64,000 bases of DNA, taken from positions 1 to 64,000 of the forward strand of contig JAIDFQ010000074.1 of assembly GCA_029054245.1 (NCBI GenBank). Reading direction: 5' to 3'. Below the pieces are notes generated by a model. The model was given only the letters and a program-made list of their open reading frames with translations. It had not been told where the DNA came from and ran no database searches. Origin of the DNA: Lachnospiraceae bacterium. Lineage in GTDB: Bacteria > Bacillota > Clostridia > Lachnospirales > Lachnospiraceae. Of the stretch, positions 1 to 64,000 are shown piece by piece. How positions within the stretch are numbered: position 1 is the stretch's first letter; each line of letters begins with the position of its first letter. Made by a program: the position numbers and the translations under genes.

Positions 1-3000
1 CCCACGCTGTCGTAGGTATATTCTGCGCTTCTTGTAAGCGCCGTAGAACTGCCTTCCCTTAAGGATGCAGTGATGCGTCCCATGTTGTCGTAGGAAAGGG
101 TCTCCTGCATAACGGTCCCGTCTTCCATCTGGTACCTTGCGCTCACAGGCAGTCCGCAGGCATTGTAGCCGTATGCGGCAGTGCTGCCGGGCTGGGTCAG
201 GGAAAGGAGCTGTCCTGCCGGGTCATATGCATACCGGGCGGTCTCTTCTTCTCCCTCTGTCACCGTAGTGAGGCGACGATTCCTGTCATAGCCATAATGG
301 ACCGTGCTGCCATCGGGATAGGTGATGCTGGTAAGGCTGCCTGTGGCATCATAACCGTAAGAAGCGCTTCTGCCCTCCGGATCTGTCACCTTTACCGGTC
401 TTCCCAGCTGGTCATGCTCCACCGTGGCGGTGCCGTTCCAGTCGGTAAGCTCCACCAGCTCGCCCCGCTTGTTGTAGCGGAAAAGAGCTTCCTTCCCATC
501 GCTGTAGCCCATATATACGGGTCTGTTATTCAGGTCATAGCGGACAGTGGTCACTCCGGCTTCCTCATCCGTAATGGTGACGATGTTGCCGTTGCCGTCA
601 TAGGTGTATGCCTTTTCGTCCAGAAGCGGGTTGATCTCCCTGATTCTCCTGCCCTTTAAGTCATACTGGTAAACGGTCACTGCCTTCTGCTCCCCTGAAT
701 CGGACAGATACTCCTTGATCTGGTTGTTCATGGCATCATACTCGAAGTTTGTAACATTGCCGAGGGCATCCGTGATCTGCGTCAGGTTGCCGCAGGCATC
801 ATAAGCATAGCTGGTAACGCCGCCCTCCGGGTTTGTAACGGATGCAATCCGACCTGTAGGTGTATAGGCGAAAGTAAGCTTATCTCCCATGGCGTTAGTG
901 ACGGAAACTGCCTGTCCCAGGGCATTATATTCATAAGAGGTCATATTGCCCACAGGATCTGTTTCTGTCAGCACCTGTCCTGCCCCATCGTAAGTGTAAA
1001 CTGTCGCGCCGCCCTCCGGGTCTTTGATACTGAGCAGGTTCCCGGCAGGAGAATAGCTGTATTCTGTTACATTGCCGTTTGCATCGGTCTGACTTAAGAT
1101 TCTGCCTAAAGCATCGTAGGTAAAGCTCATGCTGTTCCCTAAGGCATCAGACATCTGGATCATCCTGCCAACAGCATCATACTGGTAGCTTGTTTCCGCC
1201 CCTTCCGGGTCTGTCACCTTTGCTATCTTCCCTGTATTGGTGTAGCTGTAGGTCAGCTTGTCGTTCTCCTCATTGATCACATGAATCAACTGATGAAGTG
1301 CATTGTAGGTATAGACCCATCTGCTGCCGTTTGCATCGGTATATGAGATTCTGTTCCCGGCTGCGTCATAGGTGTATGTGCACTGGTTCCCTTCCTCATC
1401 TGTGGCTGAAATCAGACGGTTTAGACTGTCGTAGAGATAGACTGCCTCTCCTCCTAAAGGATTCACCCGTCCGGTCAGATTTCCGTTGCCATCATAAGAA
1501 AATGATGTCGTTCCGCCGTTGGCATCGGTGACGGAAAGGAGTTGTCCCTTGTCGTCATAAACATAATTTGTCTCCTGTCCCAGCGGATCTGTGATCTTGA
1601 TCAGCTGACCATTGGCATTGTAATCATATTCTGTTACGTTACCCTCCGCATCGGTGACCTTGGTGCAGTTGCCGTTCTTGTCGTAGGCGTAAGCAGTCGT
1701 TCCGCCGTCCGGCGCTGTTTTCTCAGTTAAGCGTCCCATCTCATCGTAACAGTAAGTAGTCTGGTTTCCCTCTTCGTCTGTAGATACCATGAGGTGGTCA
1801 TCCCCGTCATACTGTGCTGTTTTCGTATGATTCTCGGCATCCAGCACAGAAACGATTCTTCCCAGCTTATCATAGGTAAAGGAGGTTGTGCCAGCCTCAT
1901 TTTGGATCGTAAGCAGCCTGTTTTCTTTATCATAAGTGTATGTTGTGACTGCGCCCTCTTCGTCCATCTTGGTCAGAAGATTGCCCATCTGGTCGTAAGT
2001 GTAGCTTACGCTCTGCTTCATTGCATTCATCACACTGATGATGCGCCCTGCCGGATCGTAAGCGTACGCCGTCTGGTGTTCCATGGGATCTGTAACGGTC
2101 TTCACCTGTCCCATAGTGTCATAGGTGTATCTCACGGAGCCATCCTGGGCATCCCTTATTTCCGTCAGCTGATTTGCCGCATCAAAGAAATAGCGGGTGG
2201 TATTTCCATTCTGGTCGGTACAGGATACCCTGTTTCCCATAGCGTCATACTCATAGTGAACGCTGTATCCCAAGGGGTCAGTCACAGTGATTAGATTTCC
2301 TTTCTGATCGTAGGCAAACTGATATTCTTTTCCCATAAAGTCCGTGGCAAGCAGGATCTGCCCCATCTCATTGTATTCCAGACGCTGCTTGTTCCCCATC
2401 TTGTCTGTCACGCCGGTGCGGCTTCCATTGCCGTCATACGTAAACAAAAGGGTTCCTTCCTCATCCACAATACCAGTCAGATCGCCGGCTGCAGAATATT
2501 GATAAGAAGTGGTCCTGCCGGCAGGGGTGGTGTAAGAGGTCATCCTTCCAAGGTGGTCATGGGTATAACCATAGCTGTTGCCCTCCGGATCCTGCGCGCT
2601 TTGTAAATGATTCTCCTCATCATAAACGTAGCTCCACACGTTGCCTTCTTTATCCGTATAAGATGTCAGGTTGTCGTTCTCATCATAAACATAGGAGCAT
2701 ACATTTCCCCGTTCATCCTGGGCCAAGATCAGATTGTTTCTCTCATCATAGCCATAGATGCTCTCTGTTCCATCCCGGTTTACCACCTTTACAGGATAAT
2801 TGCTGCTGTTGTAGGAAAGTTCTTCCCTTGTCCCGTCAGGATAGATCACGCAGTTCATCCGTCCGCATTCGTCATAAAGCATCTGGGTGGTACGGTTTAG
2901 GGCATCCACCTGTACGGTCAGCTGTCCTTTTTCATTGTAATTTTTCTCAATGCCGCTTTCCCCGTATTCTACCCGGGTAACCTGCAGATTCGTATTATAA

Positions 3001-6000
3001 TGATATTTTGTCTCATTTCCCAATTCATCTGTAAAGATGGTCACTCCCTCATCCGTGTCATAGGCGGCAGTGCTTTCTCCCCTTCCGGCAACGCTCTGGG
3101 CAATGACTCTGCCCCATTGGTCATATTGATTTGTCAAGTAAGGCTCCCCGGAGAAATCCTCAACCTCCAGCAGTCTATGCTTGTCATCATAGGCAAAATG
3201 CATCCTGTTTCCGGCTGGATCAGACAATGCTGTCAGATGATTTGCCTCATAGGTGAAACCGATTTTGTTACCCAGTGCATCTGACACGCCAGTGATATGT
3301 CCATTCTGATAAGTCAACGTAAACATCCTGCCATGTCTGCCCTCTATACAGACGTTCTGTCCCTTTTCATCCGCCGTAAATAAAAAGGCTGCTGATCCGC
3401 CGTCCATGATGCTGCCAAGGCGCAGGTTTTCATCAAACACATATGCCGCACCGTCAGCCGCTGTGATGACATAGGAACCATCCTCTTTCTTTGCAAAGGT
3501 ATAACTCTCCTGCATTTCTTCCGCCTGCTGATAGCCGTCATTAACCTCGTCTATCCTGAAAGGAATCACCACGTCATAAGGGGTGCTGAAATAAAAGTAT
3601 TCCTCATCCTTGTACAAAAGATAATTGAAGGAGTGGGTCCATCCTTTTCCAAGCATTGTTACCGCTTCATCCCGCTGGGAATCATACATGATGGTAAAGT
3701 GCAGGTTATCCCTTCCGTAATCCCTAAGAAGCGTATAGCTCCACAAGAAAGCGCCTGTCACAGCGTTTACAGGATCCAGTCCTGTATGGGAAACCCTTCC
3801 GTCAGGATAGGTTTTGGGCAGGACTGTGCCCGCAAGCCCGCTCCATTTGCTGATTTGGGTTTTGATACTCTGAAGAGGACTGTAGGCGCTGGGACCAGCT
3901 GCGTTATTGGCTCTGACACAGTAAGTATGTTCTGTATTCGGTTTTAAACCGTAAAATACTTGAGACATGCGGCGGACGCCTCGCGCAGCATCCCCTGCAG
4001 CAGCGCGCATCTGCATGCTTTGAGGTACGCTTGCCGATACGGATGTATCTACACCGTCAAACTGTACATCATAGCTGAGCGCTTTATCCATCACATCCCA
4101 GCTCACCGTCACCGTATTTAACGTGGATGTGGCGCTGACGCCTGTGGGCGCTTCTAAAAATGTGGTGACAGTCTGAATTGCACTGTATGCGCTGACACCT
4201 CCCGCATTTCTCGCCCGTACGGAATAGGAGTACTCTGTTCCAGGTTCAAGCTCTGTAATCGTTTTTGTAAAACCTACTATGCTATAAACGGTATTTCCCA
4301 AGCGCACTTCATAACTGGATGCACCACCAGAATAGCCCCAGTTTACCGTAACGGAATTCGTCGTAGCCACTGCGCTCACATGTGTAGGTGTCGGCGGCGG
4401 AGCGATAAGCGTTTTTACATTTAGAACCGCAGTATATGCGCTTACTCCTCCGGAATTTCTCGCACGGACTTTACAGCTATAGGTTGAAGTTTGCCGTAAC
4501 CCCGTTATTGTTTTAGATGTTCCTGTTACGCTGTAAGTATTGTCCCCAACTTGAACATCATAGCTGGCTGCCCCTGTCACTTTATCCCACGAAAGTGTAA
4601 ATGAATTTGATGTAATTGAATTGGCTCTCAAATTGGTTGGCATGGCAGGCGCTATTTCCTTGGTCTTGATTGTCTGTCGAGCAGAATAAGGACCTGTTCC
4701 TCCGGCATTTTTTGCACGGACTTGATAACTATAACTGGTATTTGCCTCCAATTTAGGTATTACTATGCTTGTCGCTGTTGTCGTATAAGTCGTATTATGA
4801 AATAATACTTCATAACTGTTCGCTCCCGATACCGCATCCCATAGAACAGTTGCCGCGCTTGCTGTTGCACTTGCCCTCACATTTACGGGCGTCCCCGGCG
4901 CAGCGGGCAGCGTCATAATTGCCTGCTGTGTAGAGTAAGAACTGGATCCTCCGCTGCAGTTTGCTTTCACCGCATAAGTGTGTCTTGTGTTGGGTGTCAG
5001 ATTTGAAATAGTGACAGAAGTTCCATAAATGGTTCTCTCTGTTCCGTCAAACAGCACGGTATAGTTATTCGCACCGCTTACCGTATCCCATTTTACCGTA
5101 ACCGTGGTCTGCTGCGCTGTCGCAGTTACATTAGTCGGCGCTGCCGGCAGTGTCCTTATGGTCTTTAAGGCGGAGTAAGCGCCTGCTCCTCCTGTATTTT
5201 TTGCACGCACCTGATATGTATAATCTGTATTGGACGTCAGGCTGTTGATGGTAAGGGAGGTTCCTGTCGTCTGATAAGCCTTGTTTCCGCACATGACATC
5301 ATAACCGGTAGCTCCCGATACCGCGCTCCAGCTGATCTTCACAGAATTGACGGTTGCGCTTGCCGTAACATTTGCAGGCACAGCCGGTGCGCCGGGAAGG
5401 GTTTTAACCGTCCGTTCTGTGCTGTAGAAGCTGGCTGCTGTTCCATACCTTGAACATACAGAGTATGTATAATTGGTACTGGATTTCAGACCGGTAATGG
5501 TAATCGTTGTCCCCTTTACATTTCGGACAGCGCCGTCAAACTTCACATCATAGCTGGTGGCTCCGCTCACTGCATCCCAGCTGACGGTAACAGAATCCCG
5601 TAAGGCAACTGCCGTTATATTTTCCGGTGTCTTCGCCTGTGTCCTCACGTTCTGAACATCCGTGTATGCACTGGTTCCTCCTGCATTCTTTGCACGCACC
5701 TTGCAGGCATAGCTTGTAAAGGAGGTAAGTCCGGTAATAGTCGCCGATGTACCTTTCACCTCGTGCACCGTACTTCCAACCATCACCTCATAGCTGGTAG
5801 CTCCGTACGCGGCAGTCCAACTTAATGTGATTGACTCAGCCGCAGCGCTTATTTTTACATTCAACGGCATCCCCGGCGCATTGGGCAGTGTGGATGCTGT
5901 CCCTGCACTGCTGTAGGAACTGGATCCGTCCGCATTGTTTGCACGGACCTGATAGGAATAATTGGTACCTGGATTCAGCCCAGTGACCGTCTTGGATGTT

Positions 6001-7157
6001 CCTGTTACCCTATAGGTCGCGCCATTAAACAGAAGGTCATAGGAAGTGGCGCCGGGCACTGCATCCCATCCAACTGTCACAGAATTTTTCGTACTTGACT
6101 GTGTGATCGGGTTGGGCACTTTAGGCGCCGTCTTGACCGTCTTTGCACTGCCGTAGGAACCGGAACCGTTGGCATTGTTCGCACGGACCTGATAGGTGTG
6201 GCTGGTATTAGGAGAAAGACCGCTTACCTTTAAGGAATTGGTGGTCACACGGTAAGTCTTGCCATCAAATAACACATCATAACTGGTGGCTCCGCTTACT
6301 GCCGGCCAGCTCACCGTCACAGAATTTTCATTCGTACTTGCGCTGACACTTGCAGGCGCTTTTGGCGCTGTCCTTACCGTCTGCGCCGGTCCGTACGCAC
6401 TGGCACCGTCCGCATTTTTGGAACGGACCTGATAAGAATAAGCGGTGTTAGCCGCAAGACCGGTAAAAGTTCTAGAAGTCTTTGTCTCAGCATATGTCGT
6501 GCCATTAAATAGCACATCATATCCGGTAGCTCCGCTCACCGCCGGCCAGCTCACCGTGACAGAATTATCCGTGGAAGTGTGCGTGACGTTTGTGGGAACC
6601 GACGGTGTCTGGGGCAGTGTCGTGATGGTTCTTGTACTGCTGTAGGATCCTGTCTTATTTACATTCTTTGCTCTCACAGCATAAGTATGGCTCGTCTTCG
6701 GCTTAAGCCCGGTAATCGTCTTACTGATTCTCTGAAGAGAGCTTGTTATACTGTAGACAACATTGTCAAACAAAATATCATAACTGCTCGCCCGCGCAAC
6801 TTTATCAAAGCTGACCACAACGGACGTAGCGGATGCCGTTGCACTTATATTTGCCGGAACCGCCAACGGAATGTGGTCATAAAAATCGGAAAGAATCAAC
6901 ACTTCCGCTCCATCTGATGTGATGCTTGCCCCCGACGACGTATAAGCCACTACCACAACCTTATACTTCTCATTCGCCTTAAGATCTGGCTGACTGGTAT
7001 AGGTCGTGGTCGTCAGATTGGTCTCATTATAAATAGTGTGATCCTGCCCCGGAATACGCATATACGCATGATACCGCGCAGCATTGGAAATGCGGGACCA
7101 GTTGGCTGTGATCGAGCCATTGCTGTTTAGGGTTAATTTTAAATTCAATTGTTCCAT
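1..7157 (-). CDS. Giant FnIII-array RHS/YD-repeat protein (C-terminus outside window)
   Basis: One uninterrupted frame runs from an ATG at 7157 (preceded by GGAG, 7-base gap) off the left edge, giving at least 2385 residues. Residues 1 to about 1085 form roughly 13 tandem fibronectin type III domains of about 80-90 residues, each with SWxxVSGATSYDV-like and YxVRAKNxxGxSxYS-like strands. Around residue 1110 the RHS entry motif GLDPVNAVTGAF appears. From about 1270 onward there are dozens of about 21-residue YD repeats (for example GNLTSYTD, YDxxGR). The family forms a hollow shell that often encapsulates a C-terminal toxin or adhesive tip, but that end is not visible here. No signal peptide or N-terminal membrane segment is seen. 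The last FnIII domain carries an Ala/Arg-rich insertion near residues 1040-1066. The rSAM operon upstream ends in its own terminator, so this gene probably has its own promoter. Family confident; role inferred. Confidence 0.93.
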   Translation of the reverse strand, partial: MEQLNLKLTLNSNGSITANWSRISNAARYHAYMRIPGQDHTIYNETNLTTTTYTSQPDLKANEKYKVVVVAYTSSGASITSDGAEVLILSDFYDHIPLAVPANISATASATSVVVSFDKVARASSYDILFDNVVYSITSSLQRISKTITGLKPKTSHTYAVRAKNVNKTGSYSSTRTITTLPQTPSVPTNVTHTSTDNSVTVSWPAVSGATGYDVLFNGTTYAETKTSRTFTGLAANTAYSYQVRSKNADGASAYGPAQTVRTAPKAPASVSASTNENSVTVSWPAVSGATSYDVLFDGKTYRVTTNSLKVSGLSPNTSHTYQVRANNANGSGSYGSAKTVKTAPKVPNPITQSSTKNSVTVGWDAVPGATSYDLLFNGATYRVTGTSKTVTGLNPGTNYSYQVRANNADGSSSYSSAGTASTLPNAPGMPLNVKISAAAESITLSWTAAYGATSYEVMVGSTVHEVKGTSATITGLTSFTSYACKVRAKNAGGTSAYTDVQNVRTQAKTPENITAVALRDSVTVSWDAVSGATSYDVKFDGAVRNVKGTTITITGLKSSTNYTYSVCSRYGTAASFYSTERTVKTLPGAPAVPANVTASATVNSVKISWSAVSGATGYDVMCGNKAYQTTGTSLTINSLTSNTDYTYQVRAKNTGGAGAYSALKTIRTLPAAPTNVTATAQQTTVTVKWDTVSGANNYTVLFDGTERTIYGTSVTISNLTPNTRHTYAVKANCSGGSSSYSTQQAIMTLPAAPGTPVNVRASATASAATVLWDAVSGANSYEVLFHNTTYTTTATSIVIPKLEANTSYSYQVRAKNAGGTGPYSARQTIKTKEIAPAMPTNLRANSITSNSFTLSWDKVTGAASYDVQVGDNTYSVTGTSKTITGLRQTSTYSCKVRARNSGGVSAYTAVLNVKTLIAPPPTPTHVSAVATTNSVTVNWGYSGGASSYEVRLGNTVYSIVGFTKTITELEPGTEYSYSVRARNAGGVSAYSAIQTVTTFLEAPTGVSATSTLNTVTVSWDVMDKALSYDVQFDGVDTSVSASVPQSMQMRAAAGDAARGVRRMSQVFYGLKPNTEHTYCVRANNAAGPSAYSPLQSIKTQISKWSGLAGTVLPKTYPDGRVSHTGLDPVNAVTGAFLWSYTLLRDYGRDNLHFTIMYDSQRDEAVTMLGKGWTHSFNYLLYKDEEYFYFSTPYDVVIPFRIDEVNDGYQQAEEMQESYTFAKKEDGSYVITAADGAAYVFDENLRLGSIMDGGSAAFLFTADEKGQNVCIEGRHGRMFTLTYQNGHITGVSDALGNKIGFTYEANHLTALSDPAGNRMHFAYDDKHRLLEVEDFSGEPYLTNQYDQWGRVIAQSVAGRGESTAAYDTDEGVTIFTDELGNETKYHYNTNLQVTRVEYGESGIEKNYNEKGQLTVQVDALNRTTQMLYDECGRMNCVIYPDGTREELSYNSSNYPVKVVNRDGTESIYGYDERNNLILAQDERGNVCSYVYDENDNLTSYTDKEGNVWSYVYDEENHLQSAQDPEGNSYGYTHDHLGRMTSYTTPAGRTTSYQYSAAGDLTGIVDEEGTLLFTYDGNGSRTGVTDKMGNKQRLEYNEMGQILLATDFMGKEYQFAYDQKGNLITVTDPLGYSVHYEYDAMGNRVSCTDQNGNTTRYFFDAANQLTEIRDAQDGSVRYTYDTMGQVKTVTDPMEHQTAYAYDPAGRIISVMNAMKQSVSYTYDQMGNLLTKMDEEGAVTTYTYDKENRLLTIQNEAGTTSFTYDKLGRIVSVLDAENHTKTAQYDGDDHLMVSTDEEGNQTTYCYDEMGRLTEKTAPDGGTTAYAYDKNGNCTKVTDAEGNVTEYDYNANGQLIKITDPLGQETNYVYDDKGQLLSVTDANGGTTSFSYDGNGNLTGRVNPLGGEAVYLYDSLNRLISATDEEGNQCTYTYDAAGNRISYTDANGSRWVYTYNALHQLIHVINEENDKLTYSYTNTGKIAKVTDPEGAETSYQYDAVGRMIQMSDALGNSMSFTYDALGRILSQTDANGNVTEYSYSPAGNLLSIKDPEGGATVYTYDGAGQVLTETDPVGNMTSYEYNALGQAVSVTNAMGDKLTFAYTPTGRIASVTNPEGGVTSYAYDACGNLTQITDALGNVTNFEYDAMNNQIKEYLSDSGEQKAVTVYQYDLKGRRIREINPLLDEKAYTYDGNGNIVTITDEEAGVTTVRYDLNNRPVYMGYSDGKEALFRYNKRGELVELTDWNGTATVEHDQLGRPVKVTDPEGRSASYGYDATGSLTSITYPDGSTVHYGYDRNRRLTTVTEGEEETARYAYDPAGQLLSLTQPGSTAAYGYNACGLPVSARYQMEDGTVMQETLSYDNMGRITASLREGSSTALTRSAEYTYDSV

Positions 7158-7264
7158 ATTTTTTCTCCTTTTTCTTTTTTAGCCGGCTATCTAATAAAAA
7201 GGAAAAAAATTTTGAAATGTAAACATATAGGTTTAAAAATCTTTGTTGGCGGGGCTGCCCCTCT

Positions 7265-7588
7265 GTCTTGCTGTGGGTACTGGATTTGCCATCGGCACTT
7301 AGGCACCGCCCTGCGGACACGTCCCTATTTAACCTTTCCAGTCTCGTCTTCAAATCGGATTTCACTAACAGAATTGACTATAGGTATTTCAAGACGGACG
7401 GGGCGCAGCCAAGCGGCATCCGTGCCGCACGGCTGCTAATCCGGCATCCATGCCGGATTCCCCTGGTATCGACCAATTCTGTAAGTGAAATTACCGATTT
7501 TTCGCCAGAGCCTGGAAAGGTTAAATAGGGACGTGTCCGCAGGGCGGTGCCTAAGTGCCGATGGCAAATCCAGTACCCACAGCAAGAC
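7265..7588. repeat. Palindromic element, copy A: conserved core with 77-bp perfect inverted arms
   Basis: The arms at 7265-7341 and 7512-7588 are exact reverse complements over 77 bp. They enclose a core at 7342-7511 that is nearly the same as the core of the copy at 19993-20341, read in the opposite orientation. The core ends are imperfect inverted repeats, ATCGGATTTCACTAACAG against the complement of CTGTAAGTGAAATTACCGAT. Inside are nested hairpins (GCAGCC...GGCTGC at about 7405-7436, and AATCCGGCAT...ATGCCGGATT at about 7438-7459). The arms have no obvious counterpart in the other copy. No convincing gene is encoded; short open frames across it are a by-product of the palindrome. It lies between the rSAM terminator and the RHS gene. 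The remaining stretch 7158-7264 is AT-rich and holds only the RHS ribosome binding site and weak promoter-like sequence. Confidence 0.9.
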
Positions 7589-7664
7589 GAAACACTTTCT
7601 CCATACAACAAATAATGTAACAGTTTAGATGTCATGTCGCTCCTGCTGCACTTGAAATGTTACG

Positions 7665-7702
7665 CAAAAATATCCCCAGCCGCCGAATCAAGCCAGGGAT
7701 AT
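7665..7702 (-). terminator. Rho-independent terminator of the precursor-rSAM operon
   Basis: On the minus strand ATATCCC pairs with GGGATAT (7696-7702 with 7670-7676) around a GC-rich loop, followed by a run of T. It lies 16 bases past the rSAM stop codon and separates that operon from the element and the RHS gene. Confidence 0.75.
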
Positions 7703-7717
7703 CTTTCATGTTTTTAT

Positions 7718-9148
7718 TTATCTGCTTTCATTTGCCAGCATGAATCGTAAATCTTGTATCAAATCCTGATCTCTTCCTCCAGTCAATTCTACTGCCTGCC
7801 GCATTTTTTTGAGACCTTCTCCTTTCTGTCCCATTTGGAAAAGCGCCATTGCATAGCCCCCAAGGGCATAGGAATCTTTCTCATTTGTTTTAAGCACTTT
7901 TTCATTTGCCTCAAGGCAGGAATCATAATTGCCGCACATAAATTCACAGTAGCCTTTTTCCTTTAGCGCGTCTGCATTTTCTGGGTCGAGCTGCAGCACT
8001 TGTCCAAGTGCAAATGCCGCCTCCTGATAATCGCCCTGCCGCATTAAGGCGTCTGCCAGCTTAAATAAAGATTCTGCATCCTTACATACAGCATACTTAT
8101 CCTCCATCTGCTTGAAAGACAGGTGATAGGCACAATACTGGTTTTCGGAATAAATATCGCCGTTCATGGTCAGCCTGGTGTTGGGACATCCGCCCAAGCA
8201 TTTGCTGCCATAAACACAGTTTCTGCAGGCGCCATTTAATTTGTCCTTGGTCATTTTTCTGCGCCAGAGGAAATTGTTTTCATCTTCCCAGATTTCCCGC
8301 AACGTGTGCTGCCTGATATTGCCTTCAATAAACTCCTTGGAGCGGATGGAGGTGCATCCCAGAATATCGCCATTTTGCAGAATGCCAAATCCCCGGGTAC
8401 CTGCATTACAGCCATCCCAAGAGGCGATTAGATTCGTCTGGTAAGCAATCTTCTTGATTTCTATTTCCTTTTTGGTATAGTAACCAATACAATCAGCCAA
8501 ATAGATTGCAATTCGTCCCTCTTTTGCTGTGTCATAGGCAAAATCAATGATATCCCTAATCTGTGTTGGCTCCAGCACCCAGTCGGGGCGTTCCTTAAGG
8601 CTTCCCATGGGAAGACCCAGCTGGATCTGCCAGCTCTTAACTCCCATCTTAATCAGCTCTTCTTTCAGTTCATTCAGGATATTGATGTTCTGTTTGGTGA
8701 TAGTGGTAACTGCCCCCGTATAAATGCCTAGCTTCTCCATGGCTAAAAAGGCGTTTTTGGCATGTTCAAAAGCTCCTTCTTTTCTGATACTGTCATGAAT
8801 CTCAGGCGTGCCGTCAATGCTGATAGCGACAGTAGAAATTCCACTTTCCTTTAACTTCTGTGCAGTTTCTCCGCCAAGTAGCCAGCCGTTTGTAATGATA
8901 TTTACGGCTACCCCTGATGACGAAAGGCGTTCCACCAGCATCGGAACATCTTTCCTCGTAAGCGGCTCCCCTCCTGAAATCGTGATCCAGTTCAATCCCA
9001 ATTCCGCTATCTGGTCGCAAAGGTTCAATGCTTCCTCTGTACTAAGCTCATCCAAAAGCGCCTCTGCGCAGGAAGAGCCGCAATGACCGCACCGCATATT
9101 ACATCCCATCGTCACTTCCCATACGCAGGTAATCGGTTTGTACTTCAT
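7718..9148 (-). CDS. Radical SAM/SPASM peptide-modifying enzyme with C-terminal TPR
   Basis: 476 residues. The radical SAM cluster motif CNMRCGHC (Cys16, Cys20, Cys23) is near the N-terminus, followed by ISGGEPLTRKD. The middle carries a SPASM-type Cys set (CNAGTRGFGILQNGDILGC, then CRNCVYGSKCLGGCPN and a later Cys) that should bind auxiliary Fe-S clusters, as in PqqE- and anSME-like maturases. Residues about 350-470 are TPR-like helices (GDYQEAAFALGQVLQLDPEN). The start has TAAGGAGG overlapping the stop of the upstream gene, 12 bases away, so the two are translationally coupled. The family usually modifies ribosomal peptides or proteins by carbon-radical chemistry. The upstream repeat protein is the obvious substrate, which is inference. 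The TPR tail could bind it. Confidence 0.9.
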   Translation of the reverse strand: MKYKPITCVWEVTMGCNMRCGHCGSSCAEALLDELSTEEALNLCDQIAELGLNWITISGGEPLTRKDVPMLVERLSSSGVAVNIITNGWLLGGETAQKLKESGISTVAISIDGTPEIHDSIRKEGAFEHAKNAFLAMEKLGIYTGAVTTITKQNINILNELKEELIKMGVKSWQIQLGLPMGSLKERPDWVLEPTQIRDIIDFAYDTAKEGRIAIYLADCIGYYTKKEIEIKKIAYQTNLIASWDGCNAGTRGFGILQNGDILGCTSIRSKEFIEGNIRQHTLREIWEDENNFLWRRKMTKDKLNGACRNCVYGSKCLGGCPNTRLTMNGDIYSENQYCAYHLSFKQMEDKYAVCKDAESLFKLADALMRQGDYQEAAFALGQVLQLDPENADALKEKGYCEFMCGNYDSCLEANEKVLKTNEKDSYALGGYAMALFQMGQKGEGLKKMRQAVELTGGRDQDLIQDLRFMLANESR

Positions 9149-9160
9149 ATTGCTTCCTCC

Positions 9161-9838
9161 TTAACCATTGGGATGGCGGCGTTTGCTAATAAATGGCTCA
9201 TTTATCACGGACTGCATACCACAGGGATACCCATACTTCATAACCGCATCCTGCACTCCGCAGAAATACCCATACTTCATGCCTGCATCCTGTGCTCCAC
9301 CATTATTTGTATAATCTACCCATGCATCCTGTACCCCACAAGGATATCCATAATCCATACAAGAGATTGTAGGCTGCGGCAGACCATATGCTGTCACCAG
9401 TGGGAACTTCGGCGCCCGCTCCCATGGAGGAAGAACGCCATAGGGAATGGCACTATTCATTGTATTGCATGCATTTGCCTGGTTGCCTGCAAATCCATAT
9501 AATTCATTTGCATTTTCGCTGTAAGAAACAAACTCATCTGAGTTGCTGGGAATGATGCTCAATGCCACTTTGTATTCCCTTTCGACCCGTGTTGGCTCAA
9601 AGGTACATGCCATGGCAAAAGTAAGTTCCCCTTCTGCTTCTTCTGCCGACGATACTCCAAAATAGAATTTCTGCAAGGTGGAGGATACTGCCGGTCCTGT
9701 AGCAATCCTGTCTTCTCCTAAAAGGATAATTCCTTTCGGCAGCCCTGACAGGCACCAGCCATATCCTGAAGATCCCAACATTGACTGCAATTCAATTGAG
9801 AATGTCTTTCCCTCCAATACTACCATTTTCTGTCCCAT
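9161..9838 (-). CDS. Candidate precursor: chagasin-like domain plus four Tyr/Cys/Gly repeats
   Basis: 225 residues, start ATG at 9838 behind AAGGAGG (7-base gap). Residues about 8-92 resemble the chagasin/I42 cysteine-peptidase inhibitor fold: GKTFSIEL, then a GSSGYGW loop, and a strand-rich end at REYKVALSII. A linker (about 95-158) is rich in Asn, Ala and Pro. Residues 161-212 are four tandem 13-residue units with the pattern [MV][DK]Y-G-Y-x-C-G-x-Q-[DS]-A-x; units 1, 3 and 4 have Cys while unit 2 has Gly in its place. A basic tail (ISKRRHPNG) ends the protein. There is no signal peptide. Coupling to the rSAM/SPASM gene suggests a modified-peptide substrate whose leader is a folded I42-like domain. 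The domain call is by motif only and the function is inferred. Confidence 0.72.
   Translation of the reverse strand: MGQKMVVLEGKTFSIELQSMLGSSGYGWCLSGLPKGIILLGEDRIATGPAVSSTLQKFYFGVSSAEEAEGELTFAMACTFEPTRVEREYKVALSIIPSNSDEFVSYSENANELYGFAGNQANACNTMNSAIPYGVLPPWERAPKFPLVTAYGLPQPTISCMDYGYPCGVQDAWVDYTNNGGAQDAGMKYGYFCGVQDAVMKYGYPCGMQSVINEPFISKRRHPNG
9203..9358 (-). repeat. Four tandem 39-bp units encoding the precursor's C-terminal repeats
   Basis: Four in-frame 39-bp units (9320-9358, 9281-9319, 9242-9280, 9203-9241 in coding order) encode the 13-residue Tyr/Cys/Gly repeats. Units 1, 3 and 4 are most alike (MDYGYPCGVQDA, MKYGYFCGVQDA, MKYGYPCGMQSV). Unit 2 (VDYTNNGGAQDA) has lost the Cys and the second Tyr. 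Confidence 0.9.
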
Positions 9839-9927
9839 TTCATTTCCTCCTTCAATACATTTTTGGCTTTAGGCAAAGTCTCAAAGAAACTATTTTTCAA
9901 TGAATTCTTACCCTCAACTACGCCTTC

Positions 9928-9933
9928 ATTATA
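9928..9933 (-). promoter_or_regulatory. Likely promoter (extended -10) of the precursor-rSAM operon
   Basis: On the minus strand TGCTATAAT gives an extended -10 box about 90 bases upstream of the precursor start. The -35 region is T-rich and weak. The rest of the 9839-10214 gap is AT-rich and encodes no gene I can support. Confidence 0.5.
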
Positions 9934-10010
9934 GCAGAGCAATCCCCTTAAAAAAGTATGTGGCATTAAGAGACACTGTTTTGGCAACGAAATTTTATAT
10001 TGTGACATCC

Positions 10011-10028
10011 CTGTAATAATCCTGTAAT
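10011..10028. promoter_or_regulatory. Direct repeat CTGTAAT, 11-bp period; possible regulator site
   Basis: CTGTAAT occurs at 10011-10017 and 10022-10028, one helical turn apart, in the divergent region between the precursor operon and the LytTR gene. TTTGTATATT is also repeated, at 10048-10057 and 10121-10130. LytTR regulators bind direct repeats, so these are candidate operators, but I cannot match them to a known consensus. Confidence 0.25.
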
Positions 10029-10186
10029 GAAATGGTATTTTAATACATTTGTATATTTTTTTTAAAAGTTTCCAAATTCTACAATAATCTATGCCAATAA
10101 TGACAAGCAGGTTTTTCTGTTTTGTATATTCTGACAAAATTAAGCAGAACACTTACAAAAATCCCCATTTTTCTCATCTCTTAAAG

Positions 10187-10192
10187 TATAAT
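10187..10192 (+). promoter_or_regulatory. Likely -10 box of the LytTR/GHKL operon
   Basis: TATAAT lies 23 bases before the LytTR start codon, just ahead of the ribosome binding site AAGGGGG. No good -35 box is seen, which suits an activator-dependent promoter. Confidence 0.4.
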
Positions 10193-10214
10193 TTAAAGGT
10201 AAGGGGGTTTTTAA

Positions 10215-10946
10215 ATGCGAATTGCAATTATTGACGACTCAGCCGACGACGGTGTAATCATTGCAAACTATCTTTGCCGATATTTTCATGAAGTCTTATG
10301 TCCCGAATCCACTGTAATTGAGAAATTTGAAAGCGGTGAGCAGTTTATTGCGCATTTTGCAGAAGGTTTATATGAACTGATTCTGATCGATTATTTTATG
10401 CATACCATGAACGGATTGGATACAGCCAGAAAAATCCGCCAGCTCGATTCTTCTGTGTCTATCATATTTATCACAGCAAGCAGGGACTATGCAATAGACT
10501 GTTACAAAGTCCGTGCGTCTGATTATATCGTTAAACCTGTGACTTATACGCAAATAGTAGAAACCATGTCCCTGCTCAATCTGAATATGCTGCTGGAGAA
10601 ACAATGCATCCAGATTGCCTGCGGCAGAGAGCAGCTTAAGGTTTTTTTAAAGGATATCATCTACTGCGATGCCTCCGGTCATTACGTCCAGATTCATGCC
10701 CGTGGGTGTTCCCTTTTGCGTTCCCGGATTTCCTTTGAAAGATTCATTAAGACCCTTCTGCCGTATCCCCAGTTTCTTGTGTGCTACCGTGGCTGCCTTG
10801 TCAATATGGATCATATGATCCGAATAGAAAATCTGGATTTTGTAACCAGCGAAGGGGAACACATCCCCATACGGCAAAAAGATTGCGGACGGCTGTCCCA
10901 AATCTATTACAATTATATTTTCTCAAAAGTCAGGAGCAATCAGTAA
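10215..10946 (+). CDS. LytTR-family response regulator (AgrA/VirR type)
   Basis: 243 residues. The N-terminal receiver domain begins with IAIIDDSADD acidic residues and has the phospho-acceptor Asp in LILIDYFMHTMNGLD and the later Lys in DYIVKPVT. The C-terminal LytTR DNA-binding domain runs from about 130 to the end (IIYCDASGHYVQIHARG, FLVCYRGCLVNMDHM). The stop overlaps the start of the kinase gene by one base. Its position back-to-back with the precursor-rSAM operon suggests that it controls that operon, its own operon or both (inference). Confidence 0.92.
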   Translation: MRIAIIDDSADDGVIIANYLCRYFHEVLCPESTVIEKFESGEQFIAHFAEGLYELILIDYFMHTMNGLDTARKIRQLDSSVSIIFITASRDYAIDCYKVRASDYIVKPVTYTQIVETMSLLNLNMLLEKQCIQIACGREQLKVFLKDIIYCDASGHYVQIHARGCSLLRSRISFERFIKTLLPYPQFLVCYRGCLVNMDHMIRIENLDFVTSEGEHIPIRQKDCGRLSQIYYNYIFSKVRSNQ

Positions 10947-12253
10947 TGGAACCTATTAAAATTTTAAAAATCTTCCTATATGTTTTGTTGGATCTGACCC
11001 CCTGCCTTATCTTGGCGCTGTCTCCTTTTCGGAGTCATTTCCGTTTTTCATGCTTAAAGACCTATTTACTTATACCTCTGTTGTTTTTGACCGTCTTCAT
11101 TTGCAGACTGTTAACGATTCAAGGTCTACCTGCTGCCAAAATCATTACCGTCTTATGGATAGGTGCATATCTTGCCCTGTATGTCATCTGCCTTAAGCTT
11201 CCTGTCAGTATTTTGCTCTTCGTCTTGCTGACGATTTTAAATTATGGAAGTTTTAAGGCAATCATCGTAAACGGACTGACTCATTTTTTACCGTTTCCTT
11301 CCGCCGAACGCTATTCTCTTTTATCCAGCATCTTATTGCTCTTTGTTTATTTGTTTACATTTCCCTTTATGTATCAGATGATGACAAAAAAGATTGGTCC
11401 ACTGATTAACGAGGCAGATAATAACAGATACTGGCGTTTTCTCTGGCTGGTTCCTGCAACCTTTTGCCTTTCCTATTATTATAATCTCTATGCCAACGGA
11501 GGTATTATGGCTTTTTCCGCCAAAAACAGTAATGTTATTTTTGCATTATTGTTCAATCTGGGCGCTCTTTTTGTCACCTTCCTGATTTTACAGCTTCTCA
11601 AAGAATGTAATGATAAACTGCTTCTGGAAGAGGAAAACCATCATCTTGCCATGCAGTCCATTCGATATGAAAACTTAAATTGCCGTATAGAGGAAGCAAG
11701 GATTGCAAGGCACGATCTGCGGCAGCATTTATCTGTTATGCAGTCCTTTCTGCAAAGCAAGGATTACCAAAAACTTTCGGATTATATTCATGAATATATT
11801 TCCACGCTCCCCTCTGATTCGACTATCACCTATTGCGAGGATTACGCACTGAATGCTTTGATCGTCTATTACGAAAATATGGCAAAAAACCATCAAATCC
11901 GCTTTTTGGCTGACATCGACTATCCCCCGGAAAACAAAATCCTTTCTTCTGACGCCGTTATCCTGTTCGGAAACCTTTTGGAAAACGCTTTGGAAGCCTG
12001 CATGCGGGAATCTGTGCCAGACCCTTTTATTTCCCTTTGCATAAAGCCCATGAATTCCATGATTATCGTTGCCTTAGATAACACCTGTACCCAGCTCCCA
12101 GAGCGCTGCAAAGACGGTTTTGCATCGGCAAAAAAATCCCGCACTGGAATCGGCACAGTGTCTATCAGCAAAATTGCAGAAAAGTACAACGGTGCTGCGC
12201 AATTCGAGTTCAAAAACGGCGTTTTTTACAGCTCTGTGCTGTTAAGTCCATAA
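10946..12253 (+). CDS. GHKL-type sensor histidine kinase (AgrC-like)
   Basis: 435 residues from the ATG at 10946, which overlaps the regulator stop (TAATG) and has AGGAG nine bases upstream; the longer frame from 10781 is an artefact. The N-terminal half has about six hydrophobic membrane segments. The dimerisation/phospho-acceptor helix contains ARHDLRQHLSVMQ. The ATPase domain has the N box NLLENALEAC and a late G box KSRTGIGTVSISKIAEKYNG. Kinases of this class commonly sense peptides. With the neighbouring peptide-modification genes, the modified product is a plausible ligand, but this is inference. Confidence 0.92.
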   Translation: MEPIKILKIFLYVLLDLTPCLILALSPFRSHFRFSCLKTYLLIPLLFLTVFICRLLTIQGLPAAKIITVLWIGAYLALYVICLKLPVSILLFVLLTILNYGSFKAIIVNGLTHFLPFPSAERYSLLSSILLLFVYLFTFPFMYQMMTKKIGPLINEADNNRYWRFLWLVPATFCLSYYYNLYANGGIMAFSAKNSNVIFALLFNLGALFVTFLILQLLKECNDKLLLEEENHHLAMQSIRYENLNCRIEEARIARHDLRQHLSVMQSFLQSKDYQKLSDYIHEYISTLPSDSTITYCEDYALNALIVYYENMAKNHQIRFLADIDYPPENKILSSDAVILFGNLLENALEACMRESVPDPFISLCIKPMNSMIIVALDNTCTQLPERCKDGFASAKKSRTGIGTVSISKIAEKYNGAAQFEFKNGVFYSSVLLSP

Positions 12254-12272
12254 ATCAAAAGGAGGAATGATA

Positions 12273-13208
12273 ATGAAAACAACATTACAAAAAGGAGATA
12301 TGATCTTATTTTTTGCAGGCGAAACCTGGCTGAGCAAATCGATTGCCTATCTTACCAACGCAGAAGTGACACATGCCTCCATGGTCTATTCAGAGGATTC
12401 CATTGTGGAAATCCTTGCCGACGGTCCCCAGGTCAATAAAATCTCTCTTCAGGATAATGACCGGCAGGGACATAAAGCTTATCTCATGCGCCATGTACCG
12501 GAGCTTTGCTTTGCGCCCCTCAAGCAATCTGCAGATGCATACCTGCAATCGGATGCCTTCTATGACTTCCCTGGGCTATTTCTTCTAGGAGGGCTTCTTA
12601 TTTATCATAAGATCATCCCCTCTTTCCAGATTCTCAATTGTACAGAACTTATATTGGAAGCAGGTATCCTTATGCTCGACCGCTTTATTCATCAAAAGCT
12701 CCTCCATCATACGGGCAAGCCCATGGTCTGTTCCCAATTTATCTATCAGCTTTTTTATGACTGTGGAGGAAATTACCGGATACCCATTGTAAATGGATGC
12801 TTTTCTGCAAGGAAAAATACCGATGCATGCTGCAAAGGCGAAATATGTCTGGCTGACCTGCTAAGGGAAGGTTCTTCAATGAAAGCAGAGAATGCCATAT
12901 CCTCTTTTTCCATTAAAGAGGAAGATATGGACGCTCCTTCTTTTGCAGAAAACCTGTCAGAAAAACTATACCTTGCCTTGTCACAATCCGAACAGGCACT
13001 GCTTGACTTAAATTTTCTGTCTGCAAAACCGCATGATACAAGCAGGGTTCTTTCCCTTGCCCGCCAGTTTCTCGATAGGGTAAAGCAATTACAGCTAAAA
13101 CTTGACATGGATCTGCCCTTAGATGCCATGTTCGTTACAGTTGCCGACCTTGCCTATCATGCTCCCAGCCTTGAGAAAATCGACACGATCTATGTAAAAC
13201 GACTGTAA
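12273..13208 (+). CDS. Permuted papain-fold hydrolase (YiiX/NlpC-P60-like)
   Basis: 311 residues from the ATG at 12273, which has AGGAGG at a 7-base gap (the ATG at 12267 is too close). An early His lies in VTHASMVY (His34) and a later Cys in GKPMVCSQFIYQLFYDCGG (Cys153). This His-before-Cys order is the hallmark of permuted papain-like enzymes such as YiiX and LRAT-like proteins. It opens with KGDMILFFAG, the usual first strand. The last 110 residues are helical and unassigned. There is no signal peptide, so it is probably cytoplasmic. It is the third gene of the LytTR/GHKL operon, beside a protein with a papain-inhibitor-like domain. Processing of that protein is a testable idea, not shown. 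Confidence 0.78.
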   Translation: MKTTLQKGDMILFFAGETWLSKSIAYLTNAEVTHASMVYSEDSIVEILADGPQVNKISLQDNDRQGHKAYLMRHVPELCFAPLKQSADAYLQSDAFYDFPGLFLLGGLLIYHKIIPSFQILNCTELILEAGILMLDRFIHQKLLHHTGKPMVCSQFIYQLFYDCGGNYRIPIVNGCFSARKNTDACCKGEICLADLLREGSSMKAENAISSFSIKEEDMDAPSFAENLSEKLYLALSQSEQALLDLNFLSAKPHDTSRVLSLARQFLDRVKQLQLKLDMDLPLDAMFVTVADLAYHAPSLEKIDTIYVKRL

Positions 13209-13286
13209 CTATTTTCCTTTTGCGCCAAGTGCGCCTCCCCCTAAGGATTTTGCTTTATAGGGAGTATGCTCCTATAGGGCAAGAAA

Positions 13287-13324
13287 GCCCTAAGGTATGA
13301 TCCACACACCTTAGGGCCTTTTTT
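13287..13324 (+). terminator. Rho-independent terminator of the LytTR operon
   Basis: GCCCTAAGGT (13287-13296) pairs perfectly with ACCTTAGGGC (13308-13317), followed by CTTTTTTT. A second, weaker palindrome (TATAGG/CCTATA) lies just upstream. It sits between convergent genes and may work in both directions. Confidence 0.9.
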
Positions 13325-13336
13325 AATATCTGATTA

Positions 13337-14278
13337 TCACATCCTTGCGCTGTCCACATGGTCTTTGAACCACTGATAAGCCAGTTCCACACCTTCTTCA
13401 AGTTCTACCTTATGCATCCATCCCAGCCCGTGGAGCTTATCCACATTGGTAAGCTTTCTTGGTGTTCCGTCCGGCATGTCTTTATTCCATAGAATCTCAC
13501 CCTCATAGCCTACTGCCTTTTTCACAGCCTCTGCAAGCTCCTTGATCGTGACCTCTTTGCCAGTTCCTATATTCACATGCTGTTCACCGCTGTAATTCTC
13601 AAGGAGAAATACACAGGCGTCCGCCATATCATCCACATAAAGAAATTCCCGAAGGGGTGTACCTGTTCCCCAGAGCTCTACCGCAGGCGCATTGCTTACC
13701 TTTGCCTCATGAAATTTACGGATCATGGCAGGCATTACATGAGACCCCTCAAGATCATAATTGTCATGAGGTCCGTACAGATTCGTCGGCATACAACTGA
13801 TAAAATCGTCCCCATACTGTCTCTTATAAAATTTACACATCTCAAGTCCCGCTATCTTGGCAATTGCATAAGCCTCATTGGTCTCCTCAAGGGGGCCCGT
13901 CAAAAGCGCATCCTCTGGAATCGGCTGGGGCGCCATCTTGGGATAGATACAGGTGCTTCCCAAAAAGAGTAGCTTTTTTACCTGATACTTGTGACAGCAG
14001 TCGATCACATTACATTGAATCTGCATGTTCTGATAAGCAAAATCAGCGGGGGCTGTGTTGTTAGCATTGATGCCGCCCACCTTGGCTGCCGCTAAGACTA
14101 CGACATCCGGCTTTTCGGCTTCAAAAAATTCCCGCACCATCACCTGGTCGGTCAGATCCAACTCTTTATGGGTCCTTCCTATGATATTTGTATAACCCTT
14201 TTCCTTCAGGTTCCTTACGATTGCACTTCCTACCAGCCCTCTGTGACCAGCCACATAAATCTTATCTGTCTTTTCCAT
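13337..14278 (-). CDS. fcl: GDP-L-fucose synthase
   Basis: 313 residues from the ATG at 14278 (AAGGAG, 8-base gap); a longer frame to 14350 lacks a better start. It performs the epimerisation and NADPH reduction of GDP-4-keto-6-deoxymannose to GDP-L-fucose in the cytoplasm. The NAD(P)-binding motif is [12 protein letters not shown], the family signature GSTCIYP follows, and the catalytic Tyr-x3-Lys is YAIAK. Length is normal. It is the last gene of a minus-strand polysaccharide operon with gmd, which makes its substrate. Confidence 0.95.
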
Positions 14279-14321
14279 TACACGAGCTCCTTCCTCGATT
14301 TTATAATTGATATTATCCCAT

Positions 14322-15986
14322 CTAACTATGAATGACATCCTTAAATCCATCTTCTATGGAGTCTCCCAAAAAGATGTCTTCCGCCTTTTGAGGTGCCGAA
14401 GGAAAATCTCTATATCCCACCCTGTCTCCTGAAACAGGATAATAAAAAGTGATTCCATGCAGCTCATAAGCCGTCGTCTCAAAATTTTCATAGTCTTTTT
14501 GATAAATTAAATATCTGGCAGAAGCTCCCTTATAAACTTCCGTACCAAAAGCAGATAGTTTATAAAGCCCGAATACTGCCAATAAAATAAAATATATTTT
14601 AAACCTGTCCAGGTGGGGACTGATTTTTACATATAGATATCCCCACACCAGTACTGGCAGCAGCCACAAAAACACACATCCATACCGAATCAGTGGCGCA
14701 CTGAAAAGCCAGAACAAAAAGCATACAGCAAGCGTCCCCGCCGCGTGGAGAAAATCTAACATATCCTTCTTCTTTTTCAGAACAGCATATACAGCCAGCA
14801 GTATGAGCAGAACGACTCCGCCAAGCGCCATTGCCAAAAAGACTTTGTTCGTCCCATCAAGGCTTCCAATCCATTCGGGCAGCCAGTCTGTGATGGCTTC
14901 CCCATATCTCTCTACATCGGAAAATCCTCTGCCGTACACCTGTATCTCTCTTGCATCATATTCTGCCATTCCCTTAGGAATTTTAAAATCAAATGTAAAA
15001 AAGTCTAATGCCGTAAATGGATAAATCAGCCATCCTGATAAAATCACATTCCGTACGAGAAAAGGCAGCACTGCCAAAACGCCCAGCCCTAAGAAGCGGA
15101 AAATTTCCTTTCCCCTCTTTTCTTTTATCATCATGAATGCCGGCTTAAGCACTAGCAGCAAGATCAGCGCGCCGGAGAGCTTGACCGTAAGTACCACCAC
15201 TCCAAGCACACTAAGAAGTGCATAAGGCAGGTAAAGCGTTTCCTTCCTTTCCATCAGATCCAGCCACCGGATAATGATATAAAATACCAGCAGCACCATA
15301 AAATAATCTGATGCCGGCGATACCATTTCGTCAAATATAATCAAAAGATAGTATACGGCAGTAAGCCTTGCAAAATCCGAAAGCCGAGGTCTTTTGATCC
15401 GTTCCTTCGTGAATGCCTCCATGCAGACCAGCGCAAGTAGAAATGCCAGAAATCCCGCGCAGCAGTGATAAGACTGCCCTCCCAGAAACGCCATACTGTA
15501 AAACGCCGACAGGCAGAACGCCGCACTGTTATAGGCAAGACGGCTGTGCAGATTGCCCAGCCCCGGTACTACGCCGTATTCCTCTATCCACCGAATGCTC
15601 TGCGCATGATATAGACCTGTATCATAATGAATCACACCTGTGGAAGTTCCATAGGCAAATACCAAAAACAACACCAGAATGAAGACCACCTTGATTGGTG
15701 AAATCGTCAATCTGCATGTATGCAGTTCCTCTAAAAACTGCCTTCTGAAAACCACAACACACAAGATACAGATAAGGAGCAGTATCAAATTTGCCATCAG
15801 CCCAACCTTCCAGAATATACTGAAAAACTGGGCATAGACAGTGACTGCTCCTATACCCGCATATAGGTAACTGGTTTCTTTTCTGCACTGATATGCATCT
15901 CTTCCTGTTAAGATTCTGATACAGACAAAGCCAATCACATAACAGGTAAACAGCATATACAACCAAATGAGTATCACCGAAAACAT
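14322..15986 (-). CDS. Polytopic membrane protein, LIC_10190-like, in the fucose operon
   Basis: 554 residues with about 11-13 hydrophobic segments. A non-membrane loop around 115-150 contains [18 protein letters not shown] and [12 protein letters not shown], which matches my memory of the LIC_10190 family of membrane proteins found in polysaccharide loci. That topology resembles GT-C glycosyltransferases or polymerases, but no catalytic assignment is possible. It lies between gmd and fcl with short gaps (33 and 43 bases), so it probably helps build or export a fucose-containing surface glycan. Confidence 0.7.
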
Positions 15987-16019
15987 CCGACTTTCCTCTT
16001 CTACTTTTGTATCCCTATC

Positions 16020-17087
16020 TTACTTCCTGCTTTCTTTATATTCGCTGCAACTCATTTTTGTGATTTCCTTCATGTCATTGTCCATCATCATGGCTACCAG
16101 ACCTTCAAAATCCACTTTTCGTTTCCATCCCAGCTTTTTTTCTGCCTTGGATGCATTACCCCACAAAAATTCTACTTCGGCAGGACGATAGAACTCAGGG
16201 TTAACATCTACCAGCAGTTTTCCGGTATCTGCATCCAATCCCTTTTCATCTACGCCTGTGCCTTCCCATCTGATCGTAATGCCCAGTTCCTTAAAGGCAG
16301 CTTCCACAAATTCCCTGACTGTGTGCGTCTCATTGGTAGCAAGCACATAATCATCCGGTGCATCCTGCTGGAGCATCAACCACATTCCTTCCACGTAGTC
16401 GCCAGCATACCCCCAGTCGCGCTTTGCATTCATATTGCCAAGAGAAAGCTTCTCCTGCTTTCCGGCAATGATATTTGCAATGGCAAGGGTAATCTTTCGT
16501 GTGACAAAATTCTCTCCCCGTCTCGGAGATTCATGATTGAATAAAATACCATTGCAGGCAAATAAGTTATAAGATTCCCTGTAATTGACGGTAATCCAGT
16601 AGGAGTAGAGCTTTGCCACGCCATAAGGACTCTTGGGGTAAAACGGTGTCGCCTCACTCTGAGGCGCTGTCTCAGGAAGTCCTCCGAACAATTCCGATGT
16701 GGATGCCTGATAGTATCTGCAATTCCCTCCATTTACGCGGATCGCCTCAAGAAGCTTAAGCGTGCTTACCCCAGTAGCCTCTGCTGTATACTCAGGCACA
16801 TCAAAGGATACGCCAACGTGTGACTGAGCTGCCAGATTATACACTTCCGTAGGGCGAATCTCCGCTATAAGCCGCATCAGATTGCTGGAATCCGTCGTGT
16901 CTGCATAATGGAGGAAAAATTTTACATTGTTATAGCTTGAGGATAAAATATGGTCGATTCTTGCCGTATTGCTGATACTATGCCTTCTGACAAGACCATG
17001 TACTTCATATCCCTTCTCCAGCAAAAACTCTGCCAGGTAGGAGCCATCCTGTCCTGTGATACCTGTAATGAAAGCTATTTTCTGCAT
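16020..17087 (-). CDS. gmd: GDP-mannose 4,6-dehydratase
   Basis: 355 residues, start ATG at 17087 behind AAAGGAG. It converts GDP-D-mannose to GDP-4-keto-6-deoxy-D-mannose, the first step of GDP-L-fucose synthesis. The short-chain-dehydrogenase motif [19 protein letters not shown] is at the N-terminus, the nucleotide-sugar region includes [13 protein letters not shown], and the catalytic pair is in [10 protein letters not shown]. Length and motifs are typical. It shares the operon with fcl. Confidence 0.97.
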
Positions 17088-17121
17088 ATTGATCTCCTTT
17101 ATCTTCTTACAATCTTATTTG

Positions 17122-17577
17122 CTATATACTCATGATTATAACCGCTATCACGATTCCTAATATCGCTCCCATGAGCACCTGGAGCGGTGTATGCCCCACG
17201 AACTCCTTCAATTTGGCTTCCGCGCTGATCTGCTTTCCCATGTTCATAAAAACTTCCATCATCTCATTCAATACCTGCCCCTGCTTTCCGGTTTCCCTGC
17301 GGACGCCCATAGCATCGTACATGACAATGATAGCAAGCATGACCGTTACAGCAAATTCAAATCCACCGCCGCCGTACTGCATTCCGGTAGCAGTCGCCAG
17401 CGCACAGACTGTTGCGGAATGAGAACTGGGCATACCGCCGCCGCCTACCATCCTCTCCGCCACCAGTTTCTTGGTGAGTATGAAATGGATCAGCGTTTTT
17501 AACACCTGTGCCACCAGCCATCCAATGGCAGCGGAAATAAAAATTCTATTTTGAAGTAGTTGTTCCATAAAGTTCAT
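17122..17577 (-). CDS. Divergent PAP2 family membrane protein (YuiD/DUF212)
   Basis: 151 residues, two or three membrane segments. The motif GGGGMPSSHSATVCALA and the later GVRRETGKQGQVLNEM are diagnostic of the divergent PAP2 family. It starts two bases upstream of the rmlD stop in transcription order (gap of one base), so it is coupled to rmlD. A lipid-phosphatase role in recycling polyprenyl phosphate for glycan synthesis is plausible but unproven for this family. Confidence 0.85.
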   Translation of the reverse strand: MNFMEQLLQNRIFISAAIGWLVAQVLKTLIHFILTKKLVAERMVGGGGMPSSHSATVCALATATGMQYGGGGFEFAVTVMLAIIVMYDAMGVRRETGKQGQVLNEMMEVFMNMGKQISAEAKLKEFVGHTPLQVLMGAILGIVIAVIIMSI

Positions 17578-17578
17578 T

Positions 17579-18427
17579 TTATATCAGTTCCTTCATATAA
17601 GCAGCCAAAGCATCATGCCAGTCTGCAAACTTATAATCAGTAGTCAATTTAAACATATAATTTTCAAGAATCGAGTACGCTGGGCGAGGCGCCTTTGCAC
17701 CAAATTCTTCTGTCGTAATTGCTTCCACTTTGGTAGTCTTGCCGGCATACTGAAAGATTTCCTCTGCAAACTGCGCCCAGGAGCAGCTTCCCTCACAGGT
17801 CGCATGGAACAGACCATAATTTTCCGTGAAAAGAAGATCTGCAATCGCTGCTGCCAGTTCCTTCGCGCTGGTAGGACTTCCCACCTGATCACCGACTACC
17901 CTGACCTGATCATTGCTTTCGGAAAGCCTGAGCATTGTCTTTACAAAGTTCTTTCCGTCGCCATAAAGCCATGCCGTCCTTAAGATAAAATATCGATCAG
18001 CAAAATCCTTTACCATGTTCTCCCCTGCCAGCTTGGTAGTGCCGTATGCTCCCTGGGGATTGGGTCTGTCAAATTCTGTGTATGGTTTATCCGCCTTGCC
18101 GTCAAATATATAATCAGTAGAGATATGCACCATTTTTGCGCCTGTCTCTGAAGCTGCAATGCTCAAATTCCTAGGACCGATGGCATTGATACGGTATGCC
18201 TTGTCCCATTCGTCCTCGCAGGCATCCACCCCTGTGTGGGCGGCGCAATTGATAATTGCATATGGTCTTACTTCTCTTGCAAGCTCCATAACCTTGTCAA
18301 TGTTGGTGATATCCAGCTCAGCCACATCTGTGTTGACAAATTCAATATCATGTTTTCCCATAAGCTCATGATTGATTGCACGCCCCAGCTGTCCGTTACA
18401 TCCTGTTACGATAATTTTATTCATCAC
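17579..18427 (-). CDS. rfbD: dTDP-4-dehydrorhamnose reductase
   Basis: 282 residues. It reduces dTDP-4-keto-L-rhamnose to dTDP-L-rhamnose with NAD(P)H. The N-terminal Rossmann motif is GCNGQLGRAI, HISTDYIFDG carries the catalytic Thr, and YGTTKLAGE the Tyr-x3-Lys. The start is GTG at 18427 (AAAGGA, 8-base gap) or ATG at 18424. It is the first gene of the polysaccharide operon. The other rhamnose genes (rfbA, B, C) are not in the window. Confidence 0.93.
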   Translation of the reverse strand: MMNKIIVTGCNGQLGRAINHELMGKHDIEFVNTDVAELDITNIDKVMELAREVRPYAIINCAAHTGVDACEDEWDKAYRINAIGPRNLSIAASETGAKMVHISTDYIFDGKADKPYTEFDRPNPQGAYGTTKLAGENMVKDFADRYFILRTAWLYGDGKNFVKTMLRLSESNDQVRVVGDQVGSPTSAKELAAAIADLLFTENYGLFHATCEGSCSWAQFAEEIFQYAGKTTKVEAITTEEFGAKAPRPAYSILENYMFKLTTDYKFADWHDALAAYMKELI

Positions 18428-18674
18428 TTACATGTTCCTTTCACATTTTTTCAATGTCTGCTTTATATTTTACCCTTTAAATCCATTTTACACAAGTAGT
18501 TACCATTATTATTTATTCCCGCAGGCACCAGACCAGGCGCGTGCGTGCACGGCATTTGGCGGTGTCCATCCATTCTGTTTATTCGCTGGACAAAAAAATT
18601 TACCCATAGTGGTACTTTATATTTCCCGTAATAATTTCTTAATATATTTGTATAAGTTTTTACACAATTTACTA

Positions 18675-18703
18675 GTGACTCCCGCTATCTTATATGCTAT
18701 AAT
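18675..18703 (+). promoter_or_regulatory. Promoter of the DUF3048 lipoprotein gene
   Basis: GTGACT (18675-18680), 17-base spacer, then an extended -10 box TGCTATAAT (TATAAT at 18698-18703). It lies 60 bases before the gene. In the rest of 18428-18762 I see only a GC-rich patch at about 18520-18590 and no gene. Confidence 0.7.
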
Positions 18704-18762
18704 AATAACCGTGTGATTTGATTACAATCACTATTTTTACGAATTGAAAGTGAGGAAACATG

Positions 18763-19914
18763 ATGAAAAGATTACAAGTTCTTTTTCTTGTAGCCTTATC
18801 CTCATCTCTTTTATTGTTTGGTTGTGGTAAATCTGAAGAGGCATCAACCCCGATTGTTGAGCCTATTATTGAAGCTCAGCCCGGTGCACCTGAAGAGAAC
18901 GAGACACAGGCTCAAGATTCTGCAGATTCTGAAACTCCTCCCGCAGAGGGAATGGTAAGAAGCAGACTTACCAATGAATGGGTGGATGAAAACATTGCAA
19001 AGACCCGTCCTATTGCTGTTATGATTCCCAATTCCAAAACAGCAAGTCAGTATGATATTTCAAAAGCATCTGTCCTTTATGAATGCAACGTTGAAGGCAG
19101 CATGACGAGGCTAATGGGTGTTTTTGAAGATTGGAGCAACGTACAAAAACTTGGCAACATCAGAAGCTGCCGTGACTACTACGTATATTGGGCATTTGAA
19201 TGGGATGCGATCTACATTCATTACGGCGGTCCCTTCTACATAGATGACATTATCGGAAGATCCGATACACAGAATATCAACTGTATCGAATACGGAAACG
19301 CAACTTTCAGAGATTCTGCAAAGAATTCAACCGACAATGCATTTACCTCTACTGATAGAATTAAGGACGCCGCTTCTCATTACGGTTATCCTTTGGAATA
19401 CAGAGACGGATATGCGGACGAACAGCATTACATGTTCGCTTCTGACAAAGAGCCTAATACCTTGGATCAGTACTCAGATGCGATTACTGCTTCTAAAGTC
19501 GATATGTCCCCCGCTTACCCTGTTACAAACTGTTACTTTGTATATAACGAGTCAACAGGATTATACGACAGATATCAGCACTTATCCGGTGACAGCGATG
19601 GGCCTCATATAGACTTGGCCAACAACCAGCAGCTATCCTTTAAAAACCTGCTGATTCAGAACACTTACTTTGAAGTAAGAGACCAGAAAGGTTACCTTGC
19701 CTTCCAGTGCCACGACACCACCCGCGATGGCTGGTTCTTCACCAACGGCAAAGGCATCCATGTAACATGGGAAAAGACTTCCGACTACGGCGCTACCAGA
19801 TACTACGATGATGCCGGAAATGAAATCAAGTTAAACACAGGAAAGACTATGGTCTGCATCTTGGAAGACGGTGATACCTTCACAGTAGACGGAAAGACAA
19901 TCGAAGCTGATTAA
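18763..19914 (+). CDS. DUF3048 (YerB-like) lipoprotein
   Basis: 383 residues from the ATG at 18763 (GAGG, 7-base gap; an ATG three bases earlier is too close). It has a lipoprotein signal peptide with lipobox LLLFGC, then an acidic, Thr/Pro-rich linker to about residue 70. The DUF3048 domain follows (RPIAVMIPNSKTASQYDIS, SMTRLMGVFEDW, IRSCRDYYVYWAFEW) with a C-terminal strand-rich part. The family is extracytoplasmic and lipid-anchored, of unknown function, in Firmicutes. It is monocistronic with its own promoter and terminator. Confidence 0.92.
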   Translation: MKRLQVLFLVALSSSLLLFGCGKSEEASTPIVEPIIEAQPGAPEENETQAQDSADSETPPAEGMVRSRLTNEWVDENIAKTRPIAVMIPNSKTASQYDISKASVLYECNVEGSMTRLMGVFEDWSNVQKLGNIRSCRDYYVYWAFEWDAIYIHYGGPFYIDDIIGRSDTQNINCIEYGNATFRDSAKNSTDNAFTSTDRIKDAASHYGYPLEYRDGYADEQHYMFASDKEPNTLDQYSDAITASKVDMSPAYPVTNCYFVYNESTGLYDRYQHLSGDSDGPHIDLANNQQLSFKNLLIQNTYFEVRDQKGYLAFQCHDTTRDGWFFTNGKGIHVTWEKTSDYGATRYYDDAGNEIKLNTGKTMVCILEDGDTFTVDGKTIEAD

Positions 19915-19938
19915 AATCATTCTTATACAATTACAAAG

Positions 19939-19965
19939 CCCTCCGGAAACTCCGGAGGGTTTTTT
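19939..19965 (+). terminator. Rho-independent terminator of the DUF3048 gene
   Basis: CCCTCCGGA (19939-19947), loop AAC, TCCGGAGGG (19951-19959), then TTTTTT. Confidence 0.95.
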
Positions 19966-19992
19966 CTATTTCATATACTTAATTTTTCACAC

Positions 19993-20341
19993 TAGTCCAG
20001 CCCACAAGGGCGGCGCAGCAGGACAGACAGAGCGCATGCGGATAGGGAACGCGCGGCTGACAGTGCATACTATCATTTCAAGTCTCTGGCGAAAAATCGG
20101 CAATTTCACTTACAGAATTGGTCGATATCAGGGAAATCCGGCATGGATGCCGGATTAGGAGCCGTTAGGCAGGATGCCGCTTGGCTCCGACCCGTTCGCT
20201 TTGAAATACCTATATCCAATTCTGTTAGTGAAATCCGATTTGCAGACGAGACTTGAAATGATAGTATGCACTGTCAGCCGCGCGTTCCCTATCCGCATGC
20301 GCTCTGTCTGTCCTGCTGCGCCGCCCTTGTGGGCTGGACTA
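19993..20341. repeat. Palindromic element, copy B: conserved core with 94-bp perfect inverted arms
   Basis: The arms at 19993-20086 and 20248-20341 are exact reverse complements over 94 bp. The core (20087-20247) is the reverse complement of the core at 7342-7511 with about 85-90% identity by eye. The inner hairpin here is GGAGCC...GGCTCC where the other copy has GCAGCC...GGCTGC, a paired change. The arms are unrelated, or only very distantly related, to those of the other copy. It fills the gap between two convergent genes, 27 bases after one terminator and 8 bases after the leuA stop, and may serve as the leuA transcription end. No gene is encoded in 19966-20349. Confidence 0.9.
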
Positions 20342-20349
20342 CATCCCCA

Positions 20350-22032
20350 CTATTTCTTTTCACCAATCTCCATTCTGTTGACTGCCGAGAAAATTGCACG
20401 CACAGACGCTCTTGTAATATTGGAGCTAACGCCAACACCATAGGTGACGTTTCCACTGTCCGCATCCAGCAAATGAATATAAGCTGCCGCCTGGGAATTA
20501 GAACCGCTCTGCAAAGCATGTTCCTCATAATCCAAAATCTTAATCCTAGTGCCAAGTTCTTGCTGCAGTCCCCTCTGTACCGCATCGATTGGTCCGTTTC
20601 CGACTGCCTCAAATCTCTTTTCGACTCCTGCATCTGTATAGGTCACAAATACCCGCGTATCAAATTCCGACTGAACCTCATCGCTTAAATCATCCACCCG
20701 CAGCTTACGGAAATGAATTGGTTCTTTCTTTTCCAGGTATTCCCTTCGGAACGCCTGCATAATCTCATCCGGAGAAACCTCTCCCTGTTTTTCGGAAATT
20801 GCCTGAATGACATTTGCAAATTCCCTGTGCATTCCTTTCGGCAGCTTGAATCCAAAATAAGTGTCCATAACAAAAGCAACGCCGCCCTTTCCCGACTGGG
20901 AATTAATTCTGACAATTGGCTCATACTCTCTTCCAATATCCGACGGATCAATTGGAAGATAAGGCACCTGCCAATGTTCTGTTCCTCTCTCCTTCATTGC
21001 TTTCACGCCCTTATTGATAGCGTCCTGATGGGAACCAGAAAAGGCAGTAAACACCAGCTTTCCTGCATACGGGTGTCTGGGATGTATAGGTATCTTACAG
21101 CATCTCTCATAGATTTCAATACTCTCATTGACCTTCTCAATATGAAGTTCTGGGTTAATTCCCTGAGAAAACATATTGTAGGCAATGTTAAGCACATCCA
21201 CGTTTCCGGTTCTCTCTCCGTTTCCGAACAAGGTTCCCTCTACACGCTCTGCACCCGCCAACATTGCCAACTCTGCCGATGCCACCCCTGTCCCTCTGTC
21301 ATTATGTGGATGCACACTTAGGATGATGCTTTCCCTGTTCTTAAAATGGGAATTCATCCATTCTATCTGATCCGCATACACATTAGGCGTATTCATCTCC
21401 ACCGTGGAAGGAAGGTTGATAATGATTGGGTTTTCTTTCGTAGCCTCCCATGCTTCCTGGACAGCAGTACAGATTTCAAGAGCAAAATCCAGTTCCGTAC
21501 CTGTAAAGCTTTCCGGCGAGTACTCCAGAATAATCTTTCCTGGAAATTTTGCCGCGCGTTCTTTTACCATCAGAGTCCCTTTGACTGCAATATCTATGAT
21601 TTCCTCACGGCTCATACCAAATACCACATCCCTCTGCAGGGTTGAGGTAGAATTGTAGATATGCACGATTGCTTCTTTACATCCTTCTATAGATGCAAAA
21701 GTACGATCAATCAGTTCCTCACGGCATTGGGTAAGCACCTGTACCCGCACATCATCCGGTATCATCTTCCTTTCAATCAATTGTCGCAGGAAATCATACT
21801 CAATCTGGCTGGCTGCCGGGAATCCAATCTCAATCTCTTTAAATCCCAGCTTGATCAGGTACTGAAACATTTCTATTTTTTCACTGACCACCATAGGGTC
21901 GATCAGTGCCTGATTGCCATCCCTTAAATCTACGCTGCACCAGATAGGCGCTTTCTCAATTTCTTTGTCCGGCCATTTCCTTTCTGGATAATCCACCACA
22001 GGGTTTTTCTTATATCGTTTATAATTCAGCAT
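20350..22032 (-). CDS. leuA: 2-isopropylmalate synthase (long, type 2-like)
   Basis: 560 residues from the ATG at 22032 (GGAGG, 7-base gap). It condenses acetyl-CoA with 2-oxoisovalerate in leucine synthesis. The TIM-barrel begins with SVDLRDGNQALIDPM (metal-binding Asp), HPHNDRGTGVA holds metal-binding His residues, and GNGERTGNVDV is a family signature. Residues from about 430 form the leucine-binding regulatory domain. leuB, leuC and leuD are not nearby. No T-box leader motif is visible upstream. Confidence 0.95.
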   Translation of the reverse strand: MLNYKRYKKNPVVDYPERKWPDKEIEKAPIWCSVDLRDGNQALIDPMVVSEKIEMFQYLIKLGFKEIEIGFPAASQIEYDFLRQLIERKMIPDDVRVQVLTQCREELIDRTFASIEGCKEAIVHIYNSTSTLQRDVVFGMSREEIIDIAVKGTLMVKERAAKFPGKIILEYSPESFTGTELDFALEICTAVQEAWEATKENPIIINLPSTVEMNTPNVYADQIEWMNSHFKNRESIILSVHPHNDRGTGVASAELAMLAGAERVEGTLFGNGERTGNVDVLNIAYNMFSQGINPELHIEKVNESIEIYERCCKIPIHPRHPYAGKLVFTAFSGSHQDAINKGVKAMKERGTEHWQVPYLPIDPSDIGREYEPIVRINSQSGKGGVAFVMDTYFGFKLPKGMHREFANVIQAISEKQGEVSPDEIMQAFRREYLEKKEPIHFRKLRVDDLSDEVQSEFDTRVFVTYTDAGVEKRFEAVGNGPIDAVQRGLQQELGTRIKILDYEEHALQSGSNSQAAAYIHLLDADSGNVTYGVGVSSNITRASVRAIFSAVNRMEIGEKK

Positions 22033-22090
22033 ATTCTGTCCTCCACATAAAAGTCTGCATTCCCCCAAAAATTTTCCTGCCAAGCAACAA

Positions 22091-22157
22091 CGAATGCCAC
22101 GCTGCGCGAGGCATTCGTATGTTAATAGAAAGCCGATCCAGATAAAACGGACCGGCT
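22091..22157 (-). terminator. Two hairpins between ptsH and leuA
   Basis: On the minus strand AAGCCGGTCC...GGATCGGCTT (22130-22157) followed by TCTATT looks like the ptsH terminator. A second perfect stem, CGAATGCC...GGCATTCG (22091-22117), lies closer to leuA and could act in a leader. The tails are only moderately T-rich. Confidence 0.55.
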
Positions 22158-22190
22158 TGGTTTACATATACTCTTCCCGAGTTTTCAGGT

Positions 22191-22454
22191 TTATTCGCCT
22201 AAACCATTTTCAATTGCGCTTACCAGAGTTTGAAGCGCCTCAACTTCATCTTCTCCCTCACAGATGAATTCAATTTCATCACCGCATTTGACGCAGGCAC
22301 CCAATACGCTTAATACGCTTTTTGCATTTGCAGTGTTATCTTTAAACGTAAAAGTTATCAATGACTTAAACTGCATTGCCTCCTTACATAAGATGCCGGC
22401 TGGTCTTAAGTGAAGACCTGTTGGATTCTTAATGACCACCTTTTGGCTTACCAT
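22191..22454 (-). CDS. ptsH: HPr phosphocarrier protein
   Basis: 87 residues from the ATG at 22454. It carries the PEP-dependent phosphate of the sugar phosphotransferase system on His15 (PTGLHLRPAG) and has a regulatory Ser46 (NAKSVLSVLG), the site phosphorylated by HPr kinase for catabolite repression in Firmicutes. The Ser46 loop differs slightly from the common KSIMGVMSLG form. It has its own promoter, and ptsI is not adjacent. Confidence 0.9.
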   Translation of the reverse strand: MVSQKVVIKNPTGLHLRPAGILCKEAMQFKSLITFTFKDNTANAKSVLSVLGACVKCGDEIEFICEGEDEVEALQTLVSAIENGLGE

Positions 22455-22512
22455 ACCATTTCCCTCCAATTTCCTGTCTGCCTGATATACCCGTCAAAAT
22501 CCCTCTTTTATT

Positions 22513-22541
22513 ACTATAACATTTTTTGGAATCTTTCTCAA
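22513..22541 (-). promoter_or_regulatory. Promoter of ptsH
   Basis: On the minus strand TTGAGA (22536-22541), 17-base spacer, TATAGT (22513-22518), about 60 bases before the ptsH start. Confidence 0.75.
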
Positions 22542-22561
22542 GTACCAGTTATAGCTGTCGA

Positions 22562-23911
22562 CTACAGCATAATGTTCTGGATCAGTTCCGCCAGCTGCCT
22601 TGCATCTTCTTCTATCATTTTCTGATCCTTTCCTTCAATCATGACACGAACAAGTGGTTCCGTTCCGGAAGGACGGATCAAAACTCTTCCCTCACCTGCA
22701 AATTTTTCATTCAGCTTTCCGATTGCATCTGCAATTTCAGGATATTCCATATATCTTTCTTTTTTGTGATTCGGTACTTTTGCATTCACAAGCGCCTGAG
22801 GCAGTACCTCCATGACAGATGCCAACTCTGATAAAGTTTTACCCGTTTCAACCATGACTTTTAAAAGATGAAGTGCGCTCAGAAGACCGTCTCCCGTGGT
22901 ATTTTCTTTCAGGAATATAATATGACCAGACTGTTCTCCTCCAAGACTGGCACCAATCTCCCGCATCCTTTCAAGGACATACCTGTCGCCTACCTTTGTC
23001 TGTTCCATTTTAATCCCATTCTTTTCCGCCATAAGAAAAAATCCCAGATTACTCATAACAGTGGCGACAATTGTATCATTGGTAAGGTCACCGCTTTCTT
23101 TCATGTGATTGCCCACGATTGCCATAATCTGATCACCGTCTACCACATTTCCCTGTTCATCAACGGCAAGGAGTCTGTCGGCATCTCCATCAAAAGCAAG
23201 ACCCACATTTGCTTTTTCATAAACCACCCTTGCCTTTAGCTCTTCCATATGGGTAGAACCGCAGTTGGCATTGATATTGGTACCGTCCGGCATGTTGTGA
23301 ATTGCTACAATATTTCCGCCTAATTCCTTGAGCGCCTCAACAGAGGTATAATAAGAAGCGCCCTCTGCACAATCCACTACGATTTTAAGTCCTGACAAGT
23401 CAATATTGACAGCCTGAATCGAATGATTAATGTATTCTTCCCTCGCATCTGTCCGGTACTTAATCTTTCCTACATTTGAGCCAATTGGAAATTTAATGCC
23501 GTTCATATCGCTTTTAATGATTGCTTCTATTTCGTCCTCCAGGGCATCCGGCAGTTTATAACCGTTTCCGTCAAAAAATTTAATGCCGTTGAATTCCACC
23601 GGATTGTGTGAGGCAGATATGACTACACCTGCATCTACCTTATATTTTCTGGTGAGATATGCCACCGCCGGAGTTGGAATCACGCCTACGTAAACGGCAT
23701 TTGCCCCCACAGAGCAAATACCCGCCATCAGCGCATTGGCAAGCATATCCCCTGAAATTCTAGTATCGCACCCCACCATAATTGTGGGCTTATGCATATT
23801 TTCCCTTGTAAGAACGTATGCGCCTGCCTGCCCAAGCTGCATGGCAAGAAGCGGTGTCAGTTCATCATTTGCCACTCCTCTGACGCCATCCGTACCAAAT
23901 AATCTTCCCAT
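22562..23911 (-). CDS. glmM: Phosphoglucosamine mutase
   Basis: 449 residues. It interconverts glucosamine-6-phosphate and glucosamine-1-phosphate for UDP-GlcNAc and peptidoglycan synthesis. The N-terminus is [12 protein letters not shown], the phosphoserine loop is [14 protein letters not shown], the metal loop AFDGDADR, and the C-terminal sugar-phosphate loop is [13 protein letters not shown]. It is the last gene of cdaA-cdaR-glmM, the conserved order in which GlmM is known to bind and inhibit CdaA. Confidence 0.98.
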
Positions 23912-23932
23912 GTTTCTACCTATATCCTTTCT

Positions 23933-25213
23933 CTATTCTTCCTCTTTCTCTGCAATGTGCAATGATACCGTTACAGGTTCAAGCAGCGTTACTTCACTTG
24001 GCAGTCCAAAATCAACCTCCACCGTATAATAGCCCGGCTCCGGCTCTTCCAGCCCTTCCTGCTGCATCCATTTTTGTATATCTACCACACCAGATATACT
24101 GTTTGCCTGTAATCCAGCCACATCTTTGGAAAGTCCAATCACTTCTATCCCAAAACTTTCCTCAAGACCTGCTATACTTGCATCATATCCCTCAGGAACA
24201 TTGACCACCCTGACCTTCTCTTCCCTAATTTCCAGCTTCTTGGATACTTCAGGCTCTATACGCACTGTAATCGTCCTTACCGCATCTTCTGAACTTGCCA
24301 GATGGATATTATCCGGCAGATATTCACGGATATCTATCTGTGCTGTGTAATCTTCTGTCTGATCTGCAATATTCAATGCCTCTGCAGGTATTTCAATGGA
24401 TGACACCCCTCTGATTGCATTAGATTTACCGGCTATGACAATCGTTCCGCCATTTCCTTCAATCTCTCCGGTTGCCCTAAAGCCCGGCGCAGGTTCTCCA
24501 CTGACACTAAAATTAACTGGAACGGAAGCCTTCTGGAGAATGCTCACCTTTACTCCCACCGACTTGATATTCTGGGTGATGTTTGCATTGGTGACTTCCT
24601 GATCTTCCGCATCATACAATTTAATTTCCGCATTCGTCACAATGTCGCTGGTCATACCGCTGACATTAATATCAGCAGACGCGCGCACCACTTGGTCGAT
24701 TACCGACTGTGGTCCCGAGATTCTGACCAGATTCTGATCCGTCGTGACTTCTCCTATCAGATATCCATCTTCTACCTGACCGGATGTGGTCGCCCTAAGA
24801 GTCAGTGCCTTGCTTCTCTTATCTTCTATATTAAGTTTTACCGTATCTGTACTTCCGGTAATACTGGTTATCTTACTAGCATATAAATTCGTCGAGAGTT
24901 TAATGGAAATCGTATCAAGGCTGCTCAACTCCCTGACATCAGCCGTTGCAATGATATTTTCTTCTTTTAATTCGTTGTGGACAGAGCGGGGCGCCCTAAT
25001 CGACACTCTGCTGATTACATCACTGCCCTCTAACACTTCATACACTTGACCGGAATCCGTAATCAATTCTACATTAAGGAGCTTCACCGGTATATTATTA
25101 TAGGAATGGGATTCCGTCGGGTCATTGACGCTGTTGACCACAAACCACAATACAACTGCAAGAAAAACAGATGCCAATTTCAAACCCATATTTTTCGTCA
25201 GCTTATTTTTCAC
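23933..25213 (-). CDS. cdaR: YbbR-domain protein CdaR, regulator of CdaA
   Basis: 426 residues. GTG start at 25213, overlapping the cdaA stop by 11 bases. One N-terminal membrane segment (LASVFLAVVLWFVVN) is followed by about four tandem YbbR domains of about 80-90 residues, with motifs such as SVIDQVVRASADINVSG. The family sits outside the membrane and modulates the diadenylate cyclase. It is coupled to cdaA in translation. Confidence 0.93.
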   Translation of the reverse strand: MKNKLTKNMGLKLASVFLAVVLWFVVNSVNDPTESHSYNNIPVKLLNVELITDSGQVYEVLEGSDVISRVSIRAPRSVHNELKEENIIATADVRELSSLDTISIKLSTNLYASKITSITGSTDTVKLNIEDKRSKALTLRATTSGQVEDGYLIGEVTTDQNLVRISGPQSVIDQVVRASADINVSGMTSDIVTNAEIKLYDAEDQEVTNANITQNIKSVGVKVSILQKASVPVNFSVSGEPAPGFRATGEIEGNGGTIVIAGKSNAIRGVSSIEIPAEALNIADQTEDYTAQIDIREYLPDNIHLASSEDAVRTITVRIEPEVSKKLEIREEKVRVVNVPEGYDASIAGLEESFGIEVIGLSKDVAGLQANSISGVVDIQKWMQQEGLEEPEPGYYTVEVDFGLPSEVTLLEPVTVSLHIAEKEEE

Positions 25214-26072
25214 CTTTAGACCGTCCCTTCCACAGAATTCTCTTCCGGCTTTCTTCCTCCGGTTTGTTCTGTATTGTTCTGAGTTTCTCCTTCAGGGTAT
25301 CGCTATTTAAGCCACGTTCCAGATTTCCGCCATACGCCACACTTATTTTTCCTGTCTCCTCAGACACGATAACCGTAAGGGAATCGGTTACTTCTGAAAT
25401 GCCGACACCTGCTCTGTGCCTGGTTCCTAAATCCTTGCTAAGACGCATGTTGTCTGACAACGGCAGATAACATGTTGCCGATATGATTCTGTTTCCTCTA
25501 ACGATAACAGCTCCGTCGTGCAGCGGCGTATTATGCTCAAAGATATTGATAAGCAGCTGACTGGTCACAATACCATCCACATCGATCCCTGTTCTTTCGT
25601 ATTCCGTCAGCTTCTGCTCCTGCTCCACGACAATAAGGGCACCGGTTTTCACCTTGCCCATCTCCACACATGCCTTTGCAATTTCATTAATCGTCTTATC
25701 TGAAAATCTTCCTTCCTCTAAAGTCCTTCCCAGTTCAAAAGGAATAATGGCACTAATGATATTTTTTCTTCCAAGTTCCTCCACTGCTTTTCTAAGCTCT
25801 GGCTGCAAAATTACAATCACCGCAGTCACCGCCACGCCGAACATATTCTGTACGATCCAGAGAATTGTATTCATCTCAAAATATGCAGCAATCAATATAA
25901 ATACCGCAATTACGAGAATACCCTTCAGCAGCGACCATGCTTTTGTATTTTTAATCCATACTAATATATGATATAGAAGAAAGGAGATAATAATTATCTC
26001 CACAATATCAGTCCATCTGATTCCTGATACCCGTGACAGGTATGTTTCCACAAGCTCTAATCCACGCGCCAT
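25203..26072 (-). CDS. cdaA: Diadenylate cyclase CdaA
   Basis: 289 residues. Makes cyclic di-AMP from two ATP. Three membrane segments occupy about the first 90 residues, then the DAC domain, with the catalytic DGAVIVRGNRI and GTRHRAGVGISEVTDS motifs (DGA and RHR). Length is typical. First gene of the operon with cdaR and glmM, linking the second messenger to cell-wall precursor supply. Confidence 0.97.
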   Translation of the reverse strand: MARGLELVETYLSRVSGIRWTDIVEIIIISFLLYHILVWIKNTKAWSLLKGILVIAVFILIAAYFEMNTILWIVQNMFGVAVTAVIVILQPELRKAVEELGRKNIISAIIPFELGRTLEEGRFSDKTINEIAKACVEMGKVKTGALIVVEQEQKLTEYERTGIDVDGIVTSQLLINIFEHNTPLHDGAVIVRGNRIISATCYLPLSDNMRLSKDLGTRHRAGVGISEVTDSLTVIVSEETGKISVAYGGNLERGLNSDTLKEKLRTIQNKPEEESRKRILWKGRSKGEK

Positions 26073-26090
26073 TTGGTTATTCTATCCTTT

Positions 26091-27050
26091 TTATTTTCTA
26101 GATTGACCGCCGGAATATTTCTTTTTGGAAGAATTGATTCTCTTAACCGTTTTAGATGGTGTTGCAACCGTAATTTTAGGTACAGCCTTTACATAATAAT
26201 AATATTCATCATCTTCAAACTGCACCTTTTCCGTCCGGCTGTAATCCACATAGAAAGCAAAAAACTCAACTGCTTTCGCAATTAATACAGAAAAGACAGT
26301 TCCGATTATAATTCCGGCAATAGATACATTTGTATCAAACATTAGCTCACCGACCAGCAAAATCATTACATCTGCAAGTGCACCTGCAATAATCGCAATC
26401 GTCCATGCATGATCGATTGCCATTCTCTTAATCACATAAACAAGAATAATGGTTGCTGCGAAAGCAGCAATCGTGAGCATCATCTGCTTGTTATCGATAA
26501 ATCCGTCTATCAAAAATCTGAATTTTGTCGCCATATCCTCTGTATCCATTGCTGAGAGCGCTGTCGCATTATCAGCAACATAGCCAATCGTATAGCTGAC
26601 CATAACACCACATCCTACGGAAACAGCACTGGCTGGCGTTCCTAAAAGCCCCATGGCAAGAGGCATTACATATGGAATCTTGAGGATAAAGCACATAGGG
26701 GTCAGCAGAACCACCAGCGTATCCTTAGGTGAAAACCTAAAATAAAGCAGAAACATCACCAAGAAAAGAACCAGTGTTACAGCCGCACACTCTAACGACA
26801 AAGCATACATATGAAGGACTGTAAATGCCGCCGCCACAAAAATAATAAAATTAGCAGGCATGAAAGAGCACATCAATGATACAATAAGTACGATGGATAT
26901 GCTATCCAGCCTATGCATATAACCGATTTTTCCGTTAATCATCATCAGCGCCGCAAGCGCCAGAACCAATTTCATCAACGGCTTTAAATATACTTCATAT
27001 TTACTGATAAAATTTTTAATGTACTGTTTTGCAACAAGTAAGGTTGTCAT
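26091..27050 (-). CDS. Polytopic membrane protein of unknown function
   Basis: 319 residues from the ATG at 27050 (GAGG, 8-base gap); an in-frame ATG at 27074 would overlap the upstream gene. About eight to nine hydrophobic segments, a central soluble stretch (VADNATALSAMDTEDMATKF), and a soluble C-terminus that begins FEDDEYYYYVKAVPKITV and ends in a Ser/Lys-rich tail. I do not recognise the family. It lies directly between a small membrane protein and cdaA (18-base gap), so it probably shares the cyclic di-AMP operon. Confidence 0.8.
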   Translation of the reverse strand: MTTLLVAKQYIKNFISKYEVYLKPLMKLVLALAALMMINGKIGYMHRLDSISIVLIVSLMCSFMPANFIIFVAAAFTVLHMYALSLECAAVTLVLFLVMFLLYFRFSPKDTLVVLLTPMCFILKIPYVMPLAMGLLGTPASAVSVGCGVMVSYTIGYVADNATALSAMDTEDMATKFRFLIDGFIDNKQMMLTIAAFAATIILVYVIKRMAIDHAWTIAIIAGALADVMILLVGELMFDTNVSIAGIIIGTVFSVLIAKAVEFFAFYVDYSRTEKVQFEDDEYYYYVKAVPKITVATPSKTVKRINSSKKKYSGGQSRK

Positions 27051-27063
27051 ATGGTCTTCCTCA

Positions 27064-27450
27064 TTATTTATCATACATACTCGATAGTCTTTTCAGATTG
27101 TTATAATAGTGCTTCAAACTGTTTTTCGCTTTGCTGTATTTGATGTTGTATAAGATGTAGGAAATAACTCCATATCCTCCTACTGCGCACAAATATAGTA
27201 CAACAATACTCTTACCATACTCCAGCAAATCCATCTTATAAACATCCTGCATCAGCTGCTCAAAATTGTAAAAAGCATAAACTGCAAACAATGCAAAGAA
27301 AGAAATCGTAGCAGCAATCACTGACTTTAAAACCTGAAATCCAATGTAATCACCCCTAAAGTAATTTACGGTCCGGATATCCTTTTTTCCTTCATTGGAT
27401 TCATAGGAAGCCAGCTTGGTCATAAGGATGACCTTTTCTTCATTTATCAT
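27064..27450 (-). CDS. Small membrane protein of unknown function
   Basis: 128 residues from the ATG at 27450 (GGAAGG, 9-base gap); longer starts at 27474 and 27489 lack good ribosome sites. Two membrane segments (about 45-65 and 80-105) with a basic C-terminus (KYSKAKNSLKHYYNNLKRL). The stop lies 13 bases upstream of the next gene. Not recognised; conserved arrangement with its neighbour would suggest a two-protein membrane unit. Confidence 0.7.
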   Translation of the reverse strand: MINEEKVILMTKLASYESNEGKKDIRTVNYFRGDYIGFQVLKSVIAATISFFALFAVYAFYNFEQLMQDVYKMDLLEYGKSIVVLYLCAVGGYGVISYILYNIKYSKAKNSLKHYYNNLKRLSSMYDK

Positions 27451-27506
27451 ATCTTTGTACCTTCCAGCAGTCATGGCGTGCCCATGCATGCCATGACCTG
27501 TTTTTA

Positions 27507-27917
27507 TTAAAGAAAACGCATTTTATCTCGTTCACTCTTTTTGGGAAGCGGTTTGCTCTCCGCTATCTTCGGTTTGTCTCTTCCTATCGCATGATTGAAC
27601 TCATTGCTCATTTCTCTTTTGCAATTTTCACAAAATCTTCCTGATTTGATCATGGCTCCACAGCTTTCACAGGGAAGTCTGATCGGTGAGTCATCTGCAA
27701 ACTGAAGACGTTCTTCCCGAATCCATTGACGGATCTGTGACGGCTCAACATCACATTCGTGAGACACCTCCGTAATATCCGCACCCGGATTATCCTGAAC
27801 GTATTTCTTTACTTCCTGGAATTTGCCTTCCAGATCTTCTTTGCAGCGTGGACATACAATAGGTCCCATAACATAGTTAAATACTCTGCCGCACTTCCTA
27901 CAATTACGTACATTCAT
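27507..27917 (-). CDS. yvyF: YvyF-like flagellar-operon zinc-ribbon protein
   Basis: 136 residues from the ATG at 27917 (AGGAGGT, 6-base gap). The N-terminal zinc ribbon CRKCGRVF...CPRCKEDL is followed by a helix-turn-helix-like part (ITEVSHECDVEPSQIRQWI) and a second Cys set (CESCGAMI, CENCKRE). This matches the YvyF family, which sits beside comFC and flgM in Bacillus. The neighbour upstream is a comF gene, as expected. Its function in flagellar control is not well defined. Confidence 0.85.
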   Translation of the reverse strand: MNVRNCRKCGRVFNYVMGPIVCPRCKEDLEGKFQEVKKYVQDNPGADITEVSHECDVEPSQIRQWIREERLQFADDSPIRLPCESCGAMIKSGRFCENCKREMSNEFNHAIGRDKPKIAESKPLPKKSERDKMRFL

Positions 27918-28017
27918 AATCCTACCTCCTGTATTTGTCGCTTTCGCCTTAATTCGTTGCCTTTCACATCCCATCAGAATTTCAAAGATTTTTATTACAT
28001 CGATGTAAACCGCAACC

Positions 28018-28728
28018 TTAAATGCCTCTTCCTACCGTCAATGCCATAAAGTAAACCCTCGCAATGCCTGCCTGATGCAGCACTTCTGTCATTGCATCGA
28101 TCGTACTTCCCGTAGTGTATATATCGTCTATAATAACAATCGTACTTAATTTTACATCATTTTGCCGGATTTTAAAAGCCCTTTTCAAATTATTTTGCCT
28201 TTCGGAGTGACTCAGGTCTTTAAGAGGCGCTGTCCGCTTTGATCTGAAGATTAGAGAATTGTTTACTGGAATCCCAGAAAGCCTTGAAAGATGCCTTGCA
28301 ATCAACTCTGCCTGATTATATCCGCGCTTTCTTTTTTTGGATTCATGTATAGGAACCGGCACCAGTGCATCCGGTCGTATAAAAGACAGCCATCCCGCCT
28401 TTTTTTCGTAAAGTTCTCTACCATAAAAATCTGCATATTCCATTCTGCCGGCATATTTAAAACGAAATATGGAGTCCGACATACTTCCATAGTCATATAG
28501 CGCTGTTCCCTGTACATATAAATGCGCATGGTTCCCACAATCTCTGCAATACTCCTGCTCCCTGTCCCTTAACTGTTTCCCGCATTTCAGACAGCACGGC
28601 TCCTTGATATACAAAATCCTTCCTTTGCACTTTCTGCATACAACGCTCTTCGTCTGATCCGTGACTTCATCGCACACCACACATCTTCTGGGAAACAAGA
28701 GATCAAGTATCTTCCCTCCTATTGCCAT
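28018..28728 (-). CDS. ComF family phosphoribosyltransferase-like protein
   Basis: 236 residues. The N-terminus has a four-Cys zinc finger (CVVCDE...CRKC) and a second pair (CLKCGK...CRDC). The C-terminal half is a phosphoribosyltransferase fold with VIIDDIYTTGSTIDAM as PRPP loop. The ComFC family is linked to DNA uptake and repair. The start overlaps the recD2 stop by 10 bases, so it is coupled to the helicase gene. Confidence 0.93.
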   Translation of the reverse strand: MAIGGKILDLLFPRRCVVCDEVTDQTKSVVCRKCKGRILYIKEPCCLKCGKQLRDREQEYCRDCGNHAHLYVQGTALYDYGSMSDSIFRFKYAGRMEYADFYGRELYEKKAGWLSFIRPDALVPVPIHESKKRKRGYNQAELIARHLSRLSGIPVNNSLIFRSKRTAPLKDLSHSERQNNLKRAFKIRQNDVKLSTIVIIDDIYTTGSTIDAMTEVLHQAGIARVYFMALTVGRGI

Positions 28729-30968
28729 TGTCCCTCCCTGCTCTCTATTTCTTTTATCCTATCGCACAGGCTCGTGTATCGTTTATGCTGCTTTTCGTTT
28801 TCAATCATTTGAAGTACTGTATGTCGGCTGCCAAGAATCGTAACACATTTTCTGGCACGGGTTACTGCAGTATACAGAAGATTTCTGTTAAAAAGCATCT
28901 GAGGACCGGATAAGAGTGGAAGTATAACCGCAGGATACTCACTCCCTTGGGATTTATGAATGGTCACCGCATAAGCTAGCTCAATTTCATCCAGACCTGC
29001 AAAAGGATATTCAACTCTTTTATGCTCATCATATTCTACCGTAAGACTCATGGCAGATTCATCAATATCTATAATAATTCCCATATCTCCGTTAAATACA
29101 CCCATGCCCTTATCTATAGGTATGCCATATTTACTTACCACTTCCCACGAAATCTGGTAATTATTCTTAATCTGCATTACCTTATCACCAACTCTGAAAA
29201 GTCTCTCGCCTGGCGCATATTCTTTTTTGGAAGGAGATGGCGGATTCAGATATTTCTGGAGGATCCCATTCAAAACCTCTACTCCAAGATTTCCTTTCCG
29301 CATAGGTGTCAGCACCTGAATATCGTATGGTCCTGCATCCACATAAGGAGGAAGCTTCTCCCTGATTAGCTGAATCATATGTTTATAAATCACATTCACA
29401 TCTCCTCTTTCCAAAAAGAAGAAATCTCTGCTTTTATTGTTTAGCGCAATGTCCTCCCCTCGGTTTATTTTATGCGCATTGACTACTATGTCGCTCTCAC
29501 CCGCCTGTCGGAAGATTTTTTTGAGAATGACTACCGGAAATGCTTTACTTTCTATCAAATCCTGCAAAACCTGCCCTGGTCCTACACTCGGCAGCTGATC
29601 CACGTCTCCCACCATAATCAGCCGTGTACCCACACTGACCGCAGCAAGAAGCGCCTTAAATAGATGAATATCCACCATAGACATTTCATCAATGATAATC
29701 ACATCTGCTTCTAGAGGATTTTCCTCATTCCGTTCAAACTGAGTATGTTTCCCTTCTTCTATCATTCCCCCATTAATCTCAAGGAGCCTGTGAATCGTCC
29801 GGGCTTCATATCCAGTAGCCTCCGTCATCCGTTTTGCCGCCCTGCCCGTAGGCGCCGCCAGTAGAATATCCATCCCCTCTATCTCAAAATATCGAATAAT
29901 CGTATTGATCGTAGTCGTCTTTCCCGTTCCCGGACCTCCTGACAAAATCATAAGACCGGACTTTACACTTTGAAGCACTGCCTGCCTTTGCAATTCATCC
30001 AGTTCTAATCCCTGTTCCACTTCCATGGAATGCAAGAGCGCTTTCACCTTCTCTTCTTCTGCCGGAAGCAGTTCTTCTGTCATGCTTACATTTAAGTCAT
30101 GGAGCATCCGCGCACAGCTTAATTCTGCATAATAATAAGACGATGCATAAACTCGTTTTTCTTCCCCCTTCAGTTTAATTACAATCTTCTTATCCATGGC
30201 AAGGTTCGCCAACTGAGAATCTATCATCTCTGGAGAGAGATTTAGCAGCTCTGCCGCTCTTAGTCCAAGCAAATCTGCCGGAAGGTAAAGATGACCTTCT
30301 CCTGTCGCCTGCAGCAGCGTATACAGCACCCCGCTTCGTATACGAAAATCAGAATCCGTGTGGATGCCTATTTTCCCTGCAATTTCATCTGCAATCCGGA
30401 ATCCGACCCCTTCAATATCTTCCGCCAATTTATATGGATTTTCTCTCATGACCCCATATAGGTTCATGCCATATTGACGATAAATCTTAACTGCCAGTGT
30501 ATTAGAAATACCGTATTTCTGCAGAAAAACAAAGGCTTCACGCATGTCCTTTTTTTCCGTCATCTGCAAAGCAATTTCCTGCGCCCTCCTCTCGCTGATT
30601 CCTTTTACCTCAGCAAGGCGTTCCGGCTCCTCCTCCATTACCCGAAAGGTATCTTTTCCAAATTTTTTGATGATCCGCGCCGCCATCGCCTCTCCGATGC
30701 CTTTAATTGCACCTGATGCAAGATAGCGCTCCATACTGATCACATCATCGGGCGCCGTCACCTCAAAACTTTCCACTTTAAGCTGATGACCATACATAGG
30801 GTGCTCAACAAAGTTCCCTTTAAGCTTCAAGGTCTCTCCGATTTCTACAGACTGGAAATTTCCGACACAGACCAGTTCTTCTCCATCCACAGTCAATGAC
30901 ATGACTGCATATCCGTTCTCCTTGTTTTGATAGATAATGTGCTCTACATACCCCGTGACTATTTCCAA
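28719..30968 (-). CDS. recD2: ATP-dependent RecD2-type DNA helicase
   Basis: 749 residues. I place the start at TTG 30968 because GGGAGG lies 7 bases before it; the ATG at 31001 has no such site. An N-terminal OB-like domain and helix-hairpin-helix region (GAIKGIGEAMAARI, EVKGISERRAQEI) precede the SF1B helicase core with Walker A SGGPGTGKTTTINT, DEMSMVDIHLF (Walker B) and the late motif YAVTIHKSQGSEYP. RecD2 acts in replication-fork and repair metabolism without RecBC. It is coupled to comF. Confidence 0.95.
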   Translation of the reverse strand: MEIVTGYVEHIIYQNKENGYAVMSLTVDGEELVCVGNFQSVEIGETLKLKGNFVEHPMYGHQLKVESFEVTAPDDVISMERYLASGAIKGIGEAMAARIIKKFGKDTFRVMEEEPERLAEVKGISERRAQEIALQMTEKKDMREAFVFLQKYGISNTLAVKIYRQYGMNLYGVMRENPYKLAEDIEGVGFRIADEIAGKIGIHTDSDFRIRSGVLYTLLQATGEGHLYLPADLLGLRAAELLNLSPEMIDSQLANLAMDKKIVIKLKGEEKRVYASSYYYAELSCARMLHDLNVSMTEELLPAEEEKVKALLHSMEVEQGLELDELQRQAVLQSVKSGLMILSGGPGTGKTTTINTIIRYFEIEGMDILLAAPTGRAAKRMTEATGYEARTIHRLLEINGGMIEEGKHTQFERNEENPLEADVIIIDEMSMVDIHLFKALLAAVSVGTRLIMVGDVDQLPSVGPGQVLQDLIESKAFPVVILKKIFRQAGESDIVVNAHKINRGEDIALNNKSRDFFFLERGDVNVIYKHMIQLIREKLPPYVDAGPYDIQVLTPMRKGNLGVEVLNGILQKYLNPPSPSKKEYAPGERLFRVGDKVMQIKNNYQISWEVVSKYGIPIDKGMGVFNGDMGIIIDIDESAMSLTVEYDEHKRVEYPFAGLDEIELAYAVTIHKSQGSEYPAVILPLLSGPQMLFNRNLLYTAVTRARKCVTILGSRHTVLQMIENEKQHKRYTSLCDRIKEIESREGQWQ

Positions 30969-30987
30969 GAAAAATCCTCCCACCGAT

Positions 30988-31036
30988 AAAAAGGCTGCCA
31001 AACAAGACGGAAATCCGTCTCATTTTAGCAGCCTTT
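30988..31036 (-). terminator. Terminator of the flagellar rod operon
   Basis: AAAGGCTGC (31028-31036 on the minus strand) pairs with GCAGCCTTT (30990-30998), enclosing a second hairpin (GACGGA/TCCGTC), then TTTA. It lies between flgJ and recD2. Confidence 0.8.
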
Positions 31037-31054
31037 ATTTCTTTTGTCTCTCTT

Positions 31055-31408
31055 TTATAAATTATAATTTCGCTTCATCTGCTCATACAAAGTCTGTGCA
31101 AGACCAAGACCCTGCAGCTCTGTGGACGTTGCCGCCAATTCCTGAATCGCGTTGTCTCCAAAATAATCTACCAGATTATTGTTAGGATTGCTGCCCTGAT
31201 CAGCCTTCAAACAATCCACTGTTTTTTCCATCTCTTTGAACACCTGTTCCAAGAAATACGCCTCAAACTGTTTACATGCGCTGAGCAGTTCATCCTCCGA
31301 AGCCTGAGAATAATCCGTCCCATTGATTGTCTCTTTTAGTTTTGTCTCTGCTGTACTTTGGTTCTGCAGATAATCTGTATACAAAGAAGAAACTCCACCG
31401 ATATCCAT
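31055..31408 (-). CDS. flgJ: Rod-binding protein (FlgJ N-terminal type)
   Basis: 117 residues. The whole protein is a rod-binding domain (ACKQFEAYFLEQVFKEMEKTV, LVDYFGDNAIQELA, GLGLAQTLYEQM), as in the N-terminus of FlgJ, with no peptidoglycan hydrolase domain. Helps assemble the flagellar rod at the cell wall. Third of three flagellar rod genes after mbl. Confidence 0.9.
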   Translation of the reverse strand: MDIGGVSSLYTDYLQNQSTAETKLKETINGTDYSQASEDELLSACKQFEAYFLEQVFKEMEKTVDCLKADQGSNPNNNLVDYFGDNAIQELAATSTELQGLGLAQTLYEQMKRNYNL

Positions 31409-31447
31409 CCGTATACTTCCTTTCTATTATCTAAGTTTTCATTCAGC

Positions 31448-32266
31448 CTATCTCTTCAGGTTATTTGCCGTCTGCATCATTTCATCTGTAGTGGTGATTG
31501 CCTTGGAATTCATCTCGTAAGCACGCTGTGCTACAATCAGATTTACCATTTCGTCTGCAACCTGAACGTTAGAACCCTCCAGATAATTCTGGACCATTCT
31601 ACTTTTTACCACATTGTTATTGGTTGCTTCATTCAACGCTTCACCGCTTGCTGCAGAAACCTGCCATAAGGTATCGCCTTTTCTCACAAGTCCGCCCGGA
31701 TTGTTGAACTGATACATTCCTATGGTAACTCCCAATGACTGCGGATTTCCGTTGGCATCAGGATAATGAAGAGTTCCATCCGTGCTGATGGTAATTCTGC
31801 TGGTTATACGATTGGCATCCAGCGTAATCGTCGTCCCAGTAGAACTCAAAACCGGGAGACCATCATGATTGGTTAGAATCATCGTGCCATTTCCATTGGT
31901 AGCCCATGTAAAATCGCCGTTACGGGTATAATTTGTTTCTCCGTCTGCCCCACGGATTGCAAAATATCCTGCCCCTTCTATCGCAAATGAGGTGTCACTG
32001 TTTGAGGAAAGGAGACTTCCCTGTGTAAATATGGAATTAATGGATGAATTCCTTACACCTAAGCCCACTTGGGAGCTGGTCGGTTTGGGATCCCCATTAG
32101 CTGTGGTCGTAGCCGTCTGTAATGTCTGATAAAGCAATGATTTAAACTGTGCTACTTGTGCCTTATACCCTACCGTATTGACATTTGATAAATTGTTTGC
32201 TATCGTATCTACATTTGTCTGCTGGGCATTCATACCTGTTGCCGCAGTCCATAAACTCCTAACCAT
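31448..32266 (-). CDS. flgG: Flagellar distal rod protein (FlgG/FlhP type)
   Basis: 272 residues. The N-terminal rod signature is SLWTAATGMNAQQTNVDTIA with NNLSNVNTVGYK, and the C-terminal signature is QVADEMVNLIVAQRAYEMNS. The central domain is strand-rich. The longer Q-rich insertion QSLLYQTLQ-like region after the signature is typical of FlgG. Eleven bases separate it from the previous rod gene. The order mbl-flhO-flhP is the same as in Bacillus. Confidence 0.93.
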   Translation of the reverse strand: MVRSLWTAATGMNAQQTNVDTIANNLSNVNTVGYKAQVAQFKSLLYQTLQTATTTANGDPKPTSSQVGLGVRNSSINSIFTQGSLLSSNSDTSFAIEGAGYFAIRGADGETNYTRNGDFTWATNGNGTMILTNHDGLPVLSSTGTTITLDANRITSRITISTDGTLHYPDANGNPQSLGVTIGMYQFNNPGGLVRKGDTLWQVSAASGEALNEATNNNVVKSRMVQNYLEGSNVQVADEMVNLIVAQRAYEMNSKAITTTDEMMQTANNLKR

Positions 32267-32277
32267 GTATTGCCTCC

Positions 32278-33054
32278 TTAAATTCTACCAAGCTGATTCG
32301 CTGCTATTTCTAATGTGCTGTCGTATGTTGTAATGACCTTCTGATTACTCTCATAAGCACGAGAAACCGTAATCATATTGACCATTTCTGTTACCACTGA
32401 TATGTTAGACGTCTCCAGATATCCCGAACGGACTTCCGCTGCCGCCTCTTTCTCCTCGGCGCCCTCTATGGGTTGAAAATAATTTTCTCCATAACGTTCC
32501 AGATAATCATAATTTTCAAAGTCCGTAACCTGAATGGTCGCTACTACATTTCCATCCTGAATAATCTGCCCGCTGCTGTTGATTTCTGTCGGAAGAAGCT
32601 GATTGATTTCAATGTAAGAACCATTTTCATCCAGCACCGGATCCCCATCTCTTGTAACAAGACGTCCATCTTCCGTCAGCGTAAAATCGCCGTCTCTTGT
32701 ATACTTTATGGAAGTTTCTCCCGATTTACTTGTAAACTCAACCGCAAAGAAGCCCGCATCTGTCAGCGCTAAATCAAAAGTATTTCCTGTGGATTTAATC
32801 GGTCCCTGTGAAAAGTCCGTGTATCCTTCCCCAATTTTTACGCCTGGATGATTGACTCCAAGTCTTCTGGCGAGACGTGCATTCTCTGAAGAATCCTTAA
32901 TCTTATATGCCAGAATCGCATCAAATGCCTGGCTGGTAGCGCCTTCCTTTTTAAATCCATTGGTATCTGCATTTGCCAGATTGTTGGTAAGCACATCCAT
33001 TCTGTGCTGTTCATTCAACATGCCTGTATAGGCCGTATACAACCCCTTAACCAT
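32278..33054 (-). CDS. flgF: Flagellar proximal rod protein (FlgF/FlhO type)
   Basis: 258 residues. N-terminal GLYTAYTGMLNEQHRMDVL with NNLANADTNGFKKEG, and C-terminal NISVVTEMVNMITVSRAYES are the rod/hook family signatures. Its place directly after the mreB-like gene and before the FlgG-like gene, as in the Bacillus mbl-flhO-flhP block, favours FlgF/FlhO. Confidence 0.9.
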   Translation of the reverse strand: MVKGLYTAYTGMLNEQHRMDVLTNNLANADTNGFKKEGATSQAFDAILAYKIKDSSENARLARRLGVNHPGVKIGEGYTDFSQGPIKSTGNTFDLALTDAGFFAVEFTSKSGETSIKYTRDGDFTLTEDGRLVTRDGDPVLDENGSYIEINQLLPTEINSSGQIIQDGNVVATIQVTDFENYDYLERYGENYFQPIEGAEEKEAAAEVRSGYLETSNISVVTEMVNMITVSRAYESNQKVITTYDSTLEIAANQLGRI

Positions 33055-33100
33055 AAATCACCTTTCCGTCAAAAATGTCTGTCTGCCAGACACTGACTTT

Positions 33101-34093
33101 TTAATCTTCTCTATAACCTGCAAGGAATTCCACATATTTTCCTGTGCCGATTGCAACTGCCGTCATGGGATCTTCTGCCGTCATGGTATTGATTCCCGTT
33201 CTTTCTGCAATCAAATCTTCCAGTCCTCTAAGAAGGCTCCCACCTCCTGTAAGCACGATTCCTCTGTCTGCAATATCTGCTGCCAATTCCGGCGGTGTCT
33301 TTTCGAGCACGCTGTGAATTGTCTCAATAATCTGTGCTGTAGTTTCCTTAAGCGCTTCTTCTGTCTCTTCAGAAGAGACCTTGAGTGTTTTGGGGAGACC
33401 TGTAACCAGATTACGTCCCCTTACATCCATATAATCCACTTCCGCGCGTTTAAACGCAGAACCAATTTTTATCTTGATATCCTCCGCTGTTCTTTCACCA
33501 ATCAGCAGATTATGCTTCTTTCTCATATACCGCACAAGGGCTTCGTCAAAATCATCCCCCGCTATTTTAATAGAAGCGCTGACCACCGTTCCTCCCAAAG
33601 AGATAACTGCAATGTCGGAAGTGCCGCCTCCGATATCCACGATCATATTCCCGCAAGGTTTGGAAATATCTATACCTGCCCCTATTGCCGCCGCAATTGG
33701 TTCTTCAATAATGGATACTTCCCTTGCTCCTGCCTGAAGCGTAGCGTCCTCAACCGCTTTCTTTTCTACTTCGGTAACACCGCTGGGTACACAGACAGCA
33801 ATTCTTGGCTTCCTGAAGGTTTTCTTTCCAAGCGCCTTCTGGATAAAATATTTCATCATTTGTTCCGTTACTTTGTAATCGGAAATGACACCCTGACGTA
33901 AAGGACGGACAGCTACGATATTTCCCGGTGTTCTTCCCAGCATCAGTCTTGCATCTTCTCCAATTGCCTTGATGCGATTCGTGTCTCTATCAAAAGCTAC
34001 AACTGAGGGCTCCTTTAAAACGACTCCTCTCCCTCTGATGTAAACCAATATACTGGCGGTTCCCAAATCGATTCCGATATCTGTGTACTGCAT
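33101..34093 (-). CDS. mbl: MreB/Mbl-family rod-shape actin
   Basis: 330 residues. ATP-binding actin-fold motifs: IGIDLGTASILVYIRG (phosphate 1), IVDIGGGTSDIAVISLGG (phosphate 2) and GIVLTGGGSLLRGLEDL (adenosine). It guides peptidoglycan elongation at the membrane. MreC and MreD are absent here. The downstream flagellar rod genes mirror the Bacillus mbl locus, so Mbl is the best name, although MreB cannot be excluded by sequence alone. Confidence 0.93.
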   Translation of the reverse strand: MQYTDIGIDLGTASILVYIRGRGVVLKEPSVVAFDRDTNRIKAIGEDARLMLGRTPGNIVAVRPLRQGVISDYKVTEQMMKYFIQKALGKKTFRKPRIAVCVPSGVTEVEKKAVEDATLQAGAREVSIIEEPIAAAIGAGIDISKPCGNMIVDIGGGTSDIAVISLGGTVVSASIKIAGDDFDEALVRYMRKKHNLLIGERTAEDIKIKIGSAFKRAEVDYMDVRGRNLVTGLPKTLKVSSEETEEALKETTAQIIETIHSVLEKTPPELAADIADRGIVLTGGGSLLRGLEDLIAERTGINTMTAEDPMTAVAIGTGKYVEFLAGYRED

Positions 34094-34153
34094 TGCGTTG
34101 TACCCCTTTCTATTTTAAATAAAAATCAATTATAATCAGACGCATATGCAGTT

Positions 34154-34181
34154 ATTATAACCCATACAAAATTTTTTTCAA
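34154..34181 (-). promoter_or_regulatory. Promoter of the mbl-flagellar rod operon
   Basis: On the minus strand TTGAAA (34176-34181), 16-base spacer, TATAAT (34154-34159), about 60 bases before mbl. Confidence 0.7.
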
Positions 34182-34201
34182 ATAGATTTCACAAAAAATT
34201 A

Positions 34202-34251
34202 ATAAAAACAGACGCAGCATGTAAAACGGCTCCATCCGTTTCCTATGCTGC
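34202..34251 (-). terminator. Terminator after uvrA
   Basis: On the minus strand GCAGCAT (34245-34251) pairs with ATGCTGC (34214-34220), with an inner stem AAACGG/CCGTTT, followed by GTCTGTTTTTATT. It lies 19 bases past the uvrA stop. Confidence 0.75.
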
Positions 34252-34269
34252 ATCCATGCTCTAGAATGT

Positions 34270-37164
34270 TTATCGGTACTTTTCTTTATTTTCTTTATAC
34301 TTTTTCAACATTTTTTTCACATACTGTCCGGTATAGGAATTGGGACTCTCCGCAACCTCTTCCGGTGTTCCCGAAACGACCACTTCCCCTCCTCTGTCAC
34401 CTCCGTCCGGTCCCATGTCGATTATATAATCTGCTGTTTTGATGACATCCAGATTATGCTCAATCACCAACACGGTATTTCCTCCATCTGCAAGCCTATG
34501 CAGAATTTCAACCAACTTATGCACATCTGCAAAATGAAGACCGGTAGTTGGCTCATCCAGGATATAAATCGTATTTCCTGTGCTGCGCTTGCTCAACTCC
34601 GTGGCAAGCTTGATTCTCTGTGCTTCTCCTCCCGACAAGGTGGTGGAAGGCTGTCCCAGTTTAACATAGGAAAGACCAACATCATTTAAGGTTTCTATTT
34701 TTCTGCGGATAGAAGGCAGATTTTCAAAAAACGGCACCGCCTCCTCCACCGTCATATCCAGGACATCATAAATATTCTTTCCTTTATATTTCACCTCAAG
34801 CGTTTCCCTGTTATAACGCTTGCCGCCGCAGACTTCACAGGGCACATAGACATCAGGCAAAAAATGCATTTCAATCTTTAGAATACCGTCTCCGCCGCAC
34901 GCCTCACATCGTCCGCCTTTCACATTGAAGCTGAATCTGCCCTTTTTGTAACCTCTCGCCTTGGCATCCGGCGTTCCCGCAAATAAATCTCTAATCATGT
35001 CAAAAACCCCTGTATAGGTGGCAGGATTGGACCGCGGTGTTCTTCCAATGGGCGACTGGTCAATATCAATGACTTTATCCAGCTTATCAACGCCTGTAAT
35101 GTTCTTATGCTTTCCGGGAATCGTCCTGGCGCGGTTTAGATCCCTTGCAAGTCTTTTATAGATAATTTCATTGACCAGTGAACTTTTTCCTGAGCCGGAA
35201 ACTCCTGTCACGCAGGTCATCACGCCCAGAGGAATCTTCACAGAAACATTTTTAAGATTATTCTCCCTGGCTCCTGTCACCGACAGCCATCCCTTAGGTT
35301 TTCGGCGCACCTCAGGCACTGGAACCTGCTTCCTTCCACTTAAATACTGTCCCGTAACAGATTCCTCCACCTCCATGATTTCCCTGGCAGTGCCCTGCGC
35401 CACCACTTGTCCGCCATGTGACCCGGCACCCGGACCGATATCCACAACATAATCTGCCTCCAGCATCGTATCTTCATCATGCTCAACCACAATAAGCGTA
35501 TTTCCAAGATCTCTAAGGTTTTTCAGCGTGTTTAATAATTTATCATTGTCTTTCTGGTGAAGTCCGATACTGGGTTCATCCAAAATATAACATACCCCTA
35601 CCAGACCAGAGCCAATCTGCGTGGCAAGGCGGATTCGCTGCGCTTCTCCGCCCGAAAGTGTTCCTGTTGCCCTTGAAAGAGATAAATAGTCCAATCCTAC
35701 ATCTATCAGAAAGCCTACCCTTGCATTAATTTCTTTCAGCACCTGCTTTCCAATCAGCAGCTGTTGTCTGGAAAGTTCCATCTCTCCAAGGAAAGCAAAA
35801 AGATCCCGGATTGACAAAGAAGTAATCTCATAAATATTTTTATCACATACTGTAACCGCCAAAGACTCTCTTTTGAGCCGCATTCCTTCGCATTCCTTAC
35901 AGGGTGTGATGCGCATAAAGGTTTCATATTCCTGCTTGATAATATCAGAACCGGTCTCCCTGTACTTTCGTTCCATATTTTTAATCAAACCTTCAAATGC
36001 CACAGGATAAATGCCTTCCCCCCGCTGTCCCTTATAATGAACCTGTACCTCTCTGCCTCCTGTCCCGTGAATCAGTATATGATAAATTTTGTCAGGCAAA
36101 TCCTCTATCGGGGTATCTAAGCTGAATTTATATTCTTTGGAAAGCGCCTGCAGGACGGCATTGGTAAAGCTGCCCGGTTCACTGCTGGACTGCCATCCCA
36201 TCACTTGGATTGCACCTTCGCTGAGGCTTAGGGTCTTATCAGGAATCATTAAATCAGGATCAAACTCCATTTTGTACCCCAGCCCGAAACATACCGGGCA
36301 GGCGCCAAAAGGATTGTTAAAGGAAAAGCTTCTAGGCTCGATCTCGCTTATACTGATTCCACAGTCGGGACAGGCAAAACTCTGACTGAACTGAATGGTC
36401 TCACCATCAATGACATCCACCATCAACAGTCCTTCAGCCAGCGCGAGAACATCTTCAATAGAATCTGTGAGTCTTCTCTCTATGCCGGGTTTAATCACAA
36501 GTCGGTCAACCACCACCTCTATACTGTGCTTAATGTTTTTATCAAGCTTGATTTCTTCCGTCAGTTCATACAGATTGCCGTCCACACGCACACGAACATA
36601 CCCGCTTCTCTTTGCACGGTCAAATACTTTACTGTGCTCGCCTTTCCTGCCGCGAACCACAGGTGCAAGCAGCTGAATCCGGGTTCCTTCCGCAAGTTCC
36701 ATGATTTGATCCACCATCTGATCGACGCTTTGCTTCTTAATTTCCTTTCCGCAATTGGGACAATGAGGAATACCAATCCTCGCATACAGAAGCCTGAAAT
36801 AATCGTAAATTTCCGTCACGGTCCCTACGGTAGAACGAGGATTCCGGTTAGTAGACTTCTGATCAATCGAAATTGCCGGCGACAGCCCTTCTATCTTTTC
36901 TACATTTGGTTTTTCCATCTGCCCCAAAAACTGCCTCGCATAAGAAGAAAGGGACTCCATATACCTTCTCTGCCCCTCCGCATAAATTGTATCAAAGGCA
37001 AGAGAGGACTTCCCAGAACCTGACAGCCCTGTAAGCACTACCAGCTCATTCCGCGGAATATCCACATTCAATTCCTTCAAATTATGTTCGTTAGCGCCCC
37101 GTATCTTAATAAACTCCCTCGGTCGCATTTTCGGCACTTCCACATGTTTATCGGATAATTTCAT
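34270..37164 (-). CDS. uvrA: Excinuclease ABC subunit A
   Basis: 964 residues from the ATG at 37164; a TTG at 37176 and an ATG at 37128 are alternatives, and none has an ideal ribosome site. Damage-recognition ATPase of nucleotide excision repair. Two ABC modules: Walker [20 protein letters not shown] and [14 protein letters not shown], signatures [13 protein letters not shown] and [13 protein letters not shown]. Zinc modules: [13 protein letters not shown] and CEACGGDG...CEVCGG. It follows uvrB by 48 bases. Confidence 0.97.
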
Positions 37165-37212
37165 CTCAACAACCAAACCTTTCTATCAAGTATCTTTTCC
37201 TACCGTCTTTCT

Positions 37213-39210
37213 TCATCCATTTTCATCGTCCAGCTCCTTGAGCTTCTTCTTAAGCTCTACCATCTTATCACGCAGCTCTGCTGCCATCTCAAAGTTGAGA
37301 TCTGCCGCCGCTTTCTTCATTTGCTTCTCAATCTTGCCAATCAGTTTCTCCAATTCTCCTCGGTTCATAGATTCAGGATCCTTTTCAAATTGCAGTTCTT
37401 CCTTCGCAATCACTTTGGATATACTGATCAGATCCCGTACAGCCTTTTTAATCGTGGTAGGCGTAATACCATGTTCCTCGTTATATTTTTGTTGGATGCT
37501 GCGTCTCCTATTGGTCTCCTTAATCGCCGCATTCATGGAATCCGTCATGTGATCGGCATACATGATTACATGACCTTCTGCATTTCTTGCCGCACGACCT
37601 ACCGTCTGTATCAAGGAAGTTTCAGATCGCAAAAATCCTTCTTTATCTGCGTCCAGAATGGCAACCAGAGAAATTTCGGGAATATCCAGACCTTCCCTTA
37701 AAAGATTGATTCCCACCAGCACGTCAAAAACGTCAAGGCGCATGTCCCTAATGATTTCTGCCCGCTCAAGGGTATCAATATCAGAGTGGAGATACTTGAC
37801 CCTGATTCCTACGTCATTCATATAAGAAGTAAGATCCTCCGCCATCCGTTTGGTCAGCGTAGTCACCAGCACTTTATGATGCTTCTGTGTCTCTTTGTTT
37901 ATTTCCCCAATCAGATCATCAATCTGCCCCTGTACAGGACGCACAGAAATCTCAGGGTCAAGAAGTCCGGTTGGGCGGATGATCTGCTCTGTGCGGAGCA
38001 GTTCATGATCCCTTTCATAAGCAGACGGCGTTGCCGACACGAACATCATCTGGTCGATATGCTGCTCAAATTCTGCAAAGCACAAGGGTCTGTTGTCCAG
38101 TGCAGAAGGAAGCCGAAATCCGTAATCCACCAGAGTAGTTTTACGGGAACGGTCCCCCGTGAACATAGCTCCAATCTGCGGTATGGTTATGTGGGACTCA
38201 TCTATGATAATCAGATAATCATCTCCGAAATAATCCATCAGCGTATGGGGCATAGCACCTGCCGGCATCCCCGCCAAATGCCGGGAATAATTTTCAATTC
38301 CCGAACAAAATCCTGTTTCCTTAAGCATCTCGATATCAAAATTAGTCCTCTCTGATATCCTCTGCGCCTCTAAAAGCTTGTCCTCCCCTTTAAAGAAGCG
38401 GATTCTTTCTTCCAATTCAATCTCTATATTCTTACATGCGGCATTGATTTTTTCCTGCGGAACTACATAATGAGAGGCCGGAAAGATGGATATGTGCTCA
38501 AGTGTCGCATGAACCTGCCCCGTAAGCGGATCCGTCTGTGCAATCCTGTCTATCTCATCTCCAAAAAACTCCACACGGATCAGATAATCGCCGCCCTGTG
38601 CAGGGTATATTTCCACCACATCTCCTCTGACCCTGAAACAGCCTCTCTCCAAATCCAGATCATTTCTATCATACTGTATGTCAATCAGCTCTCTTATGAC
38701 CTGATCCCGATCCTTGATCATACCCGGGCGAAGTGAAACAATCATTTCCTGATAATCATCAGGACTTCCCAGACCATAAATGCAGGATACACTGGCAACC
38801 ACAATGACATCCTTTCTCTCCGACAGGGATGCCGTCGCCGACAGACGCAGCTTCTCTATCTCATCATTGATTGAAGAATCCTTCGCAATATAAGTGTCAG
38901 AGGACGGTACGTATGCTTCCGGCTGATAATAGTCGTAATAGGATACAAAGTATTCTACTGCATTTTCCGGAAAAAACTCCTTAAATTCCCCATAAAGCTG
39001 ACCGGCAAGGGTCTTATTATGAGCAATGATAAGTGTCGGTTTGTTCAGTGCCGCAATCACATTCGCCATAGTAAATGTTTTTCCTGAGCCGGTCACACCC
39101 AGCAATGTCTGAAACTGATTTCCGTTTTGAAAACCTTCCACCAAATCGGCAATCGCCCGGGGCTGATCGCCAGTGGGCTGATATTCAGATACTAATTTAA
39201 AATGGTCCAC
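37213..39210 (-). CDS. uvrB: Excinuclease ABC subunit B
   Basis: 665 residues. I place the start at GTG 39210 because GGAGG lies 8 bases upstream and the protein then begins [17 protein letters not shown] as in the family; the ATG at 39225 overlaps that ribosome site. Walker [15 protein letters not shown], beta-hairpin [16 protein letters not shown] box and a C-terminal UVR domain ([16 protein letters not shown]). The restriction gene upstream ends 19 bases before, so they are probably cotranscribed. Confidence 0.97.
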
Positions 39211-39229
39211 AAATAGTTCCTCCATGAAT

Positions 39230-42200
39230 TCACATGAAAAGCAGCATTTTTACTTTTTTGTCTAGTTGTATCTCGACTTTTCGCAGCTTTTCTTCATTAT
39301 CTATTTCCATGTGCGCAATTTTCGACAAATCCGCAATTTCCTTATGCAGCTTGTTCTCTTTACGATACTTCGGTATATTAATTCTTTCCAGAATATGACC
39401 CGATATGAACCATGCCACATATGCATTCACAAATTGTGATATAATGTCTGCATTTAATACTCCCGTCAGATAGTACGCTTCTGTCTCATCCTCCAATGGA
39501 ATCATCAGCAAATTATGATCAGGTATAATCATTCGTCCCTCATCCTTTGAAACGGTAACTGCTGACACACCTTTGTCCAGAGCTTTCCATATGACCTTAT
39601 AGGGCGAAAAGGTATATTTCCCAATATTATATAATGCGTACTCCGGTGCTCCTTCATCCTGCCTTAAAATAAATTTTTTATAGGTAGCTCTTTCCCTCAA
39701 AACTGGAATAAACGCATGCCTTTCCTCAAAGAAATAATCAAATGTGTTCGGGTATTGTGTTAACAGTTCTTCTTTGACAATCACCTTTCCATCGTCAGTA
39801 TAAGGAAGGATTATCGAATATTGCAATTCATATCTCCATTTTTTTACGTCCTTTCCCCTTAACAGTGGATATATGACATCCTTTTCTATTGGGAAGTCAC
39901 ATATGCGCCTGACGCCTTTACGACTGTTTTCGGGTGAATTATTTACAAAGACTATTTTTGAATTTACTTTCTTCTTCTCTTTTACCCAAAATACAGCATT
40001 CGCACTGGTATCTACTCCCTTTCTTGCTCGATAAGCCGGATTTCCTTCCCTATTTACCATCTTCTCAAATACTTTTTTCTCCTCTGTCGCCGCAATCAGC
40101 CATGGCGAATTATATTCATTAATTGGTGAAGCATACAAGATTTTTTCTTTTATTCTTTCTGAAAAAATAACTTCTTTTGCCTCGTTCGCACCAATTGTCT
40201 TTTTCCCACATCTATGCCATTTTTTATAGATAATCGGATATTGCGTCTTCTCATTTTTCTTTAACACGATAGTTGCCGTTTTATTATTTACTCCCAAACT
40301 CCTAAATGGCTCAACATCAACAAAATCATTTACCGATTTTACACTTACTGGAATCTTTTCTTTGATCATAAACTTCCTGAAACCATCACCGCCTCCGGAT
40401 GCCTGCAGCAAATTCTGATTTATTACAAAAGCTAATCTTCCTCCATCCTTCAGAAAATGATCCATGATTACATATGTCATAAGTACAGATATATCATCAT
40501 GGGCACTTCCCAACTGTGCCTTTTGTCCCTTATGATCAAACACGCGGTAATCATACCAATAATTTTGGATAGAATCTCTATAATTCTCTGGAAGATTCTG
40601 CCAATCTATCCACGGAGGATTTCCAATTACATAATCCACCTTTTTTTGGAACACTGGTGCAAACGCGTTTTTTATGACATTTGCCCAAACCCCATCTAGA
40701 TTTCTTCTATTTAGTTCTTCCATCTTCTCATAAAAACCTAAAAGTATTTGATGTTCTCTTTCTGATAGCTGATCGCTTAGTATAGGCAGGTTTGTCTTTA
40801 ACAGCTTTTCAAATATACTTTTTCCGACTCCTCTTCGAATACAGTCATTGACAAGATCAAGCACATCATTGATTTTTTTAATATCAACAAGCTTTTTAGG
40901 AATCATGAAGACTTCCGCCTTCGTCGGAATAATATAGCATTCCTCATTTTCTTCATATCCTTCTAAAATCGTTAGCATTGCATCGCACAAATATACGGGA
41001 ATCTCAATAGGTGTTTCTAAGTCAGATAACAGTCCGCCTAGTGCGATTATATAATTTGCGCGTGCGCATATGACAGCCAGTGGATTTAAGTCATATCCCC
41101 GTACGTTATTAACAATCATTCTTAATAGATTTTCTGATAAGCAATCATCCCCAAATTGATTCATTATTTTTTTTATTAAAATAACTAAAAAAGTACCGGA
41201 ACCACATGTAGGATCCAAAAATACGCTATCTACATTTATGGAAGATTCTATATCCTCTATCAAAAATTCTGCAAGCCAGTCCGGTGTATAAAATTCCCCC
41301 AAATTTTTACGCAATACAGATGGCAGCAATTCATAGTATAAGTTCTTCAAAAGGTCTCTGCTAATATCACTTTCCAGAATAATAATGGAATAATCATATT
41401 CTGAAAAGGTTTCTATCAATGTCCGTAAAAAAATGCTTATCTCTTCATCCCAAAGATAAAGATACCAGCTGAATAAATCTCCTTCTAAAAAATTTGAAAT
41501 TCCAAGCCGTCGAAACCTGCTTCCCTCTTCAAGATCAATAAAGTCATTCCTTAATTCCTTTAAGTCCTCTACGTGAAAACCATATTTATCTGTAAATGGA
41601 TTACCTTTTAAGTATGTCAATATGTTCAACGACAATATTTTTATCAGTAAAGAAAAATAGGTCTGAATAGCAAAAATTAAATGTCCATAATGAATCCCAT
41701 CCCCTTCCAACTCATACTGCTTCTTTAAATTCTTTATCTTTAAATCCTTTGTTTCAAAACTATACCCACAAACTTCACGATAAAGCGTCTGCCATTGCTC
41801 AAATAATAATTTTGCTTTATTTTGCTCTGTATTATCTTCCAATTTCTTATACAACATCGATATAGCCCGAATTGACTGTAAACTGGCTGAGCCAAAATCA
41901 TTGACCAGGTTTTCTGCAATCAAAGCCTTCCCACCAAAATTAATGGATATCAACCTCATAAGAAATAATTCATGTGAGTCAACCGTCATCTCCTGCGGCA
42001 TGCCAACATCCCAATCTTCCCCATGCTTTCTTATGTAAATAGCATAATATCCATCAAAAACAACTCCCATTACTCTATTGGAAGGTATTCCTGTTTTTAT
42101 CTCAAATCCATTTATTTGTCTTTGTACTTGCTCTATAAATTTCTTGTTTACATCTTTATTTGAACCAGAAATTCTTGAGGGATATTTATATTCAATCAAA

Positions 42201-42427
42201 AAATTGCCATATAAGGAGTCAATCCTTCCCTCCAATACTGTAAGCTCATTCTCTACCTTTATTTTTCCTTCAATACCTAGCGTTTGAAATAATTCATTTA
42301 ATATAACTGCATAATTGATCTTAAAATTCTCTTCTTTATATTCATTTCCTTTTCTTGCTTTTACTAATTTGTTAAATAATTCTTTTTTATGGCTATGAAT
42401 ATAAGACCTAATTTCAGAATGAATCAT
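39230..42427 (-). CDS. Type IIG-like restriction endonuclease-methyltransferase
   Basis: 1065 residues from the ATG at 42427 (AAGGAG, 7-base gap). Residues about 65-95 contain [18 protein letters not shown], a PD-(D/E)xK nuclease-like Asp...Glu-x-Lys. The methyltransferase core has [17 protein letters not shown], motif [31 protein letters not shown] and motif [14 protein letters not shown] (NPPW, adenine N6). The C-terminal part (about 780-1065) resembles a target-recognition region. This architecture cuts and modifies DNA with one polypeptide, serving phage defence. Its coding sequence is more AT-rich than uvrB or ctpA beside it, which suggests transfer. No partner subunits are present. Sequence specificity cannot be read. 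Confidence 0.85.
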
Positions 42428-42474
42428 TCCATTTCTCCTTCTTTGCAATACGTTATGTTATTATATCAAACTAT

Positions 42475-42518
42475 AAAAAAAAAGTACAGAGCAAAATCGA
42501 ACTTTTGTTCTGTACTTT
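42475..42518 (-). terminator. Terminator after ctpA
   Basis: On the minus strand AAAGTACAGA (42509-42518) pairs with TCTGTACTTT (42481-42490), with an inner AAAA/TTTT pairing, followed by a run of T. It separates the ctpA operon from the restriction gene. Confidence 0.92.
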
Positions 42519-42527
42519 CAAGCTGAT

Positions 42528-43832
42528 TTATTCTATTTTCCCTTCTAGGATTTCAATTGCCTTTTCTACCTGATTATCAATCCCTTCATTTTCACTTGCT
42601 TCATAATCATATTCAAGTTCAATATCCGGCTCGATTCCGATTCCGTGGATGTTCCTTCCTGCCGGGGTATAGTAAGCGCTGATGGTCAGCTTCAGGGCTG
42701 TGCCGTCATCCAGCTTCTGGATCTGCTGGACGATTCCTTTTCCATATGTGGTCGTACCGATGAGCGTTCCTTTATTGTAATCCTGAATGGCGCCTGCCAG
42801 TATCTCCGAAGCGCTTGCCGAATATTCGTTAACCAGCACCACCAGAGGAATATCAATCTCTCTTTTCCCGTCACCGGTATATTCCTTGCGATTGCCCGCC
42901 TTATCTTCCGTATATACAATCAATCCTTCTGGCAAAATTTTTCTTGCAATTTCAACTACTGCTGCCAGATCACCTCCGGGATTACTTCTAAGATCCAGTA
43001 TCATCCCTTTCATGCCGTGCCCCTTAAGCTCTGCCATGGCTTCCGTAAACTGATCCACCGTCACACTGTCAAATTCCCGGATACGCAGATAGCCCAACTG
43101 ATCCGTATCTTCCAGCATGCCATAATCCACCGTAGTAGTCTCAAGGCGCTTGGCTCTTTTGATGTCCATTTCCAGAAGGTCATTCTCACTTTCTCTGTAT
43201 ATGGTGAGATGCACATTCGTATTTTCTTTTCCTTTCACACGGCTGACTACCTGCGTCAGGCTCATGCCTTGGGTGGATTCCCCATCTACCTCATAAATGA
43301 TATCTCCTTCTCTTAAACCCGCATCCAGCGCCGGCGATTCCTCCATAACTCCACTGATCATTGCCATATTCATCTGCTTGTTAATGGAAATATAGGCGCC
43401 AATTCCATACGAAATGCCCATGTTGCTGCTCATGACCTCTTCCAGCTCTTCTTTAGAATAATATTCTGAATAGGGATCGCCCAATGAATTTACCATTCCT
43501 TTATAGATACCATCCTGCAGCCCTTCATATGAAATATTATCTTCATAATAATAATAATCCGCAATCGCATCCTCTATGACCTTCATCTTTTGAAGGGTAT
43601 CCTGGTTGATCACGCTTTCATCGCTCTCAATCACATCTGCCCGGGCTTCGCGCACTTTATACATCTGATATGCCATACTGCCGGCATAAATGCCAATCAA
43701 TAAAAGCGCCGCCACCAGGCTTCCCGTAATCACTCCATTCCGAAATTCCCTGGAAGCTTTTTGATTTTTATTTTCCTCGTTCAGTTCTGCCAAGGATTCT
43801 GCTTTGTTGTCTACTTCTTCTGATCTGTCCAC
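42528..43832 (-). CDS. ctpA: C-terminal processing peptidase, S41 family
   Basis: 434 residues, GTG start at 43832 (GGAG, 9-base gap). A cytoplasmic acidic N-terminus, one membrane anchor (about residues 30-55), a PDZ domain (about 125-210, GIGAYISINKQM, ALDAGLREGDIIYEVDG) and the S41 protease domain with the catalytic Ser in VNEYSASASEILAGA and Lys in TTYGKGIVQQ. Acts outside the membrane. It follows the M23 gene by 26 bases, so it probably belongs to the ftsEX-M23-ctpA operon. Confidence 0.95.
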   Translation of the reverse strand: MDRSEEVDNKAESLAELNEENKNQKASREFRNGVITGSLVAALLLIGIYAGSMAYQMYKVREARADVIESDESVINQDTLQKMKVIEDAIADYYYYEDNISYEGLQDGIYKGMVNSLGDPYSEYYSKEELEEVMSSNMGISYGIGAYISINKQMNMAMISGVMEESPALDAGLREGDIIYEVDGESTQGMSLTQVVSRVKGKENTNVHLTIYRESENDLLEMDIKRAKRLETTTVDYGMLEDTDQLGYLRIREFDSVTVDQFTEAMAELKGHGMKGMILDLRSNPGGDLAAVVEIARKILPEGLIVYTEDKAGNRKEYTGDGKREIDIPLVVLVNEYSASASEILAGAIQDYNKGTLIGTTTYGKGIVQQIQKLDDGTALKLTISAYYTPAGRNIHGIGIEPDIELEYDYEASENEGIDNQVEKAIEILEGKIE

Positions 43833-43858
43833 TTATAACCACTCCAATCCGAATTTAC

Positions 43859-45079
43859 TTACCCACGCAGATAATTCCATGGGTTCACATAATTCCCATT
43901 CAGGCGTACGCTGAAATGCAGATGATTTCCTGTTGAACGCCCCGTGCTTCCAACTGCCGCTATCTTATCTCCCTTTGACACCTCCGCCCCCTTTGAAACA
44001 TAAAGAGCCGAAGCATGCATGTAAATTGTATAAAGGCTGTCTCCATGGTCTATCATGATATAATTTCCCATACTGCTGCTATAAGTAGCGGCTACCACCT
44101 TGCCGTCATAAGCAGCCAGAATCGCACTTCCCCCCGGCGCTGCCATATCCAGCCCATTATGGAACTGCTGAACCCCTAAAATCGGATGCTGCCGATATCC
44201 ATACTCGTCTGAAATTCTCGTATAAGATGGCGCCGGCCAGGTAAACATACCGCCGTCGTATTTTCGTCCCTGTTCTTCCGCCAGCTTCTTTCTTTCCTCT
44301 GCAACAGCAGCTTCCAGCGCCTTAATGGTTTCATTCTGAGATGCAATCTCCGCCTCATATTCCCGAATCGCCGCTTCCTTGCTCTGTATATCAGAAGTCA
44401 TTTTGTACATCTCCTGTTCCTTGATGGAGATCAACTCATTAAGCGCTGCTTCCTCTTCTTCCACTGCTGCCTGCGCCTCGTCCAAAACACTTTTTTCTTC
44501 CTCAAGCCCTTCTTTGCACAAGGCAACATACTCTGCATACGCCACATACTCATCTAACATTTTGCGGTCATAGGAGGACAACTTTTCAATATAATCCGCC
44601 TTGTTCAACATTTCGCCGAAGCTGTCTGCCACAAAGACAAGTTCCAGATAAAGCATATCGCCCTTTTCATACATAAATTTGATTCGGGACTTCATTGCTT
44701 CATACTGCGCCTGCTGTACTTTCAGCGCATCTTCCAGCTCTTTCGTCTTCTCCGCGATCTGCCCTTCCTTTTCCCCAATCAAGGTCTTCAGTTCGTCAAT
44801 TTTCGCCTGTACATTAGAAAGATCTTCATCTAACTTGGCAACATAGCTGGCAAGATCTGCCTTAGAATTTTCCAGCTCCTTCTTCAGCTCTTTGACATTG
44901 GTAAGTCCACTCTGAAGTTCCTTTTTCTCTTCTTTCGCCCTGTTTATCTCTTCTTCTTTCTGCTTAATGCTGTCATTTGTCAGTTCACTGGCATATACAG
45001 TGGTTTTATACTTATCCGCAGCCCCCAGAACCAGCAAAAGACCTATAAGCACACAAAATGCTTTCTTCAAACGCTTCAT
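43859..45079 (-). CDS. EnvC-like murein hydrolase activator / M23 peptidase
   Basis: 406 residues. Signal peptide (LIGLLLVLGAADKY), a long coiled coil from about 30 to 260 in two stretches, and a C-terminal LytM/M23 domain with zinc ligands in FHNGLDMAAPGG (His, Asp) and GNHLHFSVRL (His-x-His). All ligands are present, so it could be catalytic, unlike E. coli EnvC. FtsEX-controlled coiled-coil hydrolases are the known partner class, and ftsEX lie just upstream (73-base gap). Confidence 0.92.
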   Translation of the reverse strand: MKRLKKAFCVLIGLLLVLGAADKYKTTVYASELTNDSIKQKEEEINRAKEEKKELQSGLTNVKELKKELENSKADLASYVAKLDEDLSNVQAKIDELKTLIGEKEGQIAEKTKELEDALKVQQAQYEAMKSRIKFMYEKGDMLYLELVFVADSFGEMLNKADYIEKLSSYDRKMLDEYVAYAEYVALCKEGLEEEKSVLDEAQAAVEEEEAALNELISIKEQEMYKMTSDIQSKEAAIREYEAEIASQNETIKALEAAVAEERKKLAEEQGRKYDGGMFTWPAPSYTRISDEYGYRQHPILGVQQFHNGLDMAAPGGSAILAAYDGKVVAATYSSSMGNYIMIDHGDSLYTIYMHASALYVSKGAEVSKGDKIAAVGSTGRSTGNHLHFSVRLNGNYVNPWNYLRG

Positions 45080-45152
45080 GTTTTACTCCCATCTGCATGC
45101 CTTGACACGCGTACAAATCAAGAAAAGTGAATGTACCCTCAGCTAATCTCAA

Positions 45153-46049
45153 TTATACTTTCAGATGCTTCCTAACGGTTGTAATACTGCCGAGGAAACC
45201 AATGCCTACGCCCATAACGATAGACATAGGCAGCAGTGTGGCAAAAATCGTCTCCACAGGCAGAAATGACAATAACTTCGTCAAAGTTGAAAATCTCTGC
45301 ATAATATATTCGATTACTTTGTTATAAAGAACATAGATAATCCCCATCGGTATCAGTGCGCCAATCACACCAATCAGCATACCCTCGATCACAAAAGGCG
45401 AGCGCACAAAGAAGTCTGTCGCTCCGATGTATTTCATAATCGTAATCTCCTCTTTTCTTACGGAGATTCCTATGGTTACCGTATTACTTATCAGGAAAAT
45501 GGATACGGCAAACAAAATCGCAATGATTCCCACAGACACATATGCTACCAGCGCATTTACGCCTGTCAGCGTAGATGCCGTGACCTCAGACCGATTTACC
45601 GTCCTGATTCCCTCAAGCCCTTCCAGATAAGTTACCAGTGCAGGCTGCATGGATACATCATTCAGATAAATCTGAAAGTTTGCTGAGTCTGCCAGCGGAT
45701 TTTCTGTAAATCCGTCTGCATACTCTCCAAGGTATTCTTCTTTGAAATCTGCCCATGCTTCATCAGCGGAAATAAACCTCTTTTTTGATACTTCTGTCCG
45801 TTTATCAATCAACACGCCTATTTCTTCAATTCTTTCCTGACTGATCCCCTCATCAAAAAAGACTGTGACCGAAACCCCTTCCTGTGCCGTCTTTACAATA
45901 TTCTGAAAATTCGTAAGAATAGCATAAAACAGACCAAACAAAAACAGGCAGGCGCCTATCGTAGCTATGGATGCCAATGAAAACCATTTATTTCTGAATA
46001 TATTGACAAACCCCTGTTTGATGGTATAAAAAAATGTACTAATCCTCAT
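45153..46049 (-). CDS. ftsX: Cell-division ABC transporter permease FtsX
   Basis: 298 residues from the ATG at 46049, inside the end of ftsE (11-base overlap), preceded by AAAGGTGG at an 8-base gap. Four membrane segments, with the large extracellular loop between segments 1 and 2 (about 45-160). With FtsE it transmits ATP-driven movement to a peptidoglycan hydrolase. Confidence 0.96.
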   Translation of the reverse strand: MRISTFFYTIKQGFVNIFRNKWFSLASIATIGACLFLFGLFYAILTNFQNIVKTAQEGVSVTVFFDEGISQERIEEIGVLIDKRTEVSKKRFISADEAWADFKEEYLGEYADGFTENPLADSANFQIYLNDVSMQPALVTYLEGLEGIRTVNRSEVTASTLTGVNALVAYVSVGIIAILFAVSIFLISNTVTIGISVRKEEITIMKYIGATDFFVRSPFVIEGMLIGVIGALIPMGIIYVLYNKVIEYIMQRFSTLTKLLSFLPVETIFATLLPMSIVMGVGIGFLGSITTVRKHLKV

Positions 46050-46785
46050 CGATATAACCACCTTTTTCTTCGTCGCTGACAATGACGCCTTTCTTCATCG
46101 TAACTACCCGCTTCTGCATTGCATTTACAATCTCACGATTATGGGTCACTACCAGCACAGTAGTTCCGTTTTCATTGATCTGCTCCAGCAGCTTCATGAT
46201 TTCCCATGAGTTCTTAGGATCCAGATTTCCGGTAGGTTCATCTGCCAGCAGAATCGTAGGACGGTTTACCAGCGCTCTGGCGATTGCCACTCTTTGCTGC
46301 TCCCCTCCCGAAAGCTGTCTCGGCTTTGCCTTATATTTACCGGCAAGCCCCACCGTAGCCAAAATACTAGGAACATTTCTCTTGATGTCCTTGCTGGATA
46401 CCTGAATGATCCTCTGGGCAAAAGCTACATTTTCATAAACATTCCGATCCTTCAAAAGACGGAAATCCTGAAACACAATACCAAGATTCCTTCTAAATTT
46501 TGGTATCTTTCTATGACGGATACGCACCAAATCATATCCCATTACATTGATTTCACCGGAAGTCGGGACCAATTCCCGAAGAAGAAGCTTAATCATGGTT
46601 GATTTTCCAGAACCGCTGTCCCCCACAATAAATACAAATTCACCTTTATTGATATGTAAATCGACTCCGTTAAGCGCCGGAGCGCCTGTGGCATATGCCT
46701 TGCTCACATTCGTCAATGTAATAATCTCGCCGCTTCCAGCTGCCTGCTTTTTTCTCCTTTTGGTTTTTACATCACCTTTTGTCAC
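46039..46785 (-). CDS. ftsE: Cell-division ATP-binding protein FtsE
   Basis: 248 residues, GTG start at 46785 (GGAGG, 6-base gap). Walker A GDSGSGKSTMIKLL, signature LSGGEQQRVAIARAL, Walker B ILLADEPTGNLDP. The N-terminus has about 18 extra basic residues (KTKRRKKQAAG) before the ABC domain. Overlaps ftsX. Confidence 0.97.
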   Translation of the reverse strand: MTKGDVKTKRRKKQAAGSGEIITLTNVSKAYATGAPALNGVDLHINKGEFVFIVGDSGSGKSTMIKLLLRELVPTSGEINVMGYDLVRIRHRKIPKFRRNLGIVFQDFRLLKDRNVYENVAFAQRIIQVSSKDIKRNVPSILATVGLAGKYKAKPRQLSGGEQQRVAIARALVNRPTILLADEPTGNLDPKNSWEIMKLLEQINENGTTVLVVTHNREIVNAMQKRVVTMKKGVIVSDEEKGGYIDED

Positions 46786-46820
46786 AATTATCCTCCACCT
46801 GTATTTCCCTGTTCAATAAC

Positions 46821-47909
46821 TTAGTACTCAAGACTCTCCATATAATTCATGTATTTCACTACCATGAGCGCAATCCGAAACGTAATCGCATCCTCAAAGA
46901 CGCGCAAATCAAGACCAGTGCTCTTCTGCAGTTTATCCAGACGATACACCAATGTATTTCTATGAATGAACAACTGTCTGGACGTCTCGGATACGTTCAG
47001 ACTGTTCTCAAAGAATTTATTGATGGTGGTAAGCGTTTCCTCGTCAAACTCATCCGGGCTCTTGCCTCCAAAGATTTCCCTGATGAACATCTTGCAAAGC
47101 GGTATGGGCAGCTGATAAATAAGACGCCCGATTCCCAGCTCACTGTACGCAATGATATTTCTCTCATCAAAGAATATTTTACCTACATCCATCGCCATTT
47201 TGGCTTCCTTATAGGAGCGGCTGACTTCTTTGATTTCCCTGACCACAGTTCCATATGCAATATGTATGCCCGTCATTCCTTCCCGCATAAGGAAGGTTTC
47301 CATGCCGCCTGCCGACCTTTCAATATCCTTCGCGTGATCCCCATCAGAGAGATCTTTCACCACAATCACATTGTTTTCATCCACAGCCGTAATAAAATCT
47401 TTACTGCTGTTTCCAAAAAAAGTCCTCAGCGCCTCTAGCACATTGCTGTCTTTCCCGTTAGCAGTTTCAACAATCATGACTACGCGCTTGACATCCGTCT
47501 GAATATGAAGCTTCTTAGCACGGCTGTAAATATCGATTAAAAGCAGATTATCAAGGAGCAGGTTCTTGATAAAGTTATCCTTATCGAAACGCTCCTTATA
47601 AGCCACCAGCAAATTCTGTATCTGGAATGCCGCCATCTTCCCGACCATGTATGCGTCCTCTCCAGTTCCGGCGGCAATCAATATGTATTCAAGCTGTTGC
47701 TCATCATATATCTTGAAGTACTGATACCCCTGTATTTCCTGGGAGTCTGCCGGAGATTTGGCAAATTCCACTGTCTCGGGACCGCACTCAGACATATTGA
47801 CAGCGGTAGAAGCCGCTTCCTTTCCATCCGTATCCATTACACAGAAATCTACTCTCGCAATCGTTTTTAGCCCTTCAATCGTATTCTGCAATATCTGGTT
47901 AGAAATCAT
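46821..47909 (-). CDS. PucR/CdaR-type (sugar-diacid-like) transcriptional regulator
   Basis: 362 residues. An N-terminal sensing domain (about 1-130), a central GGDEF-like/PucR linker (about 130-250) and the C-terminal helix-turn-helix NVSETSRQLFIHRNTLVYRLDKLQ, which is the mark of the family. The ligand is unknown. It sits 35 bases upstream of ftsE. No sugar-acid genes are nearby, so its targets cannot be inferred. Confidence 0.9.
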   Translation of the reverse strand: MISNQILQNTIEGLKTIARVDFCVMDTDGKEAASTAVNMSECGPETVEFAKSPADSQEIQGYQYFKIYDEQQLEYILIAAGTGEDAYMVGKMAAFQIQNLLVAYKERFDKDNFIKNLLLDNLLLIDIYSRAKKLHIQTDVKRVVMIVETANGKDSNVLEALRTFFGNSSKDFITAVDENNVIVVKDLSDGDHAKDIERSAGGMETFLMREGMTGIHIAYGTVVREIKEVSRSYKEAKMAMDVGKIFFDERNIIAYSELGIGRLIYQLPIPLCKMFIREIFGGKSPDEFDEETLTTINKFFENSLNVSETSRQLFIHRNTLVYRLDKLQKSTGLDLRVFEDAITFRIALMVVKYMNYMESLEY

Positions 47910-48122
47910 TTACCCCACTCCTTCTGCCTTTTAAAGTGCTATACAAATTCAACAATATTTTATGAAAATCAGCATCTTTTAAGTTTCCCCCAATGAAACT
48001 CCTTTTTTCATTTTAATATAAATGTACAAAAAAATCTACCGTCATTTGCAATGTTTTTGTGTATTTTTTATGGCTTTTGACGGATTTTTCCAATTTGAAA
48101 AAATATACAACCTACACAAAAG

Positions 48123-48169
48123 CAGATCAGCAAAACCGGGAACCGGATATTCCACTTTTTGCTGATCTG
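48123..48169. other. Perfect 13-bp hairpin upstream of yjfB
   Basis: CAGATCAGCAAAA (48123-48135) and TTTTGCTGATCTG (48157-48169) are exact inverted repeats around a 21-base loop that contains CCGGgaaCCGG. Read on the minus strand it is followed by CTTTTGTG and could end the CPBP transcript; read on the plus strand it overlaps the region where a yjfB promoter would lie (TATACT at about 48173). The rest of 47910-48241 is AT-rich with no supported gene. Confidence 0.5.
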
Positions 48170-48241
48170 TGATATACTTATCATAGGTATGATTTCTTTT
48201 AAAATCTGCCTTACCATTTTTTAAAAGAAAGGGATGATAAA

Positions 48242-48430
48242 ATGAATATTCCAGAATTATCAACTGCCTTAGCCAATACACAGGTCATGAATCAAGTAGG
48301 TCTCGCTGTACTTGACAAGGCGCTTGAAAACTCCGAGAGCGCAGGAGAAAGTCTTATCCAAATGATGGACCGCTCCATGGAACTGTCCGTAAATCCTCAC
48401 ATAGGCGGTAACATTGATTTGTTTGTCTAA
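48242..48430 (+). CDS. yjfB: YjfB family small protein (putative motility-linked)
   Basis: 62 residues. The pattern (MNIPELSTALANTQVMNQVG, then SMELSVNPHIGGNIDLFV) matches YjfB, a small family found in motile Firmicutes and SigD-controlled in Bacillus. A GGGAT ribosome site lies 8 bases upstream. It is on the opposite strand from its neighbours, and its last four bases overlap the end of the CPBP gene. Confidence 0.85.
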   Translation: MNIPELSTALANTQVMNQVGLAVLDKALENSESAGESLIQMMDRSMELSVNPHIGGNIDLFV

Positions 48431-49419
48431 GACGCAAGTCTCATGAAAATCAATTGTACGATCTGTTCCAAAATAATGCCGATGAATCCTGTCATAACAA
48501 CAAGACAGATAGCAACTGCCAACAAGAAGGGTAAGGTAACCATCTTATCCTTCTTTTCTTTCACATCAGAATGTCCTGCAGCATGCGGCATCCGTTGTTT
48601 TCTCTTTGTCCAGAGATCTGATAAGATCTGGCTTCTTCCTTCCGTTCTGCCAATCCACACAAGCACCGCCCATGCCAACGGCAGAGTCACTGCCGTAAAA
48701 ATCACATAAACGCCAATTGCACACATCAGAAGTTCAGGCGTAAGCGCCATATTTTCACTGTACGCATCCACTCCTTCCTCCAGCACTGTATAAAGAAGAA
48801 TCACCTGACTGCCATTGATAAAACCATGATACAAAACAGATGCCCATAAGCTTCCTGTCGCCTCCACCAAAAGCACCGCAAATATCCCCATGATAAAGGC
48901 ATACGCCGCCTGATTAAAGTTCATATGAACCAGCGCAAAGATCACAGCAGACAACATCATCGCTTTAAATGCACTTCCCGATTTACAATAAGAACGATAA
49001 TATGCACCCCTGCATGCAATCTCTTCAAAGACCGGCGCAATAATCCCTACCGACAGGTACATAAGTGTAAAAGGAATTTTCCCCTGCTGACTGCCAAGGG
49101 TATCAGCTATTTCATTTTTCACCCAGAACTGCGTAAACAGATTCAGCAAAGACAGAACCGGCATACTGAGGAAAGTAAACAGCCCTATCATTAATACAGA
49201 ACGGAATTTGATTCTGCGAAACCCTAAAAATGATATCAGCTTCTCTTTTGATGCCAGTGCAAAAATCAAAACCGGAAGCACCACTACCGCCTCACAGGCA
49301 AGATTGCCGAGCACCAGATCATCTATAACGAACGGAAAAAACATACCAATCACGATGACCATGACAAAATAGCCGATTATGGTTATCAGGAATGCCCAAT
49401 TTGCTTTTTTACTGTTCAT
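48427..49419 (-). CDS. CPBP family intramembrane metalloprotease-like protein
   Basis: 330 residues from the ATG at 49419 (GGAGG, 8-base gap). About eight membrane segments. The CPBP/Abi motifs are present: EEIACRGAYYRSY, then ALVHMNFNQAAYAF and SVLYHGFING, supplying the Glu and His residues of the active site. Some members process prenylated or modified peptides, and others act in bacteriocin immunity. Substrate unknown. Last gene of a thioesterase-cvfB-CPBP run (13-base gap to cvfB). Confidence 0.9.
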   Translation of the reverse strand: MNSKKANWAFLITIIGYFVMVIVIGMFFPFVIDDLVLGNLACEAVVVLPVLIFALASKEKLISFLGFRRIKFRSVLMIGLFTFLSMPVLSLLNLFTQFWVKNEIADTLGSQQGKIPFTLMYLSVGIIAPVFEEIACRGAYYRSYCKSGSAFKAMMLSAVIFALVHMNFNQAAYAFIMGIFAVLLVEATGSLWASVLYHGFINGSQVILLYTVLEEGVDAYSENMALTPELLMCAIGVYVIFTAVTLPLAWAVLVWIGRTEGRSQILSDLWTKRKQRMPHAAGHSDVKEKKDKMVTLPFLLAVAICLVVMTGFIGIILEQIVQLIFMRLAS

Positions 49420-49432
49420 CAGCACTCCCTCC

Positions 49433-50275
49433 CTATACCATTTTTATTCCGTCAGATTCTATCACGATCAGCCTTTGCTTGTATAAATTTCCCACTGCCC
49501 GCTTAAATTCATTCTTGCTCATACCTGTCGCATTTCTTATAAGCGCAGGATCCGCCTTATCATTAAAAGGAAGCTTTCCTCCCTGTGCTTTGATCATTTC
49601 CATAATACGAAGGGCATCACTGTTCATCTGGATGTAAGCCTTTTCCCGAAGACTTAGCGTCAGCTTTCCGTCCTCAAGCACCTGTGCCACCCTTGCCTCT
49701 ATTCGGTCGCCTGCCAAAAGACCGCTTACCGGTTCCGCCTTGGGAATCAATGCACTGTAACAATCGTCCACAGCTACATACACCCCGTACCTTTCTGTAA
49801 CTTCATAAACCCTGCCCGCAACTCGGTCATCCTTTTGATAAGGACTGTCAAGCCTAAGATAAGGGTATACCTTCATTGTGGTGCAGAGCCGTCCGCTCTT
49901 ATCGATATATAGAGCAACCAGACATTCTTCCCCTTCCTTAACTGCTCTGGTCTGTTCCTTGAACGGAAGCAGCAGATCCTTTTCCAGTTCCCATTCAAGG
50001 AAGGCTCCAATCCTCCCTACTTCCTTTACCTTAAGCACTGCTGTCTGACCTACAGAAAGCTGTGGCTCTCTGGTGGTCGCTATCATGCGGTCCTTTGAAT
50101 CTCTGTAAATAAAAACGCTGATTCTGTCCCCGACCTGCGCGTTTTCCGGCACTTCCTTCCCTGGCAGGAGTACTTTTTCTTCCGTATTCTCCAAGTCCCC
50201 CGGATCTGCCAGATAAACCCCGAAGGTCACTTCCTTAACAATCGCTAATTCCTGTCTTTCTCCCAATCGCAACAC
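49433..50275 (-). CDS. cvfB: CvfB-like S1 RNA-binding regulator
   Basis: 280 residues. GTG start at 50275 fits AAAGGG at a 9-base gap; it lies five bases past the thioesterase stop. Two or three S1-like barrels (SVGQTAVLKVKEVGRIGAFLEW, DRVAGRVYEVTERYGVYVAV) are followed by a winged-helix end (IRNATGMSKNEFKRAVGNLYKQRLI). CvfB is a virulence and RNA-level regulator in Staphylococcus. The order and domain layout match. Confidence 0.9.
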   Translation of the reverse strand: MLRLGERQELAIVKEVTFGVYLADPGDLENTEEKVLLPGKEVPENAQVGDRISVFIYRDSKDRMIATTREPQLSVGQTAVLKVKEVGRIGAFLEWELEKDLLLPFKEQTRAVKEGEECLVALYIDKSGRLCTTMKVYPYLRLDSPYQKDDRVAGRVYEVTERYGVYVAVDDCYSALIPKAEPVSGLLAGDRIEARVAQVLEDGKLTLSLREKAYIQMNSDALRIMEMIKAQGGKLPFNDKADPALIRNATGMSKNEFKRAVGNLYKQRLIVIESDGIKMV

Positions 50276-50279
50276 TTTT

Positions 50280-50996
50280 TCAATCCCTTTCTTCCTGCAG
50301 CTCCACCGTACAACAGACATTCTCTTCTGTATCTTTCAGCACAATGACATAAATCCCATTTTCTGTTTCCTTTGTATAGGGAATCAATACATCCCCCAGC
50401 ATCACCTGTTTTTTGTACTCTGCCCGCAGCTGCTTCACCCTGCAATTCTTTAGCAGACTGTCCAATGCGATCCTAACGAACTGCCCATTGTTTACATGAT
50501 GATTGGTGTCCAGATGATGGGTCTTAATCTGCACGGCATCCTGCCTCTCCATCTCCTTGGGAATCTGTATCCTTCTAGGTGCATAATCCATATTAAGCTT
50601 TGGCTCCAGCGCATAACCCTTCACCATTTCTTCGGTAGGTCTTACTGGTTTTCCCGTTCTGGTGTCCAAAAGACTCCAGATGGTATTCGCGCAGGCAAGC
50701 CATTTTCCTTCCTCATCCGTCATCAAAAAATTTCTAAATCCCACAAAACCTTTAAATTCATAGGGAGCTGTTCCTACCGTAACCATCTCGCAAAGCTTCG
50801 GAAAACGTTCCACCACAATCTGCCATGAGGACATGACCCAGACCATATTCCGTTCTTTTAAATAGTCTACTCCCAGTCCAATATCCTCTGAATGAAAAGT
50901 AGAACAATCCTGAAAATAATCAAGCAGGGATTCCAACCTTAATTGTCCCGTCTCATCCAGCTCACTGTATCTAATTCTGCTTTTATAACTATACAT
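50280..50996 (-). CDS. Acyl-ACP thioesterase
   Basis: 238 residues. Double hot-dog fold: MYSYKSRIRYSELDETGQLR, LLDYFQDCSTFHSEDIG, and the second half KTHHLDTNHHVNNGQFV with the Asp/Asn/His residues expected of the FatA/FatB-like family. Releases fatty acids from acyl carrier protein in the cytoplasm. It overlaps nothing and is followed closely by cvfB. Confidence 0.93.
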   Translation of the reverse strand: MYSYKSRIRYSELDETGQLRLESLLDYFQDCSTFHSEDIGLGVDYLKERNMVWVMSSWQIVVERFPKLCEMVTVGTAPYEFKGFVGFRNFLMTDEEGKWLACANTIWSLLDTRTGKPVRPTEEMVKGYALEPKLNMDYAPRRIQIPKEMERQDAVQIKTHHLDTNHHVNNGQFVRIALDSLLKNCRVKQLRAEYKKQVMLGDVLIPYTKETENGIYVIVLKDTEENVCCTVELQEERD

Positions 50997-51068
50997 CTTC
51001 TTTTACCGTCCTGTTCCGTTCTTCCTTGCCCAAATATTTTTTATGTTGGCAATAACTTCATTCGCACT

Positions 51069-51224
51069 CTAAATTTGCTCTATGGTCTCCTCCTTTGAAG
51101 CAAGGTAGAAATCATCATAATCGCTTTTTTCCCGTTTTTGTTGTAATCTCCCTACTTTTCTTCCAATTTCTCTAGAGATAAATTCTGCATACCTCCGTGC
51201 ATTTATGCGGTTAAAAATACATCT
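51069..51224 (-). pseudogene. Remnant of a HEPN-domain gene (C-terminal fragment)
   Basis: A 51-codon open stretch on the minus strand lies between two stops, with no start codon. It reads ...NARRYAEFISREIGRKVGRL, then QQKREKSDYDDFYLASKEE, ending TIEQI. The R-xx-SDYDDFY pattern and its position are typical of the C-terminal half of HEPN proteins (often toxins paired with nucleotidyltransferase antitoxins). The rest of the gene is absent. Otherwise 50997-51340 holds no gene I can support. Confidence 0.6.
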
Positions 51225-51340
51225 TTAACTTATGTTATATTTAGTATAACACAACAAAACGCTTTGCAACAGCTTCTTTTACCGTCACTATAGCTCTGCT
51301 TTCTTTGAAATCCGCATCGACACAACATCCCAAGACACGC

Positions 51341-51368
51341 AAAAACCCACTGGAATTTTTCCAGCGGG
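51341..51368 (-). terminator. Terminator of tRNA-Gln
   Basis: On the minus strand CCCGCTGGAA (51359-51368) pairs with TTCCAGTGGG (51346-51355), allowing G-T pairing, followed by TTTTT. Confidence 0.85.
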
Positions 51369-51376
51369 CGCTTTAG

Positions 51377-51448
51377 CTGGGCTACAAGGATTCGAACCTT
51401 GAAATGACGGAGTCAGAGTCCGTTGCCTTACCGTTTGGCGATAGCCCA
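51377..51448 (-). tRNA. tRNA-Gln (anticodon CUG)
   Basis: 72 bases forming a full cloverleaf: acceptor TGGGCTA/TAGCCCA, D arm with AACGGTAAGGC, anticodon stem ACGGA/TCCGT with loop CTCTGAC, and T arm with GGTTCGAATCC. The anticodon CUG reads CAG. No CCA is encoded. It stands alone with its own promoter and terminator. Confidence 0.95.
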
Positions 51449-51465
51449 ATGTCGATTACTTTGGT

Positions 51466-51494
51466 ATTATACAAAATAAAAACGTGTTTGGCAA
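51466..51494 (-). promoter_or_regulatory. Promoter of tRNA-Gln
   Basis: On the minus strand TTGCCA (51489-51494), 17-base spacer, TATAAT (51466-51471), 18 bases before the tRNA. Confidence 0.88.
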
Positions 51495-51533
51495 GTATTT
51501 TTTAAAATTTTTTTTATAAAGTTTGTTACTTTT

Positions 51534-51562
51534 TTGACATGCTGTTTTTTTTTCAATACTTT
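51534..51562 (+). promoter_or_regulatory. Promoter of the DUF1905/peptidase-like gene
   Basis: TTGACA (51534-51539), 17-base spacer, TACTTT (51557-51562), about 100 bases before the start codon. It diverges from the tRNA promoter. Confidence 0.75.
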
Positions 51563-51663
51563 TTGCTTTCCTTAAAAAAAGATGTTTTCAACCTCTGAAA
51601 AATTTGTTATCTTTGAGGTACGGGAAGGCTACACATGTATTGAAATTTAGGAGGTTAATATTT

Positions 51664-52335
51664 ATGAGGTATTTTTTCGACGGCAAAATCGAAAAGCAGG
51701 ATGCGCTTTACACAATCCGCATCCCATTTAACGTCTGGGAAGTCTGCCGAAAACGCGATGTGATCAAAGCAGATATCGTCCTGGACAATAAGATCATTGA
51801 TTGTGAGCTTATACCTGAGGCAAAGGGCAACTATAAAATTCATCTTCAGGATGAAGATGTTTCTCATATCGACACTGCTCAGGTTCACAAGATCCTGTTG
51901 CACATTACCGGAAGCCTGATTCAGATGAATCAGAACAGCCCATACAGTTTCGAAAATCCCATCCGTAAAATTGATGGTATTGATGTTATCATCCAGCCCG
52001 AGGATGGACTCTGTGGTCAGTCCTGTGTCGCTATGCTGGCAGGTGTTACACTTGCCGAGGTAATCAGCGTCATGGACTGCCGTGAATGGCAGGCAACCAT
52101 GGGACGCGTGATTTCCGCTCTCAATTATTATGGAATTGATCACAGTGACATTATTGTATACACAGAAGGACATAATGCAACGCTTCCTAAATGCTGTATC
52201 CTAATGGAAAAAATGGGACTCTACTGTCATTACCTGGTACACTATGACGGCAAGTTTTATGATTCCAATCTGGGAATTGTTTCTGAATATGATATGAGTA
52301 AACTTCTTGGCTATATGGAAGTGAAGGTTGACTGA
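51664..52335 (+). CDS. DUF1905-like barrel fused to a C39-like cysteine peptidase domain
   Basis: 223 residues from the ATG at 51664 (AGGAGG, 9-base gap); the frame from 51604 lacks a ribosome site. Residues 1-80 (FDGKIEKQDALYTIRIPFNV, ELIPEAKGNYKIHL) resemble the DUF1905 beta barrel. Residues about 108-215 look like a papain-fold/C39 domain: a Gln then DGLCGQSCVAMLAG (Cys), and later HYLVHYDGKFYDSN (His and Asp/Asn). No signal peptide or membrane segment. It is a single-gene transcript with its own promoter and terminator. The substrate is unknown; both domain calls are by motif only. Confidence 0.65.
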   Translation: MRYFFDGKIEKQDALYTIRIPFNVWEVCRKRDVIKADIVLDNKIIDCELIPEAKGNYKIHLQDEDVSHIDTAQVHKILLHITGSLIQMNQNSPYSFENPIRKIDGIDVIIQPEDGLCGQSCVAMLAGVTLAEVISVMDCREWQATMGRVISALNYYGIDHSDIIVYTEGHNATLPKCCILMEKMGLYCHYLVHYDGKFYDSNLGIVSEYDMSKLLGYMEVKVD

Positions 52336-52341
52336 TTTCAC

Positions 52342-52378
52342 AAAAGCCTCCCGGATGCATTTTACGGGAGGCTTTTCT
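52342..52378. terminator. Bidirectional terminator between the peptidase-like gene and glnN
   Basis: AAAAGCCTCCCG (52342-52353) pairs perfectly with CGGGAGGCTTTT (52365-52376). A and T runs on either side serve both converging transcripts. Confidence 0.92.
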
Positions 52379-52436
52379 CATTTCAATTTTCTCATTAATG
52401 TAGACTTAATCCACCAAATACAGCATTCCTTGCATT

Positions 52437-54548
52437 TTATACTTCAAAAATCAAATCTCCGTAAGTGGGTACAGGCCATACCTGCTTATCAACCAGCATT
52501 TCTGCTTCATCTACAGGTGTACGGAGTTCTTCCATGACTTCCTTCACCACATCTTTATAATAAAATGCCTGTTCCTTCGCATTACCGATTGTGCCTGCCT
52601 TTGCTTCCACCTCTTCCAACTTTGCAAGCGCAGCCTTCATGGCAGACAGCTTATCGGAAACCTCCTTTAACAAATCCGCCTGTGCGGATGCATCTGCACC
52701 TGCGTCCCTCACTGCAATCACAGTATCCGCCAGTGACTTGGTGTACCGGATAACTGCCGGTATAATCTGCTTGGAAGCCATATCAATCATGGTAAGCGCT
52801 TCTATGTTGATGGTCTTTGCATAGGTCTCATAAAGAATCTCTTCCCGAGATTCCAGTTCTGCCTCTGTAAAAATACCAAATTTATGGAATAATTTAACAG
52901 ACTTCTCCGTTGTCAGCGTATCCACAGCTTCAACCATAGACTTAATGTTGGGAAGTCCTCTTCTCTGCGCTTCTGCCACCCATTCATCAGAGTAGCCGTC
53001 GCCGTTAAAGATAATTCTCTGATGCTTTGTCAAATATTCCTTAATCAGATCATGCACTGCCAAATCGAAATCTTCTGCTTTCTCCAGAACATCAGCCGCC
53101 TCACAAAATGCTTCTGCGACAATTGCATTCAACGTGGTGTTGGGACTTGCAATAGAATCTGCCGAACCCACCATACGGAACTCAAACTTATTACCTGTAA
53201 AGGCAAAAGGTGAGGTTCTGTTTCTGTCTGTAGCATCCTTGGTAAAATCAGGCAGCGTAGAAACGCCTGTTTCCAGTTTACCACCCTCTAAGCAGCGGGC
53301 TGCCTCTCCTGTTTCAACCAACTGTTTCACAACATCCTCCAGCTGTTCACCTAAGAATACAGAAATGATAGCCGGAGGCGCCTCATTTGCGCCAAGTCTG
53401 TGGTCATTTCCCACATCCGATGCACTCTGACGAAGCAAATCTGCATGCCGGTCTACCGCCTTAATGATGCAGGCCAAAACCAAAAGGAACTGAATATTTT
53501 CATTGGGCGTCTCGCCCGGATCTAACAGGTTTACACCATTGTCCGTTGTCAATGACCAGTTATTATGTTTACCGGAACCGTTGACACCTGCGAAAGGCTT
53601 CTCATGAAGCAGACAGGTAAGTCCGTGGCGTCCTGCCACCTTTTTCATGGTCTCCATGACCAACTGATTATGATCCACTGCAATATTTGCCGTCTCATAA
53701 ATCGGCGCCAGCTCGTGCTGTGCAGGTGCTACTTCGTTGTGCTGGGTCTTTGCCGTAACGCCCAGCTTCCAAAGTTCAATGTTGAGATCTTTCATGTATG
53801 CGCCAATGCGCTCCCGGATCGTTCCAAAATAATGATCCTCAAGCTCCTGTCCCTTAGGCGCGGGGGCACCGAATAAGGTACGTCCTGCAAAAACCAAATC
53901 CGTCCTCTGTAAATATTTTTCTCTATCTACCAGAAAATACTCCTGCTCGGGACCTACACTTGCCACCACCTTGGTCGCCCCCGTATTGCCGAACAGCCTT
54001 ACGATACGCAGTGCCTGTTCACTGATCGCTTCCATAGAACGCAGAAGCGGTGTCTTCTTATCAAGCGCTTCCCCCTTGTAAGAACAGAATGCTGTGGGGA
54101 TGCAGAGAATCACGCCTGTGGCATCTTCCTTTAAGAAAGCAGGTGAAGTGATATCCCATGCGGTATAGCCTCTTGCCTCGAATGTAGCGCGAAGCCCTCC
54201 TGAAGGGAAGGAAGAAGCATCAGGCTCGCCTTTGATCAATTCCTTTCCCGAAAAATCCATGATCATCTTTCCGTTTTCATCTGGATGGGAAACGAAAGAA
54301 TCATGCTTCTCAGCCGTAATGCCGGTAAGCGGCTGAAACCAGTGGGTATAATGGGTCGCACCATTTTCAACTGCCCAATCCTTCATTGCCTTTGCAACCA
54401 CGTCGGCTGCTGCCAAAGACAGTTCGCCGCCCTGCTCCATCACCTTGATGACTTCCTTGTAAATGTTCTTAGGCAGACGCTCTTTCATGGTAGAGCGCGT
54501 AAACACTTTACTGGCAAAAATCTCCTCAACATTAATCATTTCACTCAT
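52437..54548 (-). CDS. glnN: Type III glutamine synthetase
   Basis: 703 residues, ATG at 54548 (GGGAG, 9-base gap). Makes glutamine from glutamate, ammonia and ATP. The length and motifs NVEEIFASKVFTRSTMKERL, FSGKELIKGEPDASSFPSGG, HEKPFAGVNGSGKHNNWS and NRTSPFAFTGNKFEFRMVG define GSIII rather than the shorter type I enzyme. It is single-gene with its own promoter. Confidence 0.97.
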   Translation of the reverse strand: MSEMINVEEIFASKVFTRSTMKERLPKNIYKEVIKVMEQGGELSLAAADVVAKAMKDWAVENGATHYTHWFQPLTGITAEKHDSFVSHPDENGKMIMDFSGKELIKGEPDASSFPSGGLRATFEARGYTAWDITSPAFLKEDATGVILCIPTAFCSYKGEALDKKTPLLRSMEAISEQALRIVRLFGNTGATKVVASVGPEQEYFLVDREKYLQRTDLVFAGRTLFGAPAPKGQELEDHYFGTIRERIGAYMKDLNIELWKLGVTAKTQHNEVAPAQHELAPIYETANIAVDHNQLVMETMKKVAGRHGLTCLLHEKPFAGVNGSGKHNNWSLTTDNGVNLLDPGETPNENIQFLLVLACIIKAVDRHADLLRQSASDVGNDHRLGANEAPPAIISVFLGEQLEDVVKQLVETGEAARCLEGGKLETGVSTLPDFTKDATDRNRTSPFAFTGNKFEFRMVGSADSIASPNTTLNAIVAEAFCEAADVLEKAEDFDLAVHDLIKEYLTKHQRIIFNGDGYSDEWVAEAQRRGLPNIKSMVEAVDTLTTEKSVKLFHKFGIFTEAELESREEILYETYAKTINIEALTMIDMASKQIIPAVIRYTKSLADTVIAVRDAGADASAQADLLKEVSDKLSAMKAALAKLEEVEAKAGTIGNAKEQAFYYKDVVKEVMEELRTPVDEAEMLVDKQVWPVPTYGDLIFEV

Positions 54549-54680
54549 ACTTTTATACTCCCTTTCCTAAAATGAATCCGTCTCATAATTTCCCTCAGAA
54601 AAAGAAAAAATGCCCCAAAAATCTTTGGAACATCTTCGTTCGGAATATGATCTGGAAGGACTCTTTCCTTTACTTTTCTT

Positions 54681-54709
54681 AAGATACCGTATAATTTGCC
54701 AAAATGCAA
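54681..54709 (-). promoter_or_regulatory. Promoter of glnN
   Basis: On the minus strand TTGCAT (54704-54709), 17-base spacer, TATCTT (54681-54686). The 130-base leader contains a small CCAAA/TTTGG hairpin followed by a T-rich stretch at about 54605-54630, which might attenuate; no known glutamine riboswitch motif was recognised. Confidence 0.65.
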
Positions 54710-54763
54710 TACCCTTTTTCATTTTTATCAGAATTCGACAAAAAACCGTCAGACCCTTTAAGA

Positions 54764-54793
54764 AGAATAAGCACATTGTACAATGCTTATTCT
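54764..54793 (-). terminator. Terminator overlapping the end of the U32 gene
   Basis: AGAATAAGCA and TGCTTATTCT (54764-54773 with 54784-54793) form a perfect 10-bp stem on the minus strand, followed by TCTT. The stop codon of the U32 gene lies inside the stem. Confidence 0.8.
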
Positions 54794-56034
54794 CCCTTTG
54801 TACCTTCCGGTTCCTTATGCACCCGGAGCAGATCATATCTGTCTGCCGGTTCGCTTAACCCCACCCAAAGCACCTGCTTGGAATGAGGCGCGCTTTCCAC
54901 CGCCTCCCCATCCTGGGTGGTAAGAGAGCACACCTGCACCAAAACGTTTCTTCCATCCGGTTTCATAATTTCAATCTGATCTCCTACACAGAATTTGTTT
55001 TTCTGTTCGATACGCACAAGACCGTCCTTCGAAACCTCTTCAACCAGTCCTAAATAAACATATTCGCTTACGTACGTATTACTGTCATAAATCTGTGTAT
55101 TTTCATCGGGTTTTCCAAAATAAAATCCTGTGGTAAACTTCCTATAAGTGCATTTTGCGATTTCCGCTTTGTACCACTCCATATTTGCACGGTATTTTTC
55201 TTCTGATTCTAAGTAGTCATCAATCGCTTTCCTATAGGTCCGCGCCACCGTCGCCACATACAAAGCCGTCTTCATTCTTCCTTCAATTTTAAAACTGTCA
55301 ATCCCCGCATCGATCATTTCAGGGATATGCTCTATCATACACAAATCTTTGGAATTGAAAAGGTAGGTTCCTCTTTCATTCTCGTAGACCGGCAGATATT
55401 CTCCCGGACGCTTTTCCTCCACCACCGCATACTTCCATCTGCATGGATGGGTACATGCGCCCTGATTGGCATCCCTTCCGGTAAAATAACTGCTAAGGAG
55501 ACATCTGCCTGAGTAGGAAATGCACATAGCGCCGTGGATAAAGCTTTCTATTTCCACATCTTCTGGGATTTTTCCGCGAATTTCTTTTATTTCCTCTAAC
55601 GAAAGCTCCCTGGCGGAAACCACTCTCTTTGCACCCATCTGATGCCAAAACAGATATGTCATATAATTGGTATTATTTGCCTGAGTGGAAATATGAATAT
55701 CAATCTCCGGGCAGATCTCTTTTGCCAGAGTGAACATACCCGGATCCGCAATGATCAACGCATCAGGCTTCATTTCCTTTAATTCATGGAAATACATCCG
55801 GGCACCCTCAAGATCGTCATTATGCGCCAATATATTGGCAGTCACATGAACCTTCACCCCATGCGCATGCGCAAAATCAATTCCCTTCTTCATTTCTTCT
55901 GCAGAAAAATTTTTTGCTTTTGCGCGCAGACCAAAGGCTTCTCCGCCTATGTATACCGCATCTGCGCCAAATCGGACTGCTGTTTTGAGAACCTCCAGCG
56001 AACTGGCAGGTATGAGTAATTCAGGTTTACGCAT
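54787..56034 (-). CDS. Peptidase U32 family protein (tRNA U34 hydroxylation type)
   Basis: 415 residues from the ATG at 56034 (GGGAG, 5-base gap), or 419 from 56046. Family motifs: PELLIPASSLEVLKTAVRFG, GAMCISYSGRCLLSSYFTGR with the Cys residues, and CTHPCRWKY. A beta-barrel end follows. YrrN/YrrO-type members work with prephenate to hydroxylate the wobble uridine of tRNAs. The TrmR methyltransferase gene next to it, 42 bases upstream, acts on the hydroxylated base, which supports this role over proteolysis. Confidence 0.9.
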   Translation of the reverse strand: MRKPELLIPASSLEVLKTAVRFGADAVYIGGEAFGLRAKAKNFSAEEMKKGIDFAHAHGVKVHVTANILAHNDDLEGARMYFHELKEMKPDALIIADPGMFTLAKEICPEIDIHISTQANNTNYMTYLFWHQMGAKRVVSARELSLEEIKEIRGKIPEDVEIESFIHGAMCISYSGRCLLSSYFTGRDANQGACTHPCRWKYAVVEEKRPGEYLPVYENERGTYLFNSKDLCMIEHIPEMIDAGIDSFKIEGRMKTALYVATVARTYRKAIDDYLESEEKYRANMEWYKAEIAKCTYRKFTTGFYFGKPDENTQIYDSNTYVSEYVYLGLVEEVSKDGLVRIEQKNKFCVGDQIEIMKPDGRNVLVQVCSLTTQDGEAVESAPHSKQVLWVGLSEPADRYDLLRVHKEPEGTKGE

Positions 56035-56076
56035 CTTAGCTCCCATATGCCTTCTTTTGCCTCCATATAAACAACC

Positions 56077-56730
56077 TTATTTCAGCTTTACGCTTACCGT
56101 CACCCCATCACCTATAGGCAGGATATCGGTCAAAAGCGCTTCATTGTGCTTAAGCTCATACAAATATTCCCGCATCCGGCTGTGAATGGTGCGGTCCCTT
56201 CTTGTTACCGCAAATCGTGACTCCATCACGTCCCCATCCTGCAGCACATTATCAGAAATTAAAATACCGCCCTCCGGCATCAGTTTTAAGATATCTGGCA
56301 AAAAATGAATATATTGCCCCTTTGCCGCATCCATAAAAATAAAATCATAGTAACCGTCGAGCTTTTTCAGAATTTGAGCTGCATCCCCCTCCAACAAAGT
56401 AATCTGCTCTTCTCTGCCGGCTTTTTTAAAGTTTTCTTTCGCCACAGGGATTCTCTTTTCATACTTCTCTATAGTGGTAATCCTACAGTCTTGAGGGCCG
56501 TACTCGCTCATCAGCAAGGCAGAAAAACCAATGGCTGTCCCCACCTCCAAAATCCGCTTCGGCTGTTTCATTGCAAGCAGGAGCTTTATAAAGCTTTGCA
56601 TCTGAGGTCTGATGACAGGTACATTGGTTTTTAATGCAAACTGCTCAAGTTCATTTAAAAATGGTGAATTTCCCGTGTCAAAGGAATTAATAAAAGTACT
56701 GACTCTTTCTTCCGTAATCACGTTTTCCAT
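56077..56730 (-). CDS. trmR: tRNA 5-hydroxyuridine methyltransferase-like O-methyltransferase
   Basis: 217 residues. SAM-binding Rossmann motifs: LEVGTAIGFSALLMSEYG, ITTIEKYEKR and DFIFMDAAKGQYIHFLPD (metal Asp). Matches the caffeoyl-CoA-type O-methyltransferase family, YrrM/TrmR, which makes 5-methoxyuridine in tRNA. The neighbouring U32 gene supplies the hydroxyl group. Confidence 0.88.
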   Translation of the reverse strand: MENVITEERVSTFINSFDTGNSPFLNELEQFALKTNVPVIRPQMQSFIKLLLAMKQPKRILEVGTAIGFSALLMSEYGPQDCRITTIEKYEKRIPVAKENFKKAGREEQITLLEGDAAQILKKLDGYYDFIFMDAAKGQYIHFLPDILKLMPEGGILISDNVLQDGDVMESRFAVTRRDRTIHSRMREYLYELKHNEALLTDILPIGDGVTVSVKLK

Positions 56731-56740
56731 CCTTCATGTT

Positions 56741-57166
56741 CTATTGATCTAATGTCGTTGCCTCCGGTGTTTCCTGTACACCTGCTTCTTCCTCTATCTC
56801 CTCGACAGACGGAGAGAGGATCTCCAGCATCTGTTCTGCCGTCATATCTGTACTCAGATCGTAAATGCCAGAAACAATTTTTCCGTGATGTACAGAAAGC
56901 AATTCTTGAACCACGAATAAATTCGCATCCTCAATCAGTCCTTTTTCTTCCAGCATTTCTGCAATTTCCTTTACAGACGCATCCTCCGCCACACTGACTG
57001 TGATTGTCCTTCCTCCTGATATAGATACCGGCTCGTCCGCAAATACCCGATAACCAAAGTCATACGCCTGTGTTGCCGCCCGGAAGACATACACAATCAC
57101 CACTGCAAGCACCGCAACCTTAATGATCGTTTCTATTATTGTAAAAACCAAACTCTTGATATTCAT
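56741..57166 (-). CDS. MltG-like membrane protein lacking the lytic domain
   Basis: 141 residues. One N-terminal membrane segment (about 10-32), a domain with ISGGRTITVSVAEDASVKEIAEMLEEKG and GIYDLSTDMTAEQMLEIL as in the N-terminal part of MltG/YceG, then an acidic end. MltG proteins are normally about 350 residues with a C-terminal transglycosylase domain; here that domain is absent, and the frame ends normally rather than by frameshift. The order before trmR and U32 matches Bacillus yrrL-yrrM-yrrN-yrrO, which supports the identity. It may bind or regulate rather than cut peptidoglycan. Confidence 0.8.
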   Translation of the reverse strand: MNIKSLVFTIIETIIKVAVLAVVIVYVFRAATQAYDFGYRVFADEPVSISGGRTITVSVAEDASVKEIAEMLEEKGLIEDANLFVVQELLSVHHGKIVSGIYDLSTDMTAEQMLEILSPSVEEIEEEAGVQETPEATTLDQ

Positions 57167-57208
57167 AAAAACAACCGTTCCTCTCTCAAAACTGACAGGT
57201 TAAACATT

Positions 57209-57541
57209 TTACTCAAAATCCAGTTCTTCCGTAATGATCATATTGATTTCCTGCATCAACCTGCAAAATGCCAGTTCTGCTTTCAGGAAATCATCAACAA
57301 TTGGATTTTCACGGAATCTTTCATATTCTTTCTCAAAAGCATCCATCTTATCAAACAGTTCATTCACCTGACTGGTATTCTGAATTTCATAGTTCCGCTG
57401 CCGGAACTCATTGACCTGCTCAAAAAGCGCCGGACTTTTTTTTATTTTTTCCAACTGATAGCAATATCCTTTATAAGTGTCCGTATCTTTAATTGCCTTT
57501 ACAAATTTTCCTGCCGCTGCTTCCATATGGTTATCCAGCAT
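57209..57541 (-). CDS. ylbF: YlbF family regulator
   Basis: 110 residues from the ATG at 57541 (AAGGAG, 9-base gap). All-helical; AIKDTDTYKGYCYQLEKIKK and KAELAFCRLMQEINMIITE are typical of YlbF/YmcA, which in Bacillus act with YaaT on RNase Y-dependent mRNA maturation and competence. The neighbour upstream is RNase J (13-base gap), so an RNA-processing role fits. Confidence 0.87.
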   Translation of the reverse strand: MLDNHMEAAAGKFVKAIKDTDTYKGYCYQLEKIKKSPALFEQVNEFRQRNYEIQNTSQVNELFDKMDAFEKEYERFRENPIVDDFLKAELAFCRLMQEINMIITEELDFE

Positions 57542-57554
57542 TTTCTTCATCTCC

Positions 57555-59228
57555 TTATATCTCCATGATAATCGGCAGGATCATGGGACGGCGTTTGGTT
57601 TTTCTCCACACATACTCGCCGAGGGCATCCTTAATAGAACCTTTTAATTTACCCCAATCGGCAATTCCCCTTCCAAGGCAGCTATCAACCGCCTCATTGA
57701 CCACAATCCTGGCTTCATCCATCAATTCGTCAGACTCCCTGACATAAACGAACCCTCTAGATACAATATCAGGTCCGCTTACCAATTCATCCGTTGCTCC
57801 ATCTAATCCAAGCACTACAATCATAATGCCATCTTCTGCAAGATGCTGTCTGTCTCTTAATACGATGTTACCCACATCGCCGACTCCCAGTCCGTCAACC
57901 AGAATATCACCCACCGGCACCTTGCCTGTTACCTGCGCCTTTTCTTCCGTCAGCTCCAGCACATCGCCGGACTGCAGGATAAAAATATTCTCCTTGGCAA
58001 ATCCCAGTTCTTCCGCAATCTTTGCCTGTGCCTTCAAATGTTTGAACTCACCATGAACCGGAATCGCATACTTGGGACGCACCAACGTATAAAGCAGCTT
58101 GATTTCCTCCTGACAGGCATGTCCCGAAACATGTACATCTTGAAAAATGACATCTGCCCCTTTCAGCAGCAGTTCATTGATTACATTTGTAACCGCTTTT
58201 TCATTTCCGGGAATCGGATGGGATGAAAAAATAATGGTATCTGTAGGTCCTATAGAAATCTTCCGGTGATTATCCTCTGCCATACGGCTTAAAGCTGCCA
58301 TGCTTTCACCCTGACTTCCTGTCGTGATGATGACAGTCTTTTCATCGGGATAATTTTTCAGCAGTTCCGTATCAATCAGCGTATTTTCAGGAATGTTCAA
58401 ATAACCAAGGTTCGTTGCCGTCTCAATGATATTTACCATGCTGCGGCCTTCCACCACTACCTTACGCCCAAACTTATAGGCAGAGTTGATGATCTGCTGC
58501 ACCCTGTCCACATTAGAGGCAAATGTGGCGATAATAATACGCGTATTTTTATGTTCTTCAAATAAAATATCAAAGGTTCTTCCTACCGTGCGCTCAGAAG
58601 GCGTAAATCCTGGTCTCTCCGCATTGGTAGAATCGCACATAAGCGCCAGTACCCCTTTTTTACCAAGTTCCGCAAAACGCTGCAGATCAATTGCATCACC
58701 GAACACCGGCGTATAATCCACTTTAAAATCGCCCGTGTTCACAACAATGCCTGCAGGCGAATAAATTGCCAGCGCTGCCGCATCCACAATGCTGTGATTC
58801 GTCTTGATAAATTCAATGCGAAACTGTCCCAAGTTGATAGACTGTCCGAATTTCACCACCTTACGCTTTGTATGGTTCGTCAGATTATGCTCTTTTAGTT
58901 TGTTTTCGATAATTCCCATGGTAAGCTTCGTTGCATAAATCGGAACATTAATGTCGCGAAGCACATAGGGAAGTGCGCCAATATGATCTTCATGACCGTG
59001 GGTAATGACAAATCCCTTGACTTTTTCGATATTATTTTTTAAATAGGTTACATCTGGAATAACCAGATCGATTCCCAGCATATCATCTTCTGGGAATGAA
59101 AGACCGCAGTCTACCACAATAATACTGTCTTCGTATTCAAAGGCAGTAATATTCATGCCAATCTGCTCAAGACCTCCTAACGGAATTATCTTTAGTCCTG
59201 AGCTGTTTTTCTGTTCATTTTTTTTCAA
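57555..59228 (-). CDS. rnj: Ribonuclease J
   Basis: 557 residues, TTG start at 59228 (GGAGG, 9-base gap). Metallo-beta-lactamase/beta-CASP RNase with the zinc motif HGHEDHIGALPYVL, GDFKVDYTP, HVSGHACQEE and the C-terminal region. Performs both 5'-3' exonuclease and endonuclease mRNA turnover in Firmicutes. It may be J1 or J2; the sequence alone does not decide. Confidence 0.97.
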   Translation of the reverse strand: MKKNEQKNSSGLKIIPLGGLEQIGMNITAFEYEDSIIVVDCGLSFPEDDMLGIDLVIPDVTYLKNNIEKVKGFVITHGHEDHIGALPYVLRDINVPIYATKLTMGIIENKLKEHNLTNHTKRKVVKFGQSINLGQFRIEFIKTNHSIVDAAALAIYSPAGIVVNTGDFKVDYTPVFGDAIDLQRFAELGKKGVLALMCDSTNAERPGFTPSERTVGRTFDILFEEHKNTRIIIATFASNVDRVQQIINSAYKFGRKVVVEGRSMVNIIETATNLGYLNIPENTLIDTELLKNYPDEKTVIITTGSQGESMAALSRMAEDNHRKISIGPTDTIIFSSHPIPGNEKAVTNVINELLLKGADVIFQDVHVSGHACQEEIKLLYTLVRPKYAIPVHGEFKHLKAQAKIAEELGFAKENIFILQSGDVLELTEEKAQVTGKVPVGDILVDGLGVGDVGNIVLRDRQHLAEDGIMIVVLGLDGATDELVSGPDIVSRGFVYVRESDELMDEARIVVNEAVDSCLGRGIADWGKLKGSIKDALGEYVWRKTKRRPMILPIIMEI

Positions 59229-59273
59229 TCAATTCTACCTCCGGCAATCCGTATTCTCGTTCATTTTAAAGTC

Positions 59274-59543
59274 TTACGTAAGTTCAACGTCTTCAAGAAG
59301 GTTTTCAAACACGGCAGCAACCGCAGACATTTCCGTATCATCATCTACAATCTCATAAATAGCTTCCTTAGCTCCTGCCCCGGAGACTTCCTTCAGAATT
59401 AAAGCTTCTCCGTCCCCTTCCTGAACGTCCGTCACCAAAAGATACTGGTTCCCTCCCAGCCTCGTCTGTTCCAAAACGTAAAACTCTACACTTTCTTGTA
59501 CTCCACTCTCGTGTGTATCAAGAGTAAATTTAATCTTTTCCAA
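59274..59543 (-). CDS. DUF1292 domain protein (YrzB-like)
   Basis: 89 residues, TTG start at 59543 directly after the ruvX stop (AGGAG, 8-base gap). ESVEFYVLEQTRLGGNQYLLV and KEAIYEIVDDDTEM match DUF1292, a small acidic soluble family always found near ruvX in Firmicutes. Function unknown. Confidence 0.88.
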   Translation of the reverse strand: MEKIKFTLDTHESGVQESVEFYVLEQTRLGGNQYLLVTDVQEGDGEALILKEVSGAGAKEAIYEIVDDDTEMSAVAAVFENLLEDVELT

Positions 59544-59981
59544 TCATTCTTCTCCTTGTTTCATTTTCCGGCAATCCAAAAAGCCCTGTAAAATAAGTAC
59601 AGCGGCAATCTGATCCACGTATTCCTTGCGGTTCTCCCTTCGTATTCCGGCTTCCATCATTGCTTTATCTGCCGCCACAGTGGTAAGTCTTTCATCCCAA
59701 GTATGTATGGGAAGTCCTGTCCTCCTCTCCAGCTTGTCCTTAAACTCCATGGTCGCCTCCACCCTGGGTCCCAAAGTATCATTCATATTTTTGGGAAGCC
59801 CTAAGACAATTTCGGTAACCTGGTATTCCTCTATCAAAGCCTCCAGTCTTGCCAACGTCTGACGCAGTTTATTTTCATCTTTTCTTCTTATGATTTCTAT
59901 TCCCTGAGCAGTAATAAGCAAGGGATCGCTGATCGCCACCCCTACCGTTTTGGCTCCAAAATCCAAACCCATTATACGCAT
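59544..59981 (-). CDS. ruvX: Holliday junction resolvase-like RuvX (YqgF)
   Basis: 145 residues. RNase H fold: [35 protein letters not shown], and [15 protein letters not shown] with the catalytic acids. Length is standard. The family acts in rRNA 5'-end processing and possibly in Holliday junction resolution. Order IreB-RuvX-DUF1292 is conserved. Confidence 0.95.
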
Positions 59982-60012
59982 CTTAATATCACTTTCCGTT
60001 TCTTATCCCTGC

Positions 60013-60273
60013 TTATTTCCAATGATTGTTCTTAATATACTCTGTCAGCATCTCTTCTACCAGTTCGTCTCTTTCAATTCTCATAATAAGGCTTCTGGCA
60101 TTTTTGTAACTGGTAATATAAGTGGGGTCTCCGGACATGATATATCCCACAATCTGATTCACAGGATTATAACCCTTCTCAGTTAATGCTGCATAAACAT
60201 CCGCAAGGATTTCTTTTACGCTGGCGCTGTCTGTCTCCACCTTAAAAAATTGTGTATTTCCTAAATCCTGCAT
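60013..60273 (-). CDS. ireB: IreB family regulatory phosphoprotein
   Basis: 86 residues. [20 protein letters not shown] and [20 protein letters not shown] define IreB/YrzL. In Enterococcus it is a Thr-phosphorylated substrate of the IreK kinase that limits cephalosporin resistance. The Thr-rich N-terminal target sites ([11 protein letters not shown]) partly remain. Located 31 bases before ruvX. Confidence 0.9.
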
Positions 60274-60417
60274 ACAATCATCCTCATTCCTGTCTTACCC
60301 ATAAATTTCAGGCTTAACACTTAAAAATACAAATACATACTTGCTTATTAAGCGTTTTTTGCCACTTTGTTCATTCGTTTCTATCTTACTCCATTTTACC
60401 ATAAAATTCAATTGCAT

Positions 60418-61758
60418 TTACGGTCTAAACAACAAAATATCCGGCTCCAGAAAATCCGTCAGGCTGCCTTCCCGAATCTGACCGGAAAGATTTTCTCCAG
60501 TTTCAAAAGCTGTGCGAATGTATTCTCTTGTATGCCCTGTCTGATATTTCCTGCCTTTGATGATCTTCTCCTCTTCAAACAATACCTGTGCCTTCTTATG
60601 TAAGTGTTTTTCTCTGTATTTGCGTGACATTTCTCTATCCAGCTCTAAAAGTACATTGCTGCGCAGCGCTTTGACCGTCTCTGGAATCTGCCCCTCCATA
60701 GCCGCTGCCGGCGTTCCTTTCCTTCTGGAATATTTAAATATGTGCATCTCATAAAATCCCACTTTTTGAAGAAACTGACGTGTTTTTTCAAACTCTTCTT
60801 CCGTCTCCTTCGGAAATCCCACAATCACATCCGTAGTGACTGCCGGCTGATTAAAATACTCTCTTAAAATACATACCTTTTCATAGTATTGCTCCGCGGA
60901 ATATTTTCTATTCATTCTTTCGAGAACTGTATCGCAGCCGCTTTGCAGGGAAAGATGAAAGTGCGGGCAGATGGAAGCACACTGGGAAAGCCCCCTTACG
61001 AATTCCTCTGTGATAATCCTGGGTTCTAGAGACCCCAGCCGGATACGCTCTATTCCTTTAACCTCTCCCACCCGCTGTATCAGGGAAAGGAGTCTGCTTG
61101 TTGTAAAGTCAACCCCTCCGCTCATGCCGTAAGAACTTAAATGGATTCCCGTAAGCACCACTTCTTTATAGCCATTTTCTGCAAGTCCCTTTATCTCCTC
61201 TGTCACTTCCTCCATCTCCCGGCTTCTGATCCTGCCCCTGGCATAAGGAATAATGCAGTAAGAACAGAATTGATTACAACCATCCTGCACCTTGATAAAG
61301 GCTCTGGTATGTTCTGCCGTATGGGTCAGCTTCATGGATTCATATTCATGAGTGCTGCCAATATCTATAATTGTTTTTCCTTTTAAGGTCTTATCCCTGT
61401 CAGAGCTTTCTTTTTTTGCCAGATACTCCTCTAGAATCGGAATAAGATCTTTTTTCCGGTTATTGCCGATGGCAAGGTCAATGCTCATATCCTTCAAGGT
61501 CTCTTCGGTTCCTGCCTGAACATAACAGCCCACGGCAACCACCACAGCCTCTGGATTTAATTTTTTTGCGCGATGGAGCATCTGCCTGCTTTTTCTGTCT
61601 GCTATATTGGTCACGGTACAGGTATTTATAATATAAATATCGGCTTTTGTATCAAATGGTACAATGTCATAGCCATTCTCTTTTAATACTTGCTGCATAT
61701 AATCCATCTCATATCCATTCACCTTACATCCAAGATTATGAAATGCCACACTTCTCAT
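60418..61758 (-). CDS. mtaB: tRNA t6A37 methylthiotransferase MtaB
   Basis: 446 residues. Radical SAM methylthiotransferase: an N-terminal UPF0004 domain (NLGCKVNGYEMDYMQQVL with three cluster Cys), radical SAM motif CNQFCSYC in FIKVQDGCNQFCSYCIIPYA, and a TRAM domain at the end. It converts t6A to ms2t6A at position 37 of tRNAs reading ANN codons. KVNGYE near the start separates MtaB from MiaB and RimO. Confidence 0.95.
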   Translation of the reverse strand: MRSVAFHNLGCKVNGYEMDYMQQVLKENGYDIVPFDTKADIYIINTCTVTNIADRKSRQMLHRAKKLNPEAVVVAVGCYVQAGTEETLKDMSIDLAIGNNRKKDLIPILEEYLAKKESSDRDKTLKGKTIIDIGSTHEYESMKLTHTAEHTRAFIKVQDGCNQFCSYCIIPYARGRIRSREMEEVTEEIKGLAENGYKEVVLTGIHLSSYGMSGGVDFTTSRLLSLIQRVGEVKGIERIRLGSLEPRIITEEFVRGLSQCASICPHFHLSLQSGCDTVLERMNRKYSAEQYYEKVCILREYFNQPAVTTDVIVGFPKETEEEFEKTRQFLQKVGFYEMHIFKYSRRKGTPAAAMEGQIPETVKALRSNVLLELDREMSRKYREKHLHKKAQVLFEEEKIIKGRKYQTGHTREYIRTAFETGENLSGQIREGSLTDFLEPDILLFRP

Positions 61759-61809
61759 ACTTTACTCCCATTTGCGCTTATCCGCCATTTTTTTTGTGTT
61801 GTTTTATCA

Positions 61810-61841
61810 TTGACTTTTGAGGTCCAAACCTTTACTATAAT
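61810..61841 (+). promoter_or_regulatory. Promoter of the HPr-like gene
   Basis: TTGACT (61810-61815), 17-base spacer, TACTAT (61833-61838), which overlaps a better -10 match TATAAT (61836-61841). About 40 bases before the start codon, which has AGGAGGT. Confidence 0.75.
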
Positions 61842-61877
61842 AGCAGAAGGTATGTAAAATTTAAGGAGGTAATTCCA

Positions 61878-62108
61878 ATGAAAACAGTTCAGATTTCATT
61901 AAATTCAATTGACAAGGTAAAATCTTTTGTAAACGATATTACAAAATTTGATTATGACTTTGATTTAGTATCCGGAAGATATGTAATTGATGCAAAATCC
62001 ATTATGGGTATCTTCAGCTTAGACTTATCCAAGCCAATCGATTTAAATATCCACGCAGAAGAAAACATTGATGAAGTTCTCGAAATTATCAAACCTTACC
62101 TGATTTAA
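61878..62108 (+). CDS. HPr-like protein without the phosphocarrier histidine (Crh-like)
   Basis: 76 residues. It aligns with HPr at the fold level (first strand VQISLNSIDKVKSFV, loop VIDAKSIMGIFSLDLS), but the His15 segment (GLHLRPA) is replaced by NSIDKVK, while the regulatory-Ser loop is kept (Ser41 in DAKSIMGIF). This is the pattern of Crh, which acts only in catabolite repression through HPr kinase. A normal HPr gene is at 22191-22454. Single gene with its own promoter and terminator; on the opposite strand from its neighbours. Confidence 0.82.
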   Translation: MKTVQISLNSIDKVKSFVNDITKFDYDFDLVSGRYVIDAKSIMGIFSLDLSKPIDLNIHAEENIDEVLEIIKPYLI

Positions 62109-62118
62109 TGAATATTGC

Positions 62119-62147
62119 GGGCTGGCTTTCTGCCAGCTCCTTTTTTG
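62119..62147 (+). terminator. Terminator of the HPr-like gene
   Basis: GCTGGC (62121-62126), loop TTTCT, GCCAGC (62132-62137), followed by TCCTTTTTT. Confidence 0.85.
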
Positions 62148-62194
62148 TTCAATAGATCCGCCTGTGAAACATACTGGCGTTTGGTTATGCACAC

Positions 62195-63379
62195 TCATTC
62201 CCATCTGGCAATCACAAGTTCATCCGTATCCAGTGCTTTCTGCACCAGCTCCTCTATCTTTTCCTCCAGATTCTGTTCATGCCGCTTGATGATATTTAAA
62301 TTAGGCTTTGTCACAGGATGCTTTGCCACAAAGATTGTACAGCAGTCTTCATAGGGCAGAATGGAAGTCTCGTAGGTTCCAATTTTTTCCGAAACGTCCA
62401 CGATTTCCATCTTGTCAAATCCTATAAGCGGCCGGAATACCGGAAGCGTACACACTTCATTGGTCACGGCAAGAGACTGTACCGTCTGGGACGCCACCTG
62501 ACCGATGCTTTCACCTGTAATCAGTCCCAGACACTCATTTTCTTTTGCAATTCTCTCCGCAATCTTCATCATGTACCTGCGCATGATGATGGTAAGCTCC
62601 TCATGAGGACATTTTTCATAGATGTAAAGCTGAATATCTGTAAAATTAATGATGTGAAGATAAACTGGTCCCGCATAACGGGATACCAGCTTCGCCAAAT
62701 CAACCACTTTCTGCTTTGCCCTGTCACTGGTATAGGGGGGTGCATGAAAATAGACCGCATCAATCTTGACCCCACGTTTTGCAATCATATACCCCGCTAC
62801 AGGCGAATCGATTCCTCCCGACAAAAGCAGCATAGCCTTCCCGTTACTGCCCACCGGCATCCCTCCCGGTCCCGGTATCTCTATGGAATAAATGTAGATC
62901 TTTTCCCTAATCTCCACATGCAGCATCACATCGGGATTATGTACATCTACCTTCATTTCCGGAAAAGCATCCAGCACTGCGCCGCCCAATTCCATGTTGA
63001 GCTCCATGGAATTTTTGGGATAATTTTTTCTTGCCCTTCTTGCCTGAACCTTAAAGGTGATTTTTTTATCTTCATACACCTTGTCCACATATTCTACCAA
63101 TTTTTCGGCAAGCTTCTCATATCCTTCATCTTCTACATGAATGACCGGGCAGATTCCTGAAATACCGAACACAGTCTTTAGGTTGTCCGTCGTCTCGTCA
63201 AAATCAAACTCTGACAGAGCATGCACATAAATTCTTCCGTCCGTCCGGGTGACTTTAAATTCCCCCTCACACCTTTTCAGTGCATACTTTACCTGCTGCA
63301 CCAACGCTTCTTCAAATAGAAATTTGTTTTTTCCTTTTACGCCAATCTCTGCGTACTTGATCAAAAATGCACTGAACAT
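62195..63379 (-). CDS. thiI: tRNA 4-thiouridine synthase ThiI
   Basis: 394 residues from the ATG at 63379 (GAGG, 4-base gap); upstream in-frame ATGs exist. Makes 4-thiouridine at position 8 of tRNA. N-terminal ferredoxin-like and THUMP domains (about 50-165), then the PP-loop ATPase motif LLSGGIDSPVAGYMIAK. No C-terminal rhodanese domain, as is usual in Firmicutes. The cysteine desulfurase next to it is the expected sulfur donor. Confidence 0.96.
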   Translation of the reverse strand: MFSAFLIKYAEIGVKGKNKFLFEEALVQQVKYALKRCEGEFKVTRTDGRIYVHALSEFDFDETTDNLKTVFGISGICPVIHVEDEGYEKLAEKLVEYVDKVYEDKKITFKVQARRARKNYPKNSMELNMELGGAVLDAFPEMKVDVHNPDVMLHVEIREKIYIYSIEIPGPGGMPVGSNGKAMLLLSGGIDSPVAGYMIAKRGVKIDAVYFHAPPYTSDRAKQKVVDLAKLVSRYAGPVYLHIINFTDIQLYIYEKCPHEELTIIMRRYMMKIAERIAKENECLGLITGESIGQVASQTVQSLAVTNEVCTLPVFRPLIGFDKMEIVDVSEKIGTYETSILPYEDCCTIFVAKHPVTKPNLNIIKRHEQNLEEKIEELVQKALDTDELVIARWE

Positions 63380-63484
63380 ATTTCCTCTCATTCCGCCGCG
63401 CAAGCGGCATTTTAATCAGTGGGACCTTTTTCTATCCATCTAAGAAGAATGACTCCAAAGAGCCATTCTTCCCGAAAAGTATTT

Positions 63485-64000
63485 CTAATTACGAGTATAT
63501 CTTCTAAGCATGGGAATTATATCATACATTGTCTGTAAAGTATAGTTTATTTCCTCCATTGTGGTAAAAACTGAAAAACTAAACCGGATCGTAGAGCCAA
63601 GCAGCTCCCCCGAAACGCCCATGGCGCGGAGAGTAGCGGAGGGCTGTGGTTTGCGTGCGGAGCATGCACTGCCTGCGGAGACGTAGATTCCCTGATCTTC
63701 CAATGCATGAAGAAGCACCTCGCTGCGCACACCCCTTATAGAAACACTCACCACATGAGGCGCGCCCGTTTCATCTGGGTGTCCGTTTACAATCACATCA
63801 TCTATCTTTTGTACCCCTTCCACAAAAGCACGCTTTATCCTGTAGAGATTTTCAATCTCCTGATCCAGATTTCCATAAACCAGTTCAACAGCTTTCGCAA
63901 GCCCTGCAACGGCAGGAACATTTTCTGTACCGGAGCGGATGCCATTTTGCTGTCCTCCGCCAAAAAGAATGGGTTTTATTTTAACTTTTTCATCTACATA
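63485..64000 (-). CDS. Cysteine desulfurase (N-terminus outside window)
   Basis: The C-terminal 171 residues of a NifS/IscS-type, PLP-dependent enzyme; the frame runs off the right edge. FGGGQQNGIRSGTENVPAVAG is the conserved late motif, and YVSAGSACSARKPQPSATL holds the active-site Cys loop. It gives sulfur to ThiI, whose gene follows at 105 bases, by analogy with YrvO-type desulfurases. Confidence 0.93.
   Translation of the reverse strand, partial: YVDEKVKIKPILFGGGQQNGIRSGTENVPAVAGLAKAVELVYGNLDQEIENLYRIKRAFVEGVQKIDDVIVNGHPDETGAPHVVSVSIRGVRSEVLLHALEDQGIYVSAGSACSARKPQPSATLRAMGVSGELLGSTIRFSFSVFTTMEEINYTLQTMYDIIPMLRRYTRN

Follow-up and report, generated by a model that had tools for sequence, protein, structure and literature searches.

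What does a radical SAM/SPASM enzyme do to a protein that begins like a peptidase inhibitor and ends in Tyr/Gly-rich repeats? The question is raised by two adjoining genes on the reverse strand of the window, by which we mean the whole 64,000-nucleotide stretch of Lachnospiraceae DNA that was analysed. The first-pass annotation had described a radical SAM/SPASM/TPR enzyme separated by 12 bases from a 225-residue protein, and had proposed that the second is the substrate of the first, with an I42-like fold in the position of the leader and with Tyr/Cys crosslinks (−2 Da) in four 13-residue repeats.

A radical SAM/SPASM enzyme beside an I42-fold protein

The two-gene arrangement is confirmed in the sequence. 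The precursor gene lies 12 bases upstream of the enzyme gene, with a GGAGG-type site. The features of the pair are as follows.

7718..9148, reverse strand: radical SAM/SPASM enzyme with C-terminal TPRs, 476 aa, predicted to be splicease-like
7739..8077, reverse strand: TPR region of the enzyme, approximately residues 358–470 (Pfam TPR matches at residues 358–430, further extent presumed)
9161..9838, reverse strand: putative precursor (substrate) protein, 225 aa, with an I42-fold N-domain and an XYG tail
9548..9838, reverse strand: I42/chagasin-fold domain, residues 1–97 (Pfam I42, 18.1 bits for the isolated domain; AF2; VIA-align)
9164..9523, reverse strand: tail, residues 106–225, with six XYG sites (LYG, PYG, AYG, DYG, KYG and KYG)
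9206..9361, reverse strand: four tandem 13-residue units, residues 160–211, three of them with YGYxCG

The I42 similarity that had been claimed for the N-domain is present by profile search, with a match that is near full-length on the profile, but the window domain scores 18.1 bits against PF09394 (I42), under the gathering score of 27.2, whereas its relative L048 exceeds that score with 46.3 bits. The structure prediction that had been proposed as a check places the chagasin family at the top of the VIA-align list for the predicted precursor structure, which supports an I42-like fold in the leader position. In the AF2 model, block means of pLDDT are 71–91 up to residue 110 and values fall below 50 from residue 111 onward, so that the Tyr/Gly-rich tail is predicted to be unstructured. 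Searches against PDB sequences gave no match at E ≤ 10 with the precursor profile and nine matches at E 0.25–0.95, none of them I42, with the N-domain profile; against NCBIfam the precursor had no match at E ≤ 1, and a Nif11 or NHLP leader was not recognised in this search. I42 inhibitors act through three inhibitory loops, NPTTGY, GxGG and RPW. The window protein resembles the chagasin/I42 cysteine-protease inhibitors in its fold, in the extent of its profile match and in a TGYxW-like loop, the only one recognisable in the window family, and is unlike them in its degraded GxGG and RPW loops and in the fused XYG tail; L048 retains STGYAW, GAK and RAWE at the loop positions. With two of these three loops degraded, the N-domain of the window family may have no inhibitory activity. 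Values of dN/dS against four relatives are low for both the N-domain (0.09–0.12) and the enzyme (0.05–0.08), as in any conserved gene.

The enzyme is over the Pfam cut-offs for radical SAM and SPASM, and the three cysteines of the CxxxCxxC motif and the seven of a full SPASM set are invariant in 10 clade sequences. The TPR region is a possible substrate-recognition part. The top NCBIfam model is TIGR04103, which we take to be the same as IPR026482, at 207.3 bits against a cut-off of 725; it is also the top model for all six other clade members scanned, and the second-best model of the window enzyme is TIGR03913 (GDL-motif). The nif11-class peptide radical SAM maturase 3 of Nostoc sp. C057 (L036) reaches 853 bits against TIGR04103, over the cut-off, and is 30.8% identical to the window enzyme over 70% of its length. 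In a search of plasmids for more TIGR04103 enzymes the Nostoc enzyme alone was over 60% identity and five others fell below, so this row is the sole sure TIGR04103 member compared. Among the 40 PDB sequences that the enzyme matched at E ≤ 1e-5, none carries a splicease name, and in a reading of the neighbouring genes no PlpY-like gene and, besides the precursor, no conserved small gene was recognised adjoining the enzyme.

In a tree of 32 enzyme rows, 23 form a clade with support of 96/97. Its join to the nif11-3/GDL group is weak (82/68, with long branches), and the placement of the GDL enzymes as sister group is not relied on here. The signature WQ[IVL]Q..xPMG is shared by all 23 clade rows and the Nostoc enzyme and is absent from the eight other rows.

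Directly downstream of the enzyme gene is an 81-bp inverted repeat (7265–7345 and 7508–7588, 99% complementary, 162 bp apart), which is perhaps a small mobile or palindromic element. Positions 3–7157 of the reverse strand encode a protein of at least 2385 residues that reads like FN3 plus RHS/YD repeats and runs off the contig start, and similar genes begin downstream of the enzyme in the related loci L020 and L021.

The X-Tyr-Gly motif and the reaction

The four tandem units of the window tail are present, but the array is less regular than the Y-G-Y-x-C-G-x-Q-D-A motif given for it: YGYxCG occurs in three units and the whole motif in two, and three further XYG sites precede the array. The tails of 24 precursors contain 249 XYG sites, ranging from 3 in the truncated L026 and 4 in L138 up to 20 in L117. 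The residue that follows is Y, F, V, L, I or M at 245 of the 249 sites, Pro stands at +3 in 173 and Cys at +4 in 155. Position X is Lys at 168 of the family sites, as compared with two of the six in the window. The constant element of the tail is X-Tyr-Gly-hydrophobic, often then Pro; it is not Cys. Six of the 24 tails also contain a short motif of another kind, [ND][EQT]PF[IL]x, which reads NEPFISKR near the C-terminus of the window protein (9164–9202) and is repeated six times in L137 (NQPFLRNS).

The same motif is found beside the other enzymes of the clade. All 23 rows have an XYG-bearing ORF within approximately 3 kb, directly adjoining in 20 and with a transporter gene between in three, these three being among the five GG-type loci and the transporter being of the peptidase-type ABC class. 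The leaders are I42-type in 15 rows, GG-type in five, NHLP-type in two (L038 over the TIGR03793 cut-off, L039 by likeness) and a short unannotated ORF in one, from Agathobacter. The last (L034, 6806–6910, on an Agathobacter rectalis plasmid) ends in FGPVMYGTGVRM and is followed by a clade enzyme lacking TPRs and by an MFS transporter; its MYGT is an exception to the rule of a hydrophobic residue after YG. L038 has two further leader-type precursors lacking YG. Outside the clade, the Nostoc enzyme adjoins a Nif11 precursor ending in ALYGLPPELF, and two sister enzymes have six GDL/DUF1843 substrates beside them, three of which contain YG. The DUF1843/GDL peptides of L035 and L037 have a Tyr-centred N-terminal motif (LYG and PYG, also MYA, LYA and MYM), which suggests that the XYG rule is relaxed in that family. 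In Fibrobacterota, the two most distant relatives (L130 and L131) showed no credible XYG precursor within about 1.5 kb; the L131 enzyme (G896) has the PMG and IGYY signatures, and its match is interrupted by a stop, as in a broken gene.

An ORF with at least three YG-hydrophobic sites accompanies 17 of the 23 clade members at flanks of 1500 bases and 20 at 3000 bases; the precursors of the remaining three (L034, L038 and L039) have one XYG each. As a control, 30 of about 108 SPASM matches listed in relatives were taken, namely those for which loci were given (L077–L106); these loci, of 1.9–3.2 kb, are shorter than the clade stretches (3.1–7.7 kb). The best ORF had 0–2 such sites in 29 of these and three in the other, where it overlaps a longer gene, and no credible XYG-repeat neighbour was found in the 30. 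Of 28 tiles of the window, only the two holding the precursor had three or more sites.

Taken with what is known of the Pleurocapsa splicease PlpXY, these data argue for tyramine excision. In the available part of the PlpXY report, the enzyme accepts tags built on PIRPGYGLPI, from the PlpA2 core, and its natural sites are MYG and LYG (PMC10533398). Excision is favoured because the XYG-hydrophobic pattern fits this tag, at least as far as that part of the report describes it. The pair thus most likely works like a splicease/spliceotide system in which tyramine is excised at XYG sites, a reading that we hold with reasonable confidence; it is not to be filed in TIGR04103, nor as a proven spliceotide.

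SPASM enzymes are also able to form thioether- and cyclophane-type links. Worked out for this pair, the earlier proposal would have Tyr or other carbons bonded to the Cys of the repeats (thioether, cyclophane or similar), in a product of several rings with a shift of −2 Da for each unit. The 155 sites with Cys at +4 are in keeping with this, as are several Fibrobacter tails in which most sites have it (13 of 15 in L028, 17 of 20 in L117), but Cys is dispensable and for this reason the crosslink is ranked second to excision. It is absent from 94 of the 249 sites, rare in L048 (1 of 10), L029 (2 of 10, Fibrobacter) and L030 (1 of 12, Fibrobacter), absent from all four sites of L138, and lacking in the LYGIE, KYGV, AYG and MYG units beside the other relatives of the enzyme. 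We therefore consider the Tyr/Cys crosslink unlikely.

We likewise give little chance to a different reaction at the XYG Tyr, such as a Tyr-centred C–C or C–O bond to a neighbour or backbone cleavage. The distance to the TIGR04103 maturases is large, the enzyme has a TPR tail and no recognised PlpY, and X is often Lys or Pro, while the available part of the report names Met, Leu and an engineered Gly for PlpXY, and not Lys or Pro (PMC10533398); on the other side, the residues around YG fit the accepted tag as described there, and the WQxQ..xPMG signature is common to the clade and the Nostoc maturase 3. The XYG motif alone is not sufficient for PlpXY, as judged from the FtsZ constructs listed in that part, since 14 of 16 remained unmodified, including LYG and AVAAGYGVVFP tags, and two were modified (PMC10533398).

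Distribution and neighbouring genes

The substrate–enzyme pairing that had been proposed is supported by strict co-occurrence. The precursor was found in 8 of 98 relatives, all of one genus. The enzyme was found in 8 of 60, and these are the eight that have the precursor; each belongs to the 60 genomes common to both searches. Scanning genome contigs yielded 13 loci, comprising eight of the window type (five Lachnospiraceae and three uncultured or Bacillota) and five from Fibrobacter. Within the Fibrobacter family the precursor occurs in 9 of 101 genomes, five of them already known from the contig scan, and the enzyme in the same nine. Further members came from an enzyme search of 391 genomes of the class (G731 and G583) and a search of 167 genomes of the Fibrobacter phylum (G928), and a search of 397 genomes of the family found the system in three more genera; a second L048-type enzyme was not found in 22 genomes of the order of L048, and 38 stretches of viral contigs that matched a pattern held no relative.

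The 24 precursors examined belong to genomes of the Lachnospiraceae type, to a second family in the class and to Fibrobacter. The enzyme gene is adjacent in 23 of them and in all 23 that are testable, as the 24th (L026, in G014) stops at a contig edge and the enzyme is on another contig of that assembly. A homologue of the repeat protein lacking the enzyme, which the first-pass annotation had named as evidence against the pairing, was not found among these 24. That the repeat protein is no substrate and the two genes are merely co-regulated would suit the Fibrobacter pairs, which lack a further conserved pathway gene nearby, but is very improbable given the identical genome sets (8 of 60 and 9 of 101), the adjacency in 23 of 23 and the presence of XYG substrates with very unlike leaders next to related enzymes.

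Among the I42-type rows of the enzyme tree, the five from Fibrobacter form a group with L047, which belongs to the family of the window, with support of 100/100. This grouping suggests that the enzyme passed between phyla.

In the window the pair faces a divergent set of genes, as follows.

9962..9987, reverse strand: 21-bp-spaced direct repeat TTGCCAAAA-N12-ATGCC upstream of the precursor, a candidate LytTR-type operator
10215..10946, forward strand: divergent LytTR response regulator (Pfam Response_reg and LytTR over cut-off)
10946..12253, forward strand: GHKL-type sensor kinase (Pfam HATPase_c_5, 58.2 bits), with the start placed from homologues; the longest ORF begins at 10781
12267..13208, forward strand: permuted papain-like (YaeF/YiiX-like) protein, a weak assignment

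LytTR regulators bind spaced 9-bp direct repeats. The repeat upstream of the precursor is conserved in all eight aligned upstream regions (window, L018–L023 and L026) and was not found in L024; the pattern derived from that alignment has one match in the window and none in 100 shuffles. In nine of nine window-type loci (window, L018–L024 and L026) a response regulator and a sensor kinase run divergently from the precursor, the families having been checked in the window alone. On the basis of the conserved operator-like repeat, the divergent LytTR two-component system probably controls the pair in the window-type loci. The 12267..13208 protein scores 16.1 bits (E 0.0046) against the NCBIfam YaeF model, far under the cut-off, with no Pfam match at E ≤ 0.01, and a weakly YaeF/YiiX-like protein, as judged from sequence starts, follows the two-component genes in eight of the nine loci but not in L023. 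Neither the two-component genes nor the YaeF/YiiX-like gene was seen near the Fibrobacter pairs, and for this reason they are not considered core parts. In the loci examined the pair has no conserved protease or exporter gene for a neighbour, so that the product may function as an intact protein.

The proposed product and known systems

If the pair works by tyramine excision, the I42-fold N-domain, in the position of a RiPP leader, would probably recruit the enzyme together with the TPR tail, and the enzyme would remove C8H9NO (−135.08 Da) at each XYG site, leaving alpha-keto-beta-amino residues attached to the folded domain. The product would be a folded beta-domain bearing electrophilic ketoamides, up to six in the window protein and up to 20 in L117. 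Such a protein is plausibly a multivalent protease inhibitor that would most likely trap serine or cysteine proteases, and, more speculatively, its Lys sites would favour trypsin-like or clostripain-like enzymes. The full picture, in which a cysteine-protease-inhibitor fold has become the carrier of a multi-warhead arm, with up to 20 mostly Lys-derived ketoamides on a folded, uncleaved protein that serves bacteria of the gut and the rumen as a multivalent covalent protease trap, in two phyla between which it was passed, is a tentative one that we regard as possible rather than probable.

Were it true, backbone splicing would extend beyond small peptides that carry Nif11 or NHLP leaders, the folded domain of an inhibitor could serve as carrier, and one protein could bear many ketoamides. 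Gut and rumen bacteria would then provide a protease inhibitor that is genetically encoded, multivalent and covalent, and the system would offer a testable case for the natural role of spliceotides. Its enzyme would be a splicease acting at Lys-Tyr-Gly, perhaps without PlpY, and would be useful for protein labelling. In the available parts of the sources, spliceotide products are termed protease inhibitors with reference to other work (PMC10373908, PMC11117315), and a 2022 review still calls their natural role unknown (PMC8868522).

The earlier remark that the system belongs to no class that could be named holds in part. No system that combines chagasin or I42 with a radical SAM enzyme or a RiPP, and no name for an I42 leader, was found in the literature covered, outside of which Scott et al. 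2022 may describe one; the chemistry, on the other hand, probably has a name. PlpXY is similar in that a radical SAM/SPASM enzyme acts on XYG and that PIRPGYGLPI has the order X-Y-G-hydrophobic-Pro. It differs in having nitrile-hydratase-like or Nif11 leaders and PlpY, a truncated RRE, where the present system has an I42-fold domain and a TPR tail; Lys is common at X here, there are up to 20 sites, and the enzyme scores 207 bits against the 725 required by TIGR04103, in a comparison made with the family model. In the available part of its source, PlpX is placed in IPR026482 (PMC11002830). The Nostoc maturase 3 shares the WQxQ..xPMG and IGYY signatures and a substrate core with LYGLPP, and differs in its Nif11 leader, a separate downstream ORF of 71 aa, a length of 420 aa that lacks the TPR-length tail, and its low identity to the window enzyme. 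The GG-leader peptides of L050, L051 and L053 have KYGV, LYGI or MYGI repeats beside enzymes of the same clade, but are short and accompanied by an exporter, of the C39 type by eye from the sequence start; PCATs serve spliceotides among others, according to the available part of one account (PMC10885120). The GDL-motif (TIGR03913) maturases with DUF1843 peptides are related through the second-best NCBIfam model, and some of these peptides have LYG or PYG, but YG is confined to three of six and the leader is different. Compared with the known splicease systems, what is new here is the I42 carrier, the TPR tail, the preference of the family for Lys and the high number of sites.
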